In this document: positions 1-64,000 of the stretch, piece by piece | Layout: each line of letters opens with the position of its first letter | How positions within the stretch are numbered: the first letter of the stretch is position 1 | NCBI RefSeq assembly: GCF_031200575.1 | Contig: NZ_CP133597.1 | Coordinates: 806,001-870,000 of the forward strand | Source: Ferroplasma sp. | GTDB taxonomy: Archaea > Thermoplasmatota > Thermoplasmata > Thermoplasmatales > Thermoplasmataceae | DNA: 64,000 nt | Direction of reading: 5' to 3' | Program-made: the position numbers and the translations under genes | The notes under the pieces: generated by a model | The model's input: the letters and a program-made list of their open reading frames with translations, nothing else | Databases searched by the model: none | What the model was told of the DNA's origin: nothing

Positions 1-3000
1 CCTGTCTATATAAGAATATGGAATATTATTTGTTATAAAGCCATATACGTCACTGGCAACATAACAGGGAATATATTTCTGCATTTCATGAAAATTTAAT
101 ACCCTGTTTTGGTCGTTCTCAACTCTGAACAGGTCGCCCGTTAAACGTATGACAGTCCGTGTTCTATAAGAAGCCCTGATTTTATTTTCAATTTTAGATT
201 TCAGGCTTTCTGGAATTATATCAGAATACTCCTTTAAAATGACTCTGACACCCACATAATTAAATAGTTTTATCTGAGCATAAATATAGTATTCTATATT
301 GTCTTTATTTATAAAGTCGGGGTTATTCTTAAAAATGTTTGACAGGGATGCATAATCCTTCAAATTATATGCTGTCTTTGTCATTTTATTGAAGGAAGAT
401 ACCGATTTAAGCCTATGGTAATTTTCAAATGAAAGCCTTAAAGCCTCTCCGTCCTCGTTATTCATTATTAGCGCACTGGTCAGTTTATCCTGAATCCCCG
501 TCTCCTCCGGATTGGAACCGGCTAATTTTTTAAGAATATCTATCTCCAGACCATAAAGTTCCAAATCATGAAATTTTTCTGCCAGAAGTTCACCAAGTAT
601 TTTATCCCCGGTACCATGGAATAGATCCAGCATTGGCTGTTTAAGTGACATTGTATCCCAGGCCTGATTTATTGCAAATTCAATGATTTTTGTGTTGGTG
701 TAATGTTTCACAATAATATCTTTGACATTGCTGTATTCATTCCTGAAATAGTAATAAAGAAACAGATCGAACCATTCATTTCTCGATTTCATATCCTCTA
801 TTATCTTTGTAGAAATTATATTTCCTGTGGAAATTTCCTGGAATACCGGGTTATCTAAGGCTTTCCTGTTTCTTATATACGCCCGGTTGAAGTATTCCAG
901 TGCCTTTTTATAGATTCTCCTGCTGTAATAGTAACTGGACAGTATTATGTATGAAGAATACTTTTTTCCTGGATAACTCTCCAGGAAGCTTATTGCTATT
1001 TTCTCATTCCTGGATTTTAATAGTAAATAGTGTTTAACTATATCCTCTGATGTTCCTCCATGGAGGACTGATAGAGCCGAGAATTTAAGTTTGTCCCTGT
1101 AAGCTTCCATGCAGTATGCCTTCAATCTATACATGCCAGCATTCCTTACATCTATTGTACCAAGCAACTCCCTTAGGGAATCTTTAACCTCTATTTTATT
1201 TTCTTCCATGAAAGCATCAATTTTATAGAAGACCTCATCAAATCCCAGGTCAGTGCATAATTTGACGTAGCTATCAACCTTTTCATTATGCTGCAGTCCG
1301 ATATTGATCCTTGATGCAAGGAAATTTACATTGAGGAGAATTTCAACAGCCTCGTCTATATGTTTTATGGCATCACCATAATTTGACCCATGCTGTTCAA
1401 TAAGTGCCCGTGCATAATAGTAAAAAGGATCGGGGGTCTTATTTTTTATGGATTCTATATAAGATTCGGCCTGCTTATAAAATCCATAGTCGATCAGGGA
1501 CATGGTAACCGGATAAAGAAAGTAACTGGAATCATTTAGATCCCTTGGCACTTTTCCAGTTTGAATGGAATATGCCTCTGCCATAATTGTCCCAACTGCC
1601 TGGTATTTATCAACTCCCAGAAGGCCCCTTATATAATTTTTCTGTACCGGTAATTTTTTCCTGCTAGCCATTAATGAAATTATGTATATGCATGCCACAG
1701 ATTTATGTCTGTAAGCTTTCTGCATGTATATATTATAATCAATATTTTCCCTCCCCCTGATAAATAATATGACCATTTCAAGGAGCGTACCTGAAATATT
1801 TAAATTGTCAAATTTTCTGATATTTGCCTCAGATTTTAGAAATCCAAACAATGTGTCAACAACCGGACCAGAGTCTAACAGCATCCTGTCGGCAGATAGG
1901 TATTCAACGGCCCTGTCAATTTCACCCATAGATATCAGGGAAGAACAGTACTCGGGCATAAACTCACGTTTCTTTTCCTCTTCCTCAAGCAATTTTACAA
2001 GTTCTTCATATTTATGGTTTTCATATAGATAATTTACGGCAATTCTATAGGTATTAACATCATGGATTCCCTTTTCTATAAGGCTAAGGGCTATCCTGTA
2101 TGCATATTCCTGACTATCTGTATTTAGATAATACTGAATAAGAAGTTTCATAATTTCCCTGTCCTCGTCAAATTCCGACCTGTACCTGGAAATATCTGAT
2201 TCAGCCTCACTATACATCTCTAGGCTGATTTCTGCTTCTATTTTATACTGAAGAAAATTTCTGGGAAGCCTGGCATTTCTCTCCATTATGGATATGTAGC
2301 CTAAAAGTGAATAGTAATCCTGAATGGAATGTTCTATTTCTATTATTCTGTCAAGGACATTCTGATCCCGGTTGTAATATATAAATTTATAAATTTTGAG
2401 CGCACTTTCATAACTACCTGTTCGATAATAAGCCTCTGCAAGTTCAGCGTTGCCCTGGTCGGTTTTTTCTGAATATTTCATCACGGAATCGTAATCCTGT
2501 AGATATAAATAGTAACCGGTAAGCTCATCATTGTTATGAAATATAGATTCCATTGCAATAACAAGATTTTTCAAATCTGTTTTCCTTCCCGTCTTCATAT
2601 ATATATCTGCAAGTTCCTTATAACAATATTTTGATCCGGATACTGATATGCACCTCAACAGTATTTTTTCAAGATCATCCGGGCTTCCATTTTCTTTGAA
2701 TATTTTTATATAGTCCTGAAAATCACTTTCACGAAATGAATCCGTCAAATACTGATTGAATTTCTCCTTATCATATATGCCGGTTTTACACAGATATTGC
2801 AGGGCAATATCTATACTTACAGAACCTATTGTTCTATTGAATGCCTCCTTTATCTCCTCTATGCCGAGGAGCTCTTTATAAGTATTAATTATGTCAAGAA
2901 ATCCATCTACATCCTCTGTGCTATAATATTTTAATGCCCTGTATTTTAGAACTGGCATAAGTTTACTATCGATGCTGTTTAATGCCTCAAATAAATCCTC

Positions 3001-3189
3001 TGTAATTTTCTGATTTCTGAAAGCCTCCTCAAGTATCTCTGAAATCTGGCTATCATAAACATTTTTAATTTCTTCACTCTCCTTTATGACAAAATTGCTG
3101 AAAGATTCTATAGAACCACTTTCCCTAGCCTTTTTCAGTAGGGACTTTAACTTTTTTTTCAGCATTAGATGCTCTACGGCAATCATCAT
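1..3189 (-). CDS. Large helical-repeat (TPR-like) protein, C-terminus outside the window
   Basis: The minus strand is open without a stop from an ATG at 3189 to the window edge, 1063 codons, so the gene is partial at its 3' end. The ATG is preceded in frame by a TAA at 3201-3199; a second ATG follows directly. The product is rich in Tyr, Leu, Glu and Lys. It shows many successive amphipathic helices with alternating Ala/Gly and Tyr residues, the look of TPR or similar solenoid repeats, with no signal peptide or membrane segment. The last 50 visible residues (from about RTRTVIRLTGD) change character and may begin a distinct domain. I see no catalytic motif. A scaffolding role is inference from the repeats; the function is unknown. 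Confidence 0.85.
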   Translation of the reverse strand, partial: MMIAVEHLMLKKKLKSLLKKARESGSIESFSNFVIKESEEIKNVYDSQISEILEEAFRNQKITEDLFEALNSIDSKLMPVLKYRALKYYSTEDVDGFLDIINTYKELLGIEEIKEAFNRTIGSVSIDIALQYLCKTGIYDKEKFNQYLTDSFRESDFQDYIKIFKENGSPDDLEKILLRCISVSGSKYCYKELADIYMKTGRKTDLKNLVIAMESIFHNNDELTGYYLYLQDYDSVMKYSEKTDQGNAELAEAYYRTGSYESALKIYKFIYYNRDQNVLDRIIEIEHSIQDYYSLLGYISIMERNARLPRNFLQYKIEAEISLEMYSEAESDISRYRSEFDEDREIMKLLIQYYLNTDSQEYAYRIALSLIEKGIHDVNTYRIAVNYLYENHKYEELVKLLEEEEKKREFMPEYCSSLISMGEIDRAVEYLSADRMLLDSGPVVDTLFGFLKSEANIRKFDNLNISGTLLEMVILFIRGRENIDYNIYMQKAYRHKSVACIYIISLMASRKKLPVQKNYIRGLLGVDKYQAVGTIMAEAYSIQTGKVPRDLNDSSYFLYPVTMSLIDYGFYKQAESYIESIKNKTPDPFYYYARALIEQHGSNYGDAIKHIDEAVEILLNVNFLASRINIGLQHNEKVDSYVKLCTDLGFDEVFYKIDAFMEENKIEVKDSLRELLGTIDVRNAGMYRLKAYCMEAYRDKLKFSALSVLHGGTSEDIVKHYLLLKSRNEKIAISFLESYPGKKYSSYIILSSYYYSRRIYKKALEYFNRAYIRNRKALDNPVFQEISTGNIISTKIIEDMKSRNEWFDLFLYYYFRNEYSNVKDIIVKHYTNTKIIEFAINQAWDTMSLKQPMLDLFHGTGDKILGELLAEKFHDLELYGLEIDILKKLAGSNPEETGIQDKLTSALIMNNEDGEALRLSFENYHRLKSVSSFNKMTKTAYNLKDYASLSNIFKNNPDFINKDNIEYYIYAQIKLFNYVGVRVILKEYSDIIPESLKSKIENKIRASYRTRTVIRLTGDLFRVENDQNRVLNFHEMQKYIPCYVASDVYGFITNNIPYSYIDR

Positions 3190-3404
3190 GGGGATATTTT
3201 ATCACTCATTATAATAGTTTATGGTGCTATTATTTGTATCTAATCTAAACACGATTGGCACCACCGGTCATCATCTTCCAGATTGCCTTCAGACTCCGCC
3301 TCTCCAGGTTAAAATGCTGGTGGCATGGAAAATTGGCAATCCTTTTGCCTGACGCAAATAACCTCTGCCCACCTCTCCTGCAGAAAGAGGCTAACAGCTA
3401 TGGG
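3190..3404. other. Intergenic region with an unusually G+C-rich patch, unassigned
   Basis: The stretch 3240-3400 is clearly richer in G+C than the flanks. An open frame of 60 codons on the plus strand (3255-3437) has no family resemblance and runs into the minus-strand gene. The minus strand shows two broken open frames. It may be a decayed insertion-sequence end or a structured RNA; I cannot decide between them. Confidence 0.3.
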
Positions 3405-3743
3405 TTAGAACAGCATTATCATGAATATATGCGCTAACCTGACAACCTCTACAAGGACATTAAAGCCGGTCAGCTCATATAGCGCAATTCCGATACCAGC
3501 ACCCAGAAACATAGAGGATATCAAATACGCAAGGGTTCTTATTCCAAAAAATACCAGAACGCCTGTTACAATGGCAATAACTGGGGCATATACGCTTGTT
3601 GATATGCCTATACCGGAAGAGGAGTAATGAACAAGATATGGAAATAAGAATGTGATAAACCGTGCACCAAACACAAATCCTATAATTATTCCTGCAACGG
3701 TTTCGATGTCATTTTTTAATTTAATGTACTTTTTGATGTCCAT
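3405..3743 (-). CDS. Small integral membrane protein
   Basis: This 112-residue protein starts MDIKKYIKLK and has about three hydrophobic segments (roughly residues 16-38, 50-68 and 72-95) after a short charged N-terminus. It has no recognisable motif. A TATA-like AT-rich stretch lies upstream, near 3760-3780. It is a single gene between the large repeat protein and a plus-strand permease. The hydrophobic pattern and composition favour a real gene; the function is unknown. Confidence 0.6.
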   Translation of the reverse strand: MDIKKYIKLKNDIETVAGIIIGFVFGARFITFLFPYLVHYSSSGIGISTSVYAPVIAIVTGVLVFFGIRTLAYLISSMFLGAGIGIALYELTGFNVLVEVVRLAHIFMIMLF

Positions 3744-3889
3744 TTAGGTATATAAATAAAATTATGTATTAAATTTTTCCCTCTACTGGTTCCTTGTTGC
3801 ATCAGTTCATTAATTATTAATATTCATATATATTAAACTGTAATGTACATTTTAAATTACTATTATATATTCAAAAGCAATTATGTACC

Positions 3890-5272
3890 ATGGAAAATCA
3901 GTTAAGGTCAAATTCTATATCACTACCCGGCTTAATATTCCAGGGAATGGGACAGCTATCACCCCTTTTTACATTTGATGGTATAATAAGCGTTGCGGCA
4001 TTCGCAGCGGGAGCAAGTCCACTGGCATTTCTAATTGGCCTGGTCGCATCTCTGCTTACCGGAAATACGCTCTACCAGTTTTCAAAAAGAACAGCCAGCG
4101 CAAGGGGATATTATGGGTATTCAGGTTATTCTCTTGGAAAGCATGCGGCATTTATAACCTCCTATCTTTATTTAATTTATCAACTGGCGAATTTAATATT
4201 TATTCTTTCTTTTTTTATAATGATATTCAATCCTGCAATTCTTTACCTTACAGGTTTCAATATACCTTTCTATTATGGTATAATACTTGTAGCGGTCATA
4301 AGCATTCCTGCTTTTTACACTGTTTACCGCGGAATCGTCCCATCGTTCAAATCTCAAATAACCATCAATGTCATTGAAATAATATTCGTTGTTGTTATTT
4401 CCATAATAATAATATTTACATCAAAAGACAACACACTTTCTGTCTTTACTCCTATCTCAGGATATAAAAACCTGTTTTTGGGATTCATCACCGGCAGTTT
4501 TCTTGCCTATACTGGTTACGGCTCGGTTGTTTCTCTGGGGGAGGAGGCCAGGGCACCCAGGAAAAATATTGGGCTTTCCATAGTTGCCATGCTCCTGATT
4601 ATAGGAATTCTGGATCTCCTGATTTCATATTCACTTGTTGTGGGATTCGGTGTTAGTAAAATGGGCAGCTTTACAGATACCGTGATTCCTGCTTTCATAG
4701 TGATAAAAACACATGTGGGCAGCTTTGTTTCAATATTCTTCCTTGCCTTCAATTTTTTTATAATTTATACACTATTCAATACAATTGGAACTGCAATAAC
4801 CAGAAACATTTATTCAATGGCCAGGGATGGATTTCTTCCAGGAACATTTATGAAATTGAATAGGTACGGTGCACCAGAAAATGCACTACTTTTATTGCTT
4901 GGAATATTCATATCAGTGGCCATAGTTTCTACCGTAATATTCTATGCATCATTCAGCGCAGGGGGGTTTTTGGACCAGTTTATATTTTATGCAACTATAA
5001 GCACCCTATCCACATTGATAATACACATGATCGTAAATACCGGCCTTTCAAGGGTATATAAAAATAAATTATCCGATATAGTTATTCCAACAATATCCAC
5101 AATTATAATACTAATTGCCCTATATTATGCTGTATCCAGCCTTGCATTTCCATTTATCTATTCTGTGGTTATAATGTTATTATACATTATAATTATTGCC
5201 AGTTTTAGTGTAATTATGAGAACAAAAATAAAGGATATTTATGGAAAAGCTATGATTCAACGGAATAAATAA
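3890..5272 (+). CDS. APC-superfamily amino acid permease
   Basis: The 460-residue protein has about 12 hydrophobic segments. Its N-terminal part has the small-residue-rich first helix of amino acid-polyamine-organocation transporters (FQGMGQLSPL, AAFAAGASPLAFLIG). The cytoplasmic motif SLGEEARAPRKNIG near residues 215-228 is typical of the family (E-E-x-x-x-P-x-x-x-I/L). A second family feature is TRNIYSMARDGFLP near 310. It acts in the membrane, probably as a proton-coupled uptake system for amino acids; the substrate cannot be read from the sequence. It is monocistronic and converges on the next gene with only three bases between stops. Confidence 0.9.
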   Translation: MENQLRSNSISLPGLIFQGMGQLSPLFTFDGIISVAAFAAGASPLAFLIGLVASLLTGNTLYQFSKRTASARGYYGYSGYSLGKHAAFITSYLYLIYQLANLIFILSFFIMIFNPAILYLTGFNIPFYYGIILVAVISIPAFYTVYRGIVPSFKSQITINVIEIIFVVVISIIIIFTSKDNTLSVFTPISGYKNLFLGFITGSFLAYTGYGSVVSLGEEARAPRKNIGLSIVAMLLIIGILDLLISYSLVVGFGVSKMGSFTDTVIPAFIVIKTHVGSFVSIFFLAFNFFIIYTLFNTIGTAITRNIYSMARDGFLPGTFMKLNRYGAPENALLLLLGIFISVAIVSTVIFYASFSAGGFLDQFIFYATISTLSTLIIHMIVNTGLSRVYKNKLSDIVIPTISTIIILIALYYAVSSLAFPFIYSVVIMLLYIIIIASFSVIMRTKIKDIYGKAMIQRNK

Positions 5273-5275
5273 TAA

Positions 5276-5911
5276 TTATTTTTTTTCAAGTATATCCATA
5301 ATGGATTTTGTGTCCATAACCATGGATACTGCGGACATTGATTTAAGTGATGCTTCATGCATTTCCCTGCTGTGGGATGAACAGGCATCAGATGCTACCA
5401 CTGTATAATAACCAAGATTGCCTGAATCTCTAGCGCTGGACTCAACTCCTATTTCAGTTGCAATGCCTGTAAAAATGACCGTCTTAATCCCGGCTGCCTT
5501 AAACATGTTGTCAACGTTCGTTCCTATGAAAAGGCTTGCGGTATTCTTATTGAGAACGTAATCGTCCTTTTCAGGTGCCAGTTCTGGATAAATTTCTGCC
5601 TCCTTTGAACCTGGTGCCATGAAAACAGGTAATTTAGCAGGATCGTTTACTCCAAATCTTTTCATATAGCTGTATATTCCTGATGGTGCCATGTACTGGA
5701 AAGGCAAGGGAGTTATCCTGGTATACAGTACCGGCATGCTCTTTTTTCTGGAAAGCTGGGTTAATTTTTTTACGTTACCAACAAATTCATCTTTATTGAA
5801 AATATTATTTACCAGGCCATTCTGGACATCCCAGTTTACCAGTACAGTGTGCTTCGGATCCAGTATCTCATCCATATTCTCAAATATTGTTTTATTCCCA
5901 ATAACTTTCAT
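5276..5911 (-). CDS. Isochorismatase-fold hydrolase with Gly at the Cys position
   Basis: This 211-residue protein has the isochorismatase/cysteine-hydrolase fold. The catalytic Asp sits in NWDVQNG near residue 29 and the Lys in VLNKNTASLF near 118. The segment TGIATEIGVESSARD near residues 145-159 aligns with the nucleophile loop of nicotinamidases (A-x-E-x-C-V), but the Cys is replaced by Gly. True isochorismatases such as EntB and PhzD also carry Gly there and cleave a vinyl ether without a cysteine nucleophile. It is therefore unlikely to be a nicotinamidase. It is the third gene of a minus-strand run after the radical SAM and precorrin-2 dehydrogenase genes. The substrate is unknown. Confidence 0.85.
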   Translation of the reverse strand: MKVIGNKTIFENMDEILDPKHTVLVNWDVQNGLVNNIFNKDEFVGNVKKLTQLSRKKSMPVLYTRITPLPFQYMAPSGIYSYMKRFGVNDPAKLPVFMAPGSKEAEIYPELAPEKDDYVLNKNTASLFIGTNVDNMFKAAGIKTVIFTGIATEIGVESSARDSGNLGYYTVVASDACSSHSREMHEASLKSMSAVSMVMDTKSIMDILEKK

Positions 5912-5912
5912 A

Positions 5913-6464
5913 TTATCTCATTTTATCATTATATATTGCTTTTATGGTGTCTTCGAAGCTGTACCCTGATGATTTCATGTCATGTATAAGTAAGTCTTTC
6001 AGCATTTTAGAGGTCCTGGGCGAACTGCCACCGGTGCTTATTGCAATTATTATGTCCCCGATAGCTGTATTTGCCACCATCATTATATCAGAATTATTAT
6101 GGTTCCCTGAATTGTCGTGCAGAATATTCCTGTCCCTGCATATACGGGAAATCATATCGTTTACATCCCGTTTATCTGTAGCGCATAATACCATGAAATA
6201 ACTATTATTAATATCACTGGCTTCTATATTTCTCCAGGTAAGACGTATAATACCGTTATCCGAGAGCTTTTTTATAAATTCTGTTACTTCCGGGGAAATT
6301 ACATGAATTAATGTATTTTCAGAAAGGAGCACTTTTATTTTTCTCTCGGCTATCCTTCCTCCTCCGGCTATCAGGATTTTTTTGTTTTCCAGGTTTATGT
6401 TAAAAATCATACTGTCTGCATTATTCTTATCAGGGATATTAATAAATTCCTCATCCTTTATCAT
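5913..6464 (-). CDS. Precorrin-2 dehydrogenase (Met8/CysG N-terminal family)
   Basis: The 183-residue protein has a Rossmann start ILIAGGGRIAERKI near residue 30, followed by VISPEVTEFI, CATDKRDVNDMI and the C-terminal signature IIAISTGGSSPRTSKMLKDLL. This is the NAD-dependent dehydrogenase that oxidises precorrin-2 to sirohydrochlorin, the branch point to sirohaem and alternative haem synthesis. The methyltransferase half of bacterial CysG is absent, as is usual in archaea. It lies 22 bases after the radical SAM gene and is followed almost directly by the hydrolase gene, suggesting one transcript. Haem would serve the cytochrome b encoded elsewhere in the window; that link is inference. Confidence 0.9.
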   Translation of the reverse strand: MIKDEEFINIPDKNNADSMIFNINLENKKILIAGGGRIAERKIKVLLSENTLIHVISPEVTEFIKKLSDNGIIRLTWRNIEASDINNSYFMVLCATDKRDVNDMISRICRDRNILHDNSGNHNNSDIMMVANTAIGDIIIAISTGGSSPRTSKMLKDLLIHDMKSSGYSFEDTIKAIYNDKMR

Positions 6465-6486
6465 TTCAGGCCTTAAAAAAACCGGC

Positions 6487-8154
6487 TTAAAGTTTTTTCT
6501 TCACGTCATTGTATGATCTGTAGAGGGATATCAAAAACGATTTCTTTGTGAGCTTATGTTTATAAGACCATTCAACATCTTTTTCAATATATGATAGATG
6601 ACTACTTCTGTTTTCATTAGAAATATAATTATCTCCATGCATATACCCGGTTATGTTCTTTACTATCTCTTCTGCATCCTGTCCTGCCAGTAAGCCTAAT
6701 GACTGCCTTATCCTGATCATGCGTATTTCAGATTCATAAGTTGCCTTTGCAATCTGTTCTACATTCATCCACTTTGTATAATAATTCAAAAAATCAGTCC
6801 ATATCTTCCCATTTTCAAGAAGGTTGAAATAATCGCTAATTGTTCTTGCGGTAATTGTAAAGCCATAATCCTCTGGATGCTCATATATCAAAGAACCGGG
6901 GTCTATGAAAGGGGTAAGCGGGGATATAAATGTGTAAAGTTTCTCCTTATTATTTGTGAATCTCTTCATAAGCCCCTCGCTGTAATCCAGGTCTACATTC
7001 ACATCCTCGGCGGTTTGCCCACTCAATCCTATGGTGAAATAAACATCTATCTTCTTGGATCCAGCTGTAATGGAGTTTTCTACAAAATTTTCCAGGCTTT
7101 TATTATCGTAAGGTCTCCCATTCTTATTCCTTATTGTCTCATTGGAGGATTCTGGTGAAATTTCCACAGTAAAATCTGGAAAATTCCTTCCCAGTTCATC
7201 CAGATAATGTTTTTCTGGCGGTACAAAAAATTCGGTTAATAGTGGCAGGTCTATTTTTCTGTTTTTCATTTCCCGGAACAGAGAGGAATAAAATTTTTCT
7301 CCGGCACGGTTTATATCTCCTGTAATAAATACAGGGCTGCCCAGTATATCCTGGACAAGAGATATCTCTTCCGCTATAATTTCTGGTTTTCTATATACAG
7401 GGGATGTATCATTGTAATTATTTCTATAGGCAAAATTTGAACCCCCGCAGAACGCGCAGTTGAAACTGCAGCCATGCTCTATCACAGTCATCGCCTCAGT
7501 ATTTTCAAGCCATGAAGCATATGGTAAATGGCCCTTAATATCATGATATTTTAATGCATTTTTCATCAGTACCCCGTAGTTTAGAAATACATCATCAATG
7601 GATGATTTTCCACGCTGATTATGTACTATTCTACCTCCGTCCCTGTGGATCAAATTTGGGACATTATTGATATCATGTGAATTTTCCATTGTCTCAGCCA
7701 GTTTAACTATATTGTTCTCCTGCAAATCTCCTGAAAGTATGAAATCTATATATTCATAATTCTTCATTATATCTTCAGCAAAATAGGTGGCAGAAAATCC
7801 GCCTAGCAATACCTTTGAATTCTGGTGCAGGTCTTTTATAATCCGGGCAATCTTCAGAGCCCCGTTAACGTGGGGAAGCCAGTGAAGGTCAATGCCAAAA
7901 ATATCAGATTCCACATCCTTTAAATATTTCACAGGATCAAATTTGTCTGATGATACCATCATGGCGGCAACATTGCATATCCTGGCATTGTAGCCCTCCT
8001 TTATTAACGAACTGAGCATGCTTACGAATCCGATAGGGTACATTTCAAATACTGGTGTTGATGGGATAACATCGCTTATTGGCCCGAGTTTAATATCCCT
8101 GGTCCTGAAATCGTATATGCTCGGAGCATGTACCAGTGCAACTTCTGTTTTCAT
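6487..8154 (-). CDS. B12-binding-domain radical SAM protein
   Basis: About 555 residues. The N-terminal part (VALVHAPSIYDF, then GIDLHWLPHVNGAL and VLLGGFSATYFAEDI) is a cobalamin-binding-like Rossmann domain. The radical SAM core follows, with the 4Fe-4S motif CSFNCAFC near residues 229-236 (C-x3-C-x2-C) and later GLSGQTAEDV. The architecture matches a Thermoplasma-type family of B12-binding radical SAM proteins. I place the start at the ATG at 8154 (MKTEVALVHAP); an in-frame GTG at 8181 would add nine residues that do not fit the fold. It heads the minus-strand run with the precorrin-2 dehydrogenase gene, which hints at tetrapyrrole or cofactor chemistry, but the reaction is unknown. Confidence 0.88.
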   Translation of the reverse strand: MKTEVALVHAPSIYDFRTRDIKLGPISDVIPSTPVFEMYPIGFVSMLSSLIKEGYNARICNVAAMMVSSDKFDPVKYLKDVESDIFGIDLHWLPHVNGALKIARIIKDLHQNSKVLLGGFSATYFAEDIMKNYEYIDFILSGDLQENNIVKLAETMENSHDINNVPNLIHRDGGRIVHNQRGKSSIDDVFLNYGVLMKNALKYHDIKGHLPYASWLENTEAMTVIEHGCSFNCAFCGGSNFAYRNNYNDTSPVYRKPEIIAEEISLVQDILGSPVFITGDINRAGEKFYSSLFREMKNRKIDLPLLTEFFVPPEKHYLDELGRNFPDFTVEISPESSNETIRNKNGRPYDNKSLENFVENSITAGSKKIDVYFTIGLSGQTAEDVNVDLDYSEGLMKRFTNNKEKLYTFISPLTPFIDPGSLIYEHPEDYGFTITARTISDYFNLLENGKIWTDFLNYYTKWMNVEQIAKATYESEIRMIRIRQSLGLLAGQDAEEIVKNITGYMHGDNYISNENRSSHLSYIEKDVEWSYKHKLTKKSFLISLYRSYNDVKKKL

Positions 8155-8181
8155 AATCTCATTTCCTTGATATCTTATCAC

Positions 8182-8426
8182 TTTATGGAATAGAATTCTT
8201 CATTTTTAAGGTTAAACCGCCTGGGGCGGGGCAATTTAAGCACCCATATCATGCCTCCAGGGAACAATGATAATCTCGTTTCTGCTTACTCTATTATGCC
8301 ATGCCCCTCATTTATGGCGTAGAATATTCCCTGCCAATTGTTATTGTGGCCTTTAATATAATTATATAATATATATCTTTAAAAACATATCGGTTTACGG
8401 AAAAATAAAAAATAAAATTATAAATA
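8182..8426. other. Intergenic region, GC-rich patch, nothing assigned
   Basis: The patch 8217-8330 is richer in G+C than the AT-rich flanks and contains several related CATGCC/GGCATG-type words, but no open frame with gene-like composition. The part 8355-8400 is nearly pure A+T. A structured RNA or a decayed element is possible; nothing decisive is visible. Confidence 0.25.
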
Positions 8427-8999
8427 TTATGGTGGAGCCTGTAAGTGCTGGTATATTGCAACATAACCTATAAACAGCGCTATCAGGGCTGTAAGTGCCA
8501 GAAGTATGAATGCTATATAATAAAGATACTTCTTTCCATTATCCGGTTTCGCAAATAATATCAATGAATACACTGCAGATATTCCGCTAATAACATATAA
8601 TCCCAGTGCGCTTATGAGCTGATCTCCTGTTTCAAGCTTGAAATTAACCATTGCGGCAGCCTCAATAAACAGATAAATCCCCAGCATTGCTCCAGGAATA
8701 GATATCGATCTGAGGTTTTGCTGCTTGTATATCATAAGTGAACCAGCCATCAATAATAATCCGAGTATCATTAATGGGTCCCCGAAAAGCATGTTGTACG
8801 CACTTAGCGGACCTGGAAAAGGCCAGAACTGTGACATCCTGAAACCGGATGCGAAATCAAAAAATCCGAAAGCGAAACTCGGGATGACAAGCTCCTTTAA
8901 ATCTTTTCCCTGTGCGGCCATATAGAAATAGGCAGCAATCAGGGCGGCACTGATTCCTAAACTTAATAGCATTGCAGCCAATGGATCAACAAATCCCAT
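8427..8999 (-). CDS. DUF981-like multi-pass membrane protein
   Basis: This 190-residue protein has about six hydrophobic helices. It carries the conserved stretch FGFFDFASGFRMS followed by WPFPGPLSAYNMLFGDP near residues 44-76, which I recognise as characteristic of the DUF981 family of archaeal membrane proteins. No enzymatic or transport role is established for the family. It stands alone on the minus strand. The conserved polar FGDP and FDFASG residues between helices suggest a functional site in the membrane. Confidence 0.75.
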   Translation of the reverse strand: MGFVDPLAAMLLSLGISAALIAAYFYMAAQGKDLKELVIPSFAFGFFDFASGFRMSQFWPFPGPLSAYNMLFGDPLMILGLLLMAGSLMIYKQQNLRSISIPGAMLGIYLFIEAAAMVNFKLETGDQLISALGLYVISGISAVYSLILFAKPDNGKKYLYYIAFILLALTALIALFIGYVAIYQHLQAPP

Positions 9000-9244
9000 A
9001 AATTTACCTCTTAAATATTATTTTTATAACATATTAATATACTTGTTTTTTTATGAATATATTCATTAAAAATTCCTATAAGCTGCAAGGTGATGGCGAA
9101 AAATGCCACCGCATTCTACCTTGCCTGAAACTGGCCTAAATTGCTTTATTAATAAATTAAATTTATCTCTTATGTTCCACATCCCAGAGACGGTATGATA
9201 AGTTGCCATAAGAAAACTATTATTATTTGTCATTATTTACTTCT
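9000..9244. other. Intergenic region with an imperfect hairpin
   Basis: An inverted repeat GCAAGGT (9085-9091) / ACCTTGC (9118-9124) encloses a second complementary pair (GGC/GCC). It sits between the divergent DUF981-like gene and the acyl-CoA dehydrogenase gene. It may be an RNA structure or protein site. The rest is AT-rich with no gene. Confidence 0.35.
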
Positions 9245-10378
9245 ATGCTAAGCGAGAATGAAATGGATGTTTTAAAATATGTCAGGGAACTTGCAGAGAA
9301 CAAAATAAAACCAAGGGCCCGGGAAATAGACGAAAAGATGGAAGTGCCTGAGGATATTATACAGGCAATGAGGGATATGGGTCTCTTCGCCTCATATATA
9401 CCTGAAAAATACGGTGGTTACGGTTTAAGCTTTCCATTCCTTGTTGAGGCAATAGAAACAATATCAGAGGCGTGTCCCAGCACCGCTCTCGTACTTGATG
9501 GCGCACTTACACTTTTTGCCGAACCACTTATAATGTTCGGCAGTGAATCACTGAACAATAAATATCTTACAGAGATTGCAAAAGGGGCCGTAGGAGGACT
9601 TGCCATTACCGAACCTGGATCAGGCAGTGATGCTGCCTCTATTTCAGCACACGCCGAAAAATGTTCGGGCGGTTATAAAATCAACGGGACGAAAACTTTT
9701 ATTTCAAACGGCAGGCTGGCAAAATTTTTTGTAATGGACGCATCAACAGACAAATCTAAGGGTTATAAGGGAATCACCACATTCGTTGTTGACGCCAATG
9801 CTCCTGGTCTTGAAATAAGCAGGGATATACATAAAATGGGAATAAGGGGATCCAGTACGGTTGAATTGAATTTTCACGATGTTGTTGTTCCAGAGTCAAA
9901 TATTGTTGGTGAATACAATAAAGGTTTTTCAGTAATAATGGACACACTGGATGCTGGAAGGATAGGAATAGCGGCACAGGCACTTGGAATTGCAAAATCT
10001 GCTTTCCGGGAGGCCCTTGAATACATAAATACAAGAAAGCAGTTCAACAGAAAAATTATAGATTTTCAGGGAATCCAGTTTATGATAGCGGAAATAGAAT
10101 CCAGAATAAAAGCTTCAGAACTACTTATAAGGGAAGCAGCAGAAAAATGGCAGAGGCATGAAGACACAGTTGAGCTATCATCAATCGCTAAGATGTTTGC
10201 ATCAGATACGGCAGTATACGTAACAGAGAGATCGTTGCAGCTCTTTGGTGGATACGGCTATACCACAGACTTCAACGCTGAAAGGCATATGCGGGATGCA
10301 AAAATTACACAGATTTATGAGGGAACCAATGAAATCCAGAAAATTATAATATCCCGTGAAATTATGAAAAACCTATAA
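9245..10378 (+). CDS. Acyl-CoA dehydrogenase
   Basis: About 377 residues, the normal length for the family. Seen: the substrate/FAD signature ITEPGSGSDAASIS near residue 125, the FAD-contacting GIRGSSTVEL, RKQFNRKIIDFQGIQF, the C-terminal signature LFGGYGYTTDF, and the catalytic-base segment IYEGTNEIQ near 360 with its Glu. It oxidises acyl-CoA to enoyl-CoA, passing electrons through FAD to an electron-transfer flavoprotein. I choose the ATG at 9245 (MLSENEMDVLKY); an in-frame TTG at 9227 would add six residues with no family counterpart. It is followed by gatD after 31 bases; no functional link is known. Chain-length specificity cannot be told. Confidence 0.93.
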   Translation: MLSENEMDVLKYVRELAENKIKPRAREIDEKMEVPEDIIQAMRDMGLFASYIPEKYGGYGLSFPFLVEAIETISEACPSTALVLDGALTLFAEPLIMFGSESLNNKYLTEIAKGAVGGLAITEPGSGSDAASISAHAEKCSGGYKINGTKTFISNGRLAKFFVMDASTDKSKGYKGITTFVVDANAPGLEISRDIHKMGIRGSSTVELNFHDVVVPESNIVGEYNKGFSVIMDTLDAGRIGIAAQALGIAKSAFREALEYINTRKQFNRKIIDFQGIQFMIAEIESRIKASELLIREAAEKWQRHEDTVELSSIAKMFASDTAVYVTERSLQLFGGYGYTTDFNAERHMRDAKITQIYEGTNEIQKIIISREIMKNL

Positions 10379-10409
10379 GGTTTTTATATCCTTTATCGAT
10401 TGAAGGACA

Positions 10410-11618
10410 ATGTTAACAGGCCAGAAAGTAGATTTTTCTTATAAAGGGGCAGAATACACTGGAACTTTCATAAGCTCCTCTGATGAAGCAATAACAGTAA
10501 AACTGGGCAGCGGCTATAATATAACACTGAATATAGATTCATTTAAAGTCATAAAGGAATACCCGCCTGAATTCCGGGAAAATAATTCCGAGAGAGAAAT
10601 AAACAGCAAATGTGGCAAAGATGGCATATGTATACTTACAACAGGTGGGACAATAGGCAGCTCAGTGGACTATAAAACAGGAGCTGTTAAGCCCGTCAAG
10701 GATATATCATACCTGTATAATTTTGTTAACAATATAGATACATTTAAACTTTACCATGAAAACATTGAAAATATGCTTAGCGAAAATGTAGATGCAGGCA
10801 AATGGTTAACCTTTGCAAGGAAGGCCAGGGATGCCATGAAAAAAGGCAATTCTGTAATAATATTCCATGGAACCGACACAATGCAGTATTCTGCTTCAGC
10901 ACTGTCCTTCATGTTTGAGGAACAGACAAGCCCGATAATATTTACCGGGAGTCAGAGAAGCTCTGACCGCCCAAGCAGTGATGCCTTCCTTAACATAGAG
11001 GGGTCCATCCACTTTGCCTCCATGGAGATGGGTGAGATTGGCATATCAATGCACAGTGGAACATCTGACGATTCGGTCTCGCTTTACCGTGGAACCCGCA
11101 CAAGGAAAATGCACACAAGTAGCAGGGATGCTTTTATATCCATAGGCGAATCCCCAATGGCCATATATTCAAATGGAAAAGTTTCGCAGGAAAGTAATAT
11201 AAAAAAACCATCGGAAAATATTGTTTTAAAGGACCGGCTTGATGAAAACGCTGGCCTGGTATATTTCTATCCCGGTATGAGAGGTGAGGATTTTTACAAT
11301 CTATCATATAATAAGAAAGCGGTAATAATAATGGGGACAGGCCTGGGCCATGTATCGTCAGAGATTCTGGATGTAATAAAAAAATTATCGAGGGAAACTG
11401 CCTTTTTTATGACCTCACAGTGCATATACGGGAATGTTAATATGAATGTTTATTCAACCGGGCGTGACCTCCTTCATGCCGGTGTAATTCCACTTGGCAA
11501 CATGCTGGCAGAGACTGCACTGGTGAAGGCAATGTTCATACTGGGCAATTATCCTGATGACCTCAATAAATTGATGAAAACGAATATGAGAGGAGAACTT
11601 GAGGAAATTATTAGGTGA
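10410..11618 (+). CDS. gatD: Glutamyl-tRNA(Gln) amidotransferase subunit D
   Basis: The 402-residue protein has a short Sm-like N-terminal domain (residues 1-65), then an L-asparaginase-type domain. Seen: ILTTGGTIGSSVD near 75, the active-site HGTDTMQYSASAL near 153, TGSQRSSDRPSSDA near 180, and the C-terminal CIYGNVNMNVYSTG typical of GatD. It supplies ammonia by hydrolysing glutamine to GatE, which amidates Glu-tRNA(Gln); this is the archaeal route to Gln-tRNA. The archaeal GluRS gene in this window would provide the mischarged substrate. The stop lies within the ribosome-binding region of gatE, so the two subunits are translationally coupled. Confidence 0.97.
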   Translation: MLTGQKVDFSYKGAEYTGTFISSSDEAITVKLGSGYNITLNIDSFKVIKEYPPEFRENNSEREINSKCGKDGICILTTGGTIGSSVDYKTGAVKPVKDISYLYNFVNNIDTFKLYHENIENMLSENVDAGKWLTFARKARDAMKKGNSVIIFHGTDTMQYSASALSFMFEEQTSPIIFTGSQRSSDRPSSDAFLNIEGSIHFASMEMGEIGISMHSGTSDDSVSLYRGTRTRKMHTSSRDAFISIGESPMAIYSNGKVSQESNIKKPSENIVLKDRLDENAGLVYFYPGMRGEDFYNLSYNKKAVIIMGTGLGHVSSEILDVIKKLSRETAFFMTSQCIYGNVNMNVYSTGRDLLHAGVIPLGNMLAETALVKAMFILGNYPDDLNKLMKTNMRGELEEIIR

Positions 11619-11623
11619 TTATT

Positions 11624-13483
11624 ATGAAGATAGGCTTAGAAATACATTTTCAACTTAAGGGAAATAAACTGTTCTGTTCATGCAGCACCGAGGGAACCGA
11701 TTCCAGCTCTACATTCCAGAGAAAACTCACCCCTGTTATGGGCGAGATGGGGGTGGTTGATAATGCGGTTGAATACGAAAATATAAGAAACAGGGAATTC
11801 CTGTACCGGATCAGCTCCAATTCCTGCCTGGTGGAGAGGGATGAGGAACCTCCACATGCAGTTAACACTGATGCGCTCAATACTGCTATGGCCATATCAA
11901 AGGCTTTGAATTGCAAAATTCTTGATTACGCCTCATTCATGAGGAAAATTGTTATAGACGGGTCCAACACATCTGGGTTCCAGAGGACCGGGATCATAGG
12001 AATGGACGGTTATATCCAGACATCAAGGGGTCCAGTTAGGATATCCACCATAACCCTGGAAGAGGACGCGTGCAGAAAGATATCAGAAAAGCATGGGCGT
12101 GCCGAATACTCCCTGGACAGGCTTGGCATACCTCTTATAGAAATCTCCACTGAGCCGGATATAGTTGATCCAGACCACGCTCTTGAAACTGCCAAGGCAA
12201 TAGGGCATTTCGTCATGTCCATGAACAACTTTCGTGGTGAGGTTGATTCAATAAGGCAGGATGTTAACTTTTCAATGGGATTCGGCAGGGTGGAAATCAA
12301 GGGAGTATCAAAGCTTTCTTTTATAAAGGAGACGCTGGATTATGAAATCAAAAGGCAGGAGTCCCTCGGGGAAATCTCAGGTATATTCCACGGGGAACCA
12401 CCTGAAATTGGGAATTTTATAGATATAACGGATATATTTAAAAACACAGAATCCTCAATGGTTAAAAAGGCCATAATTGCTGGCAAATCCGTTATGTGTG
12501 CAAGGTTGCCTGGATGCAACCATCTGATGAAATATGGCAATTACAGACTGGGTAGAGAACTAGCTGACGTGGCTAAAAACATGGGTATTGGGGGATTAAT
12601 GCATTCTGATGAATTTCCGGCCTATGGACTTTCGGAGGAAGAATTGAATAAAATCTATTCGGCCGCTGTAAAAAGGGATGAAGACGCTGTGATAGTTGTT
12701 ATTGCAGACAGGGGTTCAATTGAATCTCTCAGTCCACTCTTGAGGGAACGCATGAATAAAATTATAAAATTAGACCTGGCAGAGACACGTGCAGCAACAG
12801 CCAACGGTGAAACCCGGTATTTGAGGCCACTTGCTGGCAAAGAGAGAATGTACCCTGAAACAGATATACCCTTAATACGGATTACAGAGGATATGCTGGA
12901 TAGCATTAAAGGCAGGGTGCCAAAATCACTGGATGAGATTAAGAAGGAACTTATAGAAAAATTCAAACTCTCCTCTGTGGAGGCAGAATCAATAATTAAT
13001 AATAATCTTCTATCCCTTTTCACGTCCATTTCAGAAGGATTCAAAAATCCGTCTCTTCTTTCCAGAATACTGCTTCAGGTTATACCGGAATATGAAAAAA
13101 AACGTGGTAAAAAACTTACCCAGGAAGAGATGCGTGAGATCCTTGGTGTTTCAATTTCCGGTGGCAATACATACAGGAGGGATGATGCTATAAAGAGTAT
13201 AATTGGGATTGCGAGGAGCAGGGGCTGGGATAGGAATACACTGGAACTCGCCCTTTCTTTATACATTCTTAATAGCATTCCTGTCTCAGAGCTGGAGAAA
13301 CGTCCTGAGCTTGTACCGCTGAATGAAGACGATATCAGGGGAATTATAAATGAACTAAGGGAAGAAGGGCAATTAAATGAAAAAAACCTTATAGTTATGT
13401 TTAGAAAAAAAACAGACCATTCCTTTGATCCAAGACTTGTAATGAAAATATACGGGGAAATGAAAAGGTATGATAAAATGTAG
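11624..13483 (+). CDS. gatE: Glutamyl-tRNA(Gln) amidotransferase subunit E
   Basis: About 619 residues with the GatB/GatE kinase core (MKIGLEIHFQLKG at the start, MRKIVIDGSNTSGFQRT near 112, LIEISTEPD near 175, IRQDVNFSM near 215), a GAD-like insert region (about 270-420, ETDIPLIRITEDM) and a C-terminal helical YqeY-like tail. It activates Glu-tRNA(Gln) with ATP and transfers ammonia from GatD. The start is the ATG at 11624, placed four bases after GGTGAT (11614-11619), a sequence that also contains the gatD stop. An in-frame GTG at 11615 is within the ribosome-binding site and is not used. The length is normal for the family. Confidence 0.97.
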   Translation: MKIGLEIHFQLKGNKLFCSCSTEGTDSSSTFQRKLTPVMGEMGVVDNAVEYENIRNREFLYRISSNSCLVERDEEPPHAVNTDALNTAMAISKALNCKILDYASFMRKIVIDGSNTSGFQRTGIIGMDGYIQTSRGPVRISTITLEEDACRKISEKHGRAEYSLDRLGIPLIEISTEPDIVDPDHALETAKAIGHFVMSMNNFRGEVDSIRQDVNFSMGFGRVEIKGVSKLSFIKETLDYEIKRQESLGEISGIFHGEPPEIGNFIDITDIFKNTESSMVKKAIIAGKSVMCARLPGCNHLMKYGNYRLGRELADVAKNMGIGGLMHSDEFPAYGLSEEELNKIYSAAVKRDEDAVIVVIADRGSIESLSPLLRERMNKIIKLDLAETRAATANGETRYLRPLAGKERMYPETDIPLIRITEDMLDSIKGRVPKSLDEIKKELIEKFKLSSVEAESIINNNLLSLFTSISEGFKNPSLLSRILLQVIPEYEKKRGKKLTQEEMREILGVSISGGNTYRRDDAIKSIIGIARSRGWDRNTLELALSLYILNSIPVSELEKRPELVPLNEDDIRGIINELREEGQLNEKNLIVMFRKKTDHSFDPRLVMKIYGEMKRYDKM

Positions 13484-13590
13484 AAGTGAAACTCCCGTTT
13501 TTGTCGCTCGAATTGTAAAATTTTTTACTGTTGTATGAGGCAAAATATCCCTCTGGAAATTCAGGAAAATTCTTATTTTCTTACCATTCG

Positions 13591-13600
13591 ATATAATTAA
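13591..13600 (+). promoter_or_regulatory. TATA-like box before the nuo operon
   Basis: The sequence ATATAATTAA is centred 29-30 bp before the nuoA ATG at 13625, fitting an archaeal promoter for a nearly leaderless transcript. It is the only good promoter candidate before the whole nuo run. Confidence 0.5.
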
Positions 13601-13624
13601 ATAGGCTTGAAAAATATAAGAACA

Positions 13625-14059
13625 ATGATATTAGGATACGCTTCGATGGCAATTACGATAACTATTCTGGTTCTTGCGTTATACCTTGTATTCAAGATAC
13701 TTCCGACTGTGGGTGCTGGCCGTTATAAAAATGGTGGTATAAAATTTAACAGGGAAGAAATATTAAAAAATCTTTCACTGGAAAATAATCCGCCTGCAAA
13801 GGATGATTCTTATCTCAAGCCATATGAGAGTGGAGAGGTTGCAAAAGAATATGCAGAAGGTCATATTACCGTACAGTATTATGTCATAATATTCCTTTTC
13901 ATACTGTTTGATATAGACATGTTATTATTGCTTCCATGGGCCTTTGATTTCTATGCACTTGGGGTTATACCATTCATGGAAACTATTGTTTTCCTTGCCA
14001 TGCCCCTATTTGCTGTATTTTATGCATATAGAAAAGGCTATATGAGGTGGATGAAATGA
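13625..14059 (+). CDS. nuoA: Complex I subunit NuoA
   Basis: The 144-residue membrane protein has three hydrophobic helices (about residues 5-29, 82-104 and 113-136). The conserved PYESGE precedes helix 2 and [17 protein letters not shown] lies in helix 2, as in NuoA/ND3, where the acidic residue in the membrane belongs to the proton/quinone-coupling region. I take the ATG at 13625 rather than a TTG at 13607 because it suits the TATA box distance and the hydrophobic start. It opens the nuo operon; its stop overlaps the nuoB start as ATGA. Confidence 0.93.
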
Positions 14060-14520
14060 AAACTGGTGATATGGGTGTAAAAACAACCACACTGGAGAAA
14101 GCCCTTGAATGGGGCAGGTCCAATTCCCTGTGGCCACTTACTATGGGTCTTGCATGCTGTGCCATTGAAATGATGGCTACACAGGCCGCTGACGTTGATG
14201 TTGCAAGATTTGGTAGTGAGATATTTAGAAATTCTCCAAGGCAATCAGATCTCATGATCGTAGCTGGAACTACTACAAAAAGAATGGCACCTAGGGTTAA
14301 GAGAATATACGAAGAGATGCCCTATCCCAAATATGTTATCGCGATGGGAGTTTGTGTAATTCAGGGCGGTCCATACGTTGATGGATATTCTGTAGTCATG
14401 GGTGTTGATAAGGTTATCCCAGTTGATGTTTATGTACCTGGATGCCCTCCATCACCTCAGGCACTTACTTATGGGCTGATTACCCTTCAGAAGAAAATCA
14501 GAAATGAGACAGATAGGTGA
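14056..14520 (+). CDS. nuoB: Complex I subunit NuoB
   Basis: This 154-residue hydrophilic subunit binds the terminal cluster N2. The cluster cysteines are seen in [12 protein letters not shown] (a Cys pair), [13 protein letters not shown] and [11 protein letters not shown]. This cluster passes electrons to quinone at the NuoB/NuoD interface. The ATG at 14056 overlaps the nuoA stop by four bases; an earlier GTG at 14047 lies inside nuoA and is not needed. A GGTGAT motif overlapping the stop leads into nuoC. Confidence 0.95.
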
Positions 14521-14526
14521 TAAAAG

Positions 14527-14982
14527 ATGTATAAAATTATATCTGAGGAAACCGATAAATCAGGGATGAAAGTCTTAAACATAGATAAAGCTGACTTAAT
14601 AGAACTCATGGAAGATTACAGGAACAGGAGATATTACCTCTCATCAATAACCGGTGTAGACATGAAAGACCACATTGATGTTATCTATCATATTCATAAT
14701 TTTGACAAAAACGATTACATATGCGTGAAAATATCTACTAGTGATGAAAAGGTACCATCCATAGCAAATATCTGGAAGGCTGCAGTGGTAGATGAAAGGG
14801 AACAGTATGATCTTATGGGAATTATATTTGAAGGACATGAGAATCTCAGGCGTATACTGCTTCCAGATGAATGGGTTGGCCATCCTCTTAGAAAGGATTA
14901 CGATTTGAACAAGGTACAATATATAAGCATGGACAGAGATGGAAATGAGCATGTAAGCTTCGATGATAAAGAGGGTTGGTAA
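14527..14982 (+). CDS. nuoC: Complex I subunit NuoC
   Basis: The 151-residue protein matches the 30-kDa subunit: residues 95-135 contain the signature region [22 protein letters not shown] (normally A-x-W-x-E-R-E-x-x-D-x-x-G-I-x-F-x-G-H), then [20 protein letters not shown]. It is a structural subunit of the peripheral arm, next to NuoD, and is separate from nuoD here, unlike the fused NuoCD of some bacteria. The start follows GGTGAT by five bases. The stop TAA overlaps the nuoD ATG. Confidence 0.94.
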
Positions 14983-16085
14983 TGTCCCACTGGATAGAAC
15001 TGAATATAGGGCCTGTTCACCCGTCCACGCACGGGATTTATAGATTCAGGGTCAAACTGAACGAAGAAACCGTGGAGGATGTTGATATAACAATAGGATA
15101 CCTGCACAGAAACGCAGAGAAAATATGTGAATTGAATTATTTTGTAAACAACACAATTTACTTCGATCGAATGGATTATATTGACGCCATGAACATGGAA
15201 CTGGGTTACCTGAGGGCTGTGGAAGCACTCACTGATATGGAGGTTCCTGAGCGCGCCCAGTGGATAAGAATGATCATGGCCGAATTAAGCAGGATTGCCG
15301 CAAGAATGGTCGGTATAGGGGCCCTGGGGCTGGATGTTGGCATGCTCACACCATTTTTCCACACATTCCATGAGCGGGAAAAAATACAGAGGATATTTGT
15401 TGAAGCCTCCGGTGGAAGGCAGGAAGTTAATTACATGAGCATTGGCGGTGTTTATCAGGATTTTAATGATAAAATTATTGAGGAAATCAGGGAATTTATT
15501 TCTGAATTTAAAGGGAAACTGGAAGAAATAGTAAAGATGTTTACTGACAGTGAAATATTCTGGCAGAGGAATGTTGGAACAGGTATACTGGAGCCGGACA
15601 TAGCACTTGATTATGGAGTAACCGGCCCCATGCTTAGGGCATCTGGAATTCCCTACGATGTAAGGAAGGATTCTCCATATTTGTTTTATGATAAAGTTAA
15701 CTTTGATGTTCCTATTGCGAGGACAAAGGATAATATGGGCAGATTCCTCGTAAAAGTGGAAGAACTAAGGCAATCAATAAGGATAATAGAGCAGTGCCTT
15801 GCCAAATTGCCTGATGGCCCATATTTCAATCCTAAAACTAAGAAATCTGCCATGCTACTTCTCAAGGGACAGGGGGATGTATTTACAAGGGTGGAGTCAG
15901 AGAGTGGGGAATTCGGAGTGTTCATACGTGGAGACGGCGGGGTAAAACCATATAGAGTTCATGCCAGAAGCCCCTCTTTTAAAAATCTTGCAGTTGTTCC
16001 CATCATGACAAGGGGGTCGCTTATAGCAGACCTTATCATCACTATTGCATCTGTTGATGCCGTGGCAGGGGAGGTGGATAGATGA
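14982..16085 (+). CDS. nuoD: Complex I subunit NuoD
   Basis: This 367-residue 49-kDa subunit starts [18 protein letters not shown]. The HPSTHG loop contributes to the quinone-binding pocket. Further family features are GYLHRNAEKI, NYFDRMDYI-like segments, WQRNVGTGIL and the C-terminal APSF-like RSPSFKNLAV and SLIADLIITIASVDAVAGEVDR. It forms the quinone site with NuoB. The ATG at 14982 shares its first base with the nuoC stop; a TTG at 14976 is less likely. The stop overlaps nuoH as ATGA. Confidence 0.95.
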   Translation: MSHWIELNIGPVHPSTHGIYRFRVKLNEETVEDVDITIGYLHRNAEKICELNYFVNNTIYFDRMDYIDAMNMELGYLRAVEALTDMEVPERAQWIRMIMAELSRIAARMVGIGALGLDVGMLTPFFHTFHEREKIQRIFVEASGGRQEVNYMSIGGVYQDFNDKIIEEIREFISEFKGKLEEIVKMFTDSEIFWQRNVGTGILEPDIALDYGVTGPMLRASGIPYDVRKDSPYLFYDKVNFDVPIARTKDNMGRFLVKVEELRQSIRIIEQCLAKLPDGPYFNPKTKKSAMLLLKGQGDVFTRVESESGEFGVFIRGDGGVKPYRVHARSPSFKNLAVVPIMTRGSLIADLIITIASVDAVAGEVDR

Positions 16086-17137
16086 GTATTCTGCTCAGAA
16101 TTCATCAATGGTTTTCTTTTCTGGGCAGTTTTGCATCCTTCGGTGTTGCCTATTTCCTGCAATCCATAGTGGTTCTGGTCTTCGTTGCACTTTCATTTAT
16201 AGCTTTAATTTACATTTTCAGAAAGTACATGGCAAGGATTCAGAGAAGAATCGGACCAAACAGGGTAGGGAAATTCGGGCTTCTTCAGTTAATTGCAGAT
16301 GCTCTCAAGCTCGTGGGTAAAGAATCAATACTGCCTGAAGGAAGAGACGACATGGCATATAAAATAGCGCCAGTAATTGTAATGATAGCAACCATACTTG
16401 CATTTGTGCTTTTACCCTTCGGTGATCTGGCATACTTTGGTTCCCTAGCAGTAACGCATTCGAAGGTCACGCTGGTATTGATGTTCGGAATCCTTTCAAT
16501 AATACCCATAGGAGAAATACTTGGTGGTATAAGCACCAAGAGCAACTATGCACTTCTGGGCACAATGAGGGCAGTAGCCAAGGATATATCATTTGAAATT
16601 CCCATGATGATAAGCGTTCTTGCAATTGTAATGGTATCTTCAAGGTCATATGTTACCGGTGATGCCATAACAGGAGGGCTCAGCCTGTCAGGAATTGTTG
16701 CCAATGAAATTATACCATATGGTATAATAGAGCCACTGGGGCTTCTAATATTTTTCATATCAATGGTTGCAAGGGCCTCATATTCTCCCTTCGATCTAGG
16801 GGAGAGTGACAGTGAGCTTATTTCAGGATATACAACCGAATATTCAGGTATGAGGTTCGGTTTCTTCTATATTGGTTTATTTGGAATGGTTTACCTGAGC
16901 TCTTTCCTGATATCTGTGCTATATCTCGGAGGCGCAAACGGTCCCTATGATAACTATGTTGGCTTCATTTACCTGTTCATTAAAACGGATATCCTTGTGC
17001 TCATATCATTCCTGATATGGGTTGCAATTCCAAGAATAAGGATAGACAAGTTTGTTGATCTTGGATGGAAGTATATGCTTCCGCTTTCCATGGCTAATCT
17101 GGTGTACGCAGGATTATTTGTATTATATATAAGGTGA
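16082..17137 (+). CDS. nuoH: Complex I subunit NuoH
   Basis: The 351-residue membrane subunit has about eight helices. It carries family motifs RRIGPNRVGKFGLLQLIADALKL-like near residues 54-76, EIPMMIS near 177 and the acidic loop ARASYSPFDLGESDSELISGY near 235, which contacts NuoB/D and shapes the quinone chamber. It links quinone reduction to the proton-pumping membrane arm. It starts inside the nuoD stop (ATGA overlap) and its stop forms part of GGTGAT before nuoI, so translation is coupled on both sides. Confidence 0.96.
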   Translation: MSILLRIHQWFSFLGSFASFGVAYFLQSIVVLVFVALSFIALIYIFRKYMARIQRRIGPNRVGKFGLLQLIADALKLVGKESILPEGRDDMAYKIAPVIVMIATILAFVLLPFGDLAYFGSLAVTHSKVTLVLMFGILSIIPIGEILGGISTKSNYALLGTMRAVAKDISFEIPMMISVLAIVMVSSRSYVTGDAITGGLSLSGIVANEIIPYGIIEPLGLLIFFISMVARASYSPFDLGESDSELISGYTTEYSGMRFGFFYIGLFGMVYLSSFLISVLYLGGANGPYDNYVGFIYLFIKTDILVLISFLIWVAIPRIRIDKFVDLGWKYMLPLSMANLVYAGLFVLYIR

Positions 17138-17142
17138 TAAAA

Positions 17143-17640
17143 ATGGTAGCTACAGTTAAAGAAATTAAAATGCCGAAAAAACCGGTACCTGTTGTAGGGT
17201 CTCTGAAATTAATGTACAGCATGGGAAAATATATGTTTAAAAAACCGGTAACCACACAGTATCCAGAGGACAAGGGGGAAATACCTGAAAGATTCAGATT
17301 TAGGATATTCCTCGTTCCGGAGGCCTGCGTTGGATGTACCCTATGCTCAAAAATTTGCCCAAACCACAGTATAAAAATGGAGCACTGGGACCTTGATAGA
17401 AGTGGGCTAGAGAACAATGTTGTACAGACTGCAAGAGGAGATAGAAAAAACCTGCAGAATAAAAGGAACATATATCCGGATGTTAATTTCGGAACCTGTA
17501 CAGTCTGCAGGCAGTGTGAAGAGATATGCCCCACAGATGCTATCTATCTTACCCACCAGTTTGAAAATGCCAGAACAAGGAATAGTTTTACCTATTCTCC
17601 ACAGGAATTAACCATGCAGGAGGAGGATGTCATAAAATGA
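17143..17640 (+). CDS. nuoI: Complex I subunit NuoI (two 4Fe-4S clusters)
   Basis: The 165-residue protein has two ferredoxin-type motifs: CVGCTLCSKICP near residue 61 and CTVCRQCEEICP near 118, each C-x2-C-x2-C-x3-C(P). These bind clusters N6a and N6b that carry electrons to NuoB. Because nuoE, F and G are missing from the operon, NuoI is the likely entry point for electrons from an external donor; this is inference. The ATG at 17143 follows GGTGAT by four bases; the GTG at 17134 lies inside that motif. Confidence 0.95.
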   Translation: MVATVKEIKMPKKPVPVVGSLKLMYSMGKYMFKKPVTTQYPEDKGEIPERFRFRIFLVPEACVGCTLCSKICPNHSIKMEHWDLDRSGLENNVVQTARGDRKNLQNKRNIYPDVNFGTCTVCRQCEEICPTDAIYLTHQFENARTRNSFTYSPQELTMQEEDVIK

Positions 17641-17888
17641 TATACACCATACTTTTTCTGGTATTCGCAGCCATAGCAGTAATCATGGCACTTGCTGCTA
17701 TAAGTTCTAAAAATCTCATACATTCCTCCATATTCTTATTCATTCTTATGCTGGTATTTTCAACAATATTCATACTGCTTGGCCTGAGTTTTGTTGGGAG
17801 TATTGAGCTACTTGTATATACTGGATCTATTGTGATACTCATAGTTTTCGTACTGATGCTAACAGGAGGTAAGGACGTTGAAGAATAA
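17637..17888 (+). CDS. nuoJ1: Complex I subunit NuoJ, N-terminal half
   Basis: This 83-residue protein corresponds to the first three helices of NuoJ. It shows the conserved stretch GLSFVGSIELLVYTGSIVILIVFVLML, which holds the pi-bulge helix 3 with its Glu and Tyr. The full-length bacterial NuoJ continues with two more helices; here these are encoded by the next open frame. The ATG overlaps the nuoI stop (ATGA). Confidence 0.9.
   Translation: MIYTILFLVFAAIAVIMALAAISSKNLIHSSIFLFILMLVFSTIFILLGLSFVGSIELLVYTGSIVILIVFVLMLTGGKDVEE
17865..17870 (+). promoter_or_regulatory. Ribosome-binding site fixing the nuoJ2 TTG start
   Basis: GGAGGT lies inside the end of nuoJ1, seven bases before TTG at 17878-17880. 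It is the best match to the archaeal 16S 3' end in this stretch and no ATG is available nearby, so it decides the start of the second half of NuoJ. Confidence 0.7.
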
Positions 17889-18099
17889 GGCACAGAAAAT
17901 TGCAGCTATAGTATTCTTTATAGTCATAGGTGCAAATTTACTGACAATTAGTGGAACGTTTACCAGGCACTCACAGGATATAGCAAGGATCGGGCATCTA
18001 TTATTTTCAACCTACGTGGTACCTTTTGAACTCCTATCAGTGCTTCTGGTTGCCGCTATAATAGGTGTTATGTACATAGTGGGAGATGATGAAAAATGA
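17878..18099 (+). CDS. nuoJ2: Complex I subunit NuoJ, C-terminal half
   Basis: This 73-residue protein has two hydrophobic helices (about residues 8-25 and 47-67) separated by a loop ending HLLFSTYVVPFELLSVLLVAAIIGVMYI, the pattern of the last two helices of NuoJ (L-x-T-x-Y-x-x-P-F-E). It starts with TTG, supported by GGAGGT seven bases upstream, and overlaps nuoJ1 by 11 bases in another frame. It is a separate subunit rather than a frameshift, because each half has its own ribosome-binding context. Split J subunits are known in other archaeal complex I-like enzymes. Confidence 0.85.
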   Translation: MKNKAQKIAAIVFFIVIGANLLTISGTFTRHSQDIARIGHLLFSTYVVPFELLSVLLVAAIIGVMYIVGDDEK

Positions 18100-18395
18100 A
18101 TATAATTTACATACTGTTTCTTTCAATGATACTGTTTACAATAGGAATATACGGGGTAACAACATCAAAGGTTGGAATGAAGGTTATAATTTCCCTGGAA
18201 ATAACTATTAACGCTGCCCTGCTGGATGTTGTAGGTGTGGCGGCGTTCTATTACTCCACGTCTGTTATTGTGTTTGCACTCTTTGTCATAGCCATAGGAG
18301 TTATTGAAACAGCAACAGGGATAGCAATATTCACACTGATATCCAAAAAATACGGCAAGACAAATATTTCATTACTGAGGGATATTAAATGGTGA
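18096..18395 (+). CDS. nuoK: Complex I subunit NuoK
   Basis: The 99-residue subunit has three helices. It shows SLEITINAALLDVVGVAAFY near residue 33, with the membrane Glu of NuoK/MrpC-type proteins, and FVIAIGVIETATGIAIFTLISKKYG near 68, with the second membrane Glu. These acidic residues belong to the central hydrophilic proton channel. The ATG overlaps the nuoJ2 stop (ATGA), and the gene itself overlaps nuoL by seven bases. Confidence 0.94.
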   Translation: MNIIYILFLSMILFTIGIYGVTTSKVGMKVIISLEITINAALLDVVGVAAFYYSTSVIVFALFVIAIGVIETATGIAIFTLISKKYGKTNISLLRDIKW

Positions 18396-20275
18396 CAATA
18401 TTATACTACTTCATATTTCTGCTTCCGCTCATTGCATTTCCAATGGAATACGTAATTGGCAGGTATAAAATAAAATATTCAGGTATTTTCAGCAGCCTTA
18501 TGATTCTAGGGTCGCTGGTACTGGTGATACTTGCCTATCTGTATCTTCTAAATCATAGTTATATATATTCTCATTATACATGGTTCTACAACATAAATGT
18601 TGGGATATATATCAGCCACCTTACTGTTATAATGGCCATGATGGTTGCCTTCATGTCACTTATGATCAACCTGTTTGCAATGTTTTACATGAAAAAAGAC
18701 CCGAGGAAAAATATCTATTTTTCTGAGACATCCCTGTTCATTGGGGCAATGCTGGGCCTTGTGGTTTCATCAAATCTGGTCTTATTTTTCCTATTCTGGG
18801 AAATAGTGGGCCTGTGTTCATACCTGCTTATAGGCTTCTGGTTTTTCAAGCCAAATGCGGCTGCAGCCGCAAAGAAGGCATTTATAGTAACACGTATAGG
18901 GGATTTATTATTTATAATAGGAATGGGCGTCCTGTACACAAAACTGATAAGTGTTATTCCATCAGGCATAAGTCCCCTGAGCATACCATACCTTATTGAC
19001 AATGCAAAAAGCATCTCAGTAGCCATTGGGCCCAATGTGCTTGCCCTTGCAACCATACTGTTCCTCGGAGGTGCAGTTGCGAAATCTGCGCAATTCCCAC
19101 TGCATGTATGGTTGCCAGATTCAATGGAGGGTCCCACCACAGTCTCGGCACTTATCCATGCAGCCACAATGGTTACAGCAGGTGTTTATCTGGTAGCGAG
19201 GCTGTTTCCGTTATTTTACTACGCATCCTCATACTCTCTTTATGCTGTGGTAATAATAGGCGCGTTTACCGCCTTCTATGCTGGAATCCTTGGAATTGTT
19301 GTAAACGATATAAAAAGGGTTCTGGCTTATTCCACGATTAGCCAGCTGGGTTACATGATGGCAGCCATAGGCCTTGGAGGTGTAATAGGTTATTCCGGTG
19401 TTGCATTTGGTATGTATCATTTGGTTGTCCATGCGGTATTCAAGGCGCTTCTATTCATGGCCGCAGCCGTAATATTAATGACACTCATGGAGCTTAGAAA
19501 TATAAAGGACATGGGAGGCCTTTTCAGAAGAATGCCGGCAACTGCCATACTGATGCTAATAGGCGCTCTTACTCTGGCCGCAATACCACCTACGGCGGGT
19601 TATTTCTCCAAGGGGCAGATAATATCAGGGGCATACGAATATTTCGTAAATTCAGGCAACATAATTCCCTGGCTTCTCCTGGTATTTGGAGAGATACTTA
19701 CTGCAACATACACATTCAGGATGTATTTTCTTGTATTCCTGGGGAAACCGAGATCTAAGCTGGCAGAAAAGGCACGCGACCCGAAACTCATATACCTATC
19801 ACCGCTTATAGTGCTGGCATTCCTTTCATTGACTCTTGGCATAATTCAGAAGCCATTCTATAAATTCATAGATGCCTCTGTATCTGTTTATACCCCGCCA
19901 CTGGCAATAGAAATTCTGCCTGTCTTATTCTCTCTTATTGGAATAGGAATAGCCTACGCTATCTACCGTTACAATATCAACGGGCATACCTCCATATCGA
20001 AAAACCCACTTTACAGGGTTATCAAGAATAAATTTTACTTTGACTGGCTTTACACAGAAATAATAGCTGAGCGCATAATACTTCCAATTTCATACATATT
20101 CGGCGCCGGAGAAAGGGAGATCGATAATGGTGTGGACGCCACTGGCAGGGATATCTCAGACCTTGGATCAGGTCTAAGGAAAATCGAAACCGGAAACATA
20201 CCGTTCTATGTGGCTTTTCTTATAATTGGTATGGTTGTCATATTTGCAATCATTGAATTAATTGGGGTGATCTAA
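18389..20275 (+). CDS. nuoL: Complex I antiporter-like subunit NuoL
   Basis: The 628-residue membrane protein has about 16 helices. Seen: LFFLFWEIVGLCSYLLIGFWF near 132 (key membrane Glu), AAKKAFIVTRIGD near 161, a KSAQFPLHVWLPDSMEGPTTVSALIHAATMVTAGVYL stretch beginning near 230 (key Lys and Pro), DIKRVLAYSTISQLGYM near 306 and the distal lateral-helix region in the C-terminal third. It forms the distal proton channel. The stop TAA is directly followed, in the same frame, by the nuoM reading frame; the last codons contain the nuoM ribosome-binding site. Confidence 0.97.
   Translation: MVTILYYFIFLLPLIAFPMEYVIGRYKIKYSGIFSSLMILGSLVLVILAYLYLLNHSYIYSHYTWFYNINVGIYISHLTVIMAMMVAFMSLMINLFAMFYMKKDPRKNIYFSETSLFIGAMLGLVVSSNLVLFFLFWEIVGLCSYLLIGFWFFKPNAAAAAKKAFIVTRIGDLLFIIGMGVLYTKLISVIPSGISPLSIPYLIDNAKSISVAIGPNVLALATILFLGGAVAKSAQFPLHVWLPDSMEGPTTVSALIHAATMVTAGVYLVARLFPLFYYASSYSLYAVVIIGAFTAFYAGILGIVVNDIKRVLAYSTISQLGYMMAAIGLGGVIGYSGVAFGMYHLVVHAVFKALLFMAAAVILMTLMELRNIKDMGGLFRRMPATAILMLIGALTLAAIPPTAGYFSKGQIISGAYEYFVNSGNIIPWLLLVFGEILTATYTFRMYFLVFLGKPRSKLAEKARDPKLIYLSPLIVLAFLSLTLGIIQKPFYKFIDASVSVYTPPLAIEILPVLFSLIGIGIAYAIYRYNINGHTSISKNPLYRVIKNKFYFDWLYTEIIAERIILPISYIFGAGEREIDNGVDATGRDISDLGSGLRKIETGNIPFYVAFLIIGMVVIFAIIELIGVI
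20266..20271 (+). promoter_or_regulatory. Ribosome-binding site placing the nuoM start at ACG
   Basis: GGTGAT lies in the last codons of nuoL. Four bases (CTAA) separate it from ACG at 20276-20278. In this window gatE, nuoI and the gene at 23194 have ATG at exactly this distance from GGTGAT, so the motif marks the ACG as the nuoM start. Confidence 0.65.
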
Positions 20276-21772
20276 ACGATTTTACTGTACTTCTTTATCC
20301 TATTTTTTATTCTTACAGCACTGAGCTTTTTCGCTGGAAATCAATCAAAAACAGTATCACTGGTCTCTCTTGCAATACTTACTGTGTTTTTTATTGCATA
20401 CTCAGCATTCGAATTCAGGAATTACACAGGCGGGGTAATAGCGTATTATAATACCCTGCTTGCGCAATTCCATGCCAGTGGAATTACAATAAACATAGAC
20501 TTTTCACTGGGATTGACAGGATTCACCGATCTTCTCGTGATAATTTCACTGTTTATTACAATGTTTGCAGTGTTAATGGGAAGTAAATCCCATGGAGCAT
20601 ATTTCTACGGATTATTCATGGCCGCAGGCTTCGGGCTGGCTGGATTATTTATGGTAAGAAATTTCCTGTTCTTCTATATTTTCTGGGAAGTTGTCCTTAT
20701 TCCAGTATTTTTCATAATAGGAAAGTACGGAACAGGAAACAGGGAGAGGAGTTCACTGAAGTTCTTCATATATACACATATAGGATCCTTATTCCTGCTC
20801 TTATCAATATTCACTCTCTCAACATATTACTTCCTAAATACAGGGATATTTACATTTCAGATAGGTGACCTAACCGCACTTTCATTCCTGGAAACGGTGC
20901 CAACTGCAGGTTTCTATTTCATTATATTCGGGTTCCTGCTTGCATTCCTTATAAAACTTCCATCATTCCCGCTGCATTCATGGCTTCCGGACGCATATAA
21001 TGATGCACCTTATTCCGGAACAATAATGCTCTCCGGGGGCCTTGTGGCTATGGGTGGCTACGGTCTGCTTGGCATATTATACCCAATTGCAGGGCTATTT
21101 CCAAGGGCACTTGCATATTTCATTATACTCCTGGGCTTGATCAGCATTATATACTTCTCATTTTCAGCCTTATTCCAGACCGATCTCAAAAGGATGGCTG
21201 CCTATGGTAGTGCAGCTGAAATGGCTTTCATTACAATTGCATTTGGTACTGCACTTTTATCCACAGGTTACGTCAGAACACTTGACCTTTCTGGTGGTAT
21301 GTATCAGATAATAGCACACACCTTTGTTGCAGCACTTATCTTTGCATCGCTTTCCATGCTTTACAGAAGAACACAGACATCAAAGATATATGACCTCGGA
21401 GGACTAAACAGGGAGCTTCCAGTGCTTTCCTCTTTCCTTCTTATTGGAATGCTGGCATCACTGGGATTACCCTCCCTGGCCGGATTCATAGGTGAATTCT
21501 CTGTAACAATATCTGCATTCCAGAGCATCGGATTATATACCCTGTTCATAGTACTCGGGCTCATAATTACCGCTGCTTTTTACATATGGGCTGCACAGAG
21601 GTTCCTGTTCGGATATTTCAACGAGCGCCTCGGAAGATTGAAGGACATAAATAAACAGGAATTCCTTATATTATTCTTCATTTTGGCCGGAACAATTTTT
21701 CTGGGAGTTTACCCAACATTGCTATTTAAGCTACTAACTGCATATGCATCGCATCTGGGGGGATTAATATGA
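20276..21772 (+). CDS. nuoM: Complex I antiporter-like subunit NuoM, apparent ACG start
   Basis: About 498 residues with NuoM/ND4 features: FLFFYIFWEVVLIPVFFIIGKYG near 128 (membrane Glu), IKLPSFPLHSWLPDAYNDAPYSGTIMLSGGL near 225 (Lys region), DLKRMAAYGSAAEMAF near 302 and GLPSLAGFIGEF near 396. The frame is open immediately after the nuoL stop. No ATG, GTG or TTG occurs until a GTG at 20384, which would remove the first transmembrane helix (ILLYFFILFFILTALSFFAG). The ribosome-binding site GGTGAT points to ACG at 20276. This could be a true non-AUG start, or a T-to-C change or base-call error in an ATG. Confidence 0.85.
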   Translation, partial: TILLYFFILFFILTALSFFAGNQSKTVSLVSLAILTVFFIAYSAFEFRNYTGGVIAYYNTLLAQFHASGITINIDFSLGLTGFTDLLVIISLFITMFAVLMGSKSHGAYFYGLFMAAGFGLAGLFMVRNFLFFYIFWEVVLIPVFFIIGKYGTGNRERSSLKFFIYTHIGSLFLLLSIFTLSTYYFLNTGIFTFQIGDLTALSFLETVPTAGFYFIIFGFLLAFLIKLPSFPLHSWLPDAYNDAPYSGTIMLSGGLVAMGGYGLLGILYPIAGLFPRALAYFIILLGLISIIYFSFSALFQTDLKRMAAYGSAAEMAFITIAFGTALLSTGYVRTLDLSGGMYQIIAHTFVAALIFASLSMLYRRTQTSKIYDLGGLNRELPVLSSFLLIGMLASLGLPSLAGFIGEFSVTISAFQSIGLYTLFIVLGLIITAAFYIWAAQRFLFGYFNERLGRLKDINKQEFLILFFILAGTIFLGVYPTLLFKLLTAYASHLGGLI

Positions 21773-23184
21773 TTTATGAATACCTTTACGCACTGATATT
21801 ATTGGGTCTGGCAGGATTTATAACACTGGCAGCAGGAATTAAAACAGACAGTAAGAGAATACTGGGGGGATTTACCTTTGTCGTTCTGATAGCAGCATTT
21901 TTCATTCTGCTTTTCCAGGAAAAAAATTACAGCATACTGTCGCTTAACATTTCGTCCTTTGATACCTACTGGGCACTGATATTCCTTATTTCCATAATGG
22001 TGGTTATAATACCGTCAATGAACGATATAAAGAAAAGATTTGATGTCTACTATGCACTACTATTATTTATAGCACTTTCCATGGTTATTGCAGCATTTAC
22101 ATATAACCTAATTGTACTGTTTGTATCCTTCGAGGGTGTCAGTATAGGGACATATGTACTTACGGCATACAATAAGACAAAGCGTAACCTGGAGGCATCC
22201 CTGAAATATTTCATGATCAGCACTATAGGAACTTCATTCAATATAATGGGTATAGCATTCTTCTATCTATCTACCCGAACCTTCAATTTAAACGTTGCCG
22301 CAGCTGATATCGGTTTAGGCTTTAACAGATCCCTTCTGCTTGCACTGGCATTCATAACCATAGGATTCGGGTTCAAGATAGCAATATTCCCAATGCAGCA
22401 GTGGGCAATAGACACGTATGACGGTGCCCCAAATTCTGTATCGGCATTCCTGTCAACAGGTGGAAAGCTTGTAGCATATATGATACTGTTAAAATTCCTG
22501 TTTCTTGGATTTATACCGGACTATAACTACGTTTTCTTCTTCTTTGCAATACTTGCAATACTAACAATGACATATGGAAACCTTGCGGCATTGATGGAGA
22601 ACAACCTGAAAAGGATACTCGGTTATTCAAGCATTGCCCAGGCGGGCTATATGATACTGGTTTTTGCACTGATCGGATACTCATACTATCCTGCAGTCCT
22701 TGTATCCAGAGAAGTTTTCGTCAGATTTGCCATAGCATCGGCAATGTTTTATGCCATAGCATATATTTTCATGAAGGCAGGCCCATTCATAGCCATGAGC
22801 CTGGTAAAAAGTGATAAGGTCATGATAGATGATATAGTGGGGCTGAGCAAAAAATCCAGATGGACTGCCCTGTTCCTGGCTGTAATGCTTCTATCACTGG
22901 CAGGCGTTCCGCTTACAGGTGGATTCATAGCAAAGTATTTTCTGTTCTTTTCACTGATTATAGGGAATCTTTGGTGGCTTGCCGTTATAGCAATTATCAA
23001 CAGCGCCATTTCCATTTTCTATTATTTCAGGATTATCATATATTCGTACAGAAAGGAAGGTGAAAATGATTTCAACATGGCACCGGGAATAAAATACAGT
23101 GTAATTATAATGGGATTAATCACACTTGCTCTTGGAGTATCATTTGCACTGTACACATACCTGGCCGGGATAGCAATCATATAG
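21769..23184 (+). CDS. nuoN: Complex I antiporter-like subunit NuoN
   Basis: The 471-residue membrane subunit has about 14 helices. It has the first-channel Glu region LIVLFVSFEGVSIGTYVLTAYNKTKRNLEASLKYF near 115-150, KIAIFPMQQWAIDTYDGAPNSVSAFLSTGGKLVAY near 205 and NLKRILGYSSIAQAGYMI near 283, all typical of NuoN. It forms the proximal proton channel next to NuoK. Its ATG overlaps the nuoM stop (ATGA). Its TAG stop is part of the GGTGAT motif that leads into the next small gene, so that gene is in the operon. Confidence 0.96.
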   Translation: MIYEYLYALILLGLAGFITLAAGIKTDSKRILGGFTFVVLIAAFFILLFQEKNYSILSLNISSFDTYWALIFLISIMVVIIPSMNDIKKRFDVYYALLLFIALSMVIAAFTYNLIVLFVSFEGVSIGTYVLTAYNKTKRNLEASLKYFMISTIGTSFNIMGIAFFYLSTRTFNLNVAAADIGLGFNRSLLLALAFITIGFGFKIAIFPMQQWAIDTYDGAPNSVSAFLSTGGKLVAYMILLKFLFLGFIPDYNYVFFFFAILAILTMTYGNLAALMENNLKRILGYSSIAQAGYMILVFALIGYSYYPAVLVSREVFVRFAIASAMFYAIAYIFMKAGPFIAMSLVKSDKVMIDDIVGLSKKSRWTALFLAVMLLSLAGVPLTGGFIAKYFLFFSLIIGNLWWLAVIAIINSAISIFYYFRIIIYSYRKEGENDFNMAPGIKYSVIIMGLITLALGVSFALYTYLAGIAII

Positions 23185-23193
23185 GTGATATAA

Positions 23194-23532
23194 ATGAATA
23201 CTGAGGATGTAATAGAAATATTTAAAATGGCCATTGTCAACGGGGATGTTAATAATGCGTATAATATTGTAGAAAGAAATATGAGAAAATATGAAAAGAA
23301 GGGGAATGCGGAGAAGAAAGAATTCATGGAATACCTCATCAGGGGCCTGAAGGGAGAAATATCCTATGATGATATTTACCATGCTCTATCGCAGGATAAA
23401 TACAATATATTTCCATATATCAGGGATTATAAGGGATATATTCTCGCCCTTGTTGACACCATGAGGTATTCGATAAACCGTTACAATATAAAATATCCTG
23501 ATTTTGATGCCAAGAGGTGCGATGACCTATGA
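23194..23532 (+). CDS. Uncharacterised soluble protein in the nuo operon
   Basis: This 112-residue protein has no hydrophobic segment and is predicted to be mostly helical (EDVIEIFKMAIVNGDVNNAYNIVERNMRKYEKKG, a helix-turn-helix-hairpin pattern). It starts four bases after GGTGAT, which overlaps the nuoN stop, and its own stop overlaps the next ATG, so it is translated from the nuo transcript. No cofactor motif is visible. It could be an assembly factor or accessory subunit; this rests only on position. Confidence 0.8.
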   Translation: MNTEDVIEIFKMAIVNGDVNNAYNIVERNMRKYEKKGNAEKKEFMEYLIRGLKGEISYDDIYHALSQDKYNIFPYIRDYKGYILALVDTMRYSINRYNIKYPDFDAKRCDDL

Positions 23533-23774
23533 ATTATCTTGACTGCTTCAAGGATATATCCGATGCGCAGGAGGCTGCGGAGGCCATACACTGTGTTCAG
23601 AAATGCGGTGAAACTGTACTGTATGATAAGGATGAGAAAAGGTTAATACTTTGGAGGGAAATATACGATAAAAGCCCGGAAGAGCATATGATAAAAATCA
23701 GTAAGTTGCTGGAAATAAACTCACAGGAAAGCTATGAGGCCGCAGATAAATTATACAATTTAACAATGTATTAA
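23529..23774 (+). CDS. Uncharacterised small protein, last gene of the nuo operon
   Basis: The 81-residue soluble protein contains three Cys (NYLDCFKD, IHCVQKCGETV). Two of them form C-x3-C near residues 25-29, which could bind metal or form a disulphide. The ATG overlaps the previous stop (ATGA). The gene ends stop-to-stop with the converging gene on the other strand. I recognise no family. Confidence 0.75.
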   Translation: MNYLDCFKDISDAQEAAEAIHCVQKCGETVLYDKDEKRLILWREIYDKSPEEHMIKISKLLEINSQESYEAADKLYNLTMY

Positions 23775-24106
23775 CTGTATACCAGTTCAGTTTTATATCC
23801 CATTTCTTTATATTTTTCCAGAATTTTCTGTATTTCTGAATCATCAGAACCTTTTTCATTGAAATTCAGTGATGCTACCTTCTTGTCCTTATTTATGATT
23901 ACGAATCCTATTGTCTTGTCTTCTGGCATGATTTCATCTGTTCTTGCATATTCCTCTATGTATTCCTCAAGGCTTTCATCTGGCAGGGGGGATGTGAGTA
24001 CCTCAAGCAGGTCTTTAAATGAATCCTTAAACCTTGAAGCAAGTACGCATATTGTTGAGGGATGTGTTTCACTCATTTTTAAATTGTACATAACACATGT
24101 TACCAT
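23771..24106 (-). CDS. Small uncharacterised soluble protein
   Basis: The 111-residue acidic protein has an alpha/beta look (TIGFVIINKDKKVASLNFNEKG, a likely beta hairpin, then a C-terminal helix EIQKILEKYKEMGYKTELVYS). A TATA-like TTATATTT box at about 24131-24140 lies some 26 bp before the ATG at 24106, fitting a leaderless transcript. An internal ATG at 24076 (MSETHPS) is an alternative start. It converges with the end of the nuo operon, their stops overlapping by four bases. No family recognised. Confidence 0.65.
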   Translation of the reverse strand: MVTCVMYNLKMSETHPSTICVLASRFKDSFKDLLEVLTSPLPDESLEEYIEEYARTDEIMPEDKTIGFVIINKDKKVASLNFNEKGSDDSEIQKILEKYKEMGYKTELVYS

Positions 24107-24320
24107 TATTATCTATGGCTTATTACGTTATTTTATATTTGAATTTTGTTTTGTAAATTGAAATTTTACACGGGAAATATTTGAAAATTGTTATTATTCC
24201 AGCTGTTATGCTACCTTAATGATAATAAATAATTGAATCTTATTAGCATATTTCCCCCGATCATATTTTAATGAATTTTCATATCCAAATAGTTATACGG
24301 TCTATATTTTAACTGCAAGA

Positions 24321-24330
24321 TTTAAATATA
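24321..24330 (+). promoter_or_regulatory. TATA box of the zinc-ribbon gene
   Basis: TTTAAATATA is centred about 25 bp before the ATG at 24350, which matches a leaderless archaeal promoter. The 240-bp spacer upstream is AT-rich and holds no gene. Confidence 0.5.
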
Positions 24331-24349
24331 AAGGTTAAATGTAAAGGCT

Positions 24350-24583
24350 ATGAAATGCTCAACACCTGATTGTCCTGGGGAGATGGAACCTGCCGGTAAT
24401 ATGAATTTTAGGGTTGGCGGATATACTGGAATTGGAGGAATGTTTCTCGGCGGCTGGAATGACCTTGCTGAAACAACACAAACCTTCACGCTTTATAAGT
24501 GCAATACCTGCGGAAAGGTAGAACTTTATGAACCGCAGCCAGTACAGGACAATAATGGAGAGAAAAAACACCATTTCCTGTAA
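24350..24583 (+). CDS. Small zinc-ribbon protein
   Basis: This 77-residue protein has two Cys pairs: C-x4-C at the start (KCSTPDCPGE) and C-x2-C later (YKCNTCGKVELYEP, near 48), the layout of a zinc ribbon. Between them lies a glycine-rich loop (RVGGYTGIGGMFLGGWND). The role is unknown; nucleic-acid or protein contact is usual for such ribbons. It is a single gene with its own TATA box. Confidence 0.8.
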   Translation: MKCSTPDCPGEMEPAGNMNFRVGGYTGIGGMFLGGWNDLAETTQTFTLYKCNTCGKVELYEPQPVQDNNGEKKHHFL

Positions 24584-24610
24584 AGTTAAAGATAAAATTT
24601 AAATAATTTT

Positions 24611-24847
24611 TCAATGTTTAAAATAATTTTTTTTCTCTGTGTTTTCCTTCTTTTCCCTTACACTCACTGATGATCTTTTAATTCCGAATGGGTCAATAAT
24701 GGTTTTTGCCTCCGATATTGAATTTTCCGGTGCCCCGGTTATTTTCTGTTTCCCGGTTTCTATTGTGGCGGGCTTTACATTCTTCAGTTTAACATTGCTC
24801 CTGATCGGTTTTATTGAGTTCCTGTTCCCGTTATTATCCTCGCTCAT
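24611..24847 (-). CDS. Small charged, probably disordered protein
   Basis: The 78-residue product is rich in Lys, Asn, Ser and Glu and has low hydrophobicity, suggesting an unstructured protein. The case for a real gene is its ribosome-binding site: GGTGAT lies exactly four bases before the ATG at 24847, the same spacing used by gatE and nuoI. It follows the methyltransferase gene by 14 bases on the same strand, so the two are probably co-transcribed. No function can be proposed. Confidence 0.6.
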   Translation of the reverse strand: MSEDNNGNRNSIKPIRSNVKLKNVKPATIETGKQKITGAPENSISEAKTIIDPFGIKRSSVSVREKKENTEKKNYFKH

Positions 24848-24861
24848 CTCTATCACCTCTT

Positions 24862-25392
24862 TTATTCAAATGAGTATATATCAAAATAATTATACTCAAA
24901 ATCCATATGTATGCCAGGCTTAAAGCCCGCATCAGTAAAAATTTGATTTAATCTATCATGTGTTATCCTGATATCCATAGGGGGGCCCATCTTGCCTTTC
25001 TTATTGAATTCTATCAAATATACATACACGGGTTTTTTTGAATTTTCCTTTATAAATTTTAGGATATCATCATGGCAGTCTATGTCATGGAAAACAGTTG
25101 AGAAAAATATTTTATTGAAGCCCTTGATGTCAAGGTTGCACATATCCTCATTGATGATTCTATAATTATTCCTTCCATCCATATTATTTTCAATATACTT
25201 TATAACATCTGGATTCTGCTCAACAACATATACCATACCTTTATTGACCTTATCTGCAAATATTTTGCTGTAAAATCCATCCCCGGCACCCATATCTACG
25301 ATAACATCTTCCGGGTCCAGCTTCATCTCCTTAATTATCTTTGTATATGGAATATATTTTTCTCTGAATTCATGTATTCTCTCATATCTCAT
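24862..25392 (-). CDS. Class I SAM-dependent methyltransferase
   Basis: The 176-residue protein has motif I VDMGAGDGFYSKIFAD near residue 33, an acidic motif II end (VYVVEQNPDVIKYI), motif III-like IINEDMCNLD and motif IV-like FFSTVFHDID. This is the seven-stranded Rossmann methyltransferase fold, of the UbiE-like small type. The substrate is unknown. The start MRYERIHEFREKYI is typical of a helical N-terminal extension over the SAM site. It is upstream of, and probably co-transcribed with, a small charged protein gene. Confidence 0.85.
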   Translation of the reverse strand: MRYERIHEFREKYIPYTKIIKEMKLDPEDVIVDMGAGDGFYSKIFADKVNKGMVYVVEQNPDVIKYIENNMDGRNNYRIINEDMCNLDIKGFNKIFFSTVFHDIDCHDDILKFIKENSKKPVYVYLIEFNKKGKMGPPMDIRITHDRLNQIFTDAGFKPGIHMDFEYNYFDIYSFE

Positions 25393-25464
25393 ATATTTAG
25401 AAATCAGGATTCTGTATTTTAATATTTCCCGTTTGTTGAAGACATCGCTGGATTTTAGATGCCG

Positions 25465-26094
25465 CTACCTGTCGATCATCTTGGCAGAAATAATTTTAAA
25501 TGCATCTGTAAGGTCTTTTTCATCCAGTATTATTATTGTATCACGGTAAAAAGAAATTATATGTATAATATTAATTCCTGCCCTGTATAACAGGGATGTT
25601 ATGAAGTTAACATAGCCCTTTGTAATTTCTATTTCATCAGGGCTAATTATGGTTAACTGCCCCAAATCCTTTCTGTACTCTATTATCTGATCATCCGAGA
25701 AGAAATTAGAGAAACCTGATACTGTCTGATTGTCTCCTATAATGGAAAAACAGTTTATTGTTTCTACCAGATTTACCAAATTCAATTTTTTCAGGTTTCC
25801 TATAATCCCGGTAATTATTTTCAGGGTATTATAGTTCTTTTTTATGACTATAATAGAAATATTTGAGGACATTTCCAGATTTGACCTATCCAGGATTTCT
25901 GATGTATACGATGGCAAATCGTTATTTCTATACCTTTTTAGGGCAGCCACAGCGGCATCAAAATCATCTACTGGCGTTTTATCGACAATCTCCCTTGCAA
26001 GTGCTGAAATATTAATCAGCCCCCTTGCCATATAATCTTTGATCTCCGGGTTTTCATTCATGTAAGATCTGACAATCTCCGCCGTATTAACCAT
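25465..26094 (-). CDS. ACT-domain-like regulatory protein
   Basis: About 209 residues. The N-terminal 70 residues are helical (VRSYMNENPEIKDYMARGLINISALAREI), like an archaeal winged or helical DNA-binding segment. The rest shows two repeats with beta-alpha-beta patterns of ACT domains (SIIVIKKNYNTLKIITGIIG near 87, then ISPDEIEITKGYVNFITSLLYRAGINIIHIISFYRDTIIILDEKDLTDAFKII near the end). ACT pairs usually sense amino acids. The start is the ATG at 26094 (MVNTAEIV); a TTG at 26109 is less likely. The ligand is unknown and the assignment is by pattern only. Confidence 0.6.
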   Translation of the reverse strand: MVNTAEIVRSYMNENPEIKDYMARGLINISALAREIVDKTPVDDFDAAVAALKRYRNNDLPSYTSEILDRSNLEMSSNISIIVIKKNYNTLKIITGIIGNLKKLNLVNLVETINCFSIIGDNQTVSGFSNFFSDDQIIEYRKDLGQLTIISPDEIEITKGYVNFITSLLYRAGINIIHIISFYRDTIIILDEKDLTDAFKIISAKMIDR

Positions 26095-26141
26095 TTTATG
26101 GTGTATCAATAGATTGTTAAAATAATTTATTAATCTATATA

Positions 26142-27161
26142 ATGAAAAGGATATTAACCACCTTGAAATGGGGTTATATGTTTGATTATATACCCACAGT
26201 GCTTAGATCACAGGAAATCATAGACAAATCATTTCATAAGGCATCAAACATTGTGGAACCATACTTCCCAAAGAAGGAAACAAAAATTAGAAAGGAAATT
26301 ACTGATAGGATATCCACTATCGAAAGCATCTCAACAGGCCATCTTGATAAAATAATAAGAAAATTTCCCACCATAGAAACATTGCATCCATTTTATTTTG
26401 ATTTGATAGACCTAATGTTCGATGTGGATAAATACAAGCTGAGCCTTGGCAACGTACAGTGGACCACTGACAAGATAAAGGACTTCAGCACAATTTACAT
26501 CAAAAAATTGAAGGGTGCAAAAACCATCAATGATATGAACAGCATCATGAAAACATATTATGGACGATTTTCCTCTCTAATAAAAAATATCAACCCCGAT
26601 CTATTATACCTGGGCGAGTGCAGGAATTACCTTAGAAGGCTCCCGGGAATCATTACAGACATACCCACATTCATAATAGCCGGAATTCCAAACTCAGGAA
26701 AGAGCTCCTTGATACAGAAAATGACTGGAACCTCACCAGAAATTGCAAGCTATCCATTTACCACCAAGGACATCCTTATAGGTTATAAAAATATTGGAAA
26801 CTGGCGTGTACAGTTTATAGATACACCGGGAATTCTGGATAGGCCAATGGATAAAAGAAATGATATAGAAAAAAAGGCTATAATCGCCCTTTCCAAAATT
26901 GAAGGAACAATATTATTTCTATTCGATTACTCAAACACTTCTAAATACACTGAAGAAGAACAGAACAATCTTTACAGTGAAATATCTGAAACATTTCCCA
27001 ACAGGATTATCAGAATACAGACCAAAATAGATATAAGTGAAAGGCGCGAGGATATCTGTATCTCCTCGGTAACAGCCCCGGGATTGAAAGAGCTGGATAA
27101 TGTAATCATAGCAGAGGTGGAAAATTTTTATGCAACAAGAAATAAGGAAGCAGGTTATTAA
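26142..27161 (+). CDS. NOG1/Obg-family GTPase
   Basis: The 339-residue protein has a helical N-terminal domain (1-160) as in NOG1, then a G domain: G1 [10 protein letters not shown] near 188, a switch region YPFTTKD with the conserved Thr, G3 DTPGILDRP near 227, and G4-like TKID near 294. In archaea and eukaryotes NOG1 acts in large-ribosomal-subunit assembly. The C-terminus is short compared with eukaryotic NOG1. The gene overlaps gltX by 32 bases in another frame, so the two are translated from one message. Confidence 0.9.
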
Positions 27162-28773
27162 AAACGCATATTTGCATGGTGGAAAGGCAGATGTCTCCTC
27201 GGTAGTGGGAAAATTAATATCCGCAAACCCTGAAATAAGAAAGGATATGAAGAACGTAATGAAATCTATCCAGGAATATGTCAGTGAAGTAAATTCAATG
27301 ACACATGACCAGATTGAAGAGATTGTTAATACCGAATATCCCGACATACTTATACGGGAAAAGAAAGAGGAAAAACACAGGCTTCCAGATCTCCCAAACG
27401 TTAAGGGCAGTGTTGTAATGAGGATGGCCCCATCGCCATCAGGCCCACTGCATATTGGCCACTCCCGAATGGCAATTCTTAATGACGAGTACGTTAAACG
27501 TTATGGTGGAAAGCTCATACTGAGAATAGAGGATACAAATCCCTCAAATATAGACCCAGACGCATATGAACTAATACCGGAAGACCTAAAATGGCTGGGG
27601 GTAAATGTGGGAGAGACAGTTATACAGTCTGAAAGAATGGAATTTTATTATTCAGAAGCAAAAAGGATGATATCAGATGGGTATATGTACGCAATAGAGG
27701 AGAACCAGCAGGAATTTCACGATCTTAAACTGAAGAAGGTTCCGGTTAAGGAAAGAGACGCAGATCCATCAGACAGTCTTGAAAAGTTTGACAGAATGAT
27801 TTCGGGTTATTACTCAGACGGGCAGGCAGCGCTTGTTATGAAGACAGAGATAGATCATCCCAATCCCTCCGTCAGGGACTGGATAGCTTTCAGAATCAAT
27901 ACACACGATCATCCCCGTACCGGAAGCAGATATGTGGCATACCCTACTATGAACTTCTCTGTTTCTATTGATGACCATTATCTCGGCCTCACACATGTTA
28001 TAAGGGGTATAGACCATCTCGTAAACACTGAAAAGCAGAAATATGTATTTAAGTACAATAAATGGGAAATCCCGGAATATTTCCATTATGGGTTTATAAC
28101 AATTCCTGATACCATCCTGAAAACTACCATAATAAAGGAAGGAATAAGATCTGGCAAATATTCTGGATGGGATGATATACGCCTGGGCACACTGATGGCA
28201 TTGAAAAAGAGGGGATATAACCCTGAAACCTTCAGAAATTACTGGATAAGCTCCGGTATGAATAAAAACAATGCCACATTTTCATGGGATATTTTCAATT
28301 CTATGGATCGTGAAATAATAGACAATGACACTGAAAGATATTCCTTCGTCCCTGAACCTGTGATACAGCATATAAAAAACCCTGTTGAATTAAAAAGCCA
28401 TGCAATGCTGCACCCACAGAATCCAGAAAGGGGGTTCAGGGAATACAGATTGAAGCCTGATGCGAGCATATATTTTCCGGCCAGGGATATGCTGGAAATA
28501 GCCGAGGGAGAAACCATAAGACTGAAGGATCTGTGCGTTGCCAGGAAGGAGAATGGTAGAATAGTTTATTCAGACTATGTTCCCAGGGAAAGGGTTAAAA
28601 TTATTCAGTGGGCCCCTGAAAACTCCAGTGAAATGACTATATTCCATCCTGATGGCAGCGTTGATACAGGAATGCTGGAGCCGCTTGCTGCCGGGAAAAA
28701 TAGCGTGGTACAGCTGGAGCGCTATGGATACGTTAATCTAAGCGGGAATAAAGGCTATTTCCTTCATAAATAA
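27130..28773 (+). CDS. gltX: Glutamyl-tRNA synthetase, archaeal type
   Basis: The 547-residue enzyme has a helical N-terminal extension of about 95 residues, then the catalytic core with the HIGH motif in [18 protein letters not shown] near residue 102, [14 protein letters not shown], and an archaeal/GlnRS-like beta-barrel anticodon domain at the C-terminus. It charges tRNA(Glu) and, without a GlnRS, also tRNA(Gln), which GatDE then amidates. The KMSKS loop is degenerate: the place of archaeal LSTSK reads LKTTI before [15 protein letters not shown]. The start [11 protein letters not shown] lies inside the upstream GTPase gene. Identity is certain; the loop deviation deserves attention. Confidence 0.95.
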
Positions 28774-28861
28774 ATTAAATATATATACATTTAGATGGAA
28801 ACCTTGAAGCACACATATTGAATGAAGAAAAAACTACTGACCTGTATATAAAATCAGCATA

Positions 28862-28900
28862 AATTTTTGATTATTTTGACCGCACACATAATCAAAAATT
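28862..28900. terminator. Perfect 13-bp inverted repeat between converging genes
   Basis: AATTTTTGATTAT (28862-28874) is perfectly complementary to ATAATCAAAAATT (28888-28900) with a 13-base loop. It lies between the converging gltX and permease genes, where a bidirectional 3'-end signal would be expected. The stem is AT-rich with a run of five T on either strand, a plausible termination or mRNA 3'-end element. Confidence 0.5.
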
Positions 28901-28908
28901 AATTATAA

Positions 28909-30354
28909 TCATTTTTCCGCCTCATTCATCATCCTTTCAATAACGCTACCTCCCAGGCTATTTTTGTAGCCCCTGTATACCACATATCCAGCAGAGAAAA
29001 CAACTATGATAATGGCAATGAGGACAAATGCAAAATATGGCTCAACAAAATTGCTGATAACCCCATCGTAAAATGCATACGCGAAAATCCCAAGGCCGAA
29101 TGCAGGTGCCAGTATACTGGCAAAAAGTTTTCTCATGAACGATACTTTTATTCCTGACCTTCTGTAATAGAAATACAGCGAAACATCAGGGATTCCGTGA
29201 TGGAAATACCATAGTATTGTTGCAGCAGTGTATGGTGCAAAAGCCACGTAAAACAGTGAGGTTTCATTATATCCATATACAGGTATCATCACTGCCAGAA
29301 CTATCAATGTCATTGCAGTTGCAATTACAAAATTCACAAGGGCAGCATTAGCAGGAGTTTTTGTTGGTGATAGTTTTGCAAGCCATTTACTATTAATGAA
29401 ATTATCTCTGGATAATGAATAAAGCAACCTTGCCTGGGCCCCAGAAGCACCTATTATGTTACTGCTAAAATAAAACGGCACGTATATAAAGGCGAGGAAT
29501 AAAACCCCGATCTTTCCTATAAATGAAAGATACGATGTAATTAATGGTAGGGGTGATGCCGATAGGGCTGTAATGTTTGGATATGCTGCGAGTTCTGAAT
29601 ATATGCTTACAGATCCGATAACTGTGGCAAGAAGGACTCCAACTATAATTGAACGCCATACTACTTTTTTCGGCTTTATTCCTTCCTCAGAGAAGAATAA
29701 ACCATTTCCATATGCCTCGAATGTTAAAAACCCAGAAACAGCAGCACCCAGTCCTATACCGGCAAATCCTGTGGGAGAAGATGAAGGGTTTAAATAAGTC
29801 AGGGAGTTGTTATGCGTCGTTAATATAACATAAACGGCAGCTACAAGCATAACTCCAACCTGCGCCCATACGCTTATCTCTATGATTCTTGCCAGGTTTC
29901 TAACCTGATATTTTGCGCCTATGTACATTACAAAAACTGTGATCAGGGCTATAACAGGTACAAGCACAAATGGAAGTAATATTCCATATACAATATATAT
30001 AGCCACCAGCATTATTTCTGCAGTTATCAAACCATTTCCAACCTGTAAAAATGAATAGTATGCATAGTTCAGAATGGCCGTAAACTTTCCGACTGCTTTG
30101 CCGAATCCCATCTCAGCAAGGCCATAGTACCCACCTGCAAATGGTGCCAATCTGGTATATTCCATAATTGGAATAGACATGAGAAGAACTACAACTAAAC
30201 CTAAAATGCCGACATAAATTGCAGCATCCCCAGCGTAATCAATATAACCCCCGGCCACTGAAATTGCAAATCCGTAAACAAATATGCCCGACATGGTCAA
30301 TGTTATAAAACGCCTCAGTGGTATGGAATTTTTATTAAGATTTTCTGTTTCCAT
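28909..30354 (-). CDS. APC-superfamily amino acid permease
   Basis: About 481 residues with some 12 hydrophobic helices. Family features: the first helix with GIFVYGFAISVAGGYID, PFAGGYYGLAEMGFGKAVG near residue 68, FLTFEAYGNGLFFSEEGIKPKKVVWRSI near 205-232 (the E-E-x-x-x-P-K-K motif) and ARLLYSLSRDNFI near 322. It imports or exchanges amino acids or related compounds; the substrate is unknown. I start it at the ATG at 30354 (METENLNKN), a hydrophilic leader before helix 1; an upstream start at 30459 would add an AT-rich, improbable segment. It differs clearly from the permease at the left end of the window, so it is not a recent duplicate. Confidence 0.88.
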   Translation of the reverse strand: METENLNKNSIPLRRFITLTMSGIFVYGFAISVAGGYIDYAGDAAIYVGILGLVVVLLMSIPIMEYTRLAPFAGGYYGLAEMGFGKAVGKFTAILNYAYYSFLQVGNGLITAEIMLVAIYIVYGILLPFVLVPVIALITVFVMYIGAKYQVRNLARIIEISVWAQVGVMLVAAVYVILTTHNNSLTYLNPSSSPTGFAGIGLGAAVSGFLTFEAYGNGLFFSEEGIKPKKVVWRSIIVGVLLATVIGSVSIYSELAAYPNITALSASPLPLITSYLSFIGKIGVLFLAFIYVPFYFSSNIIGASGAQARLLYSLSRDNFINSKWLAKLSPTKTPANAALVNFVIATAMTLIVLAVMIPVYGYNETSLFYVAFAPYTAATILWYFHHGIPDVSLYFYYRRSGIKVSFMRKLFASILAPAFGLGIFAYAFYDGVISNFVEPYFAFVLIAIIIVVFSAGYVVYRGYKNSLGGSVIERMMNEAEK

Positions 30355-30635
30355 AAATTTATAAGTAATTTTAATATATAAATATATGTATAAACATGTT
30401 GTTATAAATTTTAAATTGCTAAAGTATGTATTATATTTATCGAAAATAATTTTATACATTGAAATACAGTAGCACGTTATACATAGAAAAATTTGGTTTT
30501 AAATTAAATGAATAAAATATTCTGAAAATGATGTATAATAAGTGTGTTGCTATGCTACTCGGAATGGCGATATGGATATTAACATGTATTTTATAAAACA
30601 AAAAATCATAAGTTCTAAGTTGTAATATCTAAATT

Positions 30636-30875
30636 ATGAAAACAGACGATCAGAGGAACGTTATATGCGGGGGTGACCCGGAAAACTATCTAAAAGCATA
30701 TTTAAAGGGACTTTATTTTGATCTTGATGATGGAGAGGAAATCAGGGTAATATTCCTATCTGAAAAGTTTCCATTTGATGCTGAAAAATTTGGGCAACTG
30801 GTAAGTGCGGCAAAATTAAAACTTTCAGATTACAAAGATGAGGGTAACGAGAAAGAACTGATTATTAAAAAATGA
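30636..30875 (+). CDS. Small acidic uncharacterised protein
   Basis: The 79-residue soluble protein has a beta-alpha look (GEEIRVIFLSEKFPFDAEKFGQLVSAAKLKL). It converges on the next minus-strand gene, one base separating the stops. No motif or family recognised. Codon use and amino-acid composition are gene-like. The 280-bp spacer before it (30355-30635) is AT-rich and shows no other gene. Confidence 0.55.
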   Translation: MKTDDQRNVICGGDPENYLKAYLKGLYFDLDDGEEIRVIFLSEKFPFDAEKFGQLVSAAKLKLSDYKDEGNEKELIIKK

Positions 30876-30876
30876 T

Positions 30877-31569
30877 TTAGACTTTTCCGACGTCCGTTCC
30901 AAGTTTTACAGCAACCTTATAAAGAAATAAATGGTCATCACCACCCTGAATAATCCCGCAGCAGCGTTTTTCATTAAAACTGAATCTGAAAATTTTCAAT
31001 CTATTGTAAACCATTGTTCTCTTAATAACCTCCTTCCCAAACGAAATAGTTTCCATGAATGATTCAGTTACCCTTGATATTTCGGCATCTATAATAAAAG
31101 CACAGTCCTCAGGAATAATTCTGTCATAATAGATGTTATTATCATCATAATTCATAAGAAACTTTATCTTATCCTCCATGTGGACTGAAGCTGCAAGAAT
31201 GTGCTTGATCGAGCATGTGTTGAATATCCTGACCCTTACATTTCCCTCTTTATCAGAAAAATAGTTTTTATCAGCAATAAAAATATAGGCTTTTCTGTTT
31301 CTTACCTCTATTCTATTGAAGCCCAGGTGCCCGTAACTATCATATACGAATCCCAGGGACAGGTAATCTACATTATTAATTGAATCATGCAGTAATGGAA
31401 AATATTTAACTCCATGAAATTTATGCCTGAATTTCAGCTTCACGTTCCGGCTCCCATGCATGTTATTCCTGCTACTTACTTCACTGATTTTTTTTACATA
31501 TTCATCAGGATTTTCTCCGGTGAAAATTCCAGTTTCTATATTCCAGCCGTTTGAAATAATATAATCCAT
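30877..31569 (-). CDS. Uncharacterised 230-residue protein
   Basis: The protein is soluble and seems mainly beta-stranded (LKFRHKFHGVKYFPLLHDSI, AYIFIADKNYF, VRVRIFNTCSIKHILAA). It has several Cys and His residues (for example EKRCCGIIQGGDDHLFLYK near the C-terminus) but no clear metal motif. It is divergent from gyrB, with 118 bp between the starts. I do not recognise the family. Confidence 0.6.
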   Translation of the reverse strand: MDYIISNGWNIETGIFTGENPDEYVKKISEVSSRNNMHGSRNVKLKFRHKFHGVKYFPLLHDSINNVDYLSLGFVYDSYGHLGFNRIEVRNRKAYIFIADKNYFSDKEGNVRVRIFNTCSIKHILAASVHMEDKIKFLMNYDDNNIYYDRIIPEDCAFIIDAEISRVTESFMETISFGKEVIKRTMVYNRLKIFRFSFNEKRCCGIIQGGDDHLFLYKVAVKLGTDVGKV

Positions 31570-31653
31570 TTATCACCATTGATTACCTGATAAAACATTT
31601 TTCTATCCAGAAAAATCAATAATTTTGCTGGATGTCATGATCCGGACATAAAC

Positions 31654-33631
<1,978 letters not shown>

Positions 33632-33640
33632 GTGAAATAA

Positions 33641-36016
33641 ATGTTACTTAGACCGATTGAAGAAGAAATCAAAACATCATATCTCGATTATGCAATGAGT
33701 GTAATTGTCAGCAGGGCCATACCGGATTTTCGTGATGGATTAAAGCCAGTTCAGAGAAGGATAATATATTCCATGTTTGAGCTCGGCGTTACCCACGATA
33801 AACCATACAAAAAATCAGCCCGTATTATAGGAGAAACCATGGGTAAATACCATCCACATGGGGATTCATCAATATACGAGGCGCTGGCAAGAATGGCCCA
33901 GGATTTTTCACTGAGATATACATTGATAGATGGCCAGGGGAACTTCGGGTCAATTGACGGGGATGCACCTGCAGCAATGAGGTATACAGAGGCCAGACTG
34001 GGGAGGATGGCTGAGGAAATGGTAAGGGATATTGAAAAGGAAACAGTGCCATTTAGCCCCAACTTTGATGGTTCCCTGGATGAGCCCGTGTATTTTCCCT
34101 CCAGAATTCCCCAGCTGCTTATAAATGGGACATCTGGCATTGCTGTTGGAATGGCTACAAATATGGTGCCGCACAATCTCACAGAGGTTTCTGACGCAAT
34201 CATGCATGCCATAGATCATCCAGATTGCAATGTCGAAGATTTGCTGAAATTTGTTAAGGGCCCTGATTTCCCGGGCGGTGGGGTCATTTACCGTAATTCT
34301 GACCTTTTGAATATATACAGGACAGGCCACGGCAAGGTTTTCTGCCAGGGCGAGATAGACGATACAGAAAAGAAAAAAATAATCATAAAAACACTGCCAT
34401 ATGGTGTCAATAAGGCATTGTATATACAGAACGTGGCGGAACAGGTTAAGAATGGCGTAATCAACAACATCTCCGATATAAGGGATGAAAGTGACAGAAA
34501 TGGTATAAGAGTTGTCATAAAGGTTAAAAATGAAGATAGCAAGGGGCTTACAATCAACCAGCTATATGAGCACACTCCGCTTGAAACTACAATAGGCGTA
34601 AACAACCTTGTCCTGCTCAACAATGAGCCCAAGGTAATGACACTGGATGAAATGATTCTTGGGTTCATTAATTTCAGGTTAGATATAATAAAGAAGCGTT
34701 CAATTTACGATGTTAACAGGCTGCTGGACAGGGAGCATATACTTTCGGGCCTTGCCATAGCCCTACAGAATATTGATCTCGTAATAAAAATAATAAAATC
34801 ATCTGATAATACTGAGATAGCCAGAACATCATTGATGACCCAGCTAAATCTTTCTGAAAAGCAGGCTGTTGCGATACTGGACATGAGGCTACAGAGATTA
34901 ACAGGGCTGGAAATAAGGAAGATAAATGAGGAACTGGTAAGCATTAAGGAAAACATAGCCAGACTGAATCAGATTATAAATAACGATTCCGCAAGGCGTG
35001 ACGTATTAAAGCAGGAAACGCTGGAGATCAAAAAGCAGTTCGGGGATGAAAGGAGAACCGGCATACTCAACAGGGATATCAATTCAAGGAATGACGAGGA
35101 CCTCATACCCAATGAAGAATCAATAATGATACTTAGCGAAAACGGACTGATCAAAAGGGTTTCCACCGAGGAATATAATGTCCAGAGAAGAGGGGGCAAG
35201 GGCACAATAACTGCCACCAGAAAGGAAGATACTGTAAGAAGCATACTTTCATGCATGTCCCATGATATGATCTACTTCTTTACCAACACTGGCAGGGTAC
35301 TGAAGGCCAAGGCATACACAATAGAAAAGAAATCCCGTACATCCCTTGGAAGCATCGGTGGGACTTTCCTGAAAATGGGGGAAAACGAAAAAATTAGACA
35401 GATAATGAAGTCTCCGGAAAGTTCCAAAAATCATCTTATTATAGTAACCAAGAAAGGGTTCATCAAAAAAACTCCTGTAAAGGAGATACTGGATATGCGT
35501 GAGTCGGGGCTTAAAATAATAAAGCTGGATGACCAGGATGAAGTTGTTTCTGTAATGGATCTGGAAATGCCATCAAAAATATTTGTGGCCGCTTCAAATA
35601 ATAAGGCTGCTGTATTCCTCAGCGATGAGGTATCTGTAACTGGCCGTGCTTCACGTGGTGTAAAATCAATGAAGTTAAACGGTGCAGAGGTAATTAATTC
35701 ATTCCTGGTGAACGATAACGATACGGTTATGAGCATAACAGAGAATGGTCTTGGCAAGAGGACATCGATAACTGATTTCTCAATCCACCACAGGGGCACA
35801 TCTGGCAATCTAATATTCAAGGAAAGTGAGAGAACCGGTTCTCTGGTTACTGCCATACCAGTTCAGGATGGTCAGGAAGTTCTTATTGTAACAAGAAACA
35901 ATAAAACAATAAGGCTCAACTCTGATGAAATCAGGATTCAGTCAAGGGTAACCTCAGGGGTTAAGCTCATTAATGTTGATGACAATGACCAGGTGGTTAC
36001 GGCATCCGTCCTGTGA
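33641..36016 (+). CDS. gyrA: DNA gyrase subunit A
   Basis: The 791-residue breakage-reunion subunit has the catalytic Tyr115 in AAMRYTEARL, the N-terminal PDFRDGLKPVQRRI and KKSARIIGETMGKYHPHGD segments of the quinolone-binding region, and a C-terminal beta-pinwheel of about six blades. The GyrA box QRRGGKG occurs near residue 514, the feature that lets gyrase wrap DNA and supercoil negatively, so this is gyrase rather than topoisomerase IV. Residue 74 of the HPHGDSS region (positions 71-77) is Gly, followed by Asp and Ser as in sensitive bacterial enzymes. Confidence 0.97.
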   Translation: MLLRPIEEEIKTSYLDYAMSVIVSRAIPDFRDGLKPVQRRIIYSMFELGVTHDKPYKKSARIIGETMGKYHPHGDSSIYEALARMAQDFSLRYTLIDGQGNFGSIDGDAPAAMRYTEARLGRMAEEMVRDIEKETVPFSPNFDGSLDEPVYFPSRIPQLLINGTSGIAVGMATNMVPHNLTEVSDAIMHAIDHPDCNVEDLLKFVKGPDFPGGGVIYRNSDLLNIYRTGHGKVFCQGEIDDTEKKKIIIKTLPYGVNKALYIQNVAEQVKNGVINNISDIRDESDRNGIRVVIKVKNEDSKGLTINQLYEHTPLETTIGVNNLVLLNNEPKVMTLDEMILGFINFRLDIIKKRSIYDVNRLLDREHILSGLAIALQNIDLVIKIIKSSDNTEIARTSLMTQLNLSEKQAVAILDMRLQRLTGLEIRKINEELVSIKENIARLNQIINNDSARRDVLKQETLEIKKQFGDERRTGILNRDINSRNDEDLIPNEESIMILSENGLIKRVSTEEYNVQRRGGKGTITATRKEDTVRSILSCMSHDMIYFFTNTGRVLKAKAYTIEKKSRTSLGSIGGTFLKMGENEKIRQIMKSPESSKNHLIIVTKKGFIKKTPVKEILDMRESGLKIIKLDDQDEVVSVMDLEMPSKIFVAASNNKAAVFLSDEVSVTGRASRGVKSMKLNGAEVINSFLVNDNDTVMSITENGLGKRTSITDFSIHHRGTSGNLIFKESERTGSLVTAIPVQDGQEVLIVTRNNKTIRLNSDEIRIQSRVTSGVKLINVDDNDQVVTASVL

Positions 36017-36100
36017 ATTTTTAGTATTTTAAATAATTTTTTTTGAACCTGCATGGAATATAAAATTTATCTGAGTTTTTTATAAAATTGTATAATAAGT

Positions 36101-36110
36101 TTTATAAAAT
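36101..36110 (+). promoter_or_regulatory. TATA box of homoserine dehydrogenase
   Basis: TTTATAAAAT is centred about 24 bp before the ATG at 36129, a leaderless promoter separating this gene from gyrA. Confidence 0.5.
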
Positions 36111-36128
36111 AAGTAATAATCAGCAACC

Positions 36129-37112
36129 ATGGATATTTCTCTTGTGGGGTTGGGTCACATAGGAAAGGCAGTAGTTGGCATTCTAAATGAAAATCATGAA
36201 TATTTCAAATCTAAATTTAATGCAGATATAAGGGTGATATCTGTTTCAGATTCCAGAAATACAGTTTATGACAGGAATGGGTTAAATCTGGATAAGGTTC
36301 TCATGTACAAGGAGAGAAAAGAACTTGATGAGGTTGCTGAGGTTATCAATCAGGATGAAATTTACTCCCTGCATTCAGATATAATAGTGGACATGTCACC
36401 GGCAACAAAGGATGGAATAGCAGGAATGAAAATGTATACCGGCGCATTTGAGGCTGGAAAGCACGTTGTAACATCCAATAAGGCACCACTGGCGCTCCAC
36501 TGGAAGGAGATTATGGAATCTTCAGTGAAAAACAGGAAAAAAATACTTTACGAATCCTCTGTTGGTGGGGGTGTCCCCCTTTTTAATCTGAATAAATATT
36601 CATTAAAATCATCAAAACTTCTGGAATTCAGGGGGCAGGTAAGTTCCACAATAAATTTTGTATTAAATCAGATGATTGCCGGAGTTGATTTCCATGAGGC
36701 TATAAAAACAGCACAGAACATGGGAATAGCTGAGACCGATTATCGTGATGACACAAATGGCCTTGATGGTGCCAGAAAAACGGTGATCATTGCCAACGCA
36801 CTTCTTGGGAAGGATTATACCCTGAAAGATGTGGCATATGAGGGCATTGATGATATAAAGGATATCAACTATATGAAAAATTCTGGAGAAGTTTACCGGG
36901 TACTTTCACATATAACCGGTGGTACAGATCCAGTTATAGAATCTAAAATATTCACCATAAAGCAGGAAGATCCAGTAGCTTCTATGGATTCCCTCTCCAT
37001 GGGATACCTGGAGAGAACCGACAATAATGATGATTTGACCGTTTTTGAAAAGCACGATGGCCCGCTGGAAACAGCAGCCCAGGTCGTCAATGATATTCTC
37101 CTTCTTTCATAA
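36129..37112 (+). CDS. hom: Homoserine dehydrogenase
   Basis: The 327-residue enzyme starts MDISLVGLGHIGKAVVGIL (NAD(P)-binding GxGxxG). It has TSNKAPLALHWKEI near residue 117 with the conserved Lys, YESSVGGGVPLFN near 139, and FRGQVSSTINFVLNQM plus the catalytic GIAETDYRDDTNGLDGARK region near 196-216. It reduces aspartate semialdehyde to homoserine in threonine, isoleucine and methionine synthesis. There is no fused aspartokinase or C-terminal ACT domain, so feedback control through ACT is absent. Monocistronic, with its own TATA box. Confidence 0.92.
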   Translation: MDISLVGLGHIGKAVVGILNENHEYFKSKFNADIRVISVSDSRNTVYDRNGLNLDKVLMYKERKELDEVAEVINQDEIYSLHSDIIVDMSPATKDGIAGMKMYTGAFEAGKHVVTSNKAPLALHWKEIMESSVKNRKKILYESSVGGGVPLFNLNKYSLKSSKLLEFRGQVSSTINFVLNQMIAGVDFHEAIKTAQNMGIAETDYRDDTNGLDGARKTVIIANALLGKDYTLKDVAYEGIDDIKDINYMKNSGEVYRVLSHITGGTDPVIESKIFTIKQEDPVASMDSLSMGYLERTDNNDDLTVFEKHDGPLETAAQVVNDILLLS

Positions 37113-37114
37113 TT

Positions 37115-37486
37115 TTATATTATTCCTGGGAGTGCAACCAGGATTCCTGTTATGAAGAAGAATATAAACCATATTATTATTTCAACTATTGCAAGAACAA
37201 AGCTTCTGCCTACGCTGATATCATAAATAATGCTGTATACATATAGAAGGATAACCAGCGTTATTATAAAGGCAAGCAGGCTACCTAGGGCTGCCAGTGG
37301 TGCAAAAACGAAGTGGAGCCCCAGTGAGAAGAATATGATAATTATTGGTGTAAGCAGTGTTACGACAATGGCATTCCCAAAGTTTGCAGTAGATTTATGA
37401 ACAACAATAAGTGAGGCTGCGTAGGCAGGCAATGAAATTATCACAATAGCTATCAGCAGAGCAATTAAATCAAACAGTAATGACAT
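37115..37486 (-). CDS. Four-helix membrane protein
   Basis: The 123-residue protein consists almost entirely of four hydrophobic helices separated by short loops (KSTANFG, YDISVGRS). It ends two bases from the converging homoserine dehydrogenase gene. No motif is recognised, but the hydrophobic pattern is convincingly coding. Confidence 0.65.
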   Translation of the reverse strand: MSLLFDLIALLIAIVIISLPAYAASLIVVHKSTANFGNAIVVTLLTPIIIIFFSLGLHFVFAPLAALGSLLAFIITLVILLYVYSIIYDISVGRSFVLAIVEIIIWFIFFFITGILVALPGII

Positions 37487-37622
37487 AAATTTTAATGGGA
37501 AATGAAGTTATTAATATTTTTCATATATTCCACTATCTGAAATACTGCTGGAGCCTTAGTATCTTAACTTTGGAAGGAAACCAATGTATAAACAATAATA
37601 TAATATACTGCAATTATAAATT

Positions 37623-38402
37623 ATGAAAGTTGGAATAATAGGTGCAGGCACAGTTGGAAAATCCATAGCAGAGGGCATAAAGAATGATTTCAGCATATCC
37701 CTGAGTTCAGGTTCATTTGAGAAATTAAAAAAATGGAACAACGAAAGGTTTCAAATTTTTGATAATAATGTTGACAACGCAAAGAATGCAGATATAATTC
37801 TTCTAACCATAAAACCGGGTATATCGGACTCTGTAATGGAGGAAATCCGCACAGCGTGCAAAAATAAACTTGTAATATCATTCATGGCCGGCGTGACACT
37901 GGATCATATGCAGGAAAAGTTAAAGGAATCACATATTGCCAGGGCAATGCCCAGTATACCCATGATCGTGCAGAAGTCTGTTACTGCATACAGTTACAAA
38001 AATCTCCATGATGCGGAGATCGAACTGTTGAAAAAGATTCTTGCAGGATTTGGATCCTATGTGAAGGTTGACGAGTCCAATATGGATGCTGTTACAGGAT
38101 TAAGTGGCAGTGGCCCAGCCTTCGTTGCAATCATGGCCGATTCCATGATAAATGCAGGAATACTGGCAGGAATACCCAGACAGCAGGCAACAGATCTTGT
38201 AATTGATACCTTTATAAATACAATGCAGCTCATGAGGGAGAAAGGCATATCTGCATCTGATCTCCGTGATGAAGTCATGACTCCTGGCGGAACTACTGTA
38301 ACAGGCATATACGAAATGGAGAAGGCAAATGTCAGAACTGCTATTGCAAATGCGGTACTGGGTTCATATAGAAAGGCTCAGGAAATTGGCAGGAAAAACT
38401 GA
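37623..38402 (+). CDS. proC: Pyrroline-5-carboxylate reductase
   Basis: The 259-residue protein starts MKVGIIGAGTVGKSIAEGI (NADPH Rossmann fold), then ILLTIKPG, MAGVTLDHMQ, ARAMPSIPMIVQKSVTAY near 102 and the signature GLSGSGPAFVAIMADSMINAG near 158. VMTPGGTTVTGIYEME near 217 completes it. It performs the last step of proline synthesis. A TATA-like AATATAATATA stretch lies about 23 bp before the ATG. It is shorter than bacterial ProC by a few residues at the N-terminus only. Confidence 0.94.
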   Translation: MKVGIIGAGTVGKSIAEGIKNDFSISLSSGSFEKLKKWNNERFQIFDNNVDNAKNADIILLTIKPGISDSVMEEIRTACKNKLVISFMAGVTLDHMQEKLKESHIARAMPSIPMIVQKSVTAYSYKNLHDAEIELLKKILAGFGSYVKVDESNMDAVTGLSGSGPAFVAIMADSMINAGILAGIPRQQATDLVIDTFINTMQLMREKGISASDLRDEVMTPGGTTVTGIYEMEKANVRTAIANAVLGSYRKAQEIGRKN

Positions 38403-38496
38403 AACTAGATGAGTGCGTTCTCCCTTTGTCCATTCACTCTGCTTAAAATTATAAAATTTTTGGTAAATAATTTTTAAATTTAAAAAAATAAAATTT

Positions 38497-38721
38497 TTAC
38501 ATATCCTCCTGACCGAAAGCCATTACCAGAAGTACAAATCCAACGAAAGTAAAGAAGAAAGATATCCAGCTGGCAATCTGATGTGGGCCTATCTGTGGGT
38601 TGATGGTAGGGAAAGCACTGTAATCTAGAAATGTTGGTATTGAAATTATCAGAAATATAATTCCTGTTACCATCATATACTTTGAACTTTTTCTCATTTT
38701 ATCAAATTTTTCTCTCATCAT
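38497..38721 (-). CDS. Small membrane protein of the cytochrome b operon (third)
   Basis: The 74-residue protein has two hydrophobic helices (about residues 15-34 and 48-69). Its ATG overlaps the stop of the preceding gene (ATGA). It is the last of five co-oriented genes starting with Rieske. A role as accessory subunit of the Rieske/cytochrome b complex is inferred from position only. Confidence 0.75.
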   Translation of the reverse strand: MMREKFDKMRKSSKYMMVTGIIFLIISIPTFLDYSAFPTINPQIGPHQIASWISFFFTFVGFVLLVMAFGQEDM

Positions 38722-39056
38722 ATTAAAGCCACCCCTATAACAGCAAATGTAAATACATACAGAAGTATTGGAGCTATTACTGTTCTCGTCGATATTTTTC
38801 CATTTCTGGATCTATTGTGCCCCAGAGAAACTGCATAAAGTATAATTGATATTATAACAAGCACCAGTGTTATTACAAGCAAGCCTTCCTCATAGATGGC
38901 AAAGTTTCCGAATACTGGTGATACCATTTTTGATGGAACTTCGTGGTACATCGCTCCTATAGGTTTGATTAATACCGCATACAGAATAAACGGCACACTT
39001 CCAAAGAGGTAAATTATCATCGAATAATAATATAAATATATAGATTTTTTATCCAT
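38718..39056 (-). CDS. Small membrane protein of the cytochrome b operon (second)
   Basis: The 112-residue protein has three hydrophobic helices (about 8-27, 53-76 and 92-111) with a loop VPSKMVSPVFGNFAIYEEG between the first two. It starts one base after the preceding stop and overlaps the following gene by four bases. No haem or metal ligands are evident. Its fixed place suggests a subunit of the complex; this is not proven. Confidence 0.78.
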   Translation of the reverse strand: MDKKSIYLYYYSMIIYLFGSVPFILYAVLIKPIGAMYHEVPSKMVSPVFGNFAIYEEGLLVITLVLVIISIILYAVSLGHNRSRNGKISTRTVIAPILLYVFTFAVIGVALI

Positions 39057-39057
39057 T

Positions 39058-39252
39058 TTAAACCCTCGCCTTTATTGTTCTCTGCAGCATTAAAAATATG
39101 ATAGCTGCGAACATGAATAAATTAATTACAAGCACTACTGCCCAGAGACTTTCATATTTAAATGGATATTCCTGGGTAATATACCACATGATAGGGTCCA
39201 CCACAACAAGTTGCAGTATGCCTATCAGATAAACAATATTAGTTACTTTCAT
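39058..39252 (-). CDS. Small membrane protein of the cytochrome b operon (first)
   Basis: The 64-residue protein has two hydrophobic helices (VYLIGILQLVVVDPIMWYI and LWAVVLVINLFMFAAIIFLML). I start it at the ATG at 39252, placed four bases after GGTGAA in the end of the cytochrome b gene; another ATG at 39264 lies upstream of this site. It overlaps the cytochrome b gene in another frame by 14 bases, showing translational coupling. Confidence 0.75.
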   Translation of the reverse strand: MKVTNIVYLIGILQLVVVDPIMWYITQEYPFKYESLWAVVLVINLFMFAAIIFLMLQRTIKARV

Positions 39253-40432
39253 TTGTTTCACCATCCCTTTTTGCGAATCTCATGGCATATACTGTTATGA
39301 AGGAAATGAAGGTTATAGACCACCATAGATACATTGTCATCAGCCTTGTCTGGCTAAGCCCTGGTTGTGAATAGCCCCATACCGTCATGACAGCCAGGCC
39401 GATTAGCATAAATATCCCGAATGCAGTGATCCATGGCCTTTCCAGTACTCCCTTATTATGGTATCTGTCTATAAACGGTAGTATCAGTATGAATACCAGC
39501 ATGCCTATTATCAGAGGAACTCCTCCTGTGCTCAAACCGTAACCTGCCACATCCATTAATTTGTAAACAGGTGTGATGTACCAGTCAGGAACCGGGAAAG
39601 TCCCGTATGCAAGAGAACCGTATGCAAGTGTTAACTGCTGCGGGAATGCAGCTGAAATTAGCAGTATAATTCCAACCATTACGATCCCAGAAAACATTGC
39701 ATATAGTAGGTTAGTGGGGAACCATGGGATCATCTCTCCCTTTTTCGGTTTCTCACTTGCAAGCCCGGATCTCTCGAATAGCATAAAATGTACTGCGAAC
39801 AGCGCAAGCATCAAGGTTGAAAACACCGCAACGTGAAGCGCTAACAGATGGGAAAAAGTGGCTGTTGTTGTTCCATTTCCTATCAGTATTGCCTCAAGCC
39901 AGTTTATAAATGCTCCAGGGAGTATTCTGCCCAGTACGCTTCTCTGCATAAACAGTAAGCCGATATGCACAGCTGCCATTGCTATTGCAGTGTTTGCAAG
40001 CATATACCCCAGTATGGCCGTAAATATTGTGAGCAGGAATAAAACAACTCCAAGAATCCACTGTAGCCATCTCCATTTTCCCTTATATGAACCAACAAAC
40101 CACTGTCTCATCATATGGAAGTAAACAAGTCCGATCATGGCGTATGCCATATATAGATGCGATGTCAGTATTATATGGCCAAACGGAACGTCTGATATGA
40201 TATACTGTGTGGATTGATACGGATCTACCTGGCTGTAGTAAAAGAACAGGACTATTCCAGAAACTATCTGGTAAATAAGTGCTGTTGCAACCCACGCACC
40301 GGTCCATTCATCGATCTTGTAACCTCTTTTTGTTACTGATTTAAATCCTAAAGTATAGGAACCATCTGGAAGATCCTTCTCTTCCTTCATCAGATCTGTT
40401 AAGTTATAATTATTTGTTTCTGCCTTTTCCAT
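39239..40432 (-). CDS. Cytochrome b of a bc1/b6f-type complex
   Basis: The 397-residue membrane protein has about nine helices, equivalent to a fused cytochrome b6 plus part of subunit IV. Haem ligands are visible as His92 and His106 in helix B (13 residues between) and His200 and His215 in helix D (14 between); the 13/14 pattern is that of cytochrome b6, not mitochondrial cytochrome b. The quinol-oxidation motif appears as PDWY at 282-285 in place of PEWY. It oxidises quinol with the Rieske protein encoded just upstream. The electron acceptor, perhaps a blue copper protein, is not in the window. Confidence 0.94.
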   Translation of the reverse strand: MEKAETNNYNLTDLMKEEKDLPDGSYTLGFKSVTKRGYKIDEWTGAWVATALIYQIVSGIVLFFYYSQVDPYQSTQYIISDVPFGHIILTSHLYMAYAMIGLVYFHMMRQWFVGSYKGKWRWLQWILGVVLFLLTIFTAILGYMLANTAIAMAAVHIGLLFMQRSVLGRILPGAFINWLEAILIGNGTTTATFSHLLALHVAVFSTLMLALFAVHFMLFERSGLASEKPKKGEMIPWFPTNLLYAMFSGIVMVGIILLISAAFPQQLTLAYGSLAYGTFPVPDWYITPVYKLMDVAGYGLSTGGVPLIIGMLVFILILPFIDRYHNKGVLERPWITAFGIFMLIGLAVMTVWGYSQPGLSQTRLMTMYLWWSITFISFITVYAMRFAKRDGETNESN

Positions 40433-40441
40433 CTAATTCAC

Positions 40442-41530
40442 CTACGAGCTCCCGCTGGAGCTATTTCCTGAAAAGCTTCCTTTCCAGTTTAAATTATTAG
40501 CACTATCGTTTTGGTTACTGACTACTGTAGTCCTATACAGTATGATCCCACTGCTGTTGCTATTCAATTCTAAGGATGAAGTGCCCAGGCTTTTATAATT
40601 AGAAGAACTGGTGTTGTTAACTTCCCCTGTATACATTGTTGATGGATAATTAGTGGGAGTTCTTGAGGTCCTTATTGCAGTGCCGCCTGTTAGGTCTTCT
40701 ATTTTAACCTGCGAACCATAAGTTTCACCTCCAGGGAATTTCAGATGTGTTCTAATAACAGCATTGCTTGAATTAATACCATAGGCGTATATATTTCCGC
40801 CTCCATTGGATCCATTACTGTCGGTTGCCAGCATAATCTGTGGCAGGGAATGATTTGCAGGGCTGGATGCGGGGCCGTTATTGTAAAGGTTTCTCCCTCC
40901 CCAAACCGGGTTGTACTGGCTTCCGTGGCACTTGCAGTAAATTAAGCCGTACTCCGGCCACTGTGCCGGTGTACCTGGTGCGTCAGCCTTGTATCCAATC
41001 AGCTTTGACTCAAATGGTATGCTCTTTCCTGGATGGTAATCCAGAAATGGCGGAACACACCCAAGATGCTGGCATATGCCACTCAGGGCAAGGATCGAAT
41101 AGTTGTTGCCTGTACCATTGTAGTTATTTACATAAATTATACCGTCCATAGGCGCAGTTGAAGATGGAGCCACAGGATTAAACCCGGATGAAGGGGATGT
41201 ATTGGGCGTTGTAACCCTAACATTCTTCAGAACAATTAAAAATGTCGGCTCGTCCTGCAAGGGATAATTAAAAACAAGTATGGGCGTACTTGTTGATGAA
41301 GGGCTTGCTGCCGCATATTCTATAACATCAGATATTGTAATCCTGCTTCCACTGGGATCCTCCAGAACAGCCAGAGGGAAGTTATCCATTACAGGAACGC
41401 TCCGGTCACTTGGTACAACGTAGCGTTCCATAGATAGACCCCCCACCATCAGGGCTGCGATTGAAAGGCCTGCTCCCTTTAGAAAAGCCCTTTTCTCGGG
41501 CTCAGGAATATAGTTTTTATCATTGGCCAT
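40442..41530 (-). CDS. Rieske iron-sulphur protein with Tat-like signal anchor
   Basis: The 362-residue protein has an N-terminal export segment: EKRAFLKGAGLSIAALMVGG near residues 12-30, a Tat-like motif with Lys-Arg in place of the twin Arg, followed by one helix that probably remains as an anchor. The [2Fe-2S] ligands are C153-x-H155 and C199 with H202; the disulphide pair is C158 and C201. The protein is about twice the usual length, with Ser/Thr/Asn/Gly-rich extracellular extensions, as fits an acid-exposed surface. It is followed by cytochrome b and faces the divergent tatA-tatC genes, which encode the machinery that would export it. Confidence 0.94.
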   Translation of the reverse strand: MANDKNYIPEPEKRAFLKGAGLSIAALMVGGLSMERYVVPSDRSVPVMDNFPLAVLEDPSGSRITISDVIEYAAASPSSTSTPILVFNYPLQDEPTFLIVLKNVRVTTPNTSPSSGFNPVAPSSTAPMDGIIYVNNYNGTGNNYSILALSGICQHLGCVPPFLDYHPGKSIPFESKLIGYKADAPGTPAQWPEYGLIYCKCHGSQYNPVWGGRNLYNNGPASSPANHSLPQIMLATDSNGSNGGGNIYAYGINSSNAVIRTHLKFPGGETYGSQVKIEDLTGGTAIRTSRTPTNYPSTMYTGEVNNTSSSNYKSLGTSSLELNSNSSGIILYRTTVVSNQNDSANNLNWKGSFSGNSSSGSS

Positions 41531-41638
41531 GAATGTTGATTTATAAGATATCTAAATGTTTACTTAATTTCCTGAATATGTTCAATAAAAACAAAACATA
41601 TTTTTAATTCCAAGATAATTATGAATAAGTGATAGTTA

Positions 41639-41968
41639 ATGTTTGATTCGTATATGGACATACTGATAATTGCTGTTGTTGCGCTGATTATCTTCGGCGG
41701 AACAAAGAAGATACCGGAAATGGCGAGAAATTTGGGAAAGGCAACTGGAGAATTCAAGAGGGGCCAGATGGAAATTGAAAATGAATTGAAAAACGGGACA
41801 AGCACTGCACAGACAAACAAGGGCCAGATAAATTACATGAAAATTGCCGAAGATCTGAATATAGATATAAAAGACAAGACAATAGATCAGATAATAAGTG
41901 AAATCAACGAAAAACTGGGTAGCTCCGCAAAGCCTGTAGAAGGGGCAGTAGAAACCAAGCAAAACTAA
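41639..41968 (+). CDS. tatA: Sec-independent translocase subunit TatA
   Basis: The 109-residue protein has one N-terminal helix (MDILIIAVVALIIFGGTKKIPE), the FGxxKxPE hinge and the amphipathic helix MARNLGKATGEFKRGQ, all typical of TatA/TatE, then a polar tail. It forms the transport pore for folded proteins with TatC, encoded one base after its stop. It is divergent from the Rieske gene with a 108-bp spacer, so the transport system and a likely client share a promoter region. Confidence 0.93.
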   Translation: MFDSYMDILIIAVVALIIFGGTKKIPEMARNLGKATGEFKRGQMEIENELKNGTSTAQTNKGQINYMKIAEDLNIDIKDKTIDQIISEINEKLGSSAKPVEGAVETKQN

Positions 41969-41969
41969 T

Positions 41970-42794
41970 ATGGAAAACGAATTATTGAACTATCTGGTTA
42001 AATATTCGGATGAAATTAGGTACAGGGCAATCAGGATACTTGCAGTTTTTGCTGTTTTTTTTGGTATTTTCGTAATTTTCAGGATACAGTATATTTCTAT
42101 ATTCGGTCAGAGATTCCTTTTTCTATATCCGGATCCACTGGATAATGTTGGAGCTCAGGTATTATATCTTTTAAAATCCCATGACCTTACATCAAATACA
42201 ACGCTCCTGGTATTGAAGCCTGTTGATGGGGTAATGGCTGATTTTTATACATGTATGGCTATTTCCCTTATAATTTCCATGCCTGTTATAATCTATGAAG
42301 TTTCAAAGTTTATTGATCCGGCACTTAAAAACAGTGAAAAGGAACTTTTAAGGTCGATAATAATACCTGCATCCCTGCTCTTCTTTGCAGGGGCATTTGT
42401 GGGCATATATTTCATTGCGCCTGTCCTGTTCAGAATTTTTGCAGATTTTGATATAGGTGTGGGTGCAGATGTAACTATGGGAATCTCCAGCTTTGTTTCC
42501 TTCATATTCATGTATACCATAGCTTTCGGGCTTTCCTTCGAAATACCTGTGTTTATGGTTGGCCTGAGCAGGTTCGGCATAGTCACAGCGGATACATGGA
42601 AAAAGAACTGGAGATATGCAGTTATAGGCGCATTGGTCTATGGCATGATATTCTCGCCGGGCGTTACTGGATTCACCATGGTTGTAATAGCCATACCCAT
42701 GATTGCACTGTACTTTGCAGGAATCCATTTCTCCATTAAAGCGGAGAAAAAATTCGAGGAAGAAAATACATATTCAAGCAGTGCCGATCAGTGA
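41970..42794 (+). CDS. tatC: Sec-independent translocase subunit TatC
   Basis: The 274-residue protein has six hydrophobic helices. It shows YSDEIRYRAIRILAVFAVFF at the N-terminus (replacing the usual H-L-x-E-L-R-x-R), MPVIIYEVSKFIDPALKNSEKELLRSIIIPASLLFFAGAFVGIYF near 105-150 (conserved F-x-x-P-x-L-x-x-x-E) and GLSFEIPVFMVGLSRFGIVT near 190. It recognises twin-arginine signals. The end overlaps the converging minus-strand gene by 21 bases. Confidence 0.94.
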   Translation: MENELLNYLVKYSDEIRYRAIRILAVFAVFFGIFVIFRIQYISIFGQRFLFLYPDPLDNVGAQVLYLLKSHDLTSNTTLLVLKPVDGVMADFYTCMAISLIISMPVIIYEVSKFIDPALKNSEKELLRSIIIPASLLFFAGAFVGIYFIAPVLFRIFADFDIGVGADVTMGISSFVSFIFMYTIAFGLSFEIPVFMVGLSRFGIVTADTWKKNWRYAVIGALVYGMIFSPGVTGFTMVVIAIPMIALYFAGIHFSIKAEKKFEEENTYSSSADQ

Positions 42795-43097
42795 TAAACC
42801 TTTAATTTCAAATTTTCCTCCAATTTTATATTTTATTTTTACTGCCTGCCTTTCCCGGTTAATGGAATTATATACCTCCTGTTGCATCTCAATCTGTAAT
42901 GGGTTCTCTATTCTATAATCCTCGCTTTGACTAAAATGATCGACTATGGTGCATACAGGTTTTTTGATTAGCGGGCACATTTCATCGTTGCATGGGCCCT
43001 GTACTGTGGTAACAGATATTGATAAAATTCTGGTCCCTATTAGCTTAACCTCCTTGTCTCCGATTTCAATTGAGCCATTGCCCACCTGTACTTTCAT
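42774..43097 (-). CDS. Uncharacterised cysteine-containing small protein
   Basis: The 107-residue protein is predicted mainly beta (GNGSIEIGDKEVKLIGTRILSISVTTV). It has a three-Cys segment GPCNDEMCPLIKKPVC near residues 35-50 that could bind a metal or form disulphides. It overlaps the tatC 3' end and diverges from the copper regulator gene. The orientation next to the copper cluster makes a metal role worth testing, but nothing shows it directly. Confidence 0.65.
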   Translation of the reverse strand: MKVQVGNGSIEIGDKEVKLIGTRILSISVTTVQGPCNDEMCPLIKKPVCTIVDHFSQSEDYRIENPLQIEMQQEVYNSINRERQAVKIKYKIGGKFEIKGLSLIGTA

Positions 43098-43178
43098 AAG
43101 AGATTATCCATATGTATTATTAAAGTGTTATTATGTGCATTATGTTAAATTTTAATTAACAAAATATAGCAATATGAT

Positions 43179-43186
43179 TTTATATT
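43179..43186 (+). promoter_or_regulatory. TATA box of the copper cluster
   Basis: TTTATATT is centred about 23 bp before the regulator ATG at 43205, within the 107-bp divergent spacer. It would drive the regulator and probably the following YHS and ATPase genes. Confidence 0.45.
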
Positions 43187-43204
43187 ATTTAATAATAATG
43201 GAAT

Positions 43205-43726
43205 ATGCAAGATAAAATAACCTACAACGAATCAAAAGTTCTGAGGCTTTTAATGAATGACTCACGGATGTCAGTTCTTGATATTTCCAGAAAACTCGGG
43301 CTCAACAGGAATACTGTATCAAACATTATTAAAAAATTGAACAGTAGCATCATAGAAAGATATACACTTGAGACAAAGGAACCTGAGGATAGCCTCTACA
43401 TAATTATGGAGACAGATGACATAAATTCCGTGGATAGTGATAAAGTTATAGAATATTTCGAGCTGGCCAACGGCCACTATACTGTTATAATGAACAGGGA
43501 AGCCATTGGAGCTGGTATAAGCTATAATCGGGTTGATTTAGCGCATCGCAGAGTTATCAACAAAATTCCGCCAACAATTGATCTTTACTGCGATTACTGT
43601 GGAGGTATAATAGCTGGAAAACCTATGAAATATGACACTTTGGAGGGAACATTATACTTCTGCTGCAACACCTGCAGGGATGATTATATAAATAGCGAAA
43701 ACACAGAAAAACACGTAAAAAAATAG
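43205..43726 (+). CDS. HTH-TRASH metal-responsive regulator
   Basis: The 173-residue protein has an N-terminal Lrp/AsnC-type winged HTH (YNESKVLRLLMNDSRMSVLDISRKLGLNRNTVSNIIKKL, residues 7-45), a middle region, and a C-terminal TRASH domain with metal-ligand Cys at 129, 132, 153 and 157 (CDYC ... CCNTC). HTH-TRASH proteins control copper ATPase operons in archaea such as Sulfolobus (CopT). Position directly before a YHS protein and a copper-type ATPase supports the same role. Its last residues are highly charged. It should bind DNA in the cytoplasm and sense Cu(I) through the Cys ligands. Confidence 0.9.
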   Translation: MQDKITYNESKVLRLLMNDSRMSVLDISRKLGLNRNTVSNIIKKLNSSIIERYTLETKEPEDSLYIIMETDDINSVDSDKVIEYFELANGHYTVIMNREAIGAGISYNRVDLAHRRVINKIPPTIDLYCDYCGGIIAGKPMKYDTLEGTLYFCCNTCRDDYINSENTEKHVKK

Positions 43727-43773
43727 GCATTCTGCCCTGTAAACATATAAATAGGCTTTATCAATTCTAAATT

Positions 43774-43908
43774 ATGGCAACAGATCCAGTTTGTGGAATG
43801 AAAGGAAAAAAGGAAATATCCAGTGAGTATGGCGGAAAAACATATTACTTCTGCAGGGAAGAGTGCAGGGAAGAATTTAATAAAAACCCAGTAAAATATA
43901 CAAGGTGA
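43774..43908 (+). CDS. 44-residue YHS-domain protein, probable copper chaperone
   Basis: This short open frame starts with ATG at 43774 and encodes a complete minimal YHS domain: DPVCGM at residues 4-9, a short hairpin SSEYGGKTYYFC, and Cys27 and Cys31 in FCREEC. These residues form the metal site of YHS/TRASH-like domains. The same pattern (DPVCGM and YYFC-x3-C) heads the following ATPase, so the small protein looks like a free copy of the ATPase's N-terminal domain. Its stop is part of the GGTGAA ribosome-binding site of the ATPase gene. It likely delivers or buffers copper. Confidence 0.88.
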   Translation: MATDPVCGMKGKKEISSEYGGKTYYFCREECREEFNKNPVKYTR

Positions 43909-43912
43909 ATAA

Positions 43913-45943
43913 ATGGCTGTTGACCCTGTTTGTGGAATGTATGTATCTGAGGATTCCACTATATACTCAGATAGAGACGGGGTCAGGTATTATTTCTGCT
44001 CTCAGGGCTGCAAGGATAAATTTGACAGGCCAGATGAGGAAAGTGGTGCATTAAAAACCAAGCTCCTTATTGCATGGCCATTTTCTCTGGCTGTTATTTT
44101 TATTGATTATCTTTTAGTTTTTCCATTCAAAAATTTTGTTTTGCTTATACTTGCTCTTCCTGTTCAATTTTATGTGGGATTTGATTTTTACCGTGGTGCT
44201 TATGAGGCCATAAAGGATAAAATGGGTAACATGGATCTGCTTATTACACTGGGAACCCTTACTGCATTTTTCTTTTCCCTGACGGTGACCGTTGATCCAC
44301 ATATATTTCCTGTCAGCTATACCTATTATGACGCATCTGTTTTTATAATTACACTGATTCTTACAGGAAGCTATATAGAATCACTTACAAAGAAAAAAGC
44401 CAATTCCTCAGCAACCACTCTTTTATCACTTCTGCCAGATAAGGTACATATACTGAAGAACGGTGAAACTGTTGATTTGCCCATAGAATCTATGGCTGTT
44501 GGTGATACAATACAGGTAAGGCCAGGCGAGAATATCCCGGCAGATGGAATAGTAATAGATGGTTCTTCAGAGGTGGATGAGTCCATGGTTACAGGAGAGG
44601 GTGATCCTGTACTGAAAAATAGCGGTTCCAGTGTAATCTCAGGAACAGTTAACCTGAACGGTCTCATTACTATTTCCGTAAAAGAAACTGGAAACAATTC
44701 TACTGTGAAGAAAATTTACTCCATGATACAGATGGCATCAATGGGCAGGGCAAAAATACAAAAAATATCAGATATATTTTCATCTTACTTTGTACCAGTT
44801 GTACTTGTTGCAGCGGGATCGTCATCCATTTTCTGGTACTTCTATTTAAGCTCTCTTGGAAATCCACTATATTCCATAATTGCGGTGCTTGTTTTTGTTT
44901 CTGTTGTTGTAATAGCCTGCCCCTGCGCAATTGGTCTGGCTGCCCCCATTACCCTTCTTATTTCATCCAATGCGTCCTCCAGGAATGGCATACTGATAAA
45001 AAATTCCAGCTCCATGGACAGACTTTCAAAAATCGATACGGTTATATTTGATAAAACAGGAACGATTACAGACAATACACCAAAAGTTACTAGGTTAGAT
45101 ATTCATGGCGATGAACATCTTGCAGTTTCACTTCTCTACTCAATGGAATCCCTGTCCAACCATCCAGTAGCCGTGGCAATATGTTCCTATCTTAAGGATA
45201 GAAACCCAGAAAAGACTGAAATAAAGGAGTTCAGGGAGATTCCAGGCACGGGAGTAACCGGGGTTTATAACGGTTTACACGTGGAGGCAAGGAGATCGGG
45301 GGGACATATATCATTATTCCTTGACAGTAAAGAGCTGGCAACACTGGAAATAGAACATTCAATGAGAAAGGGGATAGAACAGGATGTGAAAAACCTCATC
45401 AGGAACCATATTAGGGTCATGATAGTTACAGGTGATACTGAAGAAAACACCTCCGGGATTGCCAGTAAACTTGGAATAAGTGAGTATTACTGCTCCATGA
45501 AGCCGGATATGAAGGCAGACATTGTAAAAAAGGAGCAGGAAGCCGGAAGATACGTTATGTTCGTGGGTGATGGGATAAATGACACTGTGGCAATGAAAAC
45601 AGCTGATGTAGGTGTTGCAATGGCTTCAGGGTCAGACATAGCAGGTGCAGCCGGAGACATTATACTTTTGAACAACGATTTAAAAAATATTCTGAGAAGC
45701 ATATACATAGGGAAATACACAATAAAAAAGATAAAGCAGAATGTTGGCTGGGCAATTGGATACAATTCTGCACTTATACCTGTTGCAGCCGGAGTCCTGG
45801 TTCCACTGCTGGGTCTCGGGATATATTATGTGCTTCCCATATTCGCTGCCCTGGCAATGGGCCTTAGTTCTACTACTGTTGTATTAAACTCCCTCAGGCT
45901 ACGGACAAGGCTATCCAGAAATGTTGAAGATGCGGTACTTTAA
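43913..45943 (+). CDS. copA: Copper-type P1B ATPase with N-terminal YHS domain
   Basis: The 676-residue pump begins with a YHS domain (DPVCGM, then Cys29 and Cys33) where many homologues have an HMA domain. About eight helices follow. Landmarks: VTGEGDP near 227, the transmembrane metal site CPC at 336-338, the phosphorylated Asp in DKTGTIT at 380, NHPVAVAI (HP motif) near 421 and GDGINDTVAM near 553. The CPC motif is that of Cu(I) exporters. Downstream helices carry YN and MSS-like motifs (GYNSALIP, MGLSSTTVVLNSLRL). It exports copper from the cytoplasm, useful in metal-rich acid. Confidence 0.95.
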   Translation: MAVDPVCGMYVSEDSTIYSDRDGVRYYFCSQGCKDKFDRPDEESGALKTKLLIAWPFSLAVIFIDYLLVFPFKNFVLLILALPVQFYVGFDFYRGAYEAIKDKMGNMDLLITLGTLTAFFFSLTVTVDPHIFPVSYTYYDASVFIITLILTGSYIESLTKKKANSSATTLLSLLPDKVHILKNGETVDLPIESMAVGDTIQVRPGENIPADGIVIDGSSEVDESMVTGEGDPVLKNSGSSVISGTVNLNGLITISVKETGNNSTVKKIYSMIQMASMGRAKIQKISDIFSSYFVPVVLVAAGSSSIFWYFYLSSLGNPLYSIIAVLVFVSVVVIACPCAIGLAAPITLLISSNASSRNGILIKNSSSMDRLSKIDTVIFDKTGTITDNTPKVTRLDIHGDEHLAVSLLYSMESLSNHPVAVAICSYLKDRNPEKTEIKEFREIPGTGVTGVYNGLHVEARRSGGHISLFLDSKELATLEIEHSMRKGIEQDVKNLIRNHIRVMIVTGDTEENTSGIASKLGISEYYCSMKPDMKADIVKKEQEAGRYVMFVGDGINDTVAMKTADVGVAMASGSDIAGAAGDIILLNNDLKNILRSIYIGKYTIKKIKQNVGWAIGYNSALIPVAAGVLVPLLGLGIYYVLPIFAALAMGLSSTTVVLNSLRLRTRLSRNVEDAVL

Positions 45944-45986
45944 AGCCTTTATTATTTCCCTAGGCTATGTTTAGAAATTAGATAAA

Positions 45987-45994
45987 TTTATAAG
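45987..45994 (+). promoter_or_regulatory. TATA box of the PEBP gene
   Basis: TTTATAAG is centred about 25 bp before the ATG at 46015, supporting that start and a leaderless transcript. Confidence 0.5.
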
Positions 45995-46014
45995 TATTCT
46001 CTTAATTGATATGT

Positions 46015-46467
46015 ATGGAATTGAGGGTTATAGGGATGTCAGAGGGCCGCAGAATACCTGATAAATTTACCTGTGGCGGAAAGGATTATTCCCCGAAGAT
46101 AGAGATACATGACAGAAACGAAGAGGGCTATTATTTTATTGTTATGAACGATCCGGACGCACCTTCAGGACTGTTCACCCACTGGCTTATATATAACATA
46201 CCTGCTGGTATCGTTACACTGGAAGAAAATATTGGAAACAGGGAGATAACCGGAGAGGGGTACTATCAGGGGGTGAACGATTTTGGTGAACTGGGATACA
46301 GGGGGCCGTGCCCTCCCAGAGGGGATGGTGACCACAGATATTTTATAAAAATTTACAGAACGAAAGAAGCCGTGAGTAGAAAAAAAATTGACGCTGAAAA
46401 TTCGTATAAAATTCTGGATAAACTAACACCTGAAGCAGAATTCTATGCAATTTACAGCAGGGAATAG
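46015..46467 (+). CDS. PEBP-family (YbhB/YbcL-like) protein
   Basis: The 150-residue protein has the PEBP signature: IPDKFTCGGKDYSPKI at residues 12-27, NDPDAPSGLFTHWLIYNIP near 45-63 and GYRGPCPPRGDGDHRYFIKIY near 93-113. These form the anion-binding pocket of phosphatidylethanolamine-binding-like proteins. It is soluble, with no signal peptide. The physiological role in archaea is unknown. A TTG at 46006 in frame is rejected because the TATA box spacing fits the ATG at 46015. Confidence 0.88.
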   Translation: MELRVIGMSEGRRIPDKFTCGGKDYSPKIEIHDRNEEGYYFIVMNDPDAPSGLFTHWLIYNIPAGIVTLEENIGNREITGEGYYQGVNDFGELGYRGPCPPRGDGDHRYFIKIYRTKEAVSRKKIDAENSYKILDKLTPEAEFYAIYSRE

Positions 46468-46469
46468 GT

Positions 46470-47405
46470 TTATTCCATATTTTCCAGTGCACCGATTAAC
46501 TGGCTGTATGCCTCCGGAAAATCTTTTCCTGTTATGCATATCCGTAAATATGTTCCGGATATTCCGAAATAGCGTGCTGGTAATGCTATAATGCCTTTTT
46601 CTGCAAGTTTCTCACTTATTGTATCTGAATCCCTTTCCGTATATTCAGAGTAATCCATAAATGAAACAGGCAGTGGAAGTGGCGTTTTTCCCTGGAAAAA
46701 TTTTAATTTTCCCTTATTTTTCACAAGGACACGGTGATTTTCCCCTATGATGCTCCTTACCTGCTGTAATAATTCATCATGTTTTTTTAGTACATGATAA
46801 CCGGCAGAAATATTCAGCACAGAAACATCCTCTGTTATTAATCCCTTGAATCCTTCCAGTGCCACTGCATCTTCCTCCATGGGCGCCACGATATACCCAA
46901 GCCTCAGGTCTCCTCCACCGTAGACCTTTGTAAAAGTGTTAACGATAAATCCGTTTCTGTATGTGTAATGATCCAGTGTATCAATGAATTCCATGAACGT
47001 TTCATCTATTACTGCAGATTCATATTTTTCTGGCAGTTTTGCCATTGTCCCTGTGGGGTTGTTTGGATTGCTGGCGGTAAATACCTCCTCTCCATTCCTG
47101 AAACCTAATATCCCCGGTGTTTTATATATCATCTCGTATTCAGGCCGGTTTACACTGAATGACCTGTACTTCCCCGCCAGATGGAAAAGAACCATGGAAA
47201 ATGCCTCTGTAGCACCATGAGTTATGACAACCTGTTTTGGGCTACAGCCATGCAGCCCGGCTATTTCTTCCTTTAAATCTATATCACTCTTTTCAGGGGA
47301 ATTACTTAAATACTCCTTTAAATTAAAAACATTTGACATCCCACTGTGGCTGAGTTCATATTTCCCGTGATGCTGGTTAAGCCAGCTGATTGTTTCACAC
47401 TCCAT
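46470..47405 (-). CDS. PLP-dependent class I/II aminotransferase (HisC/CobD-like)
   Basis: About 311 residues. Features: ELSHSGMSNVFNL near 17, ITHGATEAFSMVLFHLAGK near 60, the PLP-contact TASNPNNPTGTM near 110, AVIDETFMEF near 131 and the Schiff-base Lys in NTFTKVYGGGDLRLGYIV near 154. The C-terminal Arg region YLRICITGK is present. It resembles histidinol-phosphate aminotransferase and threonine-phosphate decarboxylase; sequence alone does not separate them. A TATA-like AATATATTAA (47440-47431) is about 30 bp before the ATG at 47405, so I choose it; the ATG at 47420 is an alternative. Confidence 0.83.
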   Translation of the reverse strand: MECETISWLNQHHGKYELSHSGMSNVFNLKEYLSNSPEKSDIDLKEEIAGLHGCSPKQVVITHGATEAFSMVLFHLAGKYRSFSVNRPEYEMIYKTPGILGFRNGEEVFTASNPNNPTGTMAKLPEKYESAVIDETFMEFIDTLDHYTYRNGFIVNTFTKVYGGGDLRLGYIVAPMEEDAVALEGFKGLITEDVSVLNISAGYHVLKKHDELLQQVRSIIGENHRVLVKNKGKLKFFQGKTPLPLPVSFMDYSEYTERDSDTISEKLAEKGIIALPARYFGISGTYLRICITGKDFPEAYSQLIGALENME

Positions 47406-47601
47406 ATAAGTGTATTCCATAAGGGTTATTTTAATATATTGCCACAAATGGAAGTTTTAAAAATTCATATTGTAGAAATCACGATAACTATCAGTTACCT
47501 GCTTTATAATTCTTTATTTATGCCAGGCCATATGGCATTCCAGACTTAGGGCCAAAAACTTCTACCAAGAATGTATTTGTAAGTTGCCGTAATAATATAC
47601 C

Positions 47602-48078
47602 ATGAAAATTAAAACATATCTGTTTTTTGGATTGATTTCAGGATTCATTTCAGCAATATTTGAGGCCATAATGTTTTACCTGTATGACGTTGCATCCACA
47701 CTTTCACCTGGATACCAGTTTACAGCAATAGGCATGAGGCTGCTCAAAATTTCCGGAATATATGGAGAACTTTACGGGCTTTTGCTGCATTTTCTGGTGG
47801 GGACGGTTGTTGGATTGTTTGCGGCCTTAATATCATATTATATACCGCATCTTAGGATAAATGCCACCATGGCCGGACTCGGCAGAGGAATACTGGCCGG
47901 GTTTCTCATACTGCTTGTTTTCAGCCTGCCGGTGAATATATTCCTGCTTCACCTATATGTGTATGAAAAATACTATATTCCATCAACATTCTTCTATTAC
48001 ACCATGCACATATTTTACGGGGCTGTATGGGGGATCTTCCTTGGATTCTTCTCCAGCAGGCATATCATTAAAAAGTGA
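47602..48078 (+). CDS. Four-helix membrane protein
   Basis: The 158-residue protein has about four hydrophobic helices with short loops (GLISGFISAIFEAIMFYLYDV, LLHFLVGTVVGLFAALISYY, GRGILAGFLILLVFSLPV, IFYGAVWGIFLGFFS). Glycine and glutamate within the helices suggest packing or a channel-like role. No family is recognised. It precedes an HTH regulator gene by 59 bp on the same strand. Confidence 0.7.
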   Translation: MKIKTYLFFGLISGFISAIFEAIMFYLYDVASTLSPGYQFTAIGMRLLKISGIYGELYGLLLHFLVGTVVGLFAALISYYIPHLRINATMAGLGRGILAGFLILLVFSLPVNIFLLHLYVYEKYYIPSTFFYYTMHIFYGAVWGIFLGFFSSRHIIKK

Positions 48079-48137
48079 AGTGAAATTCTATTATAATCGA
48101 ATCAATATATTTTTATCCTATACTGTCATTATATGCC

Positions 48138-48812
48138 ATGGACATCAGTGAAAAGATTGCAGGGGAAATAACAATATCTGAAACTCCTGGAATAACCATA
48201 AAAAAGTGGCGTGAGGAATTCGGCATTTCCCAAATGGAATTATCAAAATTTATGGATGTATCCCCATCTGTAATCAGTGATTATGAGTCCGGAAGAAGAA
48301 AATCACCCGGGGCCAATTCAATCAAAAAAATAGTGGATGCACTTATAAAAATAGACGAATCAAGGGGTGGTACACTTTTACGCAGGTACAACAGTGGAAT
48401 ACCATCCGATGCACTTCTGGATATAAAGGACTATGACCATGATATAGAACTCAGGTATATAATGACTAAAATTCGTGGCACAGCCTGCTCCAGGGCCGAT
48501 TTAAAGAGAAATATCAGGGGATATACAATGATAGACGGAATAAAAGCCATCCTTAAATTTTCATATGCAGAATACAGCAAACTATATGGATGGTCAAGCC
48601 AGCGCATTATTTTTATAACGGATGTATCATATGGAAGGAGCCCCATGATTGCAATCCGGGCCCACCCACTGAAGCCTGCCGCAGTTGTATACATTAAGCC
48701 CGGAAATGTGGATGAGCTGGCAATAAAACTATCTGAAATTGAAAATATACCCCTAATTAAAACAGATATGGATTACAAAACAATATCCTCTGTTATGAAC
48801 CTGTTAAGATGA
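48138..48812 (+). CDS. HTH (XRE/Cro type) transcriptional regulator, archaeal family
   Basis: The 224-residue protein has a Cro/CI-type HTH at residues 22-60 (KKWREEFGISQMELSKFMDVSPSVISDYESGRRKSPG), with the Q-x-x-L-x-x-x-x-x-x-S-x-x-S-x-Y-E-x-G pattern. The C-terminal domain of about 140 residues (RGYTMIDGIKAILKFSYAEYSKLYGWSSQRIIFITDVSYGRSPMIAIRAH) is shared by a family of archaeal regulators and may bind a ligand. Its targets are unknown. The 3' end overlaps ftsY by nine bases in convergence. Confidence 0.88.
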   Translation: MDISEKIAGEITISETPGITIKKWREEFGISQMELSKFMDVSPSVISDYESGRRKSPGANSIKKIVDALIKIDESRGGTLLRRYNSGIPSDALLDIKDYDHDIELRYIMTKIRGTACSRADLKRNIRGYTMIDGIKAILKFSYAEYSKLYGWSSQRIIFITDVSYGRSPMIAIRAHPLKPAAVVYIKPGNVDELAIKLSEIENIPLIKTDMDYKTISSVMNLLR

Positions 48813-49736
48813 AAATATTTTATTGAGATACCATTCCACGTCAAATGGTATCAGGTCTCCCATATTCTGGCCAATTCCTACAAACAGTATGGGTTTTTTA
48901 ATTCCTGCAGAAATGCTTATGATTGAACCACCCTTGGCATCTGTATCCAGCTTTGTTACAATTATTCCATCATAACTTATTTCCCTTGAAAATGTTGTAG
49001 CCTGTTCTATTACGTCCTGCCCTATCATGGCATCCAGAACAAGGAGTGTCATATCCGGCTTTGCCACACGCTTTATTTTTTTCATCTCGTCCAGGAGGTT
49101 TTTATTTGTCTGCATCCTTCCAGCTGAATCTATAAGCACAAAATCCATTTTCCTTGCCCTTGCATGGTCTATTGCATCAAAGGCAACCGAGGCCGGGTCG
49201 CTTTTAAACTCGTGTTTTATTATCTCAACGCCCACATTTCTGGCAAGTATTCCCAGCTGGTCTATGGCACCTGCCCTGAATGTATCAGAGGCTGAAAGCA
49301 CAACGCTCTTATTATGCTCTTTTAGGTAATATGCCAGTTTGCCAATTGTTGTTGTCTTGCCTGTACCGTTTATGCCCAGGAACAAAATAACATAGGGTTT
49401 TTTGTCAATGTTTAAGAGGTCTACGGCCTGATTATTATTCCTGTTAACCAGATCCCTGATAACATTTTTGAGTTCGTTTTGAACTGTTGAATAATCTACC
49501 TTTCTCTTTATTTTTCCTAGATTTGCCTTCAGCTGCCCTATAATCTCCTCAGTCGCATCAAAGCTTACATCGGATTCCAGCAATGTCTCCTGAATAGTAT
49601 CTTCAAGATCCACCCTGCGAATAACCCTGTCCTGTTCCACTGTTTTGCTGCCGGTGGACTGGCGGTCCTGATTGACCTCTTTTTCACCGTGCCCGGAGAA
49701 AACCTCTGAAAATTTCCTCTTGAGTTTATCAAACAT
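48804..49736 (-). CDS. ftsY: Signal recognition particle receptor FtsY
   Basis: The 310-residue SRP GTPase has a short charged N-terminal region, the four-helix N domain and the NG GTPase: FLGINGTGKTTTIGKLAYYL near 119, SASDTFRAGAIDQL near 148, DSAGRMQTNKNLLDEM near 204 and VTKLDTDAKGGSIIS near 258. It docks ribosome-SRP complexes to the membrane for co-translational insertion. It is the third gene of a pgk-pfdA-ftsY run; the ATG overlaps the pfdA stop. Prefoldin alpha next to ftsY is a common archaeal gene order. Confidence 0.96.
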   Translation of the reverse strand: MFDKLKRKFSEVFSGHGEKEVNQDRQSTGSKTVEQDRVIRRVDLEDTIQETLLESDVSFDATEEIIGQLKANLGKIKRKVDYSTVQNELKNVIRDLVNRNNNQAVDLLNIDKKPYVILFLGINGTGKTTTIGKLAYYLKEHNKSVVLSASDTFRAGAIDQLGILARNVGVEIIKHEFKSDPASVAFDAIDHARARKMDFVLIDSAGRMQTNKNLLDEMKKIKRVAKPDMTLLVLDAMIGQDVIEQATTFSREISYDGIIVTKLDTDAKGGSIISISAGIKKPILFVGIGQNMGDLIPFDVEWYLNKIFSS

Positions 49737-50137
49737 CAGCTTCTTCCTTCCTGTGATCTCTGTATTGAATACATCAGGGCATCGTAATTATTCTGGGCTG
49801 TTTGTTTCTGTTTGATCAGGTTGTTGTATGTATCCTGAAGGCTTTTGATATTCTCCTCCATCCTCTGTACGGTTTTTTCTCTTTCCTCCTCTATGTATAT
49901 GCTGGACCCGATGGGAACCACAATCTTGTCAGTATCCAGGGTTGCCTTTGAAAAAAGCCCTGAACCTATGGATATTTTAACGTCCTTGGAATTTTTATAA
50001 TTATTATCCTTTAAGAGCGCCAGCGTATCAGCAGATTCCTCTAGTGTCTTCATTAAAAGATTCAACCTTGAATCTATATTCTCTATTAAATTCTTTAAAT
50101 ATTCTATCTGTTCCATTAATTCATTTTCTCCCGCCAT
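49736..50137 (-). CDS. pfdA: Prefoldin alpha subunit
   Basis: The 133-residue protein has two long coiled-coil helices (residues 1-45 and 90-130) around a central beta hairpin (VKISIGSGLFSKATLDTDKIVVPIGSSIYIEE), the prefoldin alpha layout. It forms the hexameric jellyfish-like chaperone with prefoldin beta and passes nascent chains to the thermosome. GGAGGT six bases before the ATG lies in the 3' end of the pgk gene. The stop overlaps the ftsY ATG (ATGA). Confidence 0.94.
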   Translation of the reverse strand: MAGENELMEQIEYLKNLIENIDSRLNLLMKTLEESADTLALLKDNNYKNSKDVKISIGSGLFSKATLDTDKIVVPIGSSIYIEEEREKTVQRMEENIKSLQDTYNNLIKQKQTAQNNYDALMYSIQRSQEGRS

Positions 50138-51376
50138 TTAATTACCTCCAAATATCTCCCTGTTTTTGATAAGTGATTCTATAACTGGTATGGACTCACC
50201 GGATAAATAATTTATCAGGGCCCCACCACCTGTTGATATATATCCCATTGACCTTGTCAGTGAAAACTCATTTATTGCATTAATGGTATGCCCACCCCCC
50301 ACTATCTTGGAGGCATTTGATTGTGCAACGTCGTTGAACAATTCCCTCGTGCCAAGTGAATATTCATTTATTTCGTACATTCCCATTGGGCCATTCAGAA
50401 AGATATTTTTTGCGTTTCCAATTATTTTACTGAAATTTGCAACAGATTCCATGCCTATATCTGCTATTAATTCCCCCTCCGGAACATGGTCTCCGGAATT
50501 TATTCTATCTCCTGATGGATTCAGGACAAAGTCAACAGGCATATGTATGCTTTTTCTATATTTTGATAGAAGATATTTACAATCCTCTATCAGCGTTTCA
50601 TAATTCTTGCTGTGCTTCATTATGAATTCCTTATTTCTAAGGCCAATATCAACTCCGGACGCCCAGAGGAATATATTTGCAACAACACCACCGAGTATTA
50701 TGTCATCCACAATATGGTTTTCCAGGAACGGCCTTGCTACCTGTATTGCGTCTGTTATTTTTGAACCGCCAAGTATTGCCAGTTTGGGGTGCACATTTGA
50801 TGTTTTGAACGTTTCTATATTCCTTACCTCGTTCTCCATAAGCCGCCCGGCAATATTTGGCCCGGCATTCCTGAACCCTGTGAGTGTTGCCTGGGCCCTG
50901 TGTATGGCGGCAAATGCATCTATGACATAGTAGTCAAAAAACTGTGATAGGGTTTTAATAATATGGGTATTTTCCAGAGAATTTTCCTCATCCTTCACAA
51001 CCACCTCCTCACTGTAAAACCTTGAATTCTCCAGCATTATGATATCCCCTGTCTTCATACGCCTGATTCTGTCCTCAGCCGCAGATCCTATAAGGGAATC
51101 CACAAATATCACATCCCTGCCTATAAGTTTTTCAAGATGCCTTGCATGGTTATGCAAGCTGACGAAATCGCTGTCTCCCGGCCTTCCCTGATGTGCCACA
51201 ATGACCAGCTTTGAATTTTTCAGTTCATTTATTGTCTGTATGTGGTGCCTGAATCTGGTGTCATCAAGTATCTCTCCATTAATTGGGTTAATGGGAGAAT
51301 TTATATCTATCCTCAGGTAAACTCTTTTGCCGGTAAAGTCAAAATCGTTCATGGTATAAAAAGGAAAAGTATCCAT
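50138..51376 (-). CDS. pgk: Phosphoglycerate kinase
   Basis: About 412 residues. Features: KRVYLRIDINSPINP near residue 18 (family signature R-x-D-x-N-x-P), VIVAHQGRPGDSDF, HAQ-like IHRAQAT near 155, KLAILGGSKITDAI near 203, NGPMGMYEINEYSLGTREL near 336 and VGGGHTI near 360. It interconverts 1,3-bisphosphoglycerate and 3-phosphoglycerate with ATP formation. A TATA box (51407-51391, AT-rich, TTATATAAT) sits about 25 bp before the ATG at 51376, favouring that start; the ATG at 51352 (MNDFDFTGK) is where most homologues begin. Confidence 0.94.
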   Translation of the reverse strand: MDTFPFYTMNDFDFTGKRVYLRIDINSPINPINGEILDDTRFRHHIQTINELKNSKLVIVAHQGRPGDSDFVSLHNHARHLEKLIGRDVIFVDSLIGSAAEDRIRRMKTGDIIMLENSRFYSEEVVVKDEENSLENTHIIKTLSQFFDYYVIDAFAAIHRAQATLTGFRNAGPNIAGRLMENEVRNIETFKTSNVHPKLAILGGSKITDAIQVARPFLENHIVDDIILGGVVANIFLWASGVDIGLRNKEFIMKHSKNYETLIEDCKYLLSKYRKSIHMPVDFVLNPSGDRINSGDHVPEGELIADIGMESVANFSKIIGNAKNIFLNGPMGMYEINEYSLGTRELFNDVAQSNASKIVGGGHTINAINEFSLTRSMGYISTGGGALINYLSGESIPVIESLIKNREIFGGN

Positions 51377-51465
51377 GAATAGTAATGAATACATTATATA
51401 ATATTATTTTTCAAGATTCTGTATGTGTTTACTGACAATGGAATTGTTGTTGCGAATATTTTTAT

Positions 51466-52092
51466 ATGGAAACAATATTTTATGGCATGTACATCCCACG
51501 TGAATTCAAAATCGATGACCTTAAAAAGATCGTCAGATTTGTTGAAGATAACAATTTCGGCATTCTTCTGAGCATATATAACAATGAAATATACAATACC
51601 CAGATCCCCCTCATGCTGGGCAAAGAAGATGAAAAATTTGTATTAAAAGGTCATATGGCAAGGGCAAATATGCAATGGTATAGATCCAAGGGTCAGGCTG
51701 TCACTGCATTATTTACGGGCCCACATCATTACATTTCACCTTTATATTATAAAGATAAAGACTCAGTGCCCACATGGGATTATATGACCGTCAGGATGGA
51801 TGGAAAACTGGAATTAATGGATGAGGCAGAAACAAGAAAATTCTTACTGGAAATGTCACGTTTTTATGATGAGAAATGGGCAGAGGAAAGAAACGATAAG
51901 AGGGAATATTATAGCAAGATGGTGCTGCAGATTGTGGGTTTTAAAATACGGGTCTCGGCAATTAATGCAAAATTCAAGCTCAGCCAGAATCGCCCTGAGG
52001 ACATGGAAAATATAGCAATAAACCTTGATAATCTGGGAGATGCTGACGCTGTTTCAGTGGCAAGATTTATCAGGGAGGAAATTAAAAAATAA
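51466..52092 (+). CDS. PaiB-like FMN-binding protein
   Basis: The 208-residue protein has the split-barrel flavin-reductase-like fold of the PaiB family: MYIPREFKIDDLKKIVRF at the start, QIPLMLGKED, LKGHMARANMQWYRSKGQAVTALFTGPHHYISPLYYKDKDSVPTWDYMTVRMDGKLEL spanning about 50-115. The H-M-A-R-A-N and Y-I-S-P and V-P-T-W-D-Y elements are diagnostic. PaiB was described as a negative regulator in Bacillus, but its biochemical action is not settled. It ends 31 bp before tRNA-Pro and is the last gene of the core chromosome before the element. Confidence 0.9.
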   Translation: METIFYGMYIPREFKIDDLKKIVRFVEDNNFGILLSIYNNEIYNTQIPLMLGKEDEKFVLKGHMARANMQWYRSKGQAVTALFTGPHHYISPLYYKDKDSVPTWDYMTVRMDGKLELMDEAETRKFLLEMSRFYDEKWAEERNDKREYYSKMVLQIVGFKIRVSAINAKFKLSQNRPEDMENIAINLDNLGDADAVSVARFIREEIKK

Positions 52093-52123
52093 CTTTTTAT
52101 ACGGTAAATCAATTAAGACCCTA

Positions 52124-52196
52124 GGGTTTGTGGGGTAGCCTGGTATCCTTCCAGCTTCGGGAGTTGGAAACTCCGGTCCAAATCCGGACAGACCCA
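52124..52196 (+). tRNA. tRNA-Pro (anticodon CGG)
   Basis: The 73-base sequence folds as a cloverleaf: acceptor GGGTTTG/CAGACCC with discriminator A, D stem GGGT/ATCC, anticodon stem CCAGC/GTTGG around loop TTCGGGA, a four-base variable region, and T stem TCCGG/CCGGA around TCCAAAT. The anticodon CGG reads the proline codon CCG. There is no CCA in the gene and no intron. An integrase gene starts 50 bases downstream, so the 3' part of this gene is the likely attachment site (attL) of an integrated element. The mature 3' end stays intact. Confidence 0.93.
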
Positions 52197-52210
52197 TAGA
52201 TGTTCATAAT

Positions 52211-52242
52211 CGAATACCTTATATATTTCTAGTGTATATTCG
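52211..52242 (+). promoter_or_regulatory. Integrase promoter with flanking inverted repeat
   Basis: A TATA-like TTATATATTT (52219-52228) stands about 22 bp before the integrase ATG. It is flanked by CGAATA (52211-52216) and TATTCG (52237-52242), a perfect inverted repeat that would let a dimeric repressor cover the TATA box and the transcription start. Confidence 0.45.
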
Positions 52243-52245
52243 TTT

Positions 52246-53553
52246 ATGACTTTCGTAGCGAAATACAAGCATTTGTTAGAGAATGAGGAAATAAGCCGGT
52301 GGTTTGGGAACCTCAATGCTAAATCATATCTTACGGCAACTGTTTACCTCAGAGGGCTTGGCTATTATTGTGAGCTTACAGGGGCTACTCCAGATACTAT
52401 TATTCAGGATGCGAAGTCCGGGAAATTGAGAAATGACTTTATGGATTTTGTCAGGAAAATGGAAAGTGAAGGAAAGGCAGGTTCATATATTTCCCGATAC
52501 AAAAAGGTTTTACGTTCTTGGTTAGGATTCAACGGACTGGACTTCAAGCTTAATGTCAACATTGCCTATGAGAACAGATCTCCGAGAGTGGAAGGGGAGA
52601 GGATACCGGAAAAGTCTGAACTTGCAAAAATGCTGAGGAAAGGTTCAGGAAGGGCAAAAGTGGCAATTTCATTGTTAGCATTCAGTGGTTTGAGGCCCGA
52701 AACCCTTGGAAATGCAGAAGGCAAAGATGGTTTGAAACTATCAGACTTCCCGGAAATGAAGATAGAAAATGGCAAAGTGGAATTTGAAAAAATTCCCACT
52801 ATGGTTAATGTGAGATACACACTGAGCAAGGCAAGGCATACCTATTTTTCATTTCTGGGGCAAGAAGGAACGAAATACCTGAAAGAATACCTTGAAGTAA
52901 GGATAAGGGAAGGAGATAACCTGAAAGCAGACACTCCTCTATTCAAATTAGACTCACAGGGACGTATTAGCCATGAATACATAAGAACGCTACTCGCAAC
53001 AAGGGATATCAGAAAAGCTATCACCGAATCCGGTTTTTCATGGAGACCTTACGTTTTGAGGGCTTATTTTGCCACCGCTCTCGATAATGCTGAAAATAAG
53101 GGAATTATTTCCCATCCCTGGAGAATGTTTCTAATGGGTCATACCGGTGATATTGAGGCCCGTTATTCTACCAATAAGAGGCTTCCGCCGGATATGATTG
53201 AAGAAATGAGATCCGCATACCTGAAGTGTTCCAAGTTCTTTGAGACTGAGGAGAAGGGCATAAAAGAAGAGGACTATCAAAAAATACTAAGGGATGCTGC
53301 CATCGATACACTTACCGGTGCATTAGGCGTTACCCTGGATGAAGACCAGAAAGAGGAGCTCCGGAATCTTGACAGTGCTGAATATCAGAAAAGGCTTGGG
53401 GAAATATTCAAAACCAAGAAGGCTGACATCCTGAACAATGGGAATTCTCAAAAAGTGATACCTTTCAAGGACGTGGAAACATACATTGAACGGGGATGGG
53501 AATATGTGAGGGACTTTCCGGGAAGCAAGGCTATAGTGAAGCTCCCCCAATAG
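52246..53553 (+). CDS. Tyrosine recombinase (integrase) of the integrated element
   Basis: The 435-residue protein has an N-terminal core-binding domain (10-110), a catalytic domain, and a C-terminal helical tail of about 110 residues. Active-site residues: Arg150 in SGLRPETL, Lys195 in SKARHTYF, Arg272 in RPYVLRAYF (the first position of H-x-x-R is Tyr269), His299 in GHTGDIEARYS and the nucleophile Tyr307. It recombines the element with tRNA-Pro. The gene is intact, so excision remains possible. It is leaderless, with a TATA box and inverted repeat directly upstream. Confidence 0.93.
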   Translation: MTFVAKYKHLLENEEISRWFGNLNAKSYLTATVYLRGLGYYCELTGATPDTIIQDAKSGKLRNDFMDFVRKMESEGKAGSYISRYKKVLRSWLGFNGLDFKLNVNIAYENRSPRVEGERIPEKSELAKMLRKGSGRAKVAISLLAFSGLRPETLGNAEGKDGLKLSDFPEMKIENGKVEFEKIPTMVNVRYTLSKARHTYFSFLGQEGTKYLKEYLEVRIREGDNLKADTPLFKLDSQGRISHEYIRTLLATRDIRKAITESGFSWRPYVLRAYFATALDNAENKGIISHPWRMFLMGHTGDIEARYSTNKRLPPDMIEEMRSAYLKCSKFFETEEKGIKEEDYQKILRDAAIDTLTGALGVTLDEDQKEELRNLDSAEYQKRLGEIFKTKKADILNNGNSQKVIPFKDVETYIERGWEYVRDFPGSKAIVKLPQ

Positions 53554-53952
53554 GCATGTGGACAGGTAAAATCATATTAAGGGTAGAATTACACCACCCA
53601 TGCCTCTTACACTGTAAAATCATTGAGATAACGGTTAATTTATTTTCAGTTTAGAATTGTTTTTACACCCTCTTATCTTGCGATTAAAAAATAGGTTAAA
53701 ATACCCCTAATTCGCTTCTAAAGTATGTTAATGGTTATTCTACTGTAAGCATACTTTCTTTTAAATTTGCCCTCATTTGCTTCATTTTTAAAACCGGAAT
53801 TTTTGATTAATTATTTTGAAGTTTATTATGTTCATTATTAGTAAAAATACTACATACAACACAGACACTCAATATCCGGCATAGATAGAAGCACAAACAT
53901 TATTATCTGATGTTGATATTGTAAATAGAAAATTAAAAAAAGAGGCTTTATT
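53554..53952. other. AT-rich spacer between integrase and type III methylase
   Basis: No gene-like open frame is seen on either strand. An 8-bp inverted repeat AAAGTATG (53720-53727) / CATACTTT (53750-53757) encloses 22 bases and could be a protein-binding site controlling the restriction-modification genes. No duplicate of the tRNA-Pro 3' end is present. Confidence 0.4.
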
Positions 53953-55812
53953 ATGGAAAAAGATGAAAAATATGTGGAACTCCTTTGGTACGATAAATAT
54001 AAAAAAATGAATTTAAGTAATAGGTTACCTATTGATTATCCCAACTTACCGTTTCAGGTCATAGAGACCGTTAATAAGCCTCGTCCCAAAGGCGGTTTAA
54101 ACAATTCCCTTTTCCCGGAAGATAAATGGCCAGATAGATATCCAATTGATTGGAAGAATAAGCTTATTTGGGGCGATAACAAACTGGTAATGTCATCGCT
54201 TTTAAAACAGGGTTGGGCAGGGAAAATAAATCTAATATACATTGACCCTCCATTTTATACCGGAGCCGACTTTTCATATACCACACAGGTTAATGACGAT
54301 ACAGAAGTAGAGAAGGAACCATCAGTAATAGAGCAGAGAGCCTATAGAGATACTTGGAGTGGTGGTATATCTTCATATCTTAAGTATATGTATGAGAGAT
54401 TATCAATAATGAGAGATCTATTAGCCGATAATGGCTCGATTTACATTCATTTGGATTGGCGTGTGAGCCATTATGTAAAAATTATATGTGACGAAATTTT
54501 TGGTATCAACTTTATGGCTGATATAGTATGGCATTATCATACTGGTGGTGTAAGCAAGCTAAATTGGGGAAGAAAACATGATACCATACTGTTTTATGTA
54601 AAGAATAAGGATTCCGACTTCACATTTAACCTAATTAAGGAGAAGCGATATTATGAAAAACCCTTTTTTAACTCCACAGAGGGATACCAAACAGATGAGA
54701 ATGGAAAAATATACGTCATGGCACATCCTGATGATGTGTGGGATATCCCTGCCGTGCTAAACGTATCAAGCCAATTTATAGGATACCCCACTCAGAAACC
54801 TGAAGCACTGCTTGAGCGCGTAATAAAGGCATCAAGCAATAAAGGAGACATTGTTGCCGACTTCTTCTGCGGTTCCGGTACAACATTGGCCGTGGCAGAG
54901 AAATTAGGTAGAAGATGGATCGGTTCTGATTTGTCCAAATATGCAATTCAAGTTAGTAGGAAGAGATTGCTAGATATCCATAACTCCAAGAATTTAACTA
55001 ATGAAGAAGTTAATAAATATGGAAAACCTGCAAGACCATTTGAAATACATAATATAGGAAATTACGAAATGGCGTATTGGAAGGAAAACCCAACAGACTA
55101 CATCGAATTTATGATTAAATTATATAAATCCAAACGGGAAAATGGGTACAAATATATACATGCATCAATTGGTAACAGAGCAGTGCACATAGGTCCAATC
55201 AACGCACCCGTTTCCATGGATGAGATTGGAAATTTTGTATCTGAATGCATCTCCAGTGGATTTAACAAGGCAGATGTTCTTGGATGGGAGTGGAATTACG
55301 AAGTAAATGAACTTGCAAAAAAGGTTGCAGAAGGAGATGGTGTGGAACTTAACCTAATTCAAATACCAAACGTAAATGAGCTAAAGTCTGCACTTGCAGA
55401 TACAAAAATAGATTTAAAATTGTTAAAAATTCCAGACCAAGTGATAGAGAAAAATCTGATTCCAACAGTTAAATTTAACCCGCTTGCATATCTCGAGGTC
55501 TCTAAGAAAATAAAGGGGAAAGAAATAATTTTGAAAATTGAGGATTTTCAAATTTCAGAAACGCCTGACATTTCTGATATAATTGAAACGATAAAGGACT
55601 CAAGGCAGTTAATTGATTATTGGGCTATCGATTGGGATTATAAAAGCGATACTTTTCATAATCAATGGCAGAGCTATAGAACTAAAAAAGATTTAAAAGT
55701 AGAGTACGAAGCCAAACATAATTACGAAAATAATGGAGAATATACAATAATGGTAAAAGTTGTTGATGTTTTTGGAAACGATACCAATAAGGTGCTGAAG
55801 GTGGAGATATGA
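53953..55812 (+). CDS. mod: Type III restriction-modification N6-adenine methyltransferase (Mod)
   Basis: The 619-residue protein has the catalytic motif DPPF at 98-101 within LIYIDPPFYTGADFSY, before the SAM-binding motif DFFCGSGTTLAVAEKLGRRWIGSD near 304. This beta-class order (DPPY-type motif first) with a central target-recognition region matches type III Mod proteins, which methylate adenine in an asymmetric site. The C-terminal part (380-619) has a beta-rich end GEYTIMVKVVDVFGNDTNK. Mod also supplies specificity to the nuclease encoded next. The stop overlaps the res ATG (ATGA). Confidence 0.93.
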   Translation: MEKDEKYVELLWYDKYKKMNLSNRLPIDYPNLPFQVIETVNKPRPKGGLNNSLFPEDKWPDRYPIDWKNKLIWGDNKLVMSSLLKQGWAGKINLIYIDPPFYTGADFSYTTQVNDDTEVEKEPSVIEQRAYRDTWSGGISSYLKYMYERLSIMRDLLADNGSIYIHLDWRVSHYVKIICDEIFGINFMADIVWHYHTGGVSKLNWGRKHDTILFYVKNKDSDFTFNLIKEKRYYEKPFFNSTEGYQTDENGKIYVMAHPDDVWDIPAVLNVSSQFIGYPTQKPEALLERVIKASSNKGDIVADFFCGSGTTLAVAEKLGRRWIGSDLSKYAIQVSRKRLLDIHNSKNLTNEEVNKYGKPARPFEIHNIGNYEMAYWKENPTDYIEFMIKLYKSKRENGYKYIHASIGNRAVHIGPINAPVSMDEIGNFVSECISSGFNKADVLGWEWNYEVNELAKKVAEGDGVELNLIQIPNVNELKSALADTKIDLKLLKIPDQVIEKNLIPTVKFNPLAYLEVSKKIKGKEIILKIEDFQISETPDISDIIETIKDSRQLIDYWAIDWDYKSDTFHNQWQSYRTKKDLKVEYEAKHNYENNGEYTIMVKVVDVFGNDTNKVLKVEI

Positions 55813-58337
55813 ATCCAGCAGATATTTTAATACCTGAAGATAGGGATAAAAGTAAGTGTTATTTGGTTAACAAATTAAGACTGGCTATTCACCAGTGGAG
55901 AACCACGGGTTATCCAGGCACAACAAATACTACTAAGAGGCTTCTAAACTATTGGTTCAACGAAGATCATATTATCAACAACGAAAAATTTGAATTCTGG
56001 TATGCGCAAAGGGAATCTATTGAGACCTTAATCTACATCTATGAAGTTATGAAAAAGAAATCTTTCATAGATTTAGCTAGAGAATTTGGAGATGGTCCCA
56101 TAAGATTTTATGATCCTGAGACAGACCTGTATCCCTTGTATGGCTTTAAAATGGCTACTGGCTCCGGTAAAACCTATGTTATGGCTTTAACAATAATATG
56201 GCAGTATTTAAATTATCAGTTAGAAGACAGAAATAATTACACTTCTAAATTTCTTATTATAGCAGGTGAAAAAAATATAATATATGATAGGCTGAAAAGA
56301 GATTATCAGGATGGTAAAATATTCACAGCAATCCCCTTAATTCCACCTGAATTGTATGATTCTTTCAATCTTAAAGTTATACTTAAGGAGGACCCATTCT
56401 ACACAGTACCTGATTCTGTGTTGTTCCTGACTAATATACAGCAACTTCAAGAAAAATCTAATAGAAAAAAAGAATCTGAGAAATTTGTGGACGATGTATT
56501 AGACCTGAAAGAAGTTGACCGTACAAATATATCGCAGGAAAACAGAATACTAGAAGTCCTTGAAAAAATACCGAATATAATGATACTTAAGGATGAAGCA
56601 CATCACATATACAACTATGAAAAAAAGTGGAAGAACATTTTAGTTGAACTCCATAGGCATTTAGAATCCACCTTTGGAAAAGGAATAATAACTGAATTAG
56701 ACTTTTCCGCCACACCAAAATCAGAAAATGGTGCCCTTTTCCCATGGTTAATTGTTGATTTTACACTAAAAGAAGCCATAGATATGAATATCGTTAAAAG
56801 ACCGCTAAAGGGTATTGTTGATAATGCAACAGAAATCTCATCGGAAAATATAGTAGAGAGATACAAAGCCTGGATAGAAGCGGGAATAAGAAGATGGCAG
56901 GAGTATAAGAATGCTTTATCTAAGTTATCAAAGAAACCTATAATATTTTTCCAATGCCCAAGCAATAAAGAAGCGGATGAGTTAAAGGGTTACCTTAGTT
57001 CGCTTCCCGGTTTAAAGGATAAAATTCTGCTTATACATACAGACAGTACAGGGGAGGTTGTTAAATCTGATATAGAAAATGCAAGAAAATCAGCCCAGAA
57101 TATAGATAGTAATGCAAATAGATTCGAAGTAATTGTTAGCACTATGATGTTAAATGAAGGATGGGATGTCAGGAACGTCAACGTTATTGTAGGATTGAGA
57201 TCCTATACTTCCGAAAGGAATGTGCTTCCTGAACAGGTTATTGGAAGAGGACTCAGAAAGATGTTTCCGGATCAGAATGCAGATGTAAACCAATCACTTG
57301 ACGTTCTAGAGGTTATTGGTCCACCTGGGTTGATGCAGATAATAGAGGAACTTGAAAAAGAGGAAAACATGAACTTTGGAAAGGTTAACGTTGATACTCC
57401 CCTAAACATAACTACAATTTATGTTGACATGGACAAAATATCCCAAGATATAGAAATACCGGTCTTGACTAACAGAATTATAATAAGGGAATTTCAAATT
57501 GATGAAGCTGTTATTGACAAAATTAAGGCTCTATCACTACCCCTAGAAAACAAGGTACTTAAGACAACATACAAAGCTTATGATATGATTACAAATGTAG
57601 TGGCGGTAGAAAGAGTTTGGGACCTTCCAGTCCCTAAAGATACTAAGAGCGTTATTGCTTACTATACTGATATAATACTGAAACAACTTAAACTGCCAAA
57701 TATGTTCTCAGACTTCTATCCATTTATAAAATCATATGTTGAAACAAAACTCTTTGACCAGCAAGTCGATTTAAACGATCCCCGTGTATTATATCAATTA
57801 AGCACTCCCGAAATACAGCAAAAACTTGTAGATTTGTTTGTAAGCAGCTTGAAAGACTTATCATTTACTGAAAGAGAGCCTAATATTTATGATTACATAA
57901 AGATATCCAGCACACAACCATTTACTTGGACAAAGCAGGTTTATTCTTCATCTAAGTGTATTTTTAACTATGTTCCATGCGATAATGATTTAGAGGTGAA
58001 TTTTTCAAAATTTTTACATTCTGCCAATGATGTAATTTCTTTCTGTAAAATTGTTCGACAAATACATTTTTTTGTTGAATACAGAGATTCAGCTGGCGAT
58101 CTTAGAGTTTACAATCCAGACTTTATAGCTATCACCAAAGATACAAATTTTGTGCTAGAAACAAAAGGAAGGGAAGATGTGGATGTCAAATTCAAAGATA
58201 AGAGAATAGTTGCATGGTGTAGAGATGCTTCCAATATTACGGGCAAATCCTGGAAATATGTAAGAATTAATGAAGAAGACTTTAACAAGTACCATTTCGA
58301 TAATTTGAAAGATTTGATTAAGGCTTTAGTTGGTTAA
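55809..58337 (+). CDS. res: Type III restriction enzyme (Res), helicase-nuclease
   Basis: The 842-residue protein is an SF2 helicase: Walker A MATGSGKTYVMAL near 114, DEAH box LKDEAHHIYNY near 261, motif III SATPKSE near 301, and motifs V/VI VSTMMLNEGWDVRNV and PEQVIGRGLRKMF near 443-490. At the C-terminus a PD-(D/E)xK nuclease is seen in YNPDFIAI followed by FVLETKG near 772-788. It translocates on DNA and cuts after head-to-head meeting of two Mod-Res complexes. All key motifs are intact, so the system looks active. Co-translated with mod. Confidence 0.93.
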   Translation: MNPADILIPEDRDKSKCYLVNKLRLAIHQWRTTGYPGTTNTTKRLLNYWFNEDHIINNEKFEFWYAQRESIETLIYIYEVMKKKSFIDLAREFGDGPIRFYDPETDLYPLYGFKMATGSGKTYVMALTIIWQYLNYQLEDRNNYTSKFLIIAGEKNIIYDRLKRDYQDGKIFTAIPLIPPELYDSFNLKVILKEDPFYTVPDSVLFLTNIQQLQEKSNRKKESEKFVDDVLDLKEVDRTNISQENRILEVLEKIPNIMILKDEAHHIYNYEKKWKNILVELHRHLESTFGKGIITELDFSATPKSENGALFPWLIVDFTLKEAIDMNIVKRPLKGIVDNATEISSENIVERYKAWIEAGIRRWQEYKNALSKLSKKPIIFFQCPSNKEADELKGYLSSLPGLKDKILLIHTDSTGEVVKSDIENARKSAQNIDSNANRFEVIVSTMMLNEGWDVRNVNVIVGLRSYTSERNVLPEQVIGRGLRKMFPDQNADVNQSLDVLEVIGPPGLMQIIEELEKEENMNFGKVNVDTPLNITTIYVDMDKISQDIEIPVLTNRIIIREFQIDEAVIDKIKALSLPLENKVLKTTYKAYDMITNVVAVERVWDLPVPKDTKSVIAYYTDIILKQLKLPNMFSDFYPFIKSYVETKLFDQQVDLNDPRVLYQLSTPEIQQKLVDLFVSSLKDLSFTEREPNIYDYIKISSTQPFTWTKQVYSSSKCIFNYVPCDNDLEVNFSKFLHSANDVISFCKIVRQIHFFVEYRDSAGDLRVYNPDFIAITKDTNFVLETKGREDVDVKFKDKRIVAWCRDASNITGKSWKYVRINEEDFNKYHFDNLKDLIKALVG

Positions 58338-58820
58338 TGAGAAAATATGCACATTCGCTATAAAACCTATTATTACTTTCAGGTTATTGGCTAATTTTGA
58401 TACTTTGCTTTATTGACCTTGATTTTCACCAACGTGAGAAAAAGGCCGTCATTTGCAACTTTGTTTATATTATTCCTTTTCTTGATTTTTATAGTTAAAG
58501 AAATTACGAATTCATACATTCTGACATAGTGTTTCTTGTATTTGACATAATTCTTTACATACCACTTTTCATCTACTCTTTATACGTTCTGTTGTCTTTC
58601 AATGACTCGACTATATGCTCATAGTATCTTGTGTACTTACAAAGGACACACCACTTGGAACATTTCTCTAATTGTAGCTGTATCAGCTACCGGAATTACA
58701 CAAAAATGATTTGTGATCCTAGATCTTTGATATAAACAACGAAGTCTATTATGAAAGATTTCTTTTGAGCCTTAAATTGTTGATAGTAAAAATTAATAGT
58801 AATGGCTATCTTATTATTTT
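58338..58820. other. AT-rich spacer with a decayed minus-strand gene remnant
   Basis: On the minus strand, between roughly 58650 and 58385, two adjoining open frames read like one broken protein. A Cys-containing piece (CSKWCVLCKYTRYYEHIVES) runs to a stop, and after a frame change comes a basic piece (RVDEKWYVKNYVKYKKHYVRMYEF) ending at a stop near 58393. Each lacks a proper start. It may be a pseudogene of a small zinc-finger protein. Otherwise no gene is seen here. Confidence 0.35.
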
Positions 58821-59786
58821 GTGAGTGAAAACGGATATATAACAAAAAAAGAAATAATAGAGGAGTTACTGTATAAAGATCGGAATTTCTTCTCAAGCAA
58901 TAATCCGGAATTTAACATTTTCAAGTATACTGCATTTTTTGCTGTCCTGACATTTACCTTTCAATTCATCATCGTTATAATAAATAGTTTTCGCGGTTTT
59001 GGTTATCTGGCATATTCCCACTCCCTTGTGTTTGAATTGAGCATTATCTTTATTATTGCCCTAATAGAGCTTTATTATGGGCTCACTCATGCTATGAGAA
59101 AGTCTTATCACAACGGAAAGGGTGTTTATCTGAGGTTATATAAGTGTATGAGCTGTGATTTTACATCTTATTCTGAATTCTATTCAAACCTTCACATAGT
59201 CTCGCACCCAGACCACACATTGAAGGATAACCAGATTTTGATTAAATACGAAAATTTTAACTATAGACCATGGTTTTTGAGAATTTCAGTTATTAGTAGG
59301 CGTAATAGGATTGATAAAAACTCTGATCGTGAGTTTGCCGTTCAAGGTGAATCTGACTTGAGGAACAGCGAAGAAATAAAAGGTAGCAAATGGGATTTGG
59401 TTCGCCTCATAGGCGTTATACTGTTGATATCTATTATACCAGTTTATCTATATTGGGTATACTCTCTATATAGGTCGCCAGAAATCGTTATAGTATCCCT
59501 AATCATTTTTGGTACTGGTTTAATGATTCGGTCTTACATACAGATTGCACTTATGAATGAAGATATCAAAAATGTATATTTATTCAAGGTAGAACTAGTA
59601 GATCAGGAAGAAAAAGGAAATCCTTATATAATATTCAAATACGTCAAAATGGCTCCTTCGTACTGGGAATGGGTTGAAAAGAAGTCAGAAATGGAACCTA
59701 TTGAGGTGCAAGATGGAGAATTATATATTGTCGACAAGATTGTCCTAAATAAATTCGCAGAGATTATTGAAGTAAGTCATGAATAA
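58821..59786 (+). CDS. Membrane protein with an internal C2H2-like zinc finger
   Basis: The 321-residue protein starts at GTG (58821). It has two helices in the N-terminal part (about residues 33-55 and 68-88), then a cytoplasmic-type finger YKCMSCDFTSYSEFYSNLHIVSHPDH near 107-132 (C-x2-C-x12-H-x3-H). A charged region follows, then two more helices (about 195-215 and 222-242) and a soluble C-terminal domain. No enzyme motif is seen. It lies between the restriction genes and the replication block of the element. A defence accessory or entry-exclusion role is possible but unsupported. I recognise no family. Confidence 0.7.
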   Translation: MSENGYITKKEIIEELLYKDRNFFSSNNPEFNIFKYTAFFAVLTFTFQFIIVIINSFRGFGYLAYSHSLVFELSIIFIIALIELYYGLTHAMRKSYHNGKGVYLRLYKCMSCDFTSYSEFYSNLHIVSHPDHTLKDNQILIKYENFNYRPWFLRISVISRRNRIDKNSDREFAVQGESDLRNSEEIKGSKWDLVRLIGVILLISIIPVYLYWVYSLYRSPEIVIVSLIIFGTGLMIRSYIQIALMNEDIKNVYLFKVELVDQEEKGNPYIIFKYVKMAPSYWEWVEKKSEMEPIEVQDGELYIVDKIVLNKFAEIIEVSHE

Positions 59787-60093
59787 TCATAAGGTCTCTC
59801 TACGCTAGCTTTTTTGAGACTTAAATGCCTTTGAATTCCCATCTTTAATAAAAGTCTATAACAGCACACCACGCAAAGCTTCTCTCTCTATCTCCGAGGT
59901 AATCACAACATAGTTTTGACGCATGGTTATGGTTTATTATACCGGGGTAAGACCAATTAAAAATTATAAGGAAAATGCGAAATAAGGCAATTTTACAGGG
60001 ATTTAATTTTATAATACGGCTTTATATAAAAGAAATAAGTGAGTTAAAATGTCTTAAAGGTAATATAACACGTGGTTTGGAAAATATTTATCG
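59787..60093. other. Intergenic region, no gene seen
   Basis: This stretch is AT-rich with no gene-like open frame on either strand. A TATA-like TTTATATAAAAG near 60020-60032 is present but no coding start follows on the plus strand. Confidence 0.4.
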
Positions 60094-60177
60094 TTAAAGT
60101 TCACCCGGTCCTTCATCCCCATCATCTTCAGGGAATGTTATTCTTGCCTCTTGGGAACTCAATTTAAAACAGCGATT

Positions 60178-60561
60178 TTAAAAGGTATTCTTAATCTTCT
60201 GTTTTCCCAGGTGGCTAAAATCAAAACCGGTCAGTATTTCATACCGAATTTCTGATATATCTGAAACTATGGTTTTTTTGAGTTCTTCCCAGATATTCCG
60301 TTTCTGTTCTTCCATTTCACGGTCTAATATTTCCATATACTGGTTATCTTTTGTATTCATGAATTTGCCCAGTTTTCCCCAGTAATTCTTATGGTATTTC
60401 AGGTATAATCCCAGTTCATGTTCTGAATATTTGTAAAGGTGGGATGGCACTGCAAAACATGGCACCGGTTTAGATCCTCTAACCCTTATCAATGTATAAT
60501 ACGATAGGTATGAGTCATCTTTCCTCTTAATTTTAAATTTTTCCAATTGATTCAGTGTCAT
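60178..60561 (-). CDS. Small element-encoded protein with an open in-frame tail
   Basis: The 127-residue soluble basic protein (SYLSYYTLIRVRGSKPVPCFAVPSHLYKYSEHELGLYLKYHKNYWGKLGKF) has no recognised domain; the R-x-R-G start region may bind nucleic acid. It ends KNTF at a TAA (60180-60178). The same frame then stays open for 27 more codons, ending GDEGPGEL before a TAA at 60096-60094, and this tail has gene-like composition. The first stop may be a recent mutation or a readthrough point. It is the last of the minus-strand element genes. Confidence 0.6.
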   Translation of the reverse strand: MTLNQLEKFKIKRKDDSYLSYYTLIRVRGSKPVPCFAVPSHLYKYSEHELGLYLKYHKNYWGKLGKFMNTKDNQYMEILDREMEEQKRNIWEELKKTIVSDISEIRYEILTGFDFSHLGKQKIKNTF

Positions 60562-60691
60562 TCATAGCACCTTGATTTTCCGTATTGCCGCCTATCCCTA
60601 TTTTTTTAAACCATTCTTGCATACACATATACCAATCTAAGCCCTGAAAACCATTAAAATTCTGGTATTTTAATTTTTTAAAAATACGGTA

Positions 60692-61138
60692 TTAATCATT
60701 GCTCACACCCCCTATTTTACGAATAAATCTTATTCCGTATGGTTCCTGGATAGAAGAATAGTCAAAGCCGAAACCTTTCATTATCTCTTTTAAATGGATA
60801 AAGCGCTCCAGTGAAAGTTTAGTTGGGTGGATATATAGCTGGAAATATTTCTTGTCAAATGAGGAGCCAGTATTGCCATCCAGTATAAATTTCTCAGTAG
60901 ATAATTTCCTCCTTATTGCATCGATAAGTTCTTTAGTTATCTCAGCATTGAATTTTTCTGGAAGAACATTAACGGGTTCTGCGTCTCCTCTCATTTCCTT
61001 GCTAGTAGAAAAATCACTCTGGACATCGGAAATCGCGGTTTTACCATCCAATGCTGGACGATTAGGACTATTAGGACGATTATTATGGAAGGTGCCCTCT
61101 TTTTTTTCATTATTTTCTTTCTCTTCATTTTTTTTTAT
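60692..61138 (-). CDS. C-terminal open frame without ATG, possibly fused to the upstream ATPase by slippage
   Basis: The frame is open from within the upstream ATPase gene down to a stop at 60692 and has no ATG; the first possible start is a TTG at 61051, giving 119 residues. The listed upper limit, 61138, is the codon at which the A9 run begins. The product ends in a compact alpha/beta region (DKKYFQLYIHPTKLSLERFIHLKEIMKGFGFDYSSIQEPYGIRFIRKIG) after a low-complexity Asn/Glu/Lys linker. The frame is +1 relative to the ATPase gene. Removal of one A from the A9 run at 61136-61128 would join both into one protein of about 746 residues. Confidence 0.55.
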   Translation of the reverse strand: MKKNEEKENNEKKEGTFHNNRPNSPNRPALDGKTAISDVQSDFSTSKEMRGDAEPVNVLPEKFNAEITKELIDAIRRKLSTEKFILDGNTGSSFDKKYFQLYIHPTKLSLERFIHLKEIMKGFGFDYSSIQEPYGIRFIRKIGGVSND

Positions 61139-61182
61139 GTGGAGTTCCCCGTTGTTCGTCCTGTTCGTCCTGTTCGTCCACG
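61056..61182 (-). repeat. Inverted 9-bp repeat arrays enclosing A9 and A8 slippery runs
   Basis: On the plus strand three 9-bp units of type GGACGATTA lie at 61056-61081 and three of type GTTCGTCCT at 61154-61179, in opposite orientation. In the minus-strand mRNA, 19 of 26 positions can pair, as three short helices separated by two-base bulges. The loop of about 72 bases contains A9 (61136-61128) and A8 (61107-61100) and the ATPase stop codon (61127-61125). Such a layout is suited to polymerase or ribosome slippage. Confidence 0.6.
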
Positions 61183-62933
61183 ATTGCTTGCTGAGCCTTA
61201 AAAATACTGGATAAAATTGCTTTCATGTATTCTGGGTCATATCTGGATTTCAATTCATTGAGCTTTTTGTCATCTGGAATCCTAACAACGGATATTTTCT
61301 TCTTGTACGTTTCCATCCGGTCCTGTGTTTTGCGTGTGAATTCTACCCTTGGCCTGTCTGTCTTGATGCCCAGTGCTGACAGGATTCTCCCTGCTCTCTG
61401 TTTATAGTTCTCTCCAATATCCTCATAGATTGAAGTAAGATATATCCCCGTATGTGCTTTCCCATTTATTGTATATTCGCACTGATCCTCGCCTGAATCA
61501 ATCTTGCTGAGGACTGTTTCAGCTATAATGCCGTTGGGAGTCCCCCTCGCAACCTCAACATTTCTTATGATCTGATCTTCCAGAACCTTCGTGATTTCGG
61601 GTTTGATTTCCGGAATTATCTCGATTAGATCTTCGAAAAATGATATAACTTCGAAAAGCCGGGGCTCTGTCTTGTCTTCATATTTCTTAAGGAATTCACT
61701 TGGCTGCACATTATTTATTTTATCGTGCCAGTTTATACGGAATTGCAGCAACTTGCTTCTGAGTTCCCGGGCCTTTGCTATGTATGCCTCGTATATTTTC
61801 CCTTTGATTTTGCGTGGTATGTCCTCACGGTTCAATGGATAATCCATGTTGATCTGCAAGCTTTTTGATTCTATTGCATCGTCCTTGAATGGCTCTCTTC
61901 CTGCAAGTAACATAGGGCCGTAGATAGAGTAACCAATGATGGAGCTGAACCCCGACTGTATCTCGGTGCTTGCGTTGAGCACTATAGAATTTCTGTTGTA
62001 TTTCGCGTTGATTATTGCTGAAGTTTCCTGGTCCATCTGTCCCTTCTCATCAACAAACAATATTACTTTGTAGAGTTCGGAAACACGCTTCAAAGGCGCT
62101 GACTTAATATCTATGGCATAAAAGCCGTATGGGGTTAACTCACACAGGACAGTCAGCAGGCGGGATTTCCCTTTGCCGTATGGGGCAATCATGTGCACGA
62201 ACGGGAAGGAGGAATCCTTGAGAGCATCAAAAAGGATAGCTTTGAGCGTGTAAAGGGAGAGAACAATCTCGTCATCTGGCCTTAGTTCTACGTAAGTGTG
62301 AATGAACCCTCTTATCTCATTGAAGAGCCCGTATTCCGAATCGTATCTTTGGGGTTTTCCTGGAAATTTGACTGGTTCTGTTTCCTCTTCCTGAAGTATT
62401 CTATCCTTTTTTGTTTGAGCTATCTGCGGAGCCGGCACTACAGTGTACTCCTTTTCAGGATCTTCAGGATCCGGAACCTCAACACTATCCACAACCTCGA
62501 AGGAACTATATCTATACTTCAGGAACCTGAACTGCCCATCGTCTGAAAACTCGGCATAATGGAAACCGTCAAGGTTAAAGCGTGTTTTATAAATGGCACT
62601 CATGTTTTCCTGTTTTTCCTTATCACTTTTCTTGCTTGGTGTGAAGTTGATAACCTCAAGATAGAGGTTCGCACCCAGTTGTGCCTTGTATTTCCTTAGA
62701 ATAGTTTTCGCGGTTTTCAATTCTTCATAGGTCAAGGTCTCTTTGTTGGCTAGTGCATGCCCCAGTTCCGTGTCGATTTTGTTGAAGCCCTTTCCGTTTT
62801 CCTCGAAAGCGTGATCCGTATCCATGCCCGCAAGAAGCTTTAAGCCCCTCGCAATAGGATTTTCCCTCATTTCAGCTTCTTTGAATTTCTTTTTGGCATC
62901 CTCTGCTGTATCTTTGTTATCCTTGCTTGTCAT
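61125..62933 (-). CDS. Helicase-like ATPase of the element's replication block
   Basis: The 602-residue protein has a P-loop near residue 255 (HMIAPYGKGKSRLLTV) and a Walker B near 293 (VILFVDEKGQ), followed by a sensor-like NRNSIVLNAS and an Arg-containing GREPFKDDA. This is the pattern of the helicase-like ATPases that accompany Prim-Pol primases in archaeal plasmids and integrated elements. The C-terminus ends in an acidic repeat (DEQ three times) then HKKK and the stop, next to an A9 run. Its start follows GGAGGAG by seven bases, located in the last codons of the primase gene, so the two are co-translated. Confidence 0.82.
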   Translation of the reverse strand: MTSKDNKDTAEDAKKKFKEAEMRENPIARGLKLLAGMDTDHAFEENGKGFNKIDTELGHALANKETLTYEELKTAKTILRKYKAQLGANLYLEVINFTPSKKSDKEKQENMSAIYKTRFNLDGFHYAEFSDDGQFRFLKYRYSSFEVVDSVEVPDPEDPEKEYTVVPAPQIAQTKKDRILQEEETEPVKFPGKPQRYDSEYGLFNEIRGFIHTYVELRPDDEIVLSLYTLKAILFDALKDSSFPFVHMIAPYGKGKSRLLTVLCELTPYGFYAIDIKSAPLKRVSELYKVILFVDEKGQMDQETSAIINAKYNRNSIVLNASTEIQSGFSSIIGYSIYGPMLLAGREPFKDDAIESKSLQINMDYPLNREDIPRKIKGKIYEAYIAKARELRSKLLQFRINWHDKINNVQPSEFLKKYEDKTEPRLFEVISFFEDLIEIIPEIKPEITKVLEDQIIRNVEVARGTPNGIIAETVLSKIDSGEDQCEYTINGKAHTGIYLTSIYEDIGENYKQRAGRILSALGIKTDRPRVEFTRKTQDRMETYKKKISVVRIPDDKKLNELKSRYDPEYMKAILSSIFKAQQAIVDEQDEQDEQRGTPHKKK

Positions 62934-63911
62934 TTATTCTCCTCCTAAAGCTTCAACCAGTTTTTCATAACTTAATCCAAAATTATTATGTGCTGCCGCT
63001 ATCACCTTCCAGAATAGCTCTCCTTGAATCTTTCCCGGAATGCTCTCTTCACATCCAATAACACCGGTAGAAACAGCTATCCACTGCAATGGGCCACCCC
63101 CTGTGCCATGCCTGAAGCAGTGCCAGGAATTTAAATCTAAGTCCACAAGAAAATTGCTACCGGTACTGGAGCCATGTATAGGATGCGGGCCTTGGAATTT
63201 CTGCCCGTTCTGCTTAAAATTTGAAAGATCAACAAGATCCTTCATTTCAAGGGATTCTGGATTTATTGGCTTTTTATATTCCGCCTTTGATCCGTTTTTA
63301 CCCAACTTTTCCTTACCATTAATAACCGGTGCAAATTTTTCCAGTAATTCCGATTTTTTTATTTTTAATGGTGGAACTAAATTAAAATATGTAGAACCAT
63401 AAATATTGCCGTTTGGATGAATTGATCCTGGTCCCAAGTTCTGCCCGCCTTTCCCTCTTATATAAGCTCCGTCAATCAATGGAATATTGCCTACCGGTTC
63501 ATCCTTTATTATAAAAATATCACAATAATGTCCTGGCTTACCGGTATTGTAGCTAAATGTATTTCCTAAAGATAAAACAGCTTTCCTTATGTGAGAATTG
63601 TCATCATCTATTCCAACTGACATTCCAGCAGGATGTATTAAACCCCAGTTGCCGCCGCTTATTAAGTGATTTAAAACATATGTAGATGTAACCGGATAAT
63701 TGTTTTTATGTTGCCAGTCCGGCTCTAAGGGGATCTTCTCATTAGGTTTTACTAAAATCGCATGTATCCGGGGAAATGGCATTAAAAAATTCATTGTCTC
63801 CTTTGCAATTTCAATTCTGTCAATAGAAAGGTTAATATTGTTAGATGTGTTATTTGTATTAGAATAGCCAGAATTAATTGGTTGGTGTCTTTCCCTGTTT
63901 CTATTTATCAT
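62934..63911 (-). CDS. Prim-Pol primase-polymerase with C-terminal zinc finger
   Basis: The 325-residue protein has a disordered Asn-rich leader (1-30), then a primase-polymerase domain: NWGLIHPAGMSVGIDDDNSH near 88-107 with acidic metal ligands Asp102 and Asp104, and GPGSIHPNGNIYGSTYF near 160-175 with the conserved His165. A C-terminal zinc-finger-like module shows His243, His246, Cys265 and His268 (GPHPIHGSSTGSNF to WHCFRHGTGGGPLQWIAV). It can prime and copy DNA for replication of the element. The ATG overlaps the upstream stop (ATGA) and the gene leads directly into the ATPase gene. Confidence 0.88.
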   Translation of the reverse strand: MINRNRERHQPINSGYSNTNNTSNNINLSIDRIEIAKETMNFLMPFPRIHAILVKPNEKIPLEPDWQHKNNYPVTSTYVLNHLISGGNWGLIHPAGMSVGIDDDNSHIRKAVLSLGNTFSYNTGKPGHYCDIFIIKDEPVGNIPLIDGAYIRGKGGQNLGPGSIHPNGNIYGSTYFNLVPPLKIKKSELLEKFAPVINGKEKLGKNGSKAEYKKPINPESLEMKDLVDLSNFKQNGQKFQGPHPIHGSSTGSNFLVDLDLNSWHCFRHGTGGGPLQWIAVSTGVIGCEESIPGKIQGELFWKVIAAAHNNFGLSYEKLVEALGGE

Positions 63912-64000
63912 TTGTTATTCGCCTCCATTGCTAGCAGTTTGTCCCATGTCCCTAGTTTTGTTATGAACTCAGCACTGTCCATGCTATCCGGTTCTGATAA
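63908..64000 (-). CDS. C-terminus of an element gene cut by the window edge
   Basis: Thirty codons are open from the right edge to a TGA at 63910-63908, ending TWDKLLAMEANNK. The stop overlaps the primase ATG, so this is the preceding gene of the same minus-strand operon. Too little is visible for a function. Confidence 0.65.
   Translation of the reverse strand, partial: LSEPDSMDSAEFITKLGTWDKLLAMEANNK

Follow-up and report, generated by a model that had tools for sequence, protein, structure and literature searches.

Translation Initiation and Gene Coupling in Archaea

Archaeal start codons are described as AUG, GUG, and UUG (review PMC7531240), and no description of an archaeal ACG start was found in the literature searched, which was largely that outside subscription journals. 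According to a value cited in PMC10666635, ATT ranks as the seventh best start codon in Escherichia coli and operates at approximately 0.3% of ATG, which indicates that near-cognate codons are weak unless they receive help.

Termination–reinitiation has been established in archaea for gene pairs that overlap or lie very close together, and these pairs are enriched for subunits of complexes (PMC6728339, PMC10666635). In both Haloferax and E. coli, the process exhibits a steep dependence on the distance between the two genes (PMC6728339, PMC10666635).

The nuoM Reading Frame Opens with ACG

The window examined herein is a 64,000-nucleotide stretch of Ferroplasma sp. DNA that includes nuoL, nuoM, and nuoN of a complex I operon, all on the forward strand. 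The nuoL gene (positions 18389 to 20275), which encodes NADH-quinone oxidoreductase subunit L, matches profile TIGR01974 with 526.8 bits (cut-off 407.5) and ends in TAA at 20273 to 20275. As a preliminary description of this DNA had claimed, the nuoM frame follows directly on this stop codon and contains no ATG, GTG, or TTG before position 20384. Specifically, the frame begins at the base after the TAA and reads ACG ATT TTA CTG TAC TTC, and its earliest canonical start codon is the GTG at 20384 to 20386, 36 codons in. The two genes share one reading frame, with a single stop codon separating them.

The full-length nuoM frame (20276 to 21772) encodes 498 amino acids. It scores 321.7 bits against the NuoM profile TIGR01972, above the curated cut-off of 263.8. 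Its best match is NF004503, a narrower profile than TIGR01972, at 622.9 bits, yet this score falls under that profile's own cut-off of 720. The gene is located between nuoL and nuoN, as membership in NuoM requires. The ATG-initiated nuoN gene (21769 to 23184) overlaps the nuoM stop codon through the sequence ATGA at 21769 to 21772. The three genes are thus tightly packed, and the entire nuoL-nuoM-nuoN run may be coupled.

A Shine–Dalgarno (SD) sequence, GGGGTGATC (20264 to 20272, forward strand), lies within the 3′ end of nuoL. Its GGTGATC portion (20266 to 20272) is a perfect complement of the 3′ end of the 16S rRNA (GGATCACCTCC) of the genome from which the window derives (G000, a single contig of 1.86 Mb). 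The hexamer GGTGAT (20266 to 20271) is positioned four bases 5′ of the ACG at 20276 to 20278, as had been reported. The GGTGAT-N4-ATG motif that it had pointed out is likewise genuine, given that the window carries four matches (11614, 17133, and 23184 on the forward strand and 24845 on the reverse strand) compared to 0.64 expected by chance. The corresponding GGTGAT-N4-ACG arrangement occurs once compared to 0.12 expected and is present in 12 of 100 shuffles, which is non-significant on motif statistics alone. Its weight comes from comparative data, wherein two congeners (G008 and G006) also carry ACG at this triplet and four others (G009, G001, G002, and G003) carry ATG.

These data derive from a comparison of G000 with nine congeners, as the preliminary description had recommended. 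In all seven genomes named above, the triplet is located directly behind the nuoL stop codon and GGTGAT occupies the same place. The junction takes the form GGTGATC-TRA or GGTGATA-TAA, and the nuoL stop codon is TAA except in G006, where it is TGA. The remaining three congeners (G004, G005, and G007) have a different nuoL-nuoM junction, with ATG. The nuoM genes of G008 and G006 are 92% and 84% identical in DNA sequence to that of G000. In a tree built from the nuoL-nuoM-nuoN DNA, the ACG genomes form one monophyletic group with 99% bootstrap support, and therefore a single change from ATG to ACG suffices. The synonymous divergence (dS) of nuoM between G006 and either G000 or G008 is approximately 0.85 to 0.89, such that ACG has persisted through approximately one synonymous substitution per site. 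The non-canonical nuoM start is evolutionarily fixed in three archaeal species, and the exact start codon in these species is very probably ACG.

Probable Initiation at ACG, Likely Assisted by Coupling to nuoL

We consider it likely that NuoM synthesis is initiated at ACG 20276 by the normal CAU initiator tRNA, with assistance from the strong SD sequence and from coupling to nuoL. In the proposed mechanism, ribosomes finishing nuoL would stop at the adjoining TAA, and the GGTGATC sequence within the last nuoL codons would hold the terminated ribosomes. ACG would then occupy the P site, where the CAU initiator tRNA would pair with it despite a single mismatch, at the middle position of the codon. 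The ATG-to-ACG change would have occurred in the ancestor of the three Ferroplasma species and been retained. ACG is a fair near-cognate start codon in eukaryotes, which share the core of the start-selection machinery (aIF1, aIF1A, and aIF2) with archaea. We infer the use of ACG rather than the neighboring ATT, the coupling to nuoL, and the identity of the first residue as methionine.

Coupling is proposed because the arrangement of nuoL and nuoM in this family is one for which termination–reinitiation has been demonstrated in Haloferax and E. coli. The distance between the two genes is zero, and the GGTGATC lies inside nuoL. Such coupling may relax the start-codon requirement of nuoM. Evidence against coupling comes from a Sulfolobus gene pair with adjacent stop and start codons (UGAGUG) and an SD sequence, which was uncoupled in vitro (PMC6728339).

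The strongest competing explanation, which we nevertheless regard as unlikely, is that ribosomes initiate at the next codon, ATT (20279 to 20281), and that ACG is the fossil of an old ATG. The ATT codon is invariant in the ACG clade, and ATT is a known weak start codon, as cited in PMC10666635. However, initiation at this codon would require GGTGAT-N7 spacing. Among 42 clear SD sequences of orthologue-supported genes in G000, the equivalents of GGTGAT-N3 or N4 account for 21, compared to only two for N7. This spacing was derived from an orthologue-based census, and counts from the raw sequence were set aside because codon periodicity makes them noisy. Given that ACG sits in the typical N4 register and ATT in the rare N7 register, ACG is favored over ATT. 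In addition, an unused ACG ought to drift, and from the synonymous divergence in the clade we roughly estimate a chance of about 5% that three free sites would remain unchanged. G009, which carries ATG, also has ATT as its second codon, indicating that ATT is no adaptation. The CTG codon at 20285 was also rejected as a start because it is not conserved, with G006 having TTT at this site, and because its distance from the SD sequence is too large.

Thus, the earlier claim of a non-AUG start stands for a site at or beside ACG 20276, based on the orthologous ATG codons, the retention of ACG in three species, the constraint on upstream codons described below, and the SD register. Between the two candidate codons, ACG is favored over ATT 20279. 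The preliminary description had further suggested that such a start could tune the ratio of NuoL to NuoM, and a weaker start may indeed lower the amount of NuoM relative to NuoL. NuoL and NuoM are required one to one in complex I, and tolerance of ACG under translational coupling therefore explains the data equally well. The SD sequence and junction are identical in ATG and ACG sister species, giving no sign of compensation, and predicted RNA folding around the junction exhibits no consistent difference between the two groups.

A far less probable explanation is that the nuoM transcript is edited from C to U to create AUG. The plastid ndhD gene offers a precedent for start creation by editing in the same gene family and at the same codon (PMC9845219), and C-to-U editing exists in archaea at tRNA position 8 in Methanopyrus (PMC3695527). 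However, the only cytidine deaminase family gene (PF00383) carried by G000, G006, and G008 also occurs in the species with ATG. A deaminase specific to the ACG species was thus ruled out, and the deaminase content lends no support to editing. To our knowledge, editing of mRNA is not known in archaea. A special initiator tRNA was likewise sought. Among the 42 tRNAs that could be typed from approximately 44 matches in G000 are one CAU initiator, two further CAU tRNAs, and one Thr-CGU tRNA. The latter is an ordinary elongator, and no extra initiator with a CGU anticodon is present in this set.

Codons Upstream of the First Canonical Start Are Under Purifying Selection

It is comparably improbable that translation begins at GTG 20384 to yield a NuoM protein without its first helix, with the upstream portion being a decayed relic. 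This GTG is the first canonical codon, and annotation limited to ATG, GTG, and TTG would presumably choose it. Gene callers with this restriction would shorten NuoM by 36 residues and lose the first helix. However, nuoM codons 2 to 36 are under purifying selection within the ACG clade. Synonymous to non-synonymous differences number 5 to 0 for G000/G008, 12 to 8 for G000/G006, and 15 to 8 for G008/G006 (p = 0.0013, 0.0017, and 0.0001, respectively, with 27% of sites being synonymous). This excess of synonymous changes is limited to the nuoM frame. The segment therefore evolves as coding sequence, which implies that translation begins upstream of 20384 and rules out the GTG as the main start.

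The nuoM frame is undisrupted in all three ACG species. As read from the sequence, the segment upstream of the GTG encodes membrane helix 1 and roughly half of helix 2, in agreement with the earlier assertion that the first NuoM helix is encoded ahead of 20384. The first helix is found throughout the family, and the alignment to NF004503 begins at residue 2. Thus, nuoM has no canonical start codon at its conserved N-terminus and exhibits coding constraint before the first canonical codon, both of which are expected of a gene with a non-AUG/GUG/UUG start.

We also examined how unusual this situation is by comparing 167 orthologue pairs from 400-kb samples of G000 and G002. The nuoM gene is the only intact gene among them with a long conserved coding stretch before the first canonical start (35 codons, with 21 synonymous to 5 non-synonymous differences). 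Genome-wide relaxation of start choice is unsupported, given that nuoM alone qualifies among the 167 pairs. A census of 162 pairs gave ATG as the start of nearly every gene and GTG or TTG in a few cases. A second strong candidate (A_-55466) was rejected because it is a truncated transposase. This gene, on the reverse strand of the G000 sample at offset 55466 (approximately G000:C1:984 kb), is 5′-truncated and lacks a start codon at the break point, and it has a longer relative in G002.

Readthrough of the nuoL stop codon, with a NuoL-NuoM fusion serving as the source of NuoM, is still harder to credit. The two genes do share a frame with one stop between them, but the stop codon is kept while switching between TAA and TGA, ATG stands behind it in sister species, and the genes are in different frames in other genera. 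Finally, although ACG and ATG are one base apart, a base-calling or assembly error (with a true T at 20277) can be dismissed for practical purposes, and reads showing ATG at 20276 are very unlikely, because the identical ACG occurs in three separate assemblies whose nuoM genes differ by 8 to 17%, which excludes a shared sequencing error.

Start Codons of nuoM Across the Family

Start codons were read by eye on an alignment of 58 family nuoM genes plus that of the window. The 59 genes comprise 41 with ATG, approximately 7 with GTG (some of these have ATG two codons on), 4 with TTG, 3 with ACG, 2 with CTG, 1 with an ambiguous GTG-ATG, and 1 with GCG or an unclear start. These codons vary widely both between and within genera. 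CTG is present at residue 1 in both analyzed genomes of another Thermoplasmatales genus, g7 (G033 and G015; loci L160 and L163), with no canonical codon nearby. In G051 (locus L171), the junction reads GGGGGTGAT-TTGA-GCG, such that the nuoM frame opens at GCG behind the nuoL stop codon. The next ATG, which falls within the first helix, is ten codons further along. This gene may be initiated at GCG, ATT, or ATG, or the draft assembly may be in error.

Other genes of the operon provide a point of comparison. The nuoH gene starts with ATG in 54 of 54 cases, and nuoB, nuoC, and nuoD fairly often start with GTG or TTG in an automatic census by SD score, a method that is unreliable for weak SD sequences and for nuoN but gave a clean result for nuoH. 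What sets nuoM apart is therefore only its use of start codons outside the standard set of three. Across the family, the nuoM start is nearly always within approximately 20 bases of the nuoL stop codon, with the SD sequence inside nuoL. We tentatively raise the possibility, which we hold to be less likely than not, that coupled reinitiation at the Thermoplasmatales nuoL-nuoM junction frees nuoM from AUG, allowing its start to wander among GTG, TTG, CTG, ACG, and possibly GCG while nuoH and others keep ATG. If true, these genes would constitute a natural series demonstrating that ribosomes reinitiating in archaea can use codons rejected in de novo initiation.

Comparison with Known Systems

An ACG start fixed in several species in a core proton-pumping respiratory subunit would, if true, widen the archaeal start-codon set. 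Moreover, ATG and ACG sister species with the same SD sequence and junction would offer a clean natural experiment on start-codon fidelity and coupled reinitiation.

The proposed nuoM start resembles standard archaeal initiation in that it is SD-led, operates on a polycistronic mRNA, and uses the initiator tRNA (PMC7531240). It differs from standard prokaryotic starts in that ACG mismatches at the middle base and falls outside the recognized set. The locus also shares features with the archaeal termination–reinitiation pairs examined by Huber et al. (PMC6728339, PMC10666635), in that both genes encode subunits of the same complex, no bases separate them, and the SD sequence lies in the upstream gene. 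However, those pairs have ordinary start codons and mainly ATGA or TGATG overlaps, whereas nuoL and nuoM abut without overlap, the start is ACG, and the coupling is putative.

There is also a striking likeness to plastid ndhD, which is homologous to nuoM and likewise begins with an ACG that many plants edit to AUG (PMC9845219). In contrast to the direct reading of ACG proposed here, plants perform this editing via nuclear-encoded factors. We know of no RNA editing system of this type in these archaea. The shared ACG codon of ndhD and nuoM is most likely an independent coincidence.

Follow-up and report, generated by a model that had tools for sequence, protein, structure and literature searches.

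In the window, a 64,000-nucleotide stretch of a Ferroplasma sp. genome (positions 806,001 to 870,000 of NZ_CP133597.1), the Rep helicase gene of a mobile element carries two facing arrays of 9-bp repeats around an A-rich interval, and we conclude that this feature is probably the replication origin of the element, which is integrated at a tRNA-Pro gene, nested within the element's own Rep helicase gene. The window genome (G000) is a single contig of 1.86 Mb. The relevant features, in window coordinates, are:

52124..52196, plus strand: tRNA-Pro(CGG), the integration target
52185..52198, plus strand: 14-bp repeat CGGACAGACCCATA (attL), whose second copy lies about 4 kb past the end of the window, at 68040 when the numbering is continued
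52246..53553, plus strand: tyrosine recombinase (integrase), 435 aa; recomb_XerA_Arch match, E 4e-9, below its cut-off
53953..58337, plus strand: restriction-modification cargo, a methyltransferase-like protein of 619 aa and a restriction-endonuclease-like protein of 842 aa, with matches below model cut-offs
60692..61150, minus strand: out-of-frame C-terminal part of Rep, comprising the linker remainder, the second array and an exchangeable C-terminal domain
61056..61082, minus strand: second iteron array, inverted, reverse complement GGACGATTA, GGACTATTA, GGACGATTA; encodes NRPNSPNRP
61083..61152, minus strand: A-rich region separating the two arrays, a candidate DNA-unwinding element with an AT content of 0.67 (0.85 in the central 40 bases, against 0.58 for the gene)
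61100..61107, minus strand: A8 run
61128..61136, minus strand: A9 run, site of the frame break; A9 also in G009, A8 in G020
61125..62933, minus strand: ATPase/helicase portion of the split Rep, 602 aa
61153..61179, minus strand: first iteron array, three units GGACGAACA, encoding DEQDEQDEQ; found in all nine near-full-length copies of the gene
62934..63911, minus strand: primase-polymerase-like protein, 325 aa; Prim-Pol and CHC2 zinc-finger matches, weak and below Pfam cut-offs

Both arrays were recovered by Tandem Repeats Finder as three 9-bp units each (100% matches at 61153-61179, 88% at 61056-61082). An earlier, sequence-only reading of this DNA had described two mutually inverted arrays of three 9-bp units, which is correct, while its 19 pairing positions out of 26 and its 72-base loop become 20 of 27 and 70 bases. 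The window arrays score six conserved columns over six units; the same array scan of 300 Markov 5-kb sequences and 19 overlapping 5-kb pieces of the host genome found none above 3. A profile search over 117 genomes of the order gave nine near-full-length copies of the gene (the window copy, G009, two in G020, and one each in G047, G056, G062, G066 and G110), and arrays of the unit GGACnAnnA are present in all nine, at the same place in the gene. Each copy has three such units, followed within the same linker, after 60 to 237 bases, by three inverse units; the exceptions are a degenerate right-hand array in G047 and one unit that is off in the closer of the two G020 copies. Array scores in the family range from 5 to 7, with G047 at 3.

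Both arrays are coding and encode peptide repeats (in the family, DEQDEQDEQ or DDEDDEDDE-like on one side and NDSPxRPxSP-like on the other), as would be expected if the repeats existed for the sake of the protein, one array giving an acidic DEQ/DEE linker and the other an NxPNxP linker. These peptides have no relation to each other, however, yet the DNA stretches that encode them are inverted copies of each other, and when codons of the window gene were shuffled synonymously, none of 300 shuffles reached the score of 6 (null mean 2.31, maximum 5); we regard a protein-level origin of the repeats as very improbable. The result was also 0 of 300 for the other distinct copies (both from G020, G056, G062, G066 and G110; with the window, seven of eight) and for the separate G035 rep gene, while G047 gave 3 of 300. 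The arrays are more inverted-repetitive than the proteins require.

The eight distinct copies provide 48 units, of which 47-48 agree at each of positions 1-4, 6 and 9, with variation at positions 5, 7 and 8. No covariation between the arms was detected at the variable positions: at unit positions 7-8, 21 of 48 pair, against a permutation mean of 23.2 (p = 0.89), and at position 5, 9 of 24 pair, against 8.9. A fixed core with variable positions that do not pair points to inverted protein sites and not to a stem kept for pairing, and the arms thus behave like predicted protein-binding sites. These numbers bear on the proposal that the arms form an RNA hairpin, serving translation control, attenuation or protection, and are not DNA sites at all. 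The RNA of the region folds to -34.8 kcal/mol, versus -18.1 +/- 2.9 for 200 shuffles (z = -5.67), and inner inverted pieces occur in several copies, both of which suit a hairpin. Besides the missing covariation, this proposal has to face the distant G035 rep gene, where the GGACT cores pair but the 4-base spacers do so at only about half of positions (by eye), and the viral arrays, which in many cases start 83-163 bp after the rep-side ORF has ended. We consider an RNA hairpin improbable as the main role of the arms. The inner pieces are GC-rich, inverted, and located just inside the arrays (in G047, GGGAATACCCCCCC with GGGGGGGTATTCCC); in the L023, L071 and L025 linkers they differ between copies and stay roughly inverted, as judged by eye.

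The interval between the arrays has an AT content of 0.60-0.68 in the other family copies, compared with 0.55-0.61 for the gene, the second G020 copy showing little difference (0.60 versus 0.59). When 400 genomes of the class were searched for the two-arm pattern, it was found in five (G000, G009, G020, G062 and G066), always in rep, and a reversed-pattern control gave none among the matches listed. A single-arm pattern was too loose to be of use: 85 of 200 genomes matched, and its reversed control matched about as freely, by eye.

The gene resides in an integrative element. The recombinase gene adjoins tRNA-Pro, and a 14-bp repeat of the tRNA 3' end recurs about 15.9 kb away, so that the element extends from 52124 to about 68053, past the window end. 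Comparison of G000 with G009 revealed no differences in 52501-56500 and 58501-62500 and 30 differences in 56501-58500, while two 500-bp windows of the host flank had 135 and 157 differing columns. A nearly identical element next to a divergent flank indicates recent transfer of the element between species. Over the primase-like gene (62895-64231) the identity of G000 and G009 falls to 53-78%, though the elements are otherwise nearly identical, and G009 and G020 agree there at 93-100%. A related element with other ORFs, type I restriction-like by eye, is present in G020.

In the window, the Rep reading frame is broken between the two arrays. As the sequence-only reading had proposed, the ATPase frame (62933-61125, minus strand) ends CAT AAA AAA AAA TGA, the A9 (61128-61136) and A8 (61100-61107) runs are both present, and the +1 frame is open down to 60692; no other A-run in the window, on either strand, reaches a length of nine. 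The downstream +1 frame opens upstream of this run and comprises 152 codons without a stop. It had been said to contain no ATG, which is wrong: ATG codons are found at 60994, ahead of the C-terminal domain, and at 60781, and there is also a TTG at 61051. An AAGG lies just 5' of the in-frame ATG at 60992-60994, and a separate start for the C-terminal domain is possible. A -1 ribosomal frameshift at the A-run was considered and rejected, since the C-terminal frame, worked out by hand, is +1 and cannot be joined in this way.

The prediction that one A fewer would fuse the frames into a protein of about 746 residues is borne out by the closer G020 copy, which has A8 and a single frame of 746 aa. 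This copy is 94% identical to the window ATPase, and residues 19-149 of the window C-terminal part align with residues 616-746 of the fused protein at 78%. Seven of the nine near-full-length copies are uninterrupted by stops; the two interrupted ones, G000 and G009, both have A9 and are split. This comparison supports the view that the two frames are halves of one gene.

Runs of A are error-prone in some sequencing methods, and a homopolymer error in the window assembly could produce such a split. Since A9 is present in the assemblies of two species, a single-assembly error behind it is unlikely; G009 is another species, with its own single-contig assembly and a strongly different host flank. 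A systematic error common to both assemblies could, however, leave the same A9 in each. We also think it unlikely that the split reflects programmed transcriptional slippage at A9, raised by a hairpin and giving short and fused Rep in a set ratio. The arms on either side of the A9 and A8 runs do fold well in RNA, slippage sites are frequently homopolymers at least eight long according to a passage of one paper (PMC3711429), and the downstream part appears to be under purifying selection in comparison with G020. The same passage leads one to expect purifying selection on programmed shift sites (PMC3711429), but the longest A-run varies from 9 down to 4 among the eight distinct copies (window 9, closer G020 copy 8, G047 7, G056 7, second G020 copy 6, G062 6, G066 4, G110 6), and most copies are fused. 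The stem that was to stimulate slippage thus surrounds an unconserved slip site, and its arms lack compensatory changes.

The selection estimates are themselves limited in time. Relative to G020, dN/dS is 0.165 for the helicase, 0.27 for the whole C-terminal part and 0.18 for the C-terminal domain, values that indicate purifying selection on both Rep parts over the whole divergence from G020, the time before the break included, because G009 shows no difference from the window between 59899 and about 62744. The corresponding dS is 0.18 for the helicase, 0.39 for the C-terminal part as a whole and 0.62 for the C-terminal domain by itself, and this jump suggests a recombination joint near the arrays. 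A plain frameshift mutation, with the C-terminal domain lost or in decay and the arrays unconnected with the break, is the account of the split that we somewhat favour. In its favour, G020 and G000/G009 differ by one base in a homopolymer, and the recent transfer of the element explains why the latter two share it, although the downstream frame, with its 152 open codons, is still intact. This account covers the frame break only and is compatible with a nested origin. For the symmetric repeats, inverted iterons of a predicted origin are a better explanation, one that does not depend on the frameshift.

The protein encoded around the arrays belongs to no family that we could name. By eye, the ATPase has a Walker A motif, APYGKGKS, and a Walker B-like motif, ILFVDEKG, but searches of Pfam, PHROGs, NCBIfam and PDB sequences found no matching family, and there was no Pfam match to D5_N, DUF5906 or DUF927. 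A search of viral contigs with the ATPase gave no relative, and the fused G020 protein had only weak, short N-terminal matches in phages and plasmids (2 and 3 records). A single-sequence AlphaFold model of the ATPase was discarded (mean pLDDT 36.8). The single-sequence model of the C-terminal part (mean pLDDT 63.8) shows a domain at about residues 65-145 with the order helix-strand-strand-helix-strand-strand; in a fold search its best VIA-align Z was 7.1, and Foldseek gave no match at E <= 0.001, so that we did not assign it to a fold. There may be a winged-helix-like stretch in the ATPase before the linker, as read by eye, and if this reading is right, the 602-aa short product could still bind the origin.

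Ten other primase-helicase genes of the order were subjected to the same array scan. No arrays were detected in six (G049, G024, G025, contig 49 of G079, G074 and contig 40 of G056), and four were positive: G035 and G092 (score 6), G081 (score 5) and contig 30 of G079, which is marginal (score 4 versus a null maximum of 3). The G081 arrays lie downstream of the gene, close to the contig end. Natural exchanges of protein parts are found among these genes. In the G092 rep gene (L365; L387 4386-4447) the iterons are GGTACA with an 8-bp interval, and its helicase is distant from that of the GGAC family (24-27%, with the shared end counted in the alignments), while its C-terminal domain is the same as that of G066 at 50 of 57 positions; the G066 units are GGAC. 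Within the GGAC family itself, at least three types of C-terminal domain can be told apart by eye. The G035 rep gene has another helicase type and TGGACT units, with a linker and C-terminal part like those of G110 (32% over 107 aa). Taken together, these few cases suggest that the sequence of the repeat goes with the helicase side and not with the C-terminal domain. At L065 (G116 contig 105), a 3-kb locus without an ORF of 200 aa or more, a right-hand array with an inner G-rich piece stands alone, perhaps as an element remnant.

Outside the order, collagen-like GPx genes made up a large share of what our first two-arm scans found (at least 76 of at least 234 loci, the filter having missed some). 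A later scan of viral contigs, which left out the collagen-like GGACC units and was run to the end, is used for the counts given here. It yielded 48 stretches, compared with 16 for a control tetramer in the same frame, a control that consisted of one tetramer only and, unlike the GGAC pattern, had no filter for collagen-like or other repeat proteins; ten of the 16 were collagen-like and two lay in other repeat-protein genes, leaving four, by eye. One of the control matches, L322, has well-conserved GAGCAACCT arrays (similarity 0.90), suggesting that the layout exists with units other than GGAC.

Forty-seven of the 48 viral stretches were placed, L231 being omitted as a match on the other strand only, and in 34 of the 47 all four full units are at least 75% alike outside the GGAC core. 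The interval is richer in AT than its flanks in 37 placed stretches, poorer in 9 and equal in 1. For 44 of the 47 we picked the longest ORF of at least 150 aa that overlaps the arrays or ends no more than 700 bp 5' of them; at least 18 of these ORFs match one DNA-primase PHROG, 16 match DUF5906 and 11 match D5_N. The arrays are inside the 3' end of the ORF in, for example, L208 and L351, and begin 83-163 bp past its end in L237, L242, L248, L261, L274, L287, L292, L301, L341 and L348. The picked ORFs of L242, L274 and L301 have D5_N and DUF5906, that of L248 has DUF5906, that of L292 has RepB_primase and PriCT_1, and that of L237 has no family match.

Many of the matches listed from genome contigs are multi-copy per genome and away from rep genes. 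Among the listed loci L087-L201, several inverted 9-bp GGAC arrays per assembly occur in some MAGs (Chlorobiaceae, Lentisphaeria, Verrucomicrobia, Chlamydiae and Acidobacteria), some of them beside ordinary-looking ORFs. The nearest ORFs of four loci were compared with Pfam; those of L154, L110 and L164 match primase or helicase models, and that of L090 has no match.

The array function is read as an origin because of its match to the iteron/AT-rich/iteron layout of phage-inducible chromosomal islands (PICIs), the primase-like neighbour, the tRNA integration, and the phage arrays by D5 and primase genes. Origins of Gram-negative PICIs invariably contain an AT-rich region with a set of iterons on each side, according to one report (PMC6092414), and SaPI origins are described in parts of another as lying directly downstream of rep and being read by the C-terminal domain of Rep, apparently as two hexamers (PMC7581432). 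The window resembles these SaPI and EcCI systems, as far as the same texts describe them, in having two sets of short iterons around an AT-rich stretch, tied to a rep helicase gene (PMC6092414, PMC7581432), and in belonging to an integrative element with an integrase and a primase-like gene. The AT-richness between the two iteron sets is clear in the window and weak in some relatives, and the link is to the 3' part of the Rep helicase gene, the arrays lying between helicase and C-terminal domain. The element differs from PICIs in its archaeal host, in a candidate origin that lies inside the rep coding sequence with another domain after it, in a helicase that matches no Pfam family, and in having no known link to a helper virus. 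The repeat type here appears to follow the helicase side, unlike in SaPIs, where a passage of the second report assigns recognition to the C-terminal domain. The putative origin of SCCmec Cch2 is also similar, its helicase binding three short direct repeats that adjoin its gene (PMC7581432), but it is bacterial and has a single array of 5-nt repeats.

Phage P4 has its crr directly past the 3' end of the alpha gene; the type 1 repeats there occupy 4314 and 4323 on one strand and 4366 and 4384 on the other. The alpha/crr/ori1 arrangement is like that of the window in that iterons in both orientations, some of them spaced by 9 bp, adjoin a primase-helicase gene at its 3' end; it differs in that the primase-like and helicase genes are separate here. 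The resemblance of the P4 repeat TGTTCACC to the window unit TGTTCGTCC is short and may be due to chance, and P4 was absent among the matches listed in a tblastn search of phages with the fused G020 relative. In phage lambda the iterons are 19-bp dimer sites, the AT-rich region is beside them and not between them, and O is not a helicase. The lambda origin nevertheless provides a precedent for nesting in the initiator's own gene, namely gene O, according to a portion of a published account (PMC5043065). The window therefore appears, by analogy, to join the two-array layout of PICIs to the nested position known from lambda.

We infer that such an origin would work as follows. The linker that joins the helicase to the variable C-terminal domain contains the A-rich stretch, with a GGACnAnnA array of three 9-bp iterons on each side. 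Rep would load on both facing arrays, most likely via a DNA-binding part on the helicase side; the A-rich core would then melt, allowing helicase rings to be loaded divergently, and the neighbouring primase-like protein would start synthesis. Separately, in the G000/G009 lineage, an indel in the A-rich core would have shifted the frame, so that Rep ends after the helicase, and the C-terminal domain would then either be lost or still be produced, in small amounts through slippage or separately from an internal start.

A broader proposal is more tentative, and we hold it at somewhat less than an even chance: inverted 9-bp arrays built on a GGAC core, placed within primase-helicase genes or shortly after them, may be a widespread type of origin that archaeal integrative elements have in common with bacterial phages. 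In the archaea considered here it would sit at the joint between the helicase and the exchangeable C-terminal domain, where recombination would swap modules and the helicase side would read the repeat, and odd peptide repeats (DEDDEDDE, NSPLRP) would be by-products. To our knowledge, few origins of archaeal integrative elements are known. A literature search at the level of titles, abstract starts and few subscription papers found no such archaeal origin and no GGAC 9-bp iteron, which is weak evidence.

If the proposal is true, a DNA signature internal to rep would make such origins recognizable from sequence, and the odd short repeats in the peptides of phage primase-helicases would be translated origin DNA. 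The natural swaps, in which a nearly identical C-terminal domain is combined with a different repeat, bear on which domain reads the origin. Finally, an A-rich core in a coding origin would expose the replication gene to frameshifts.
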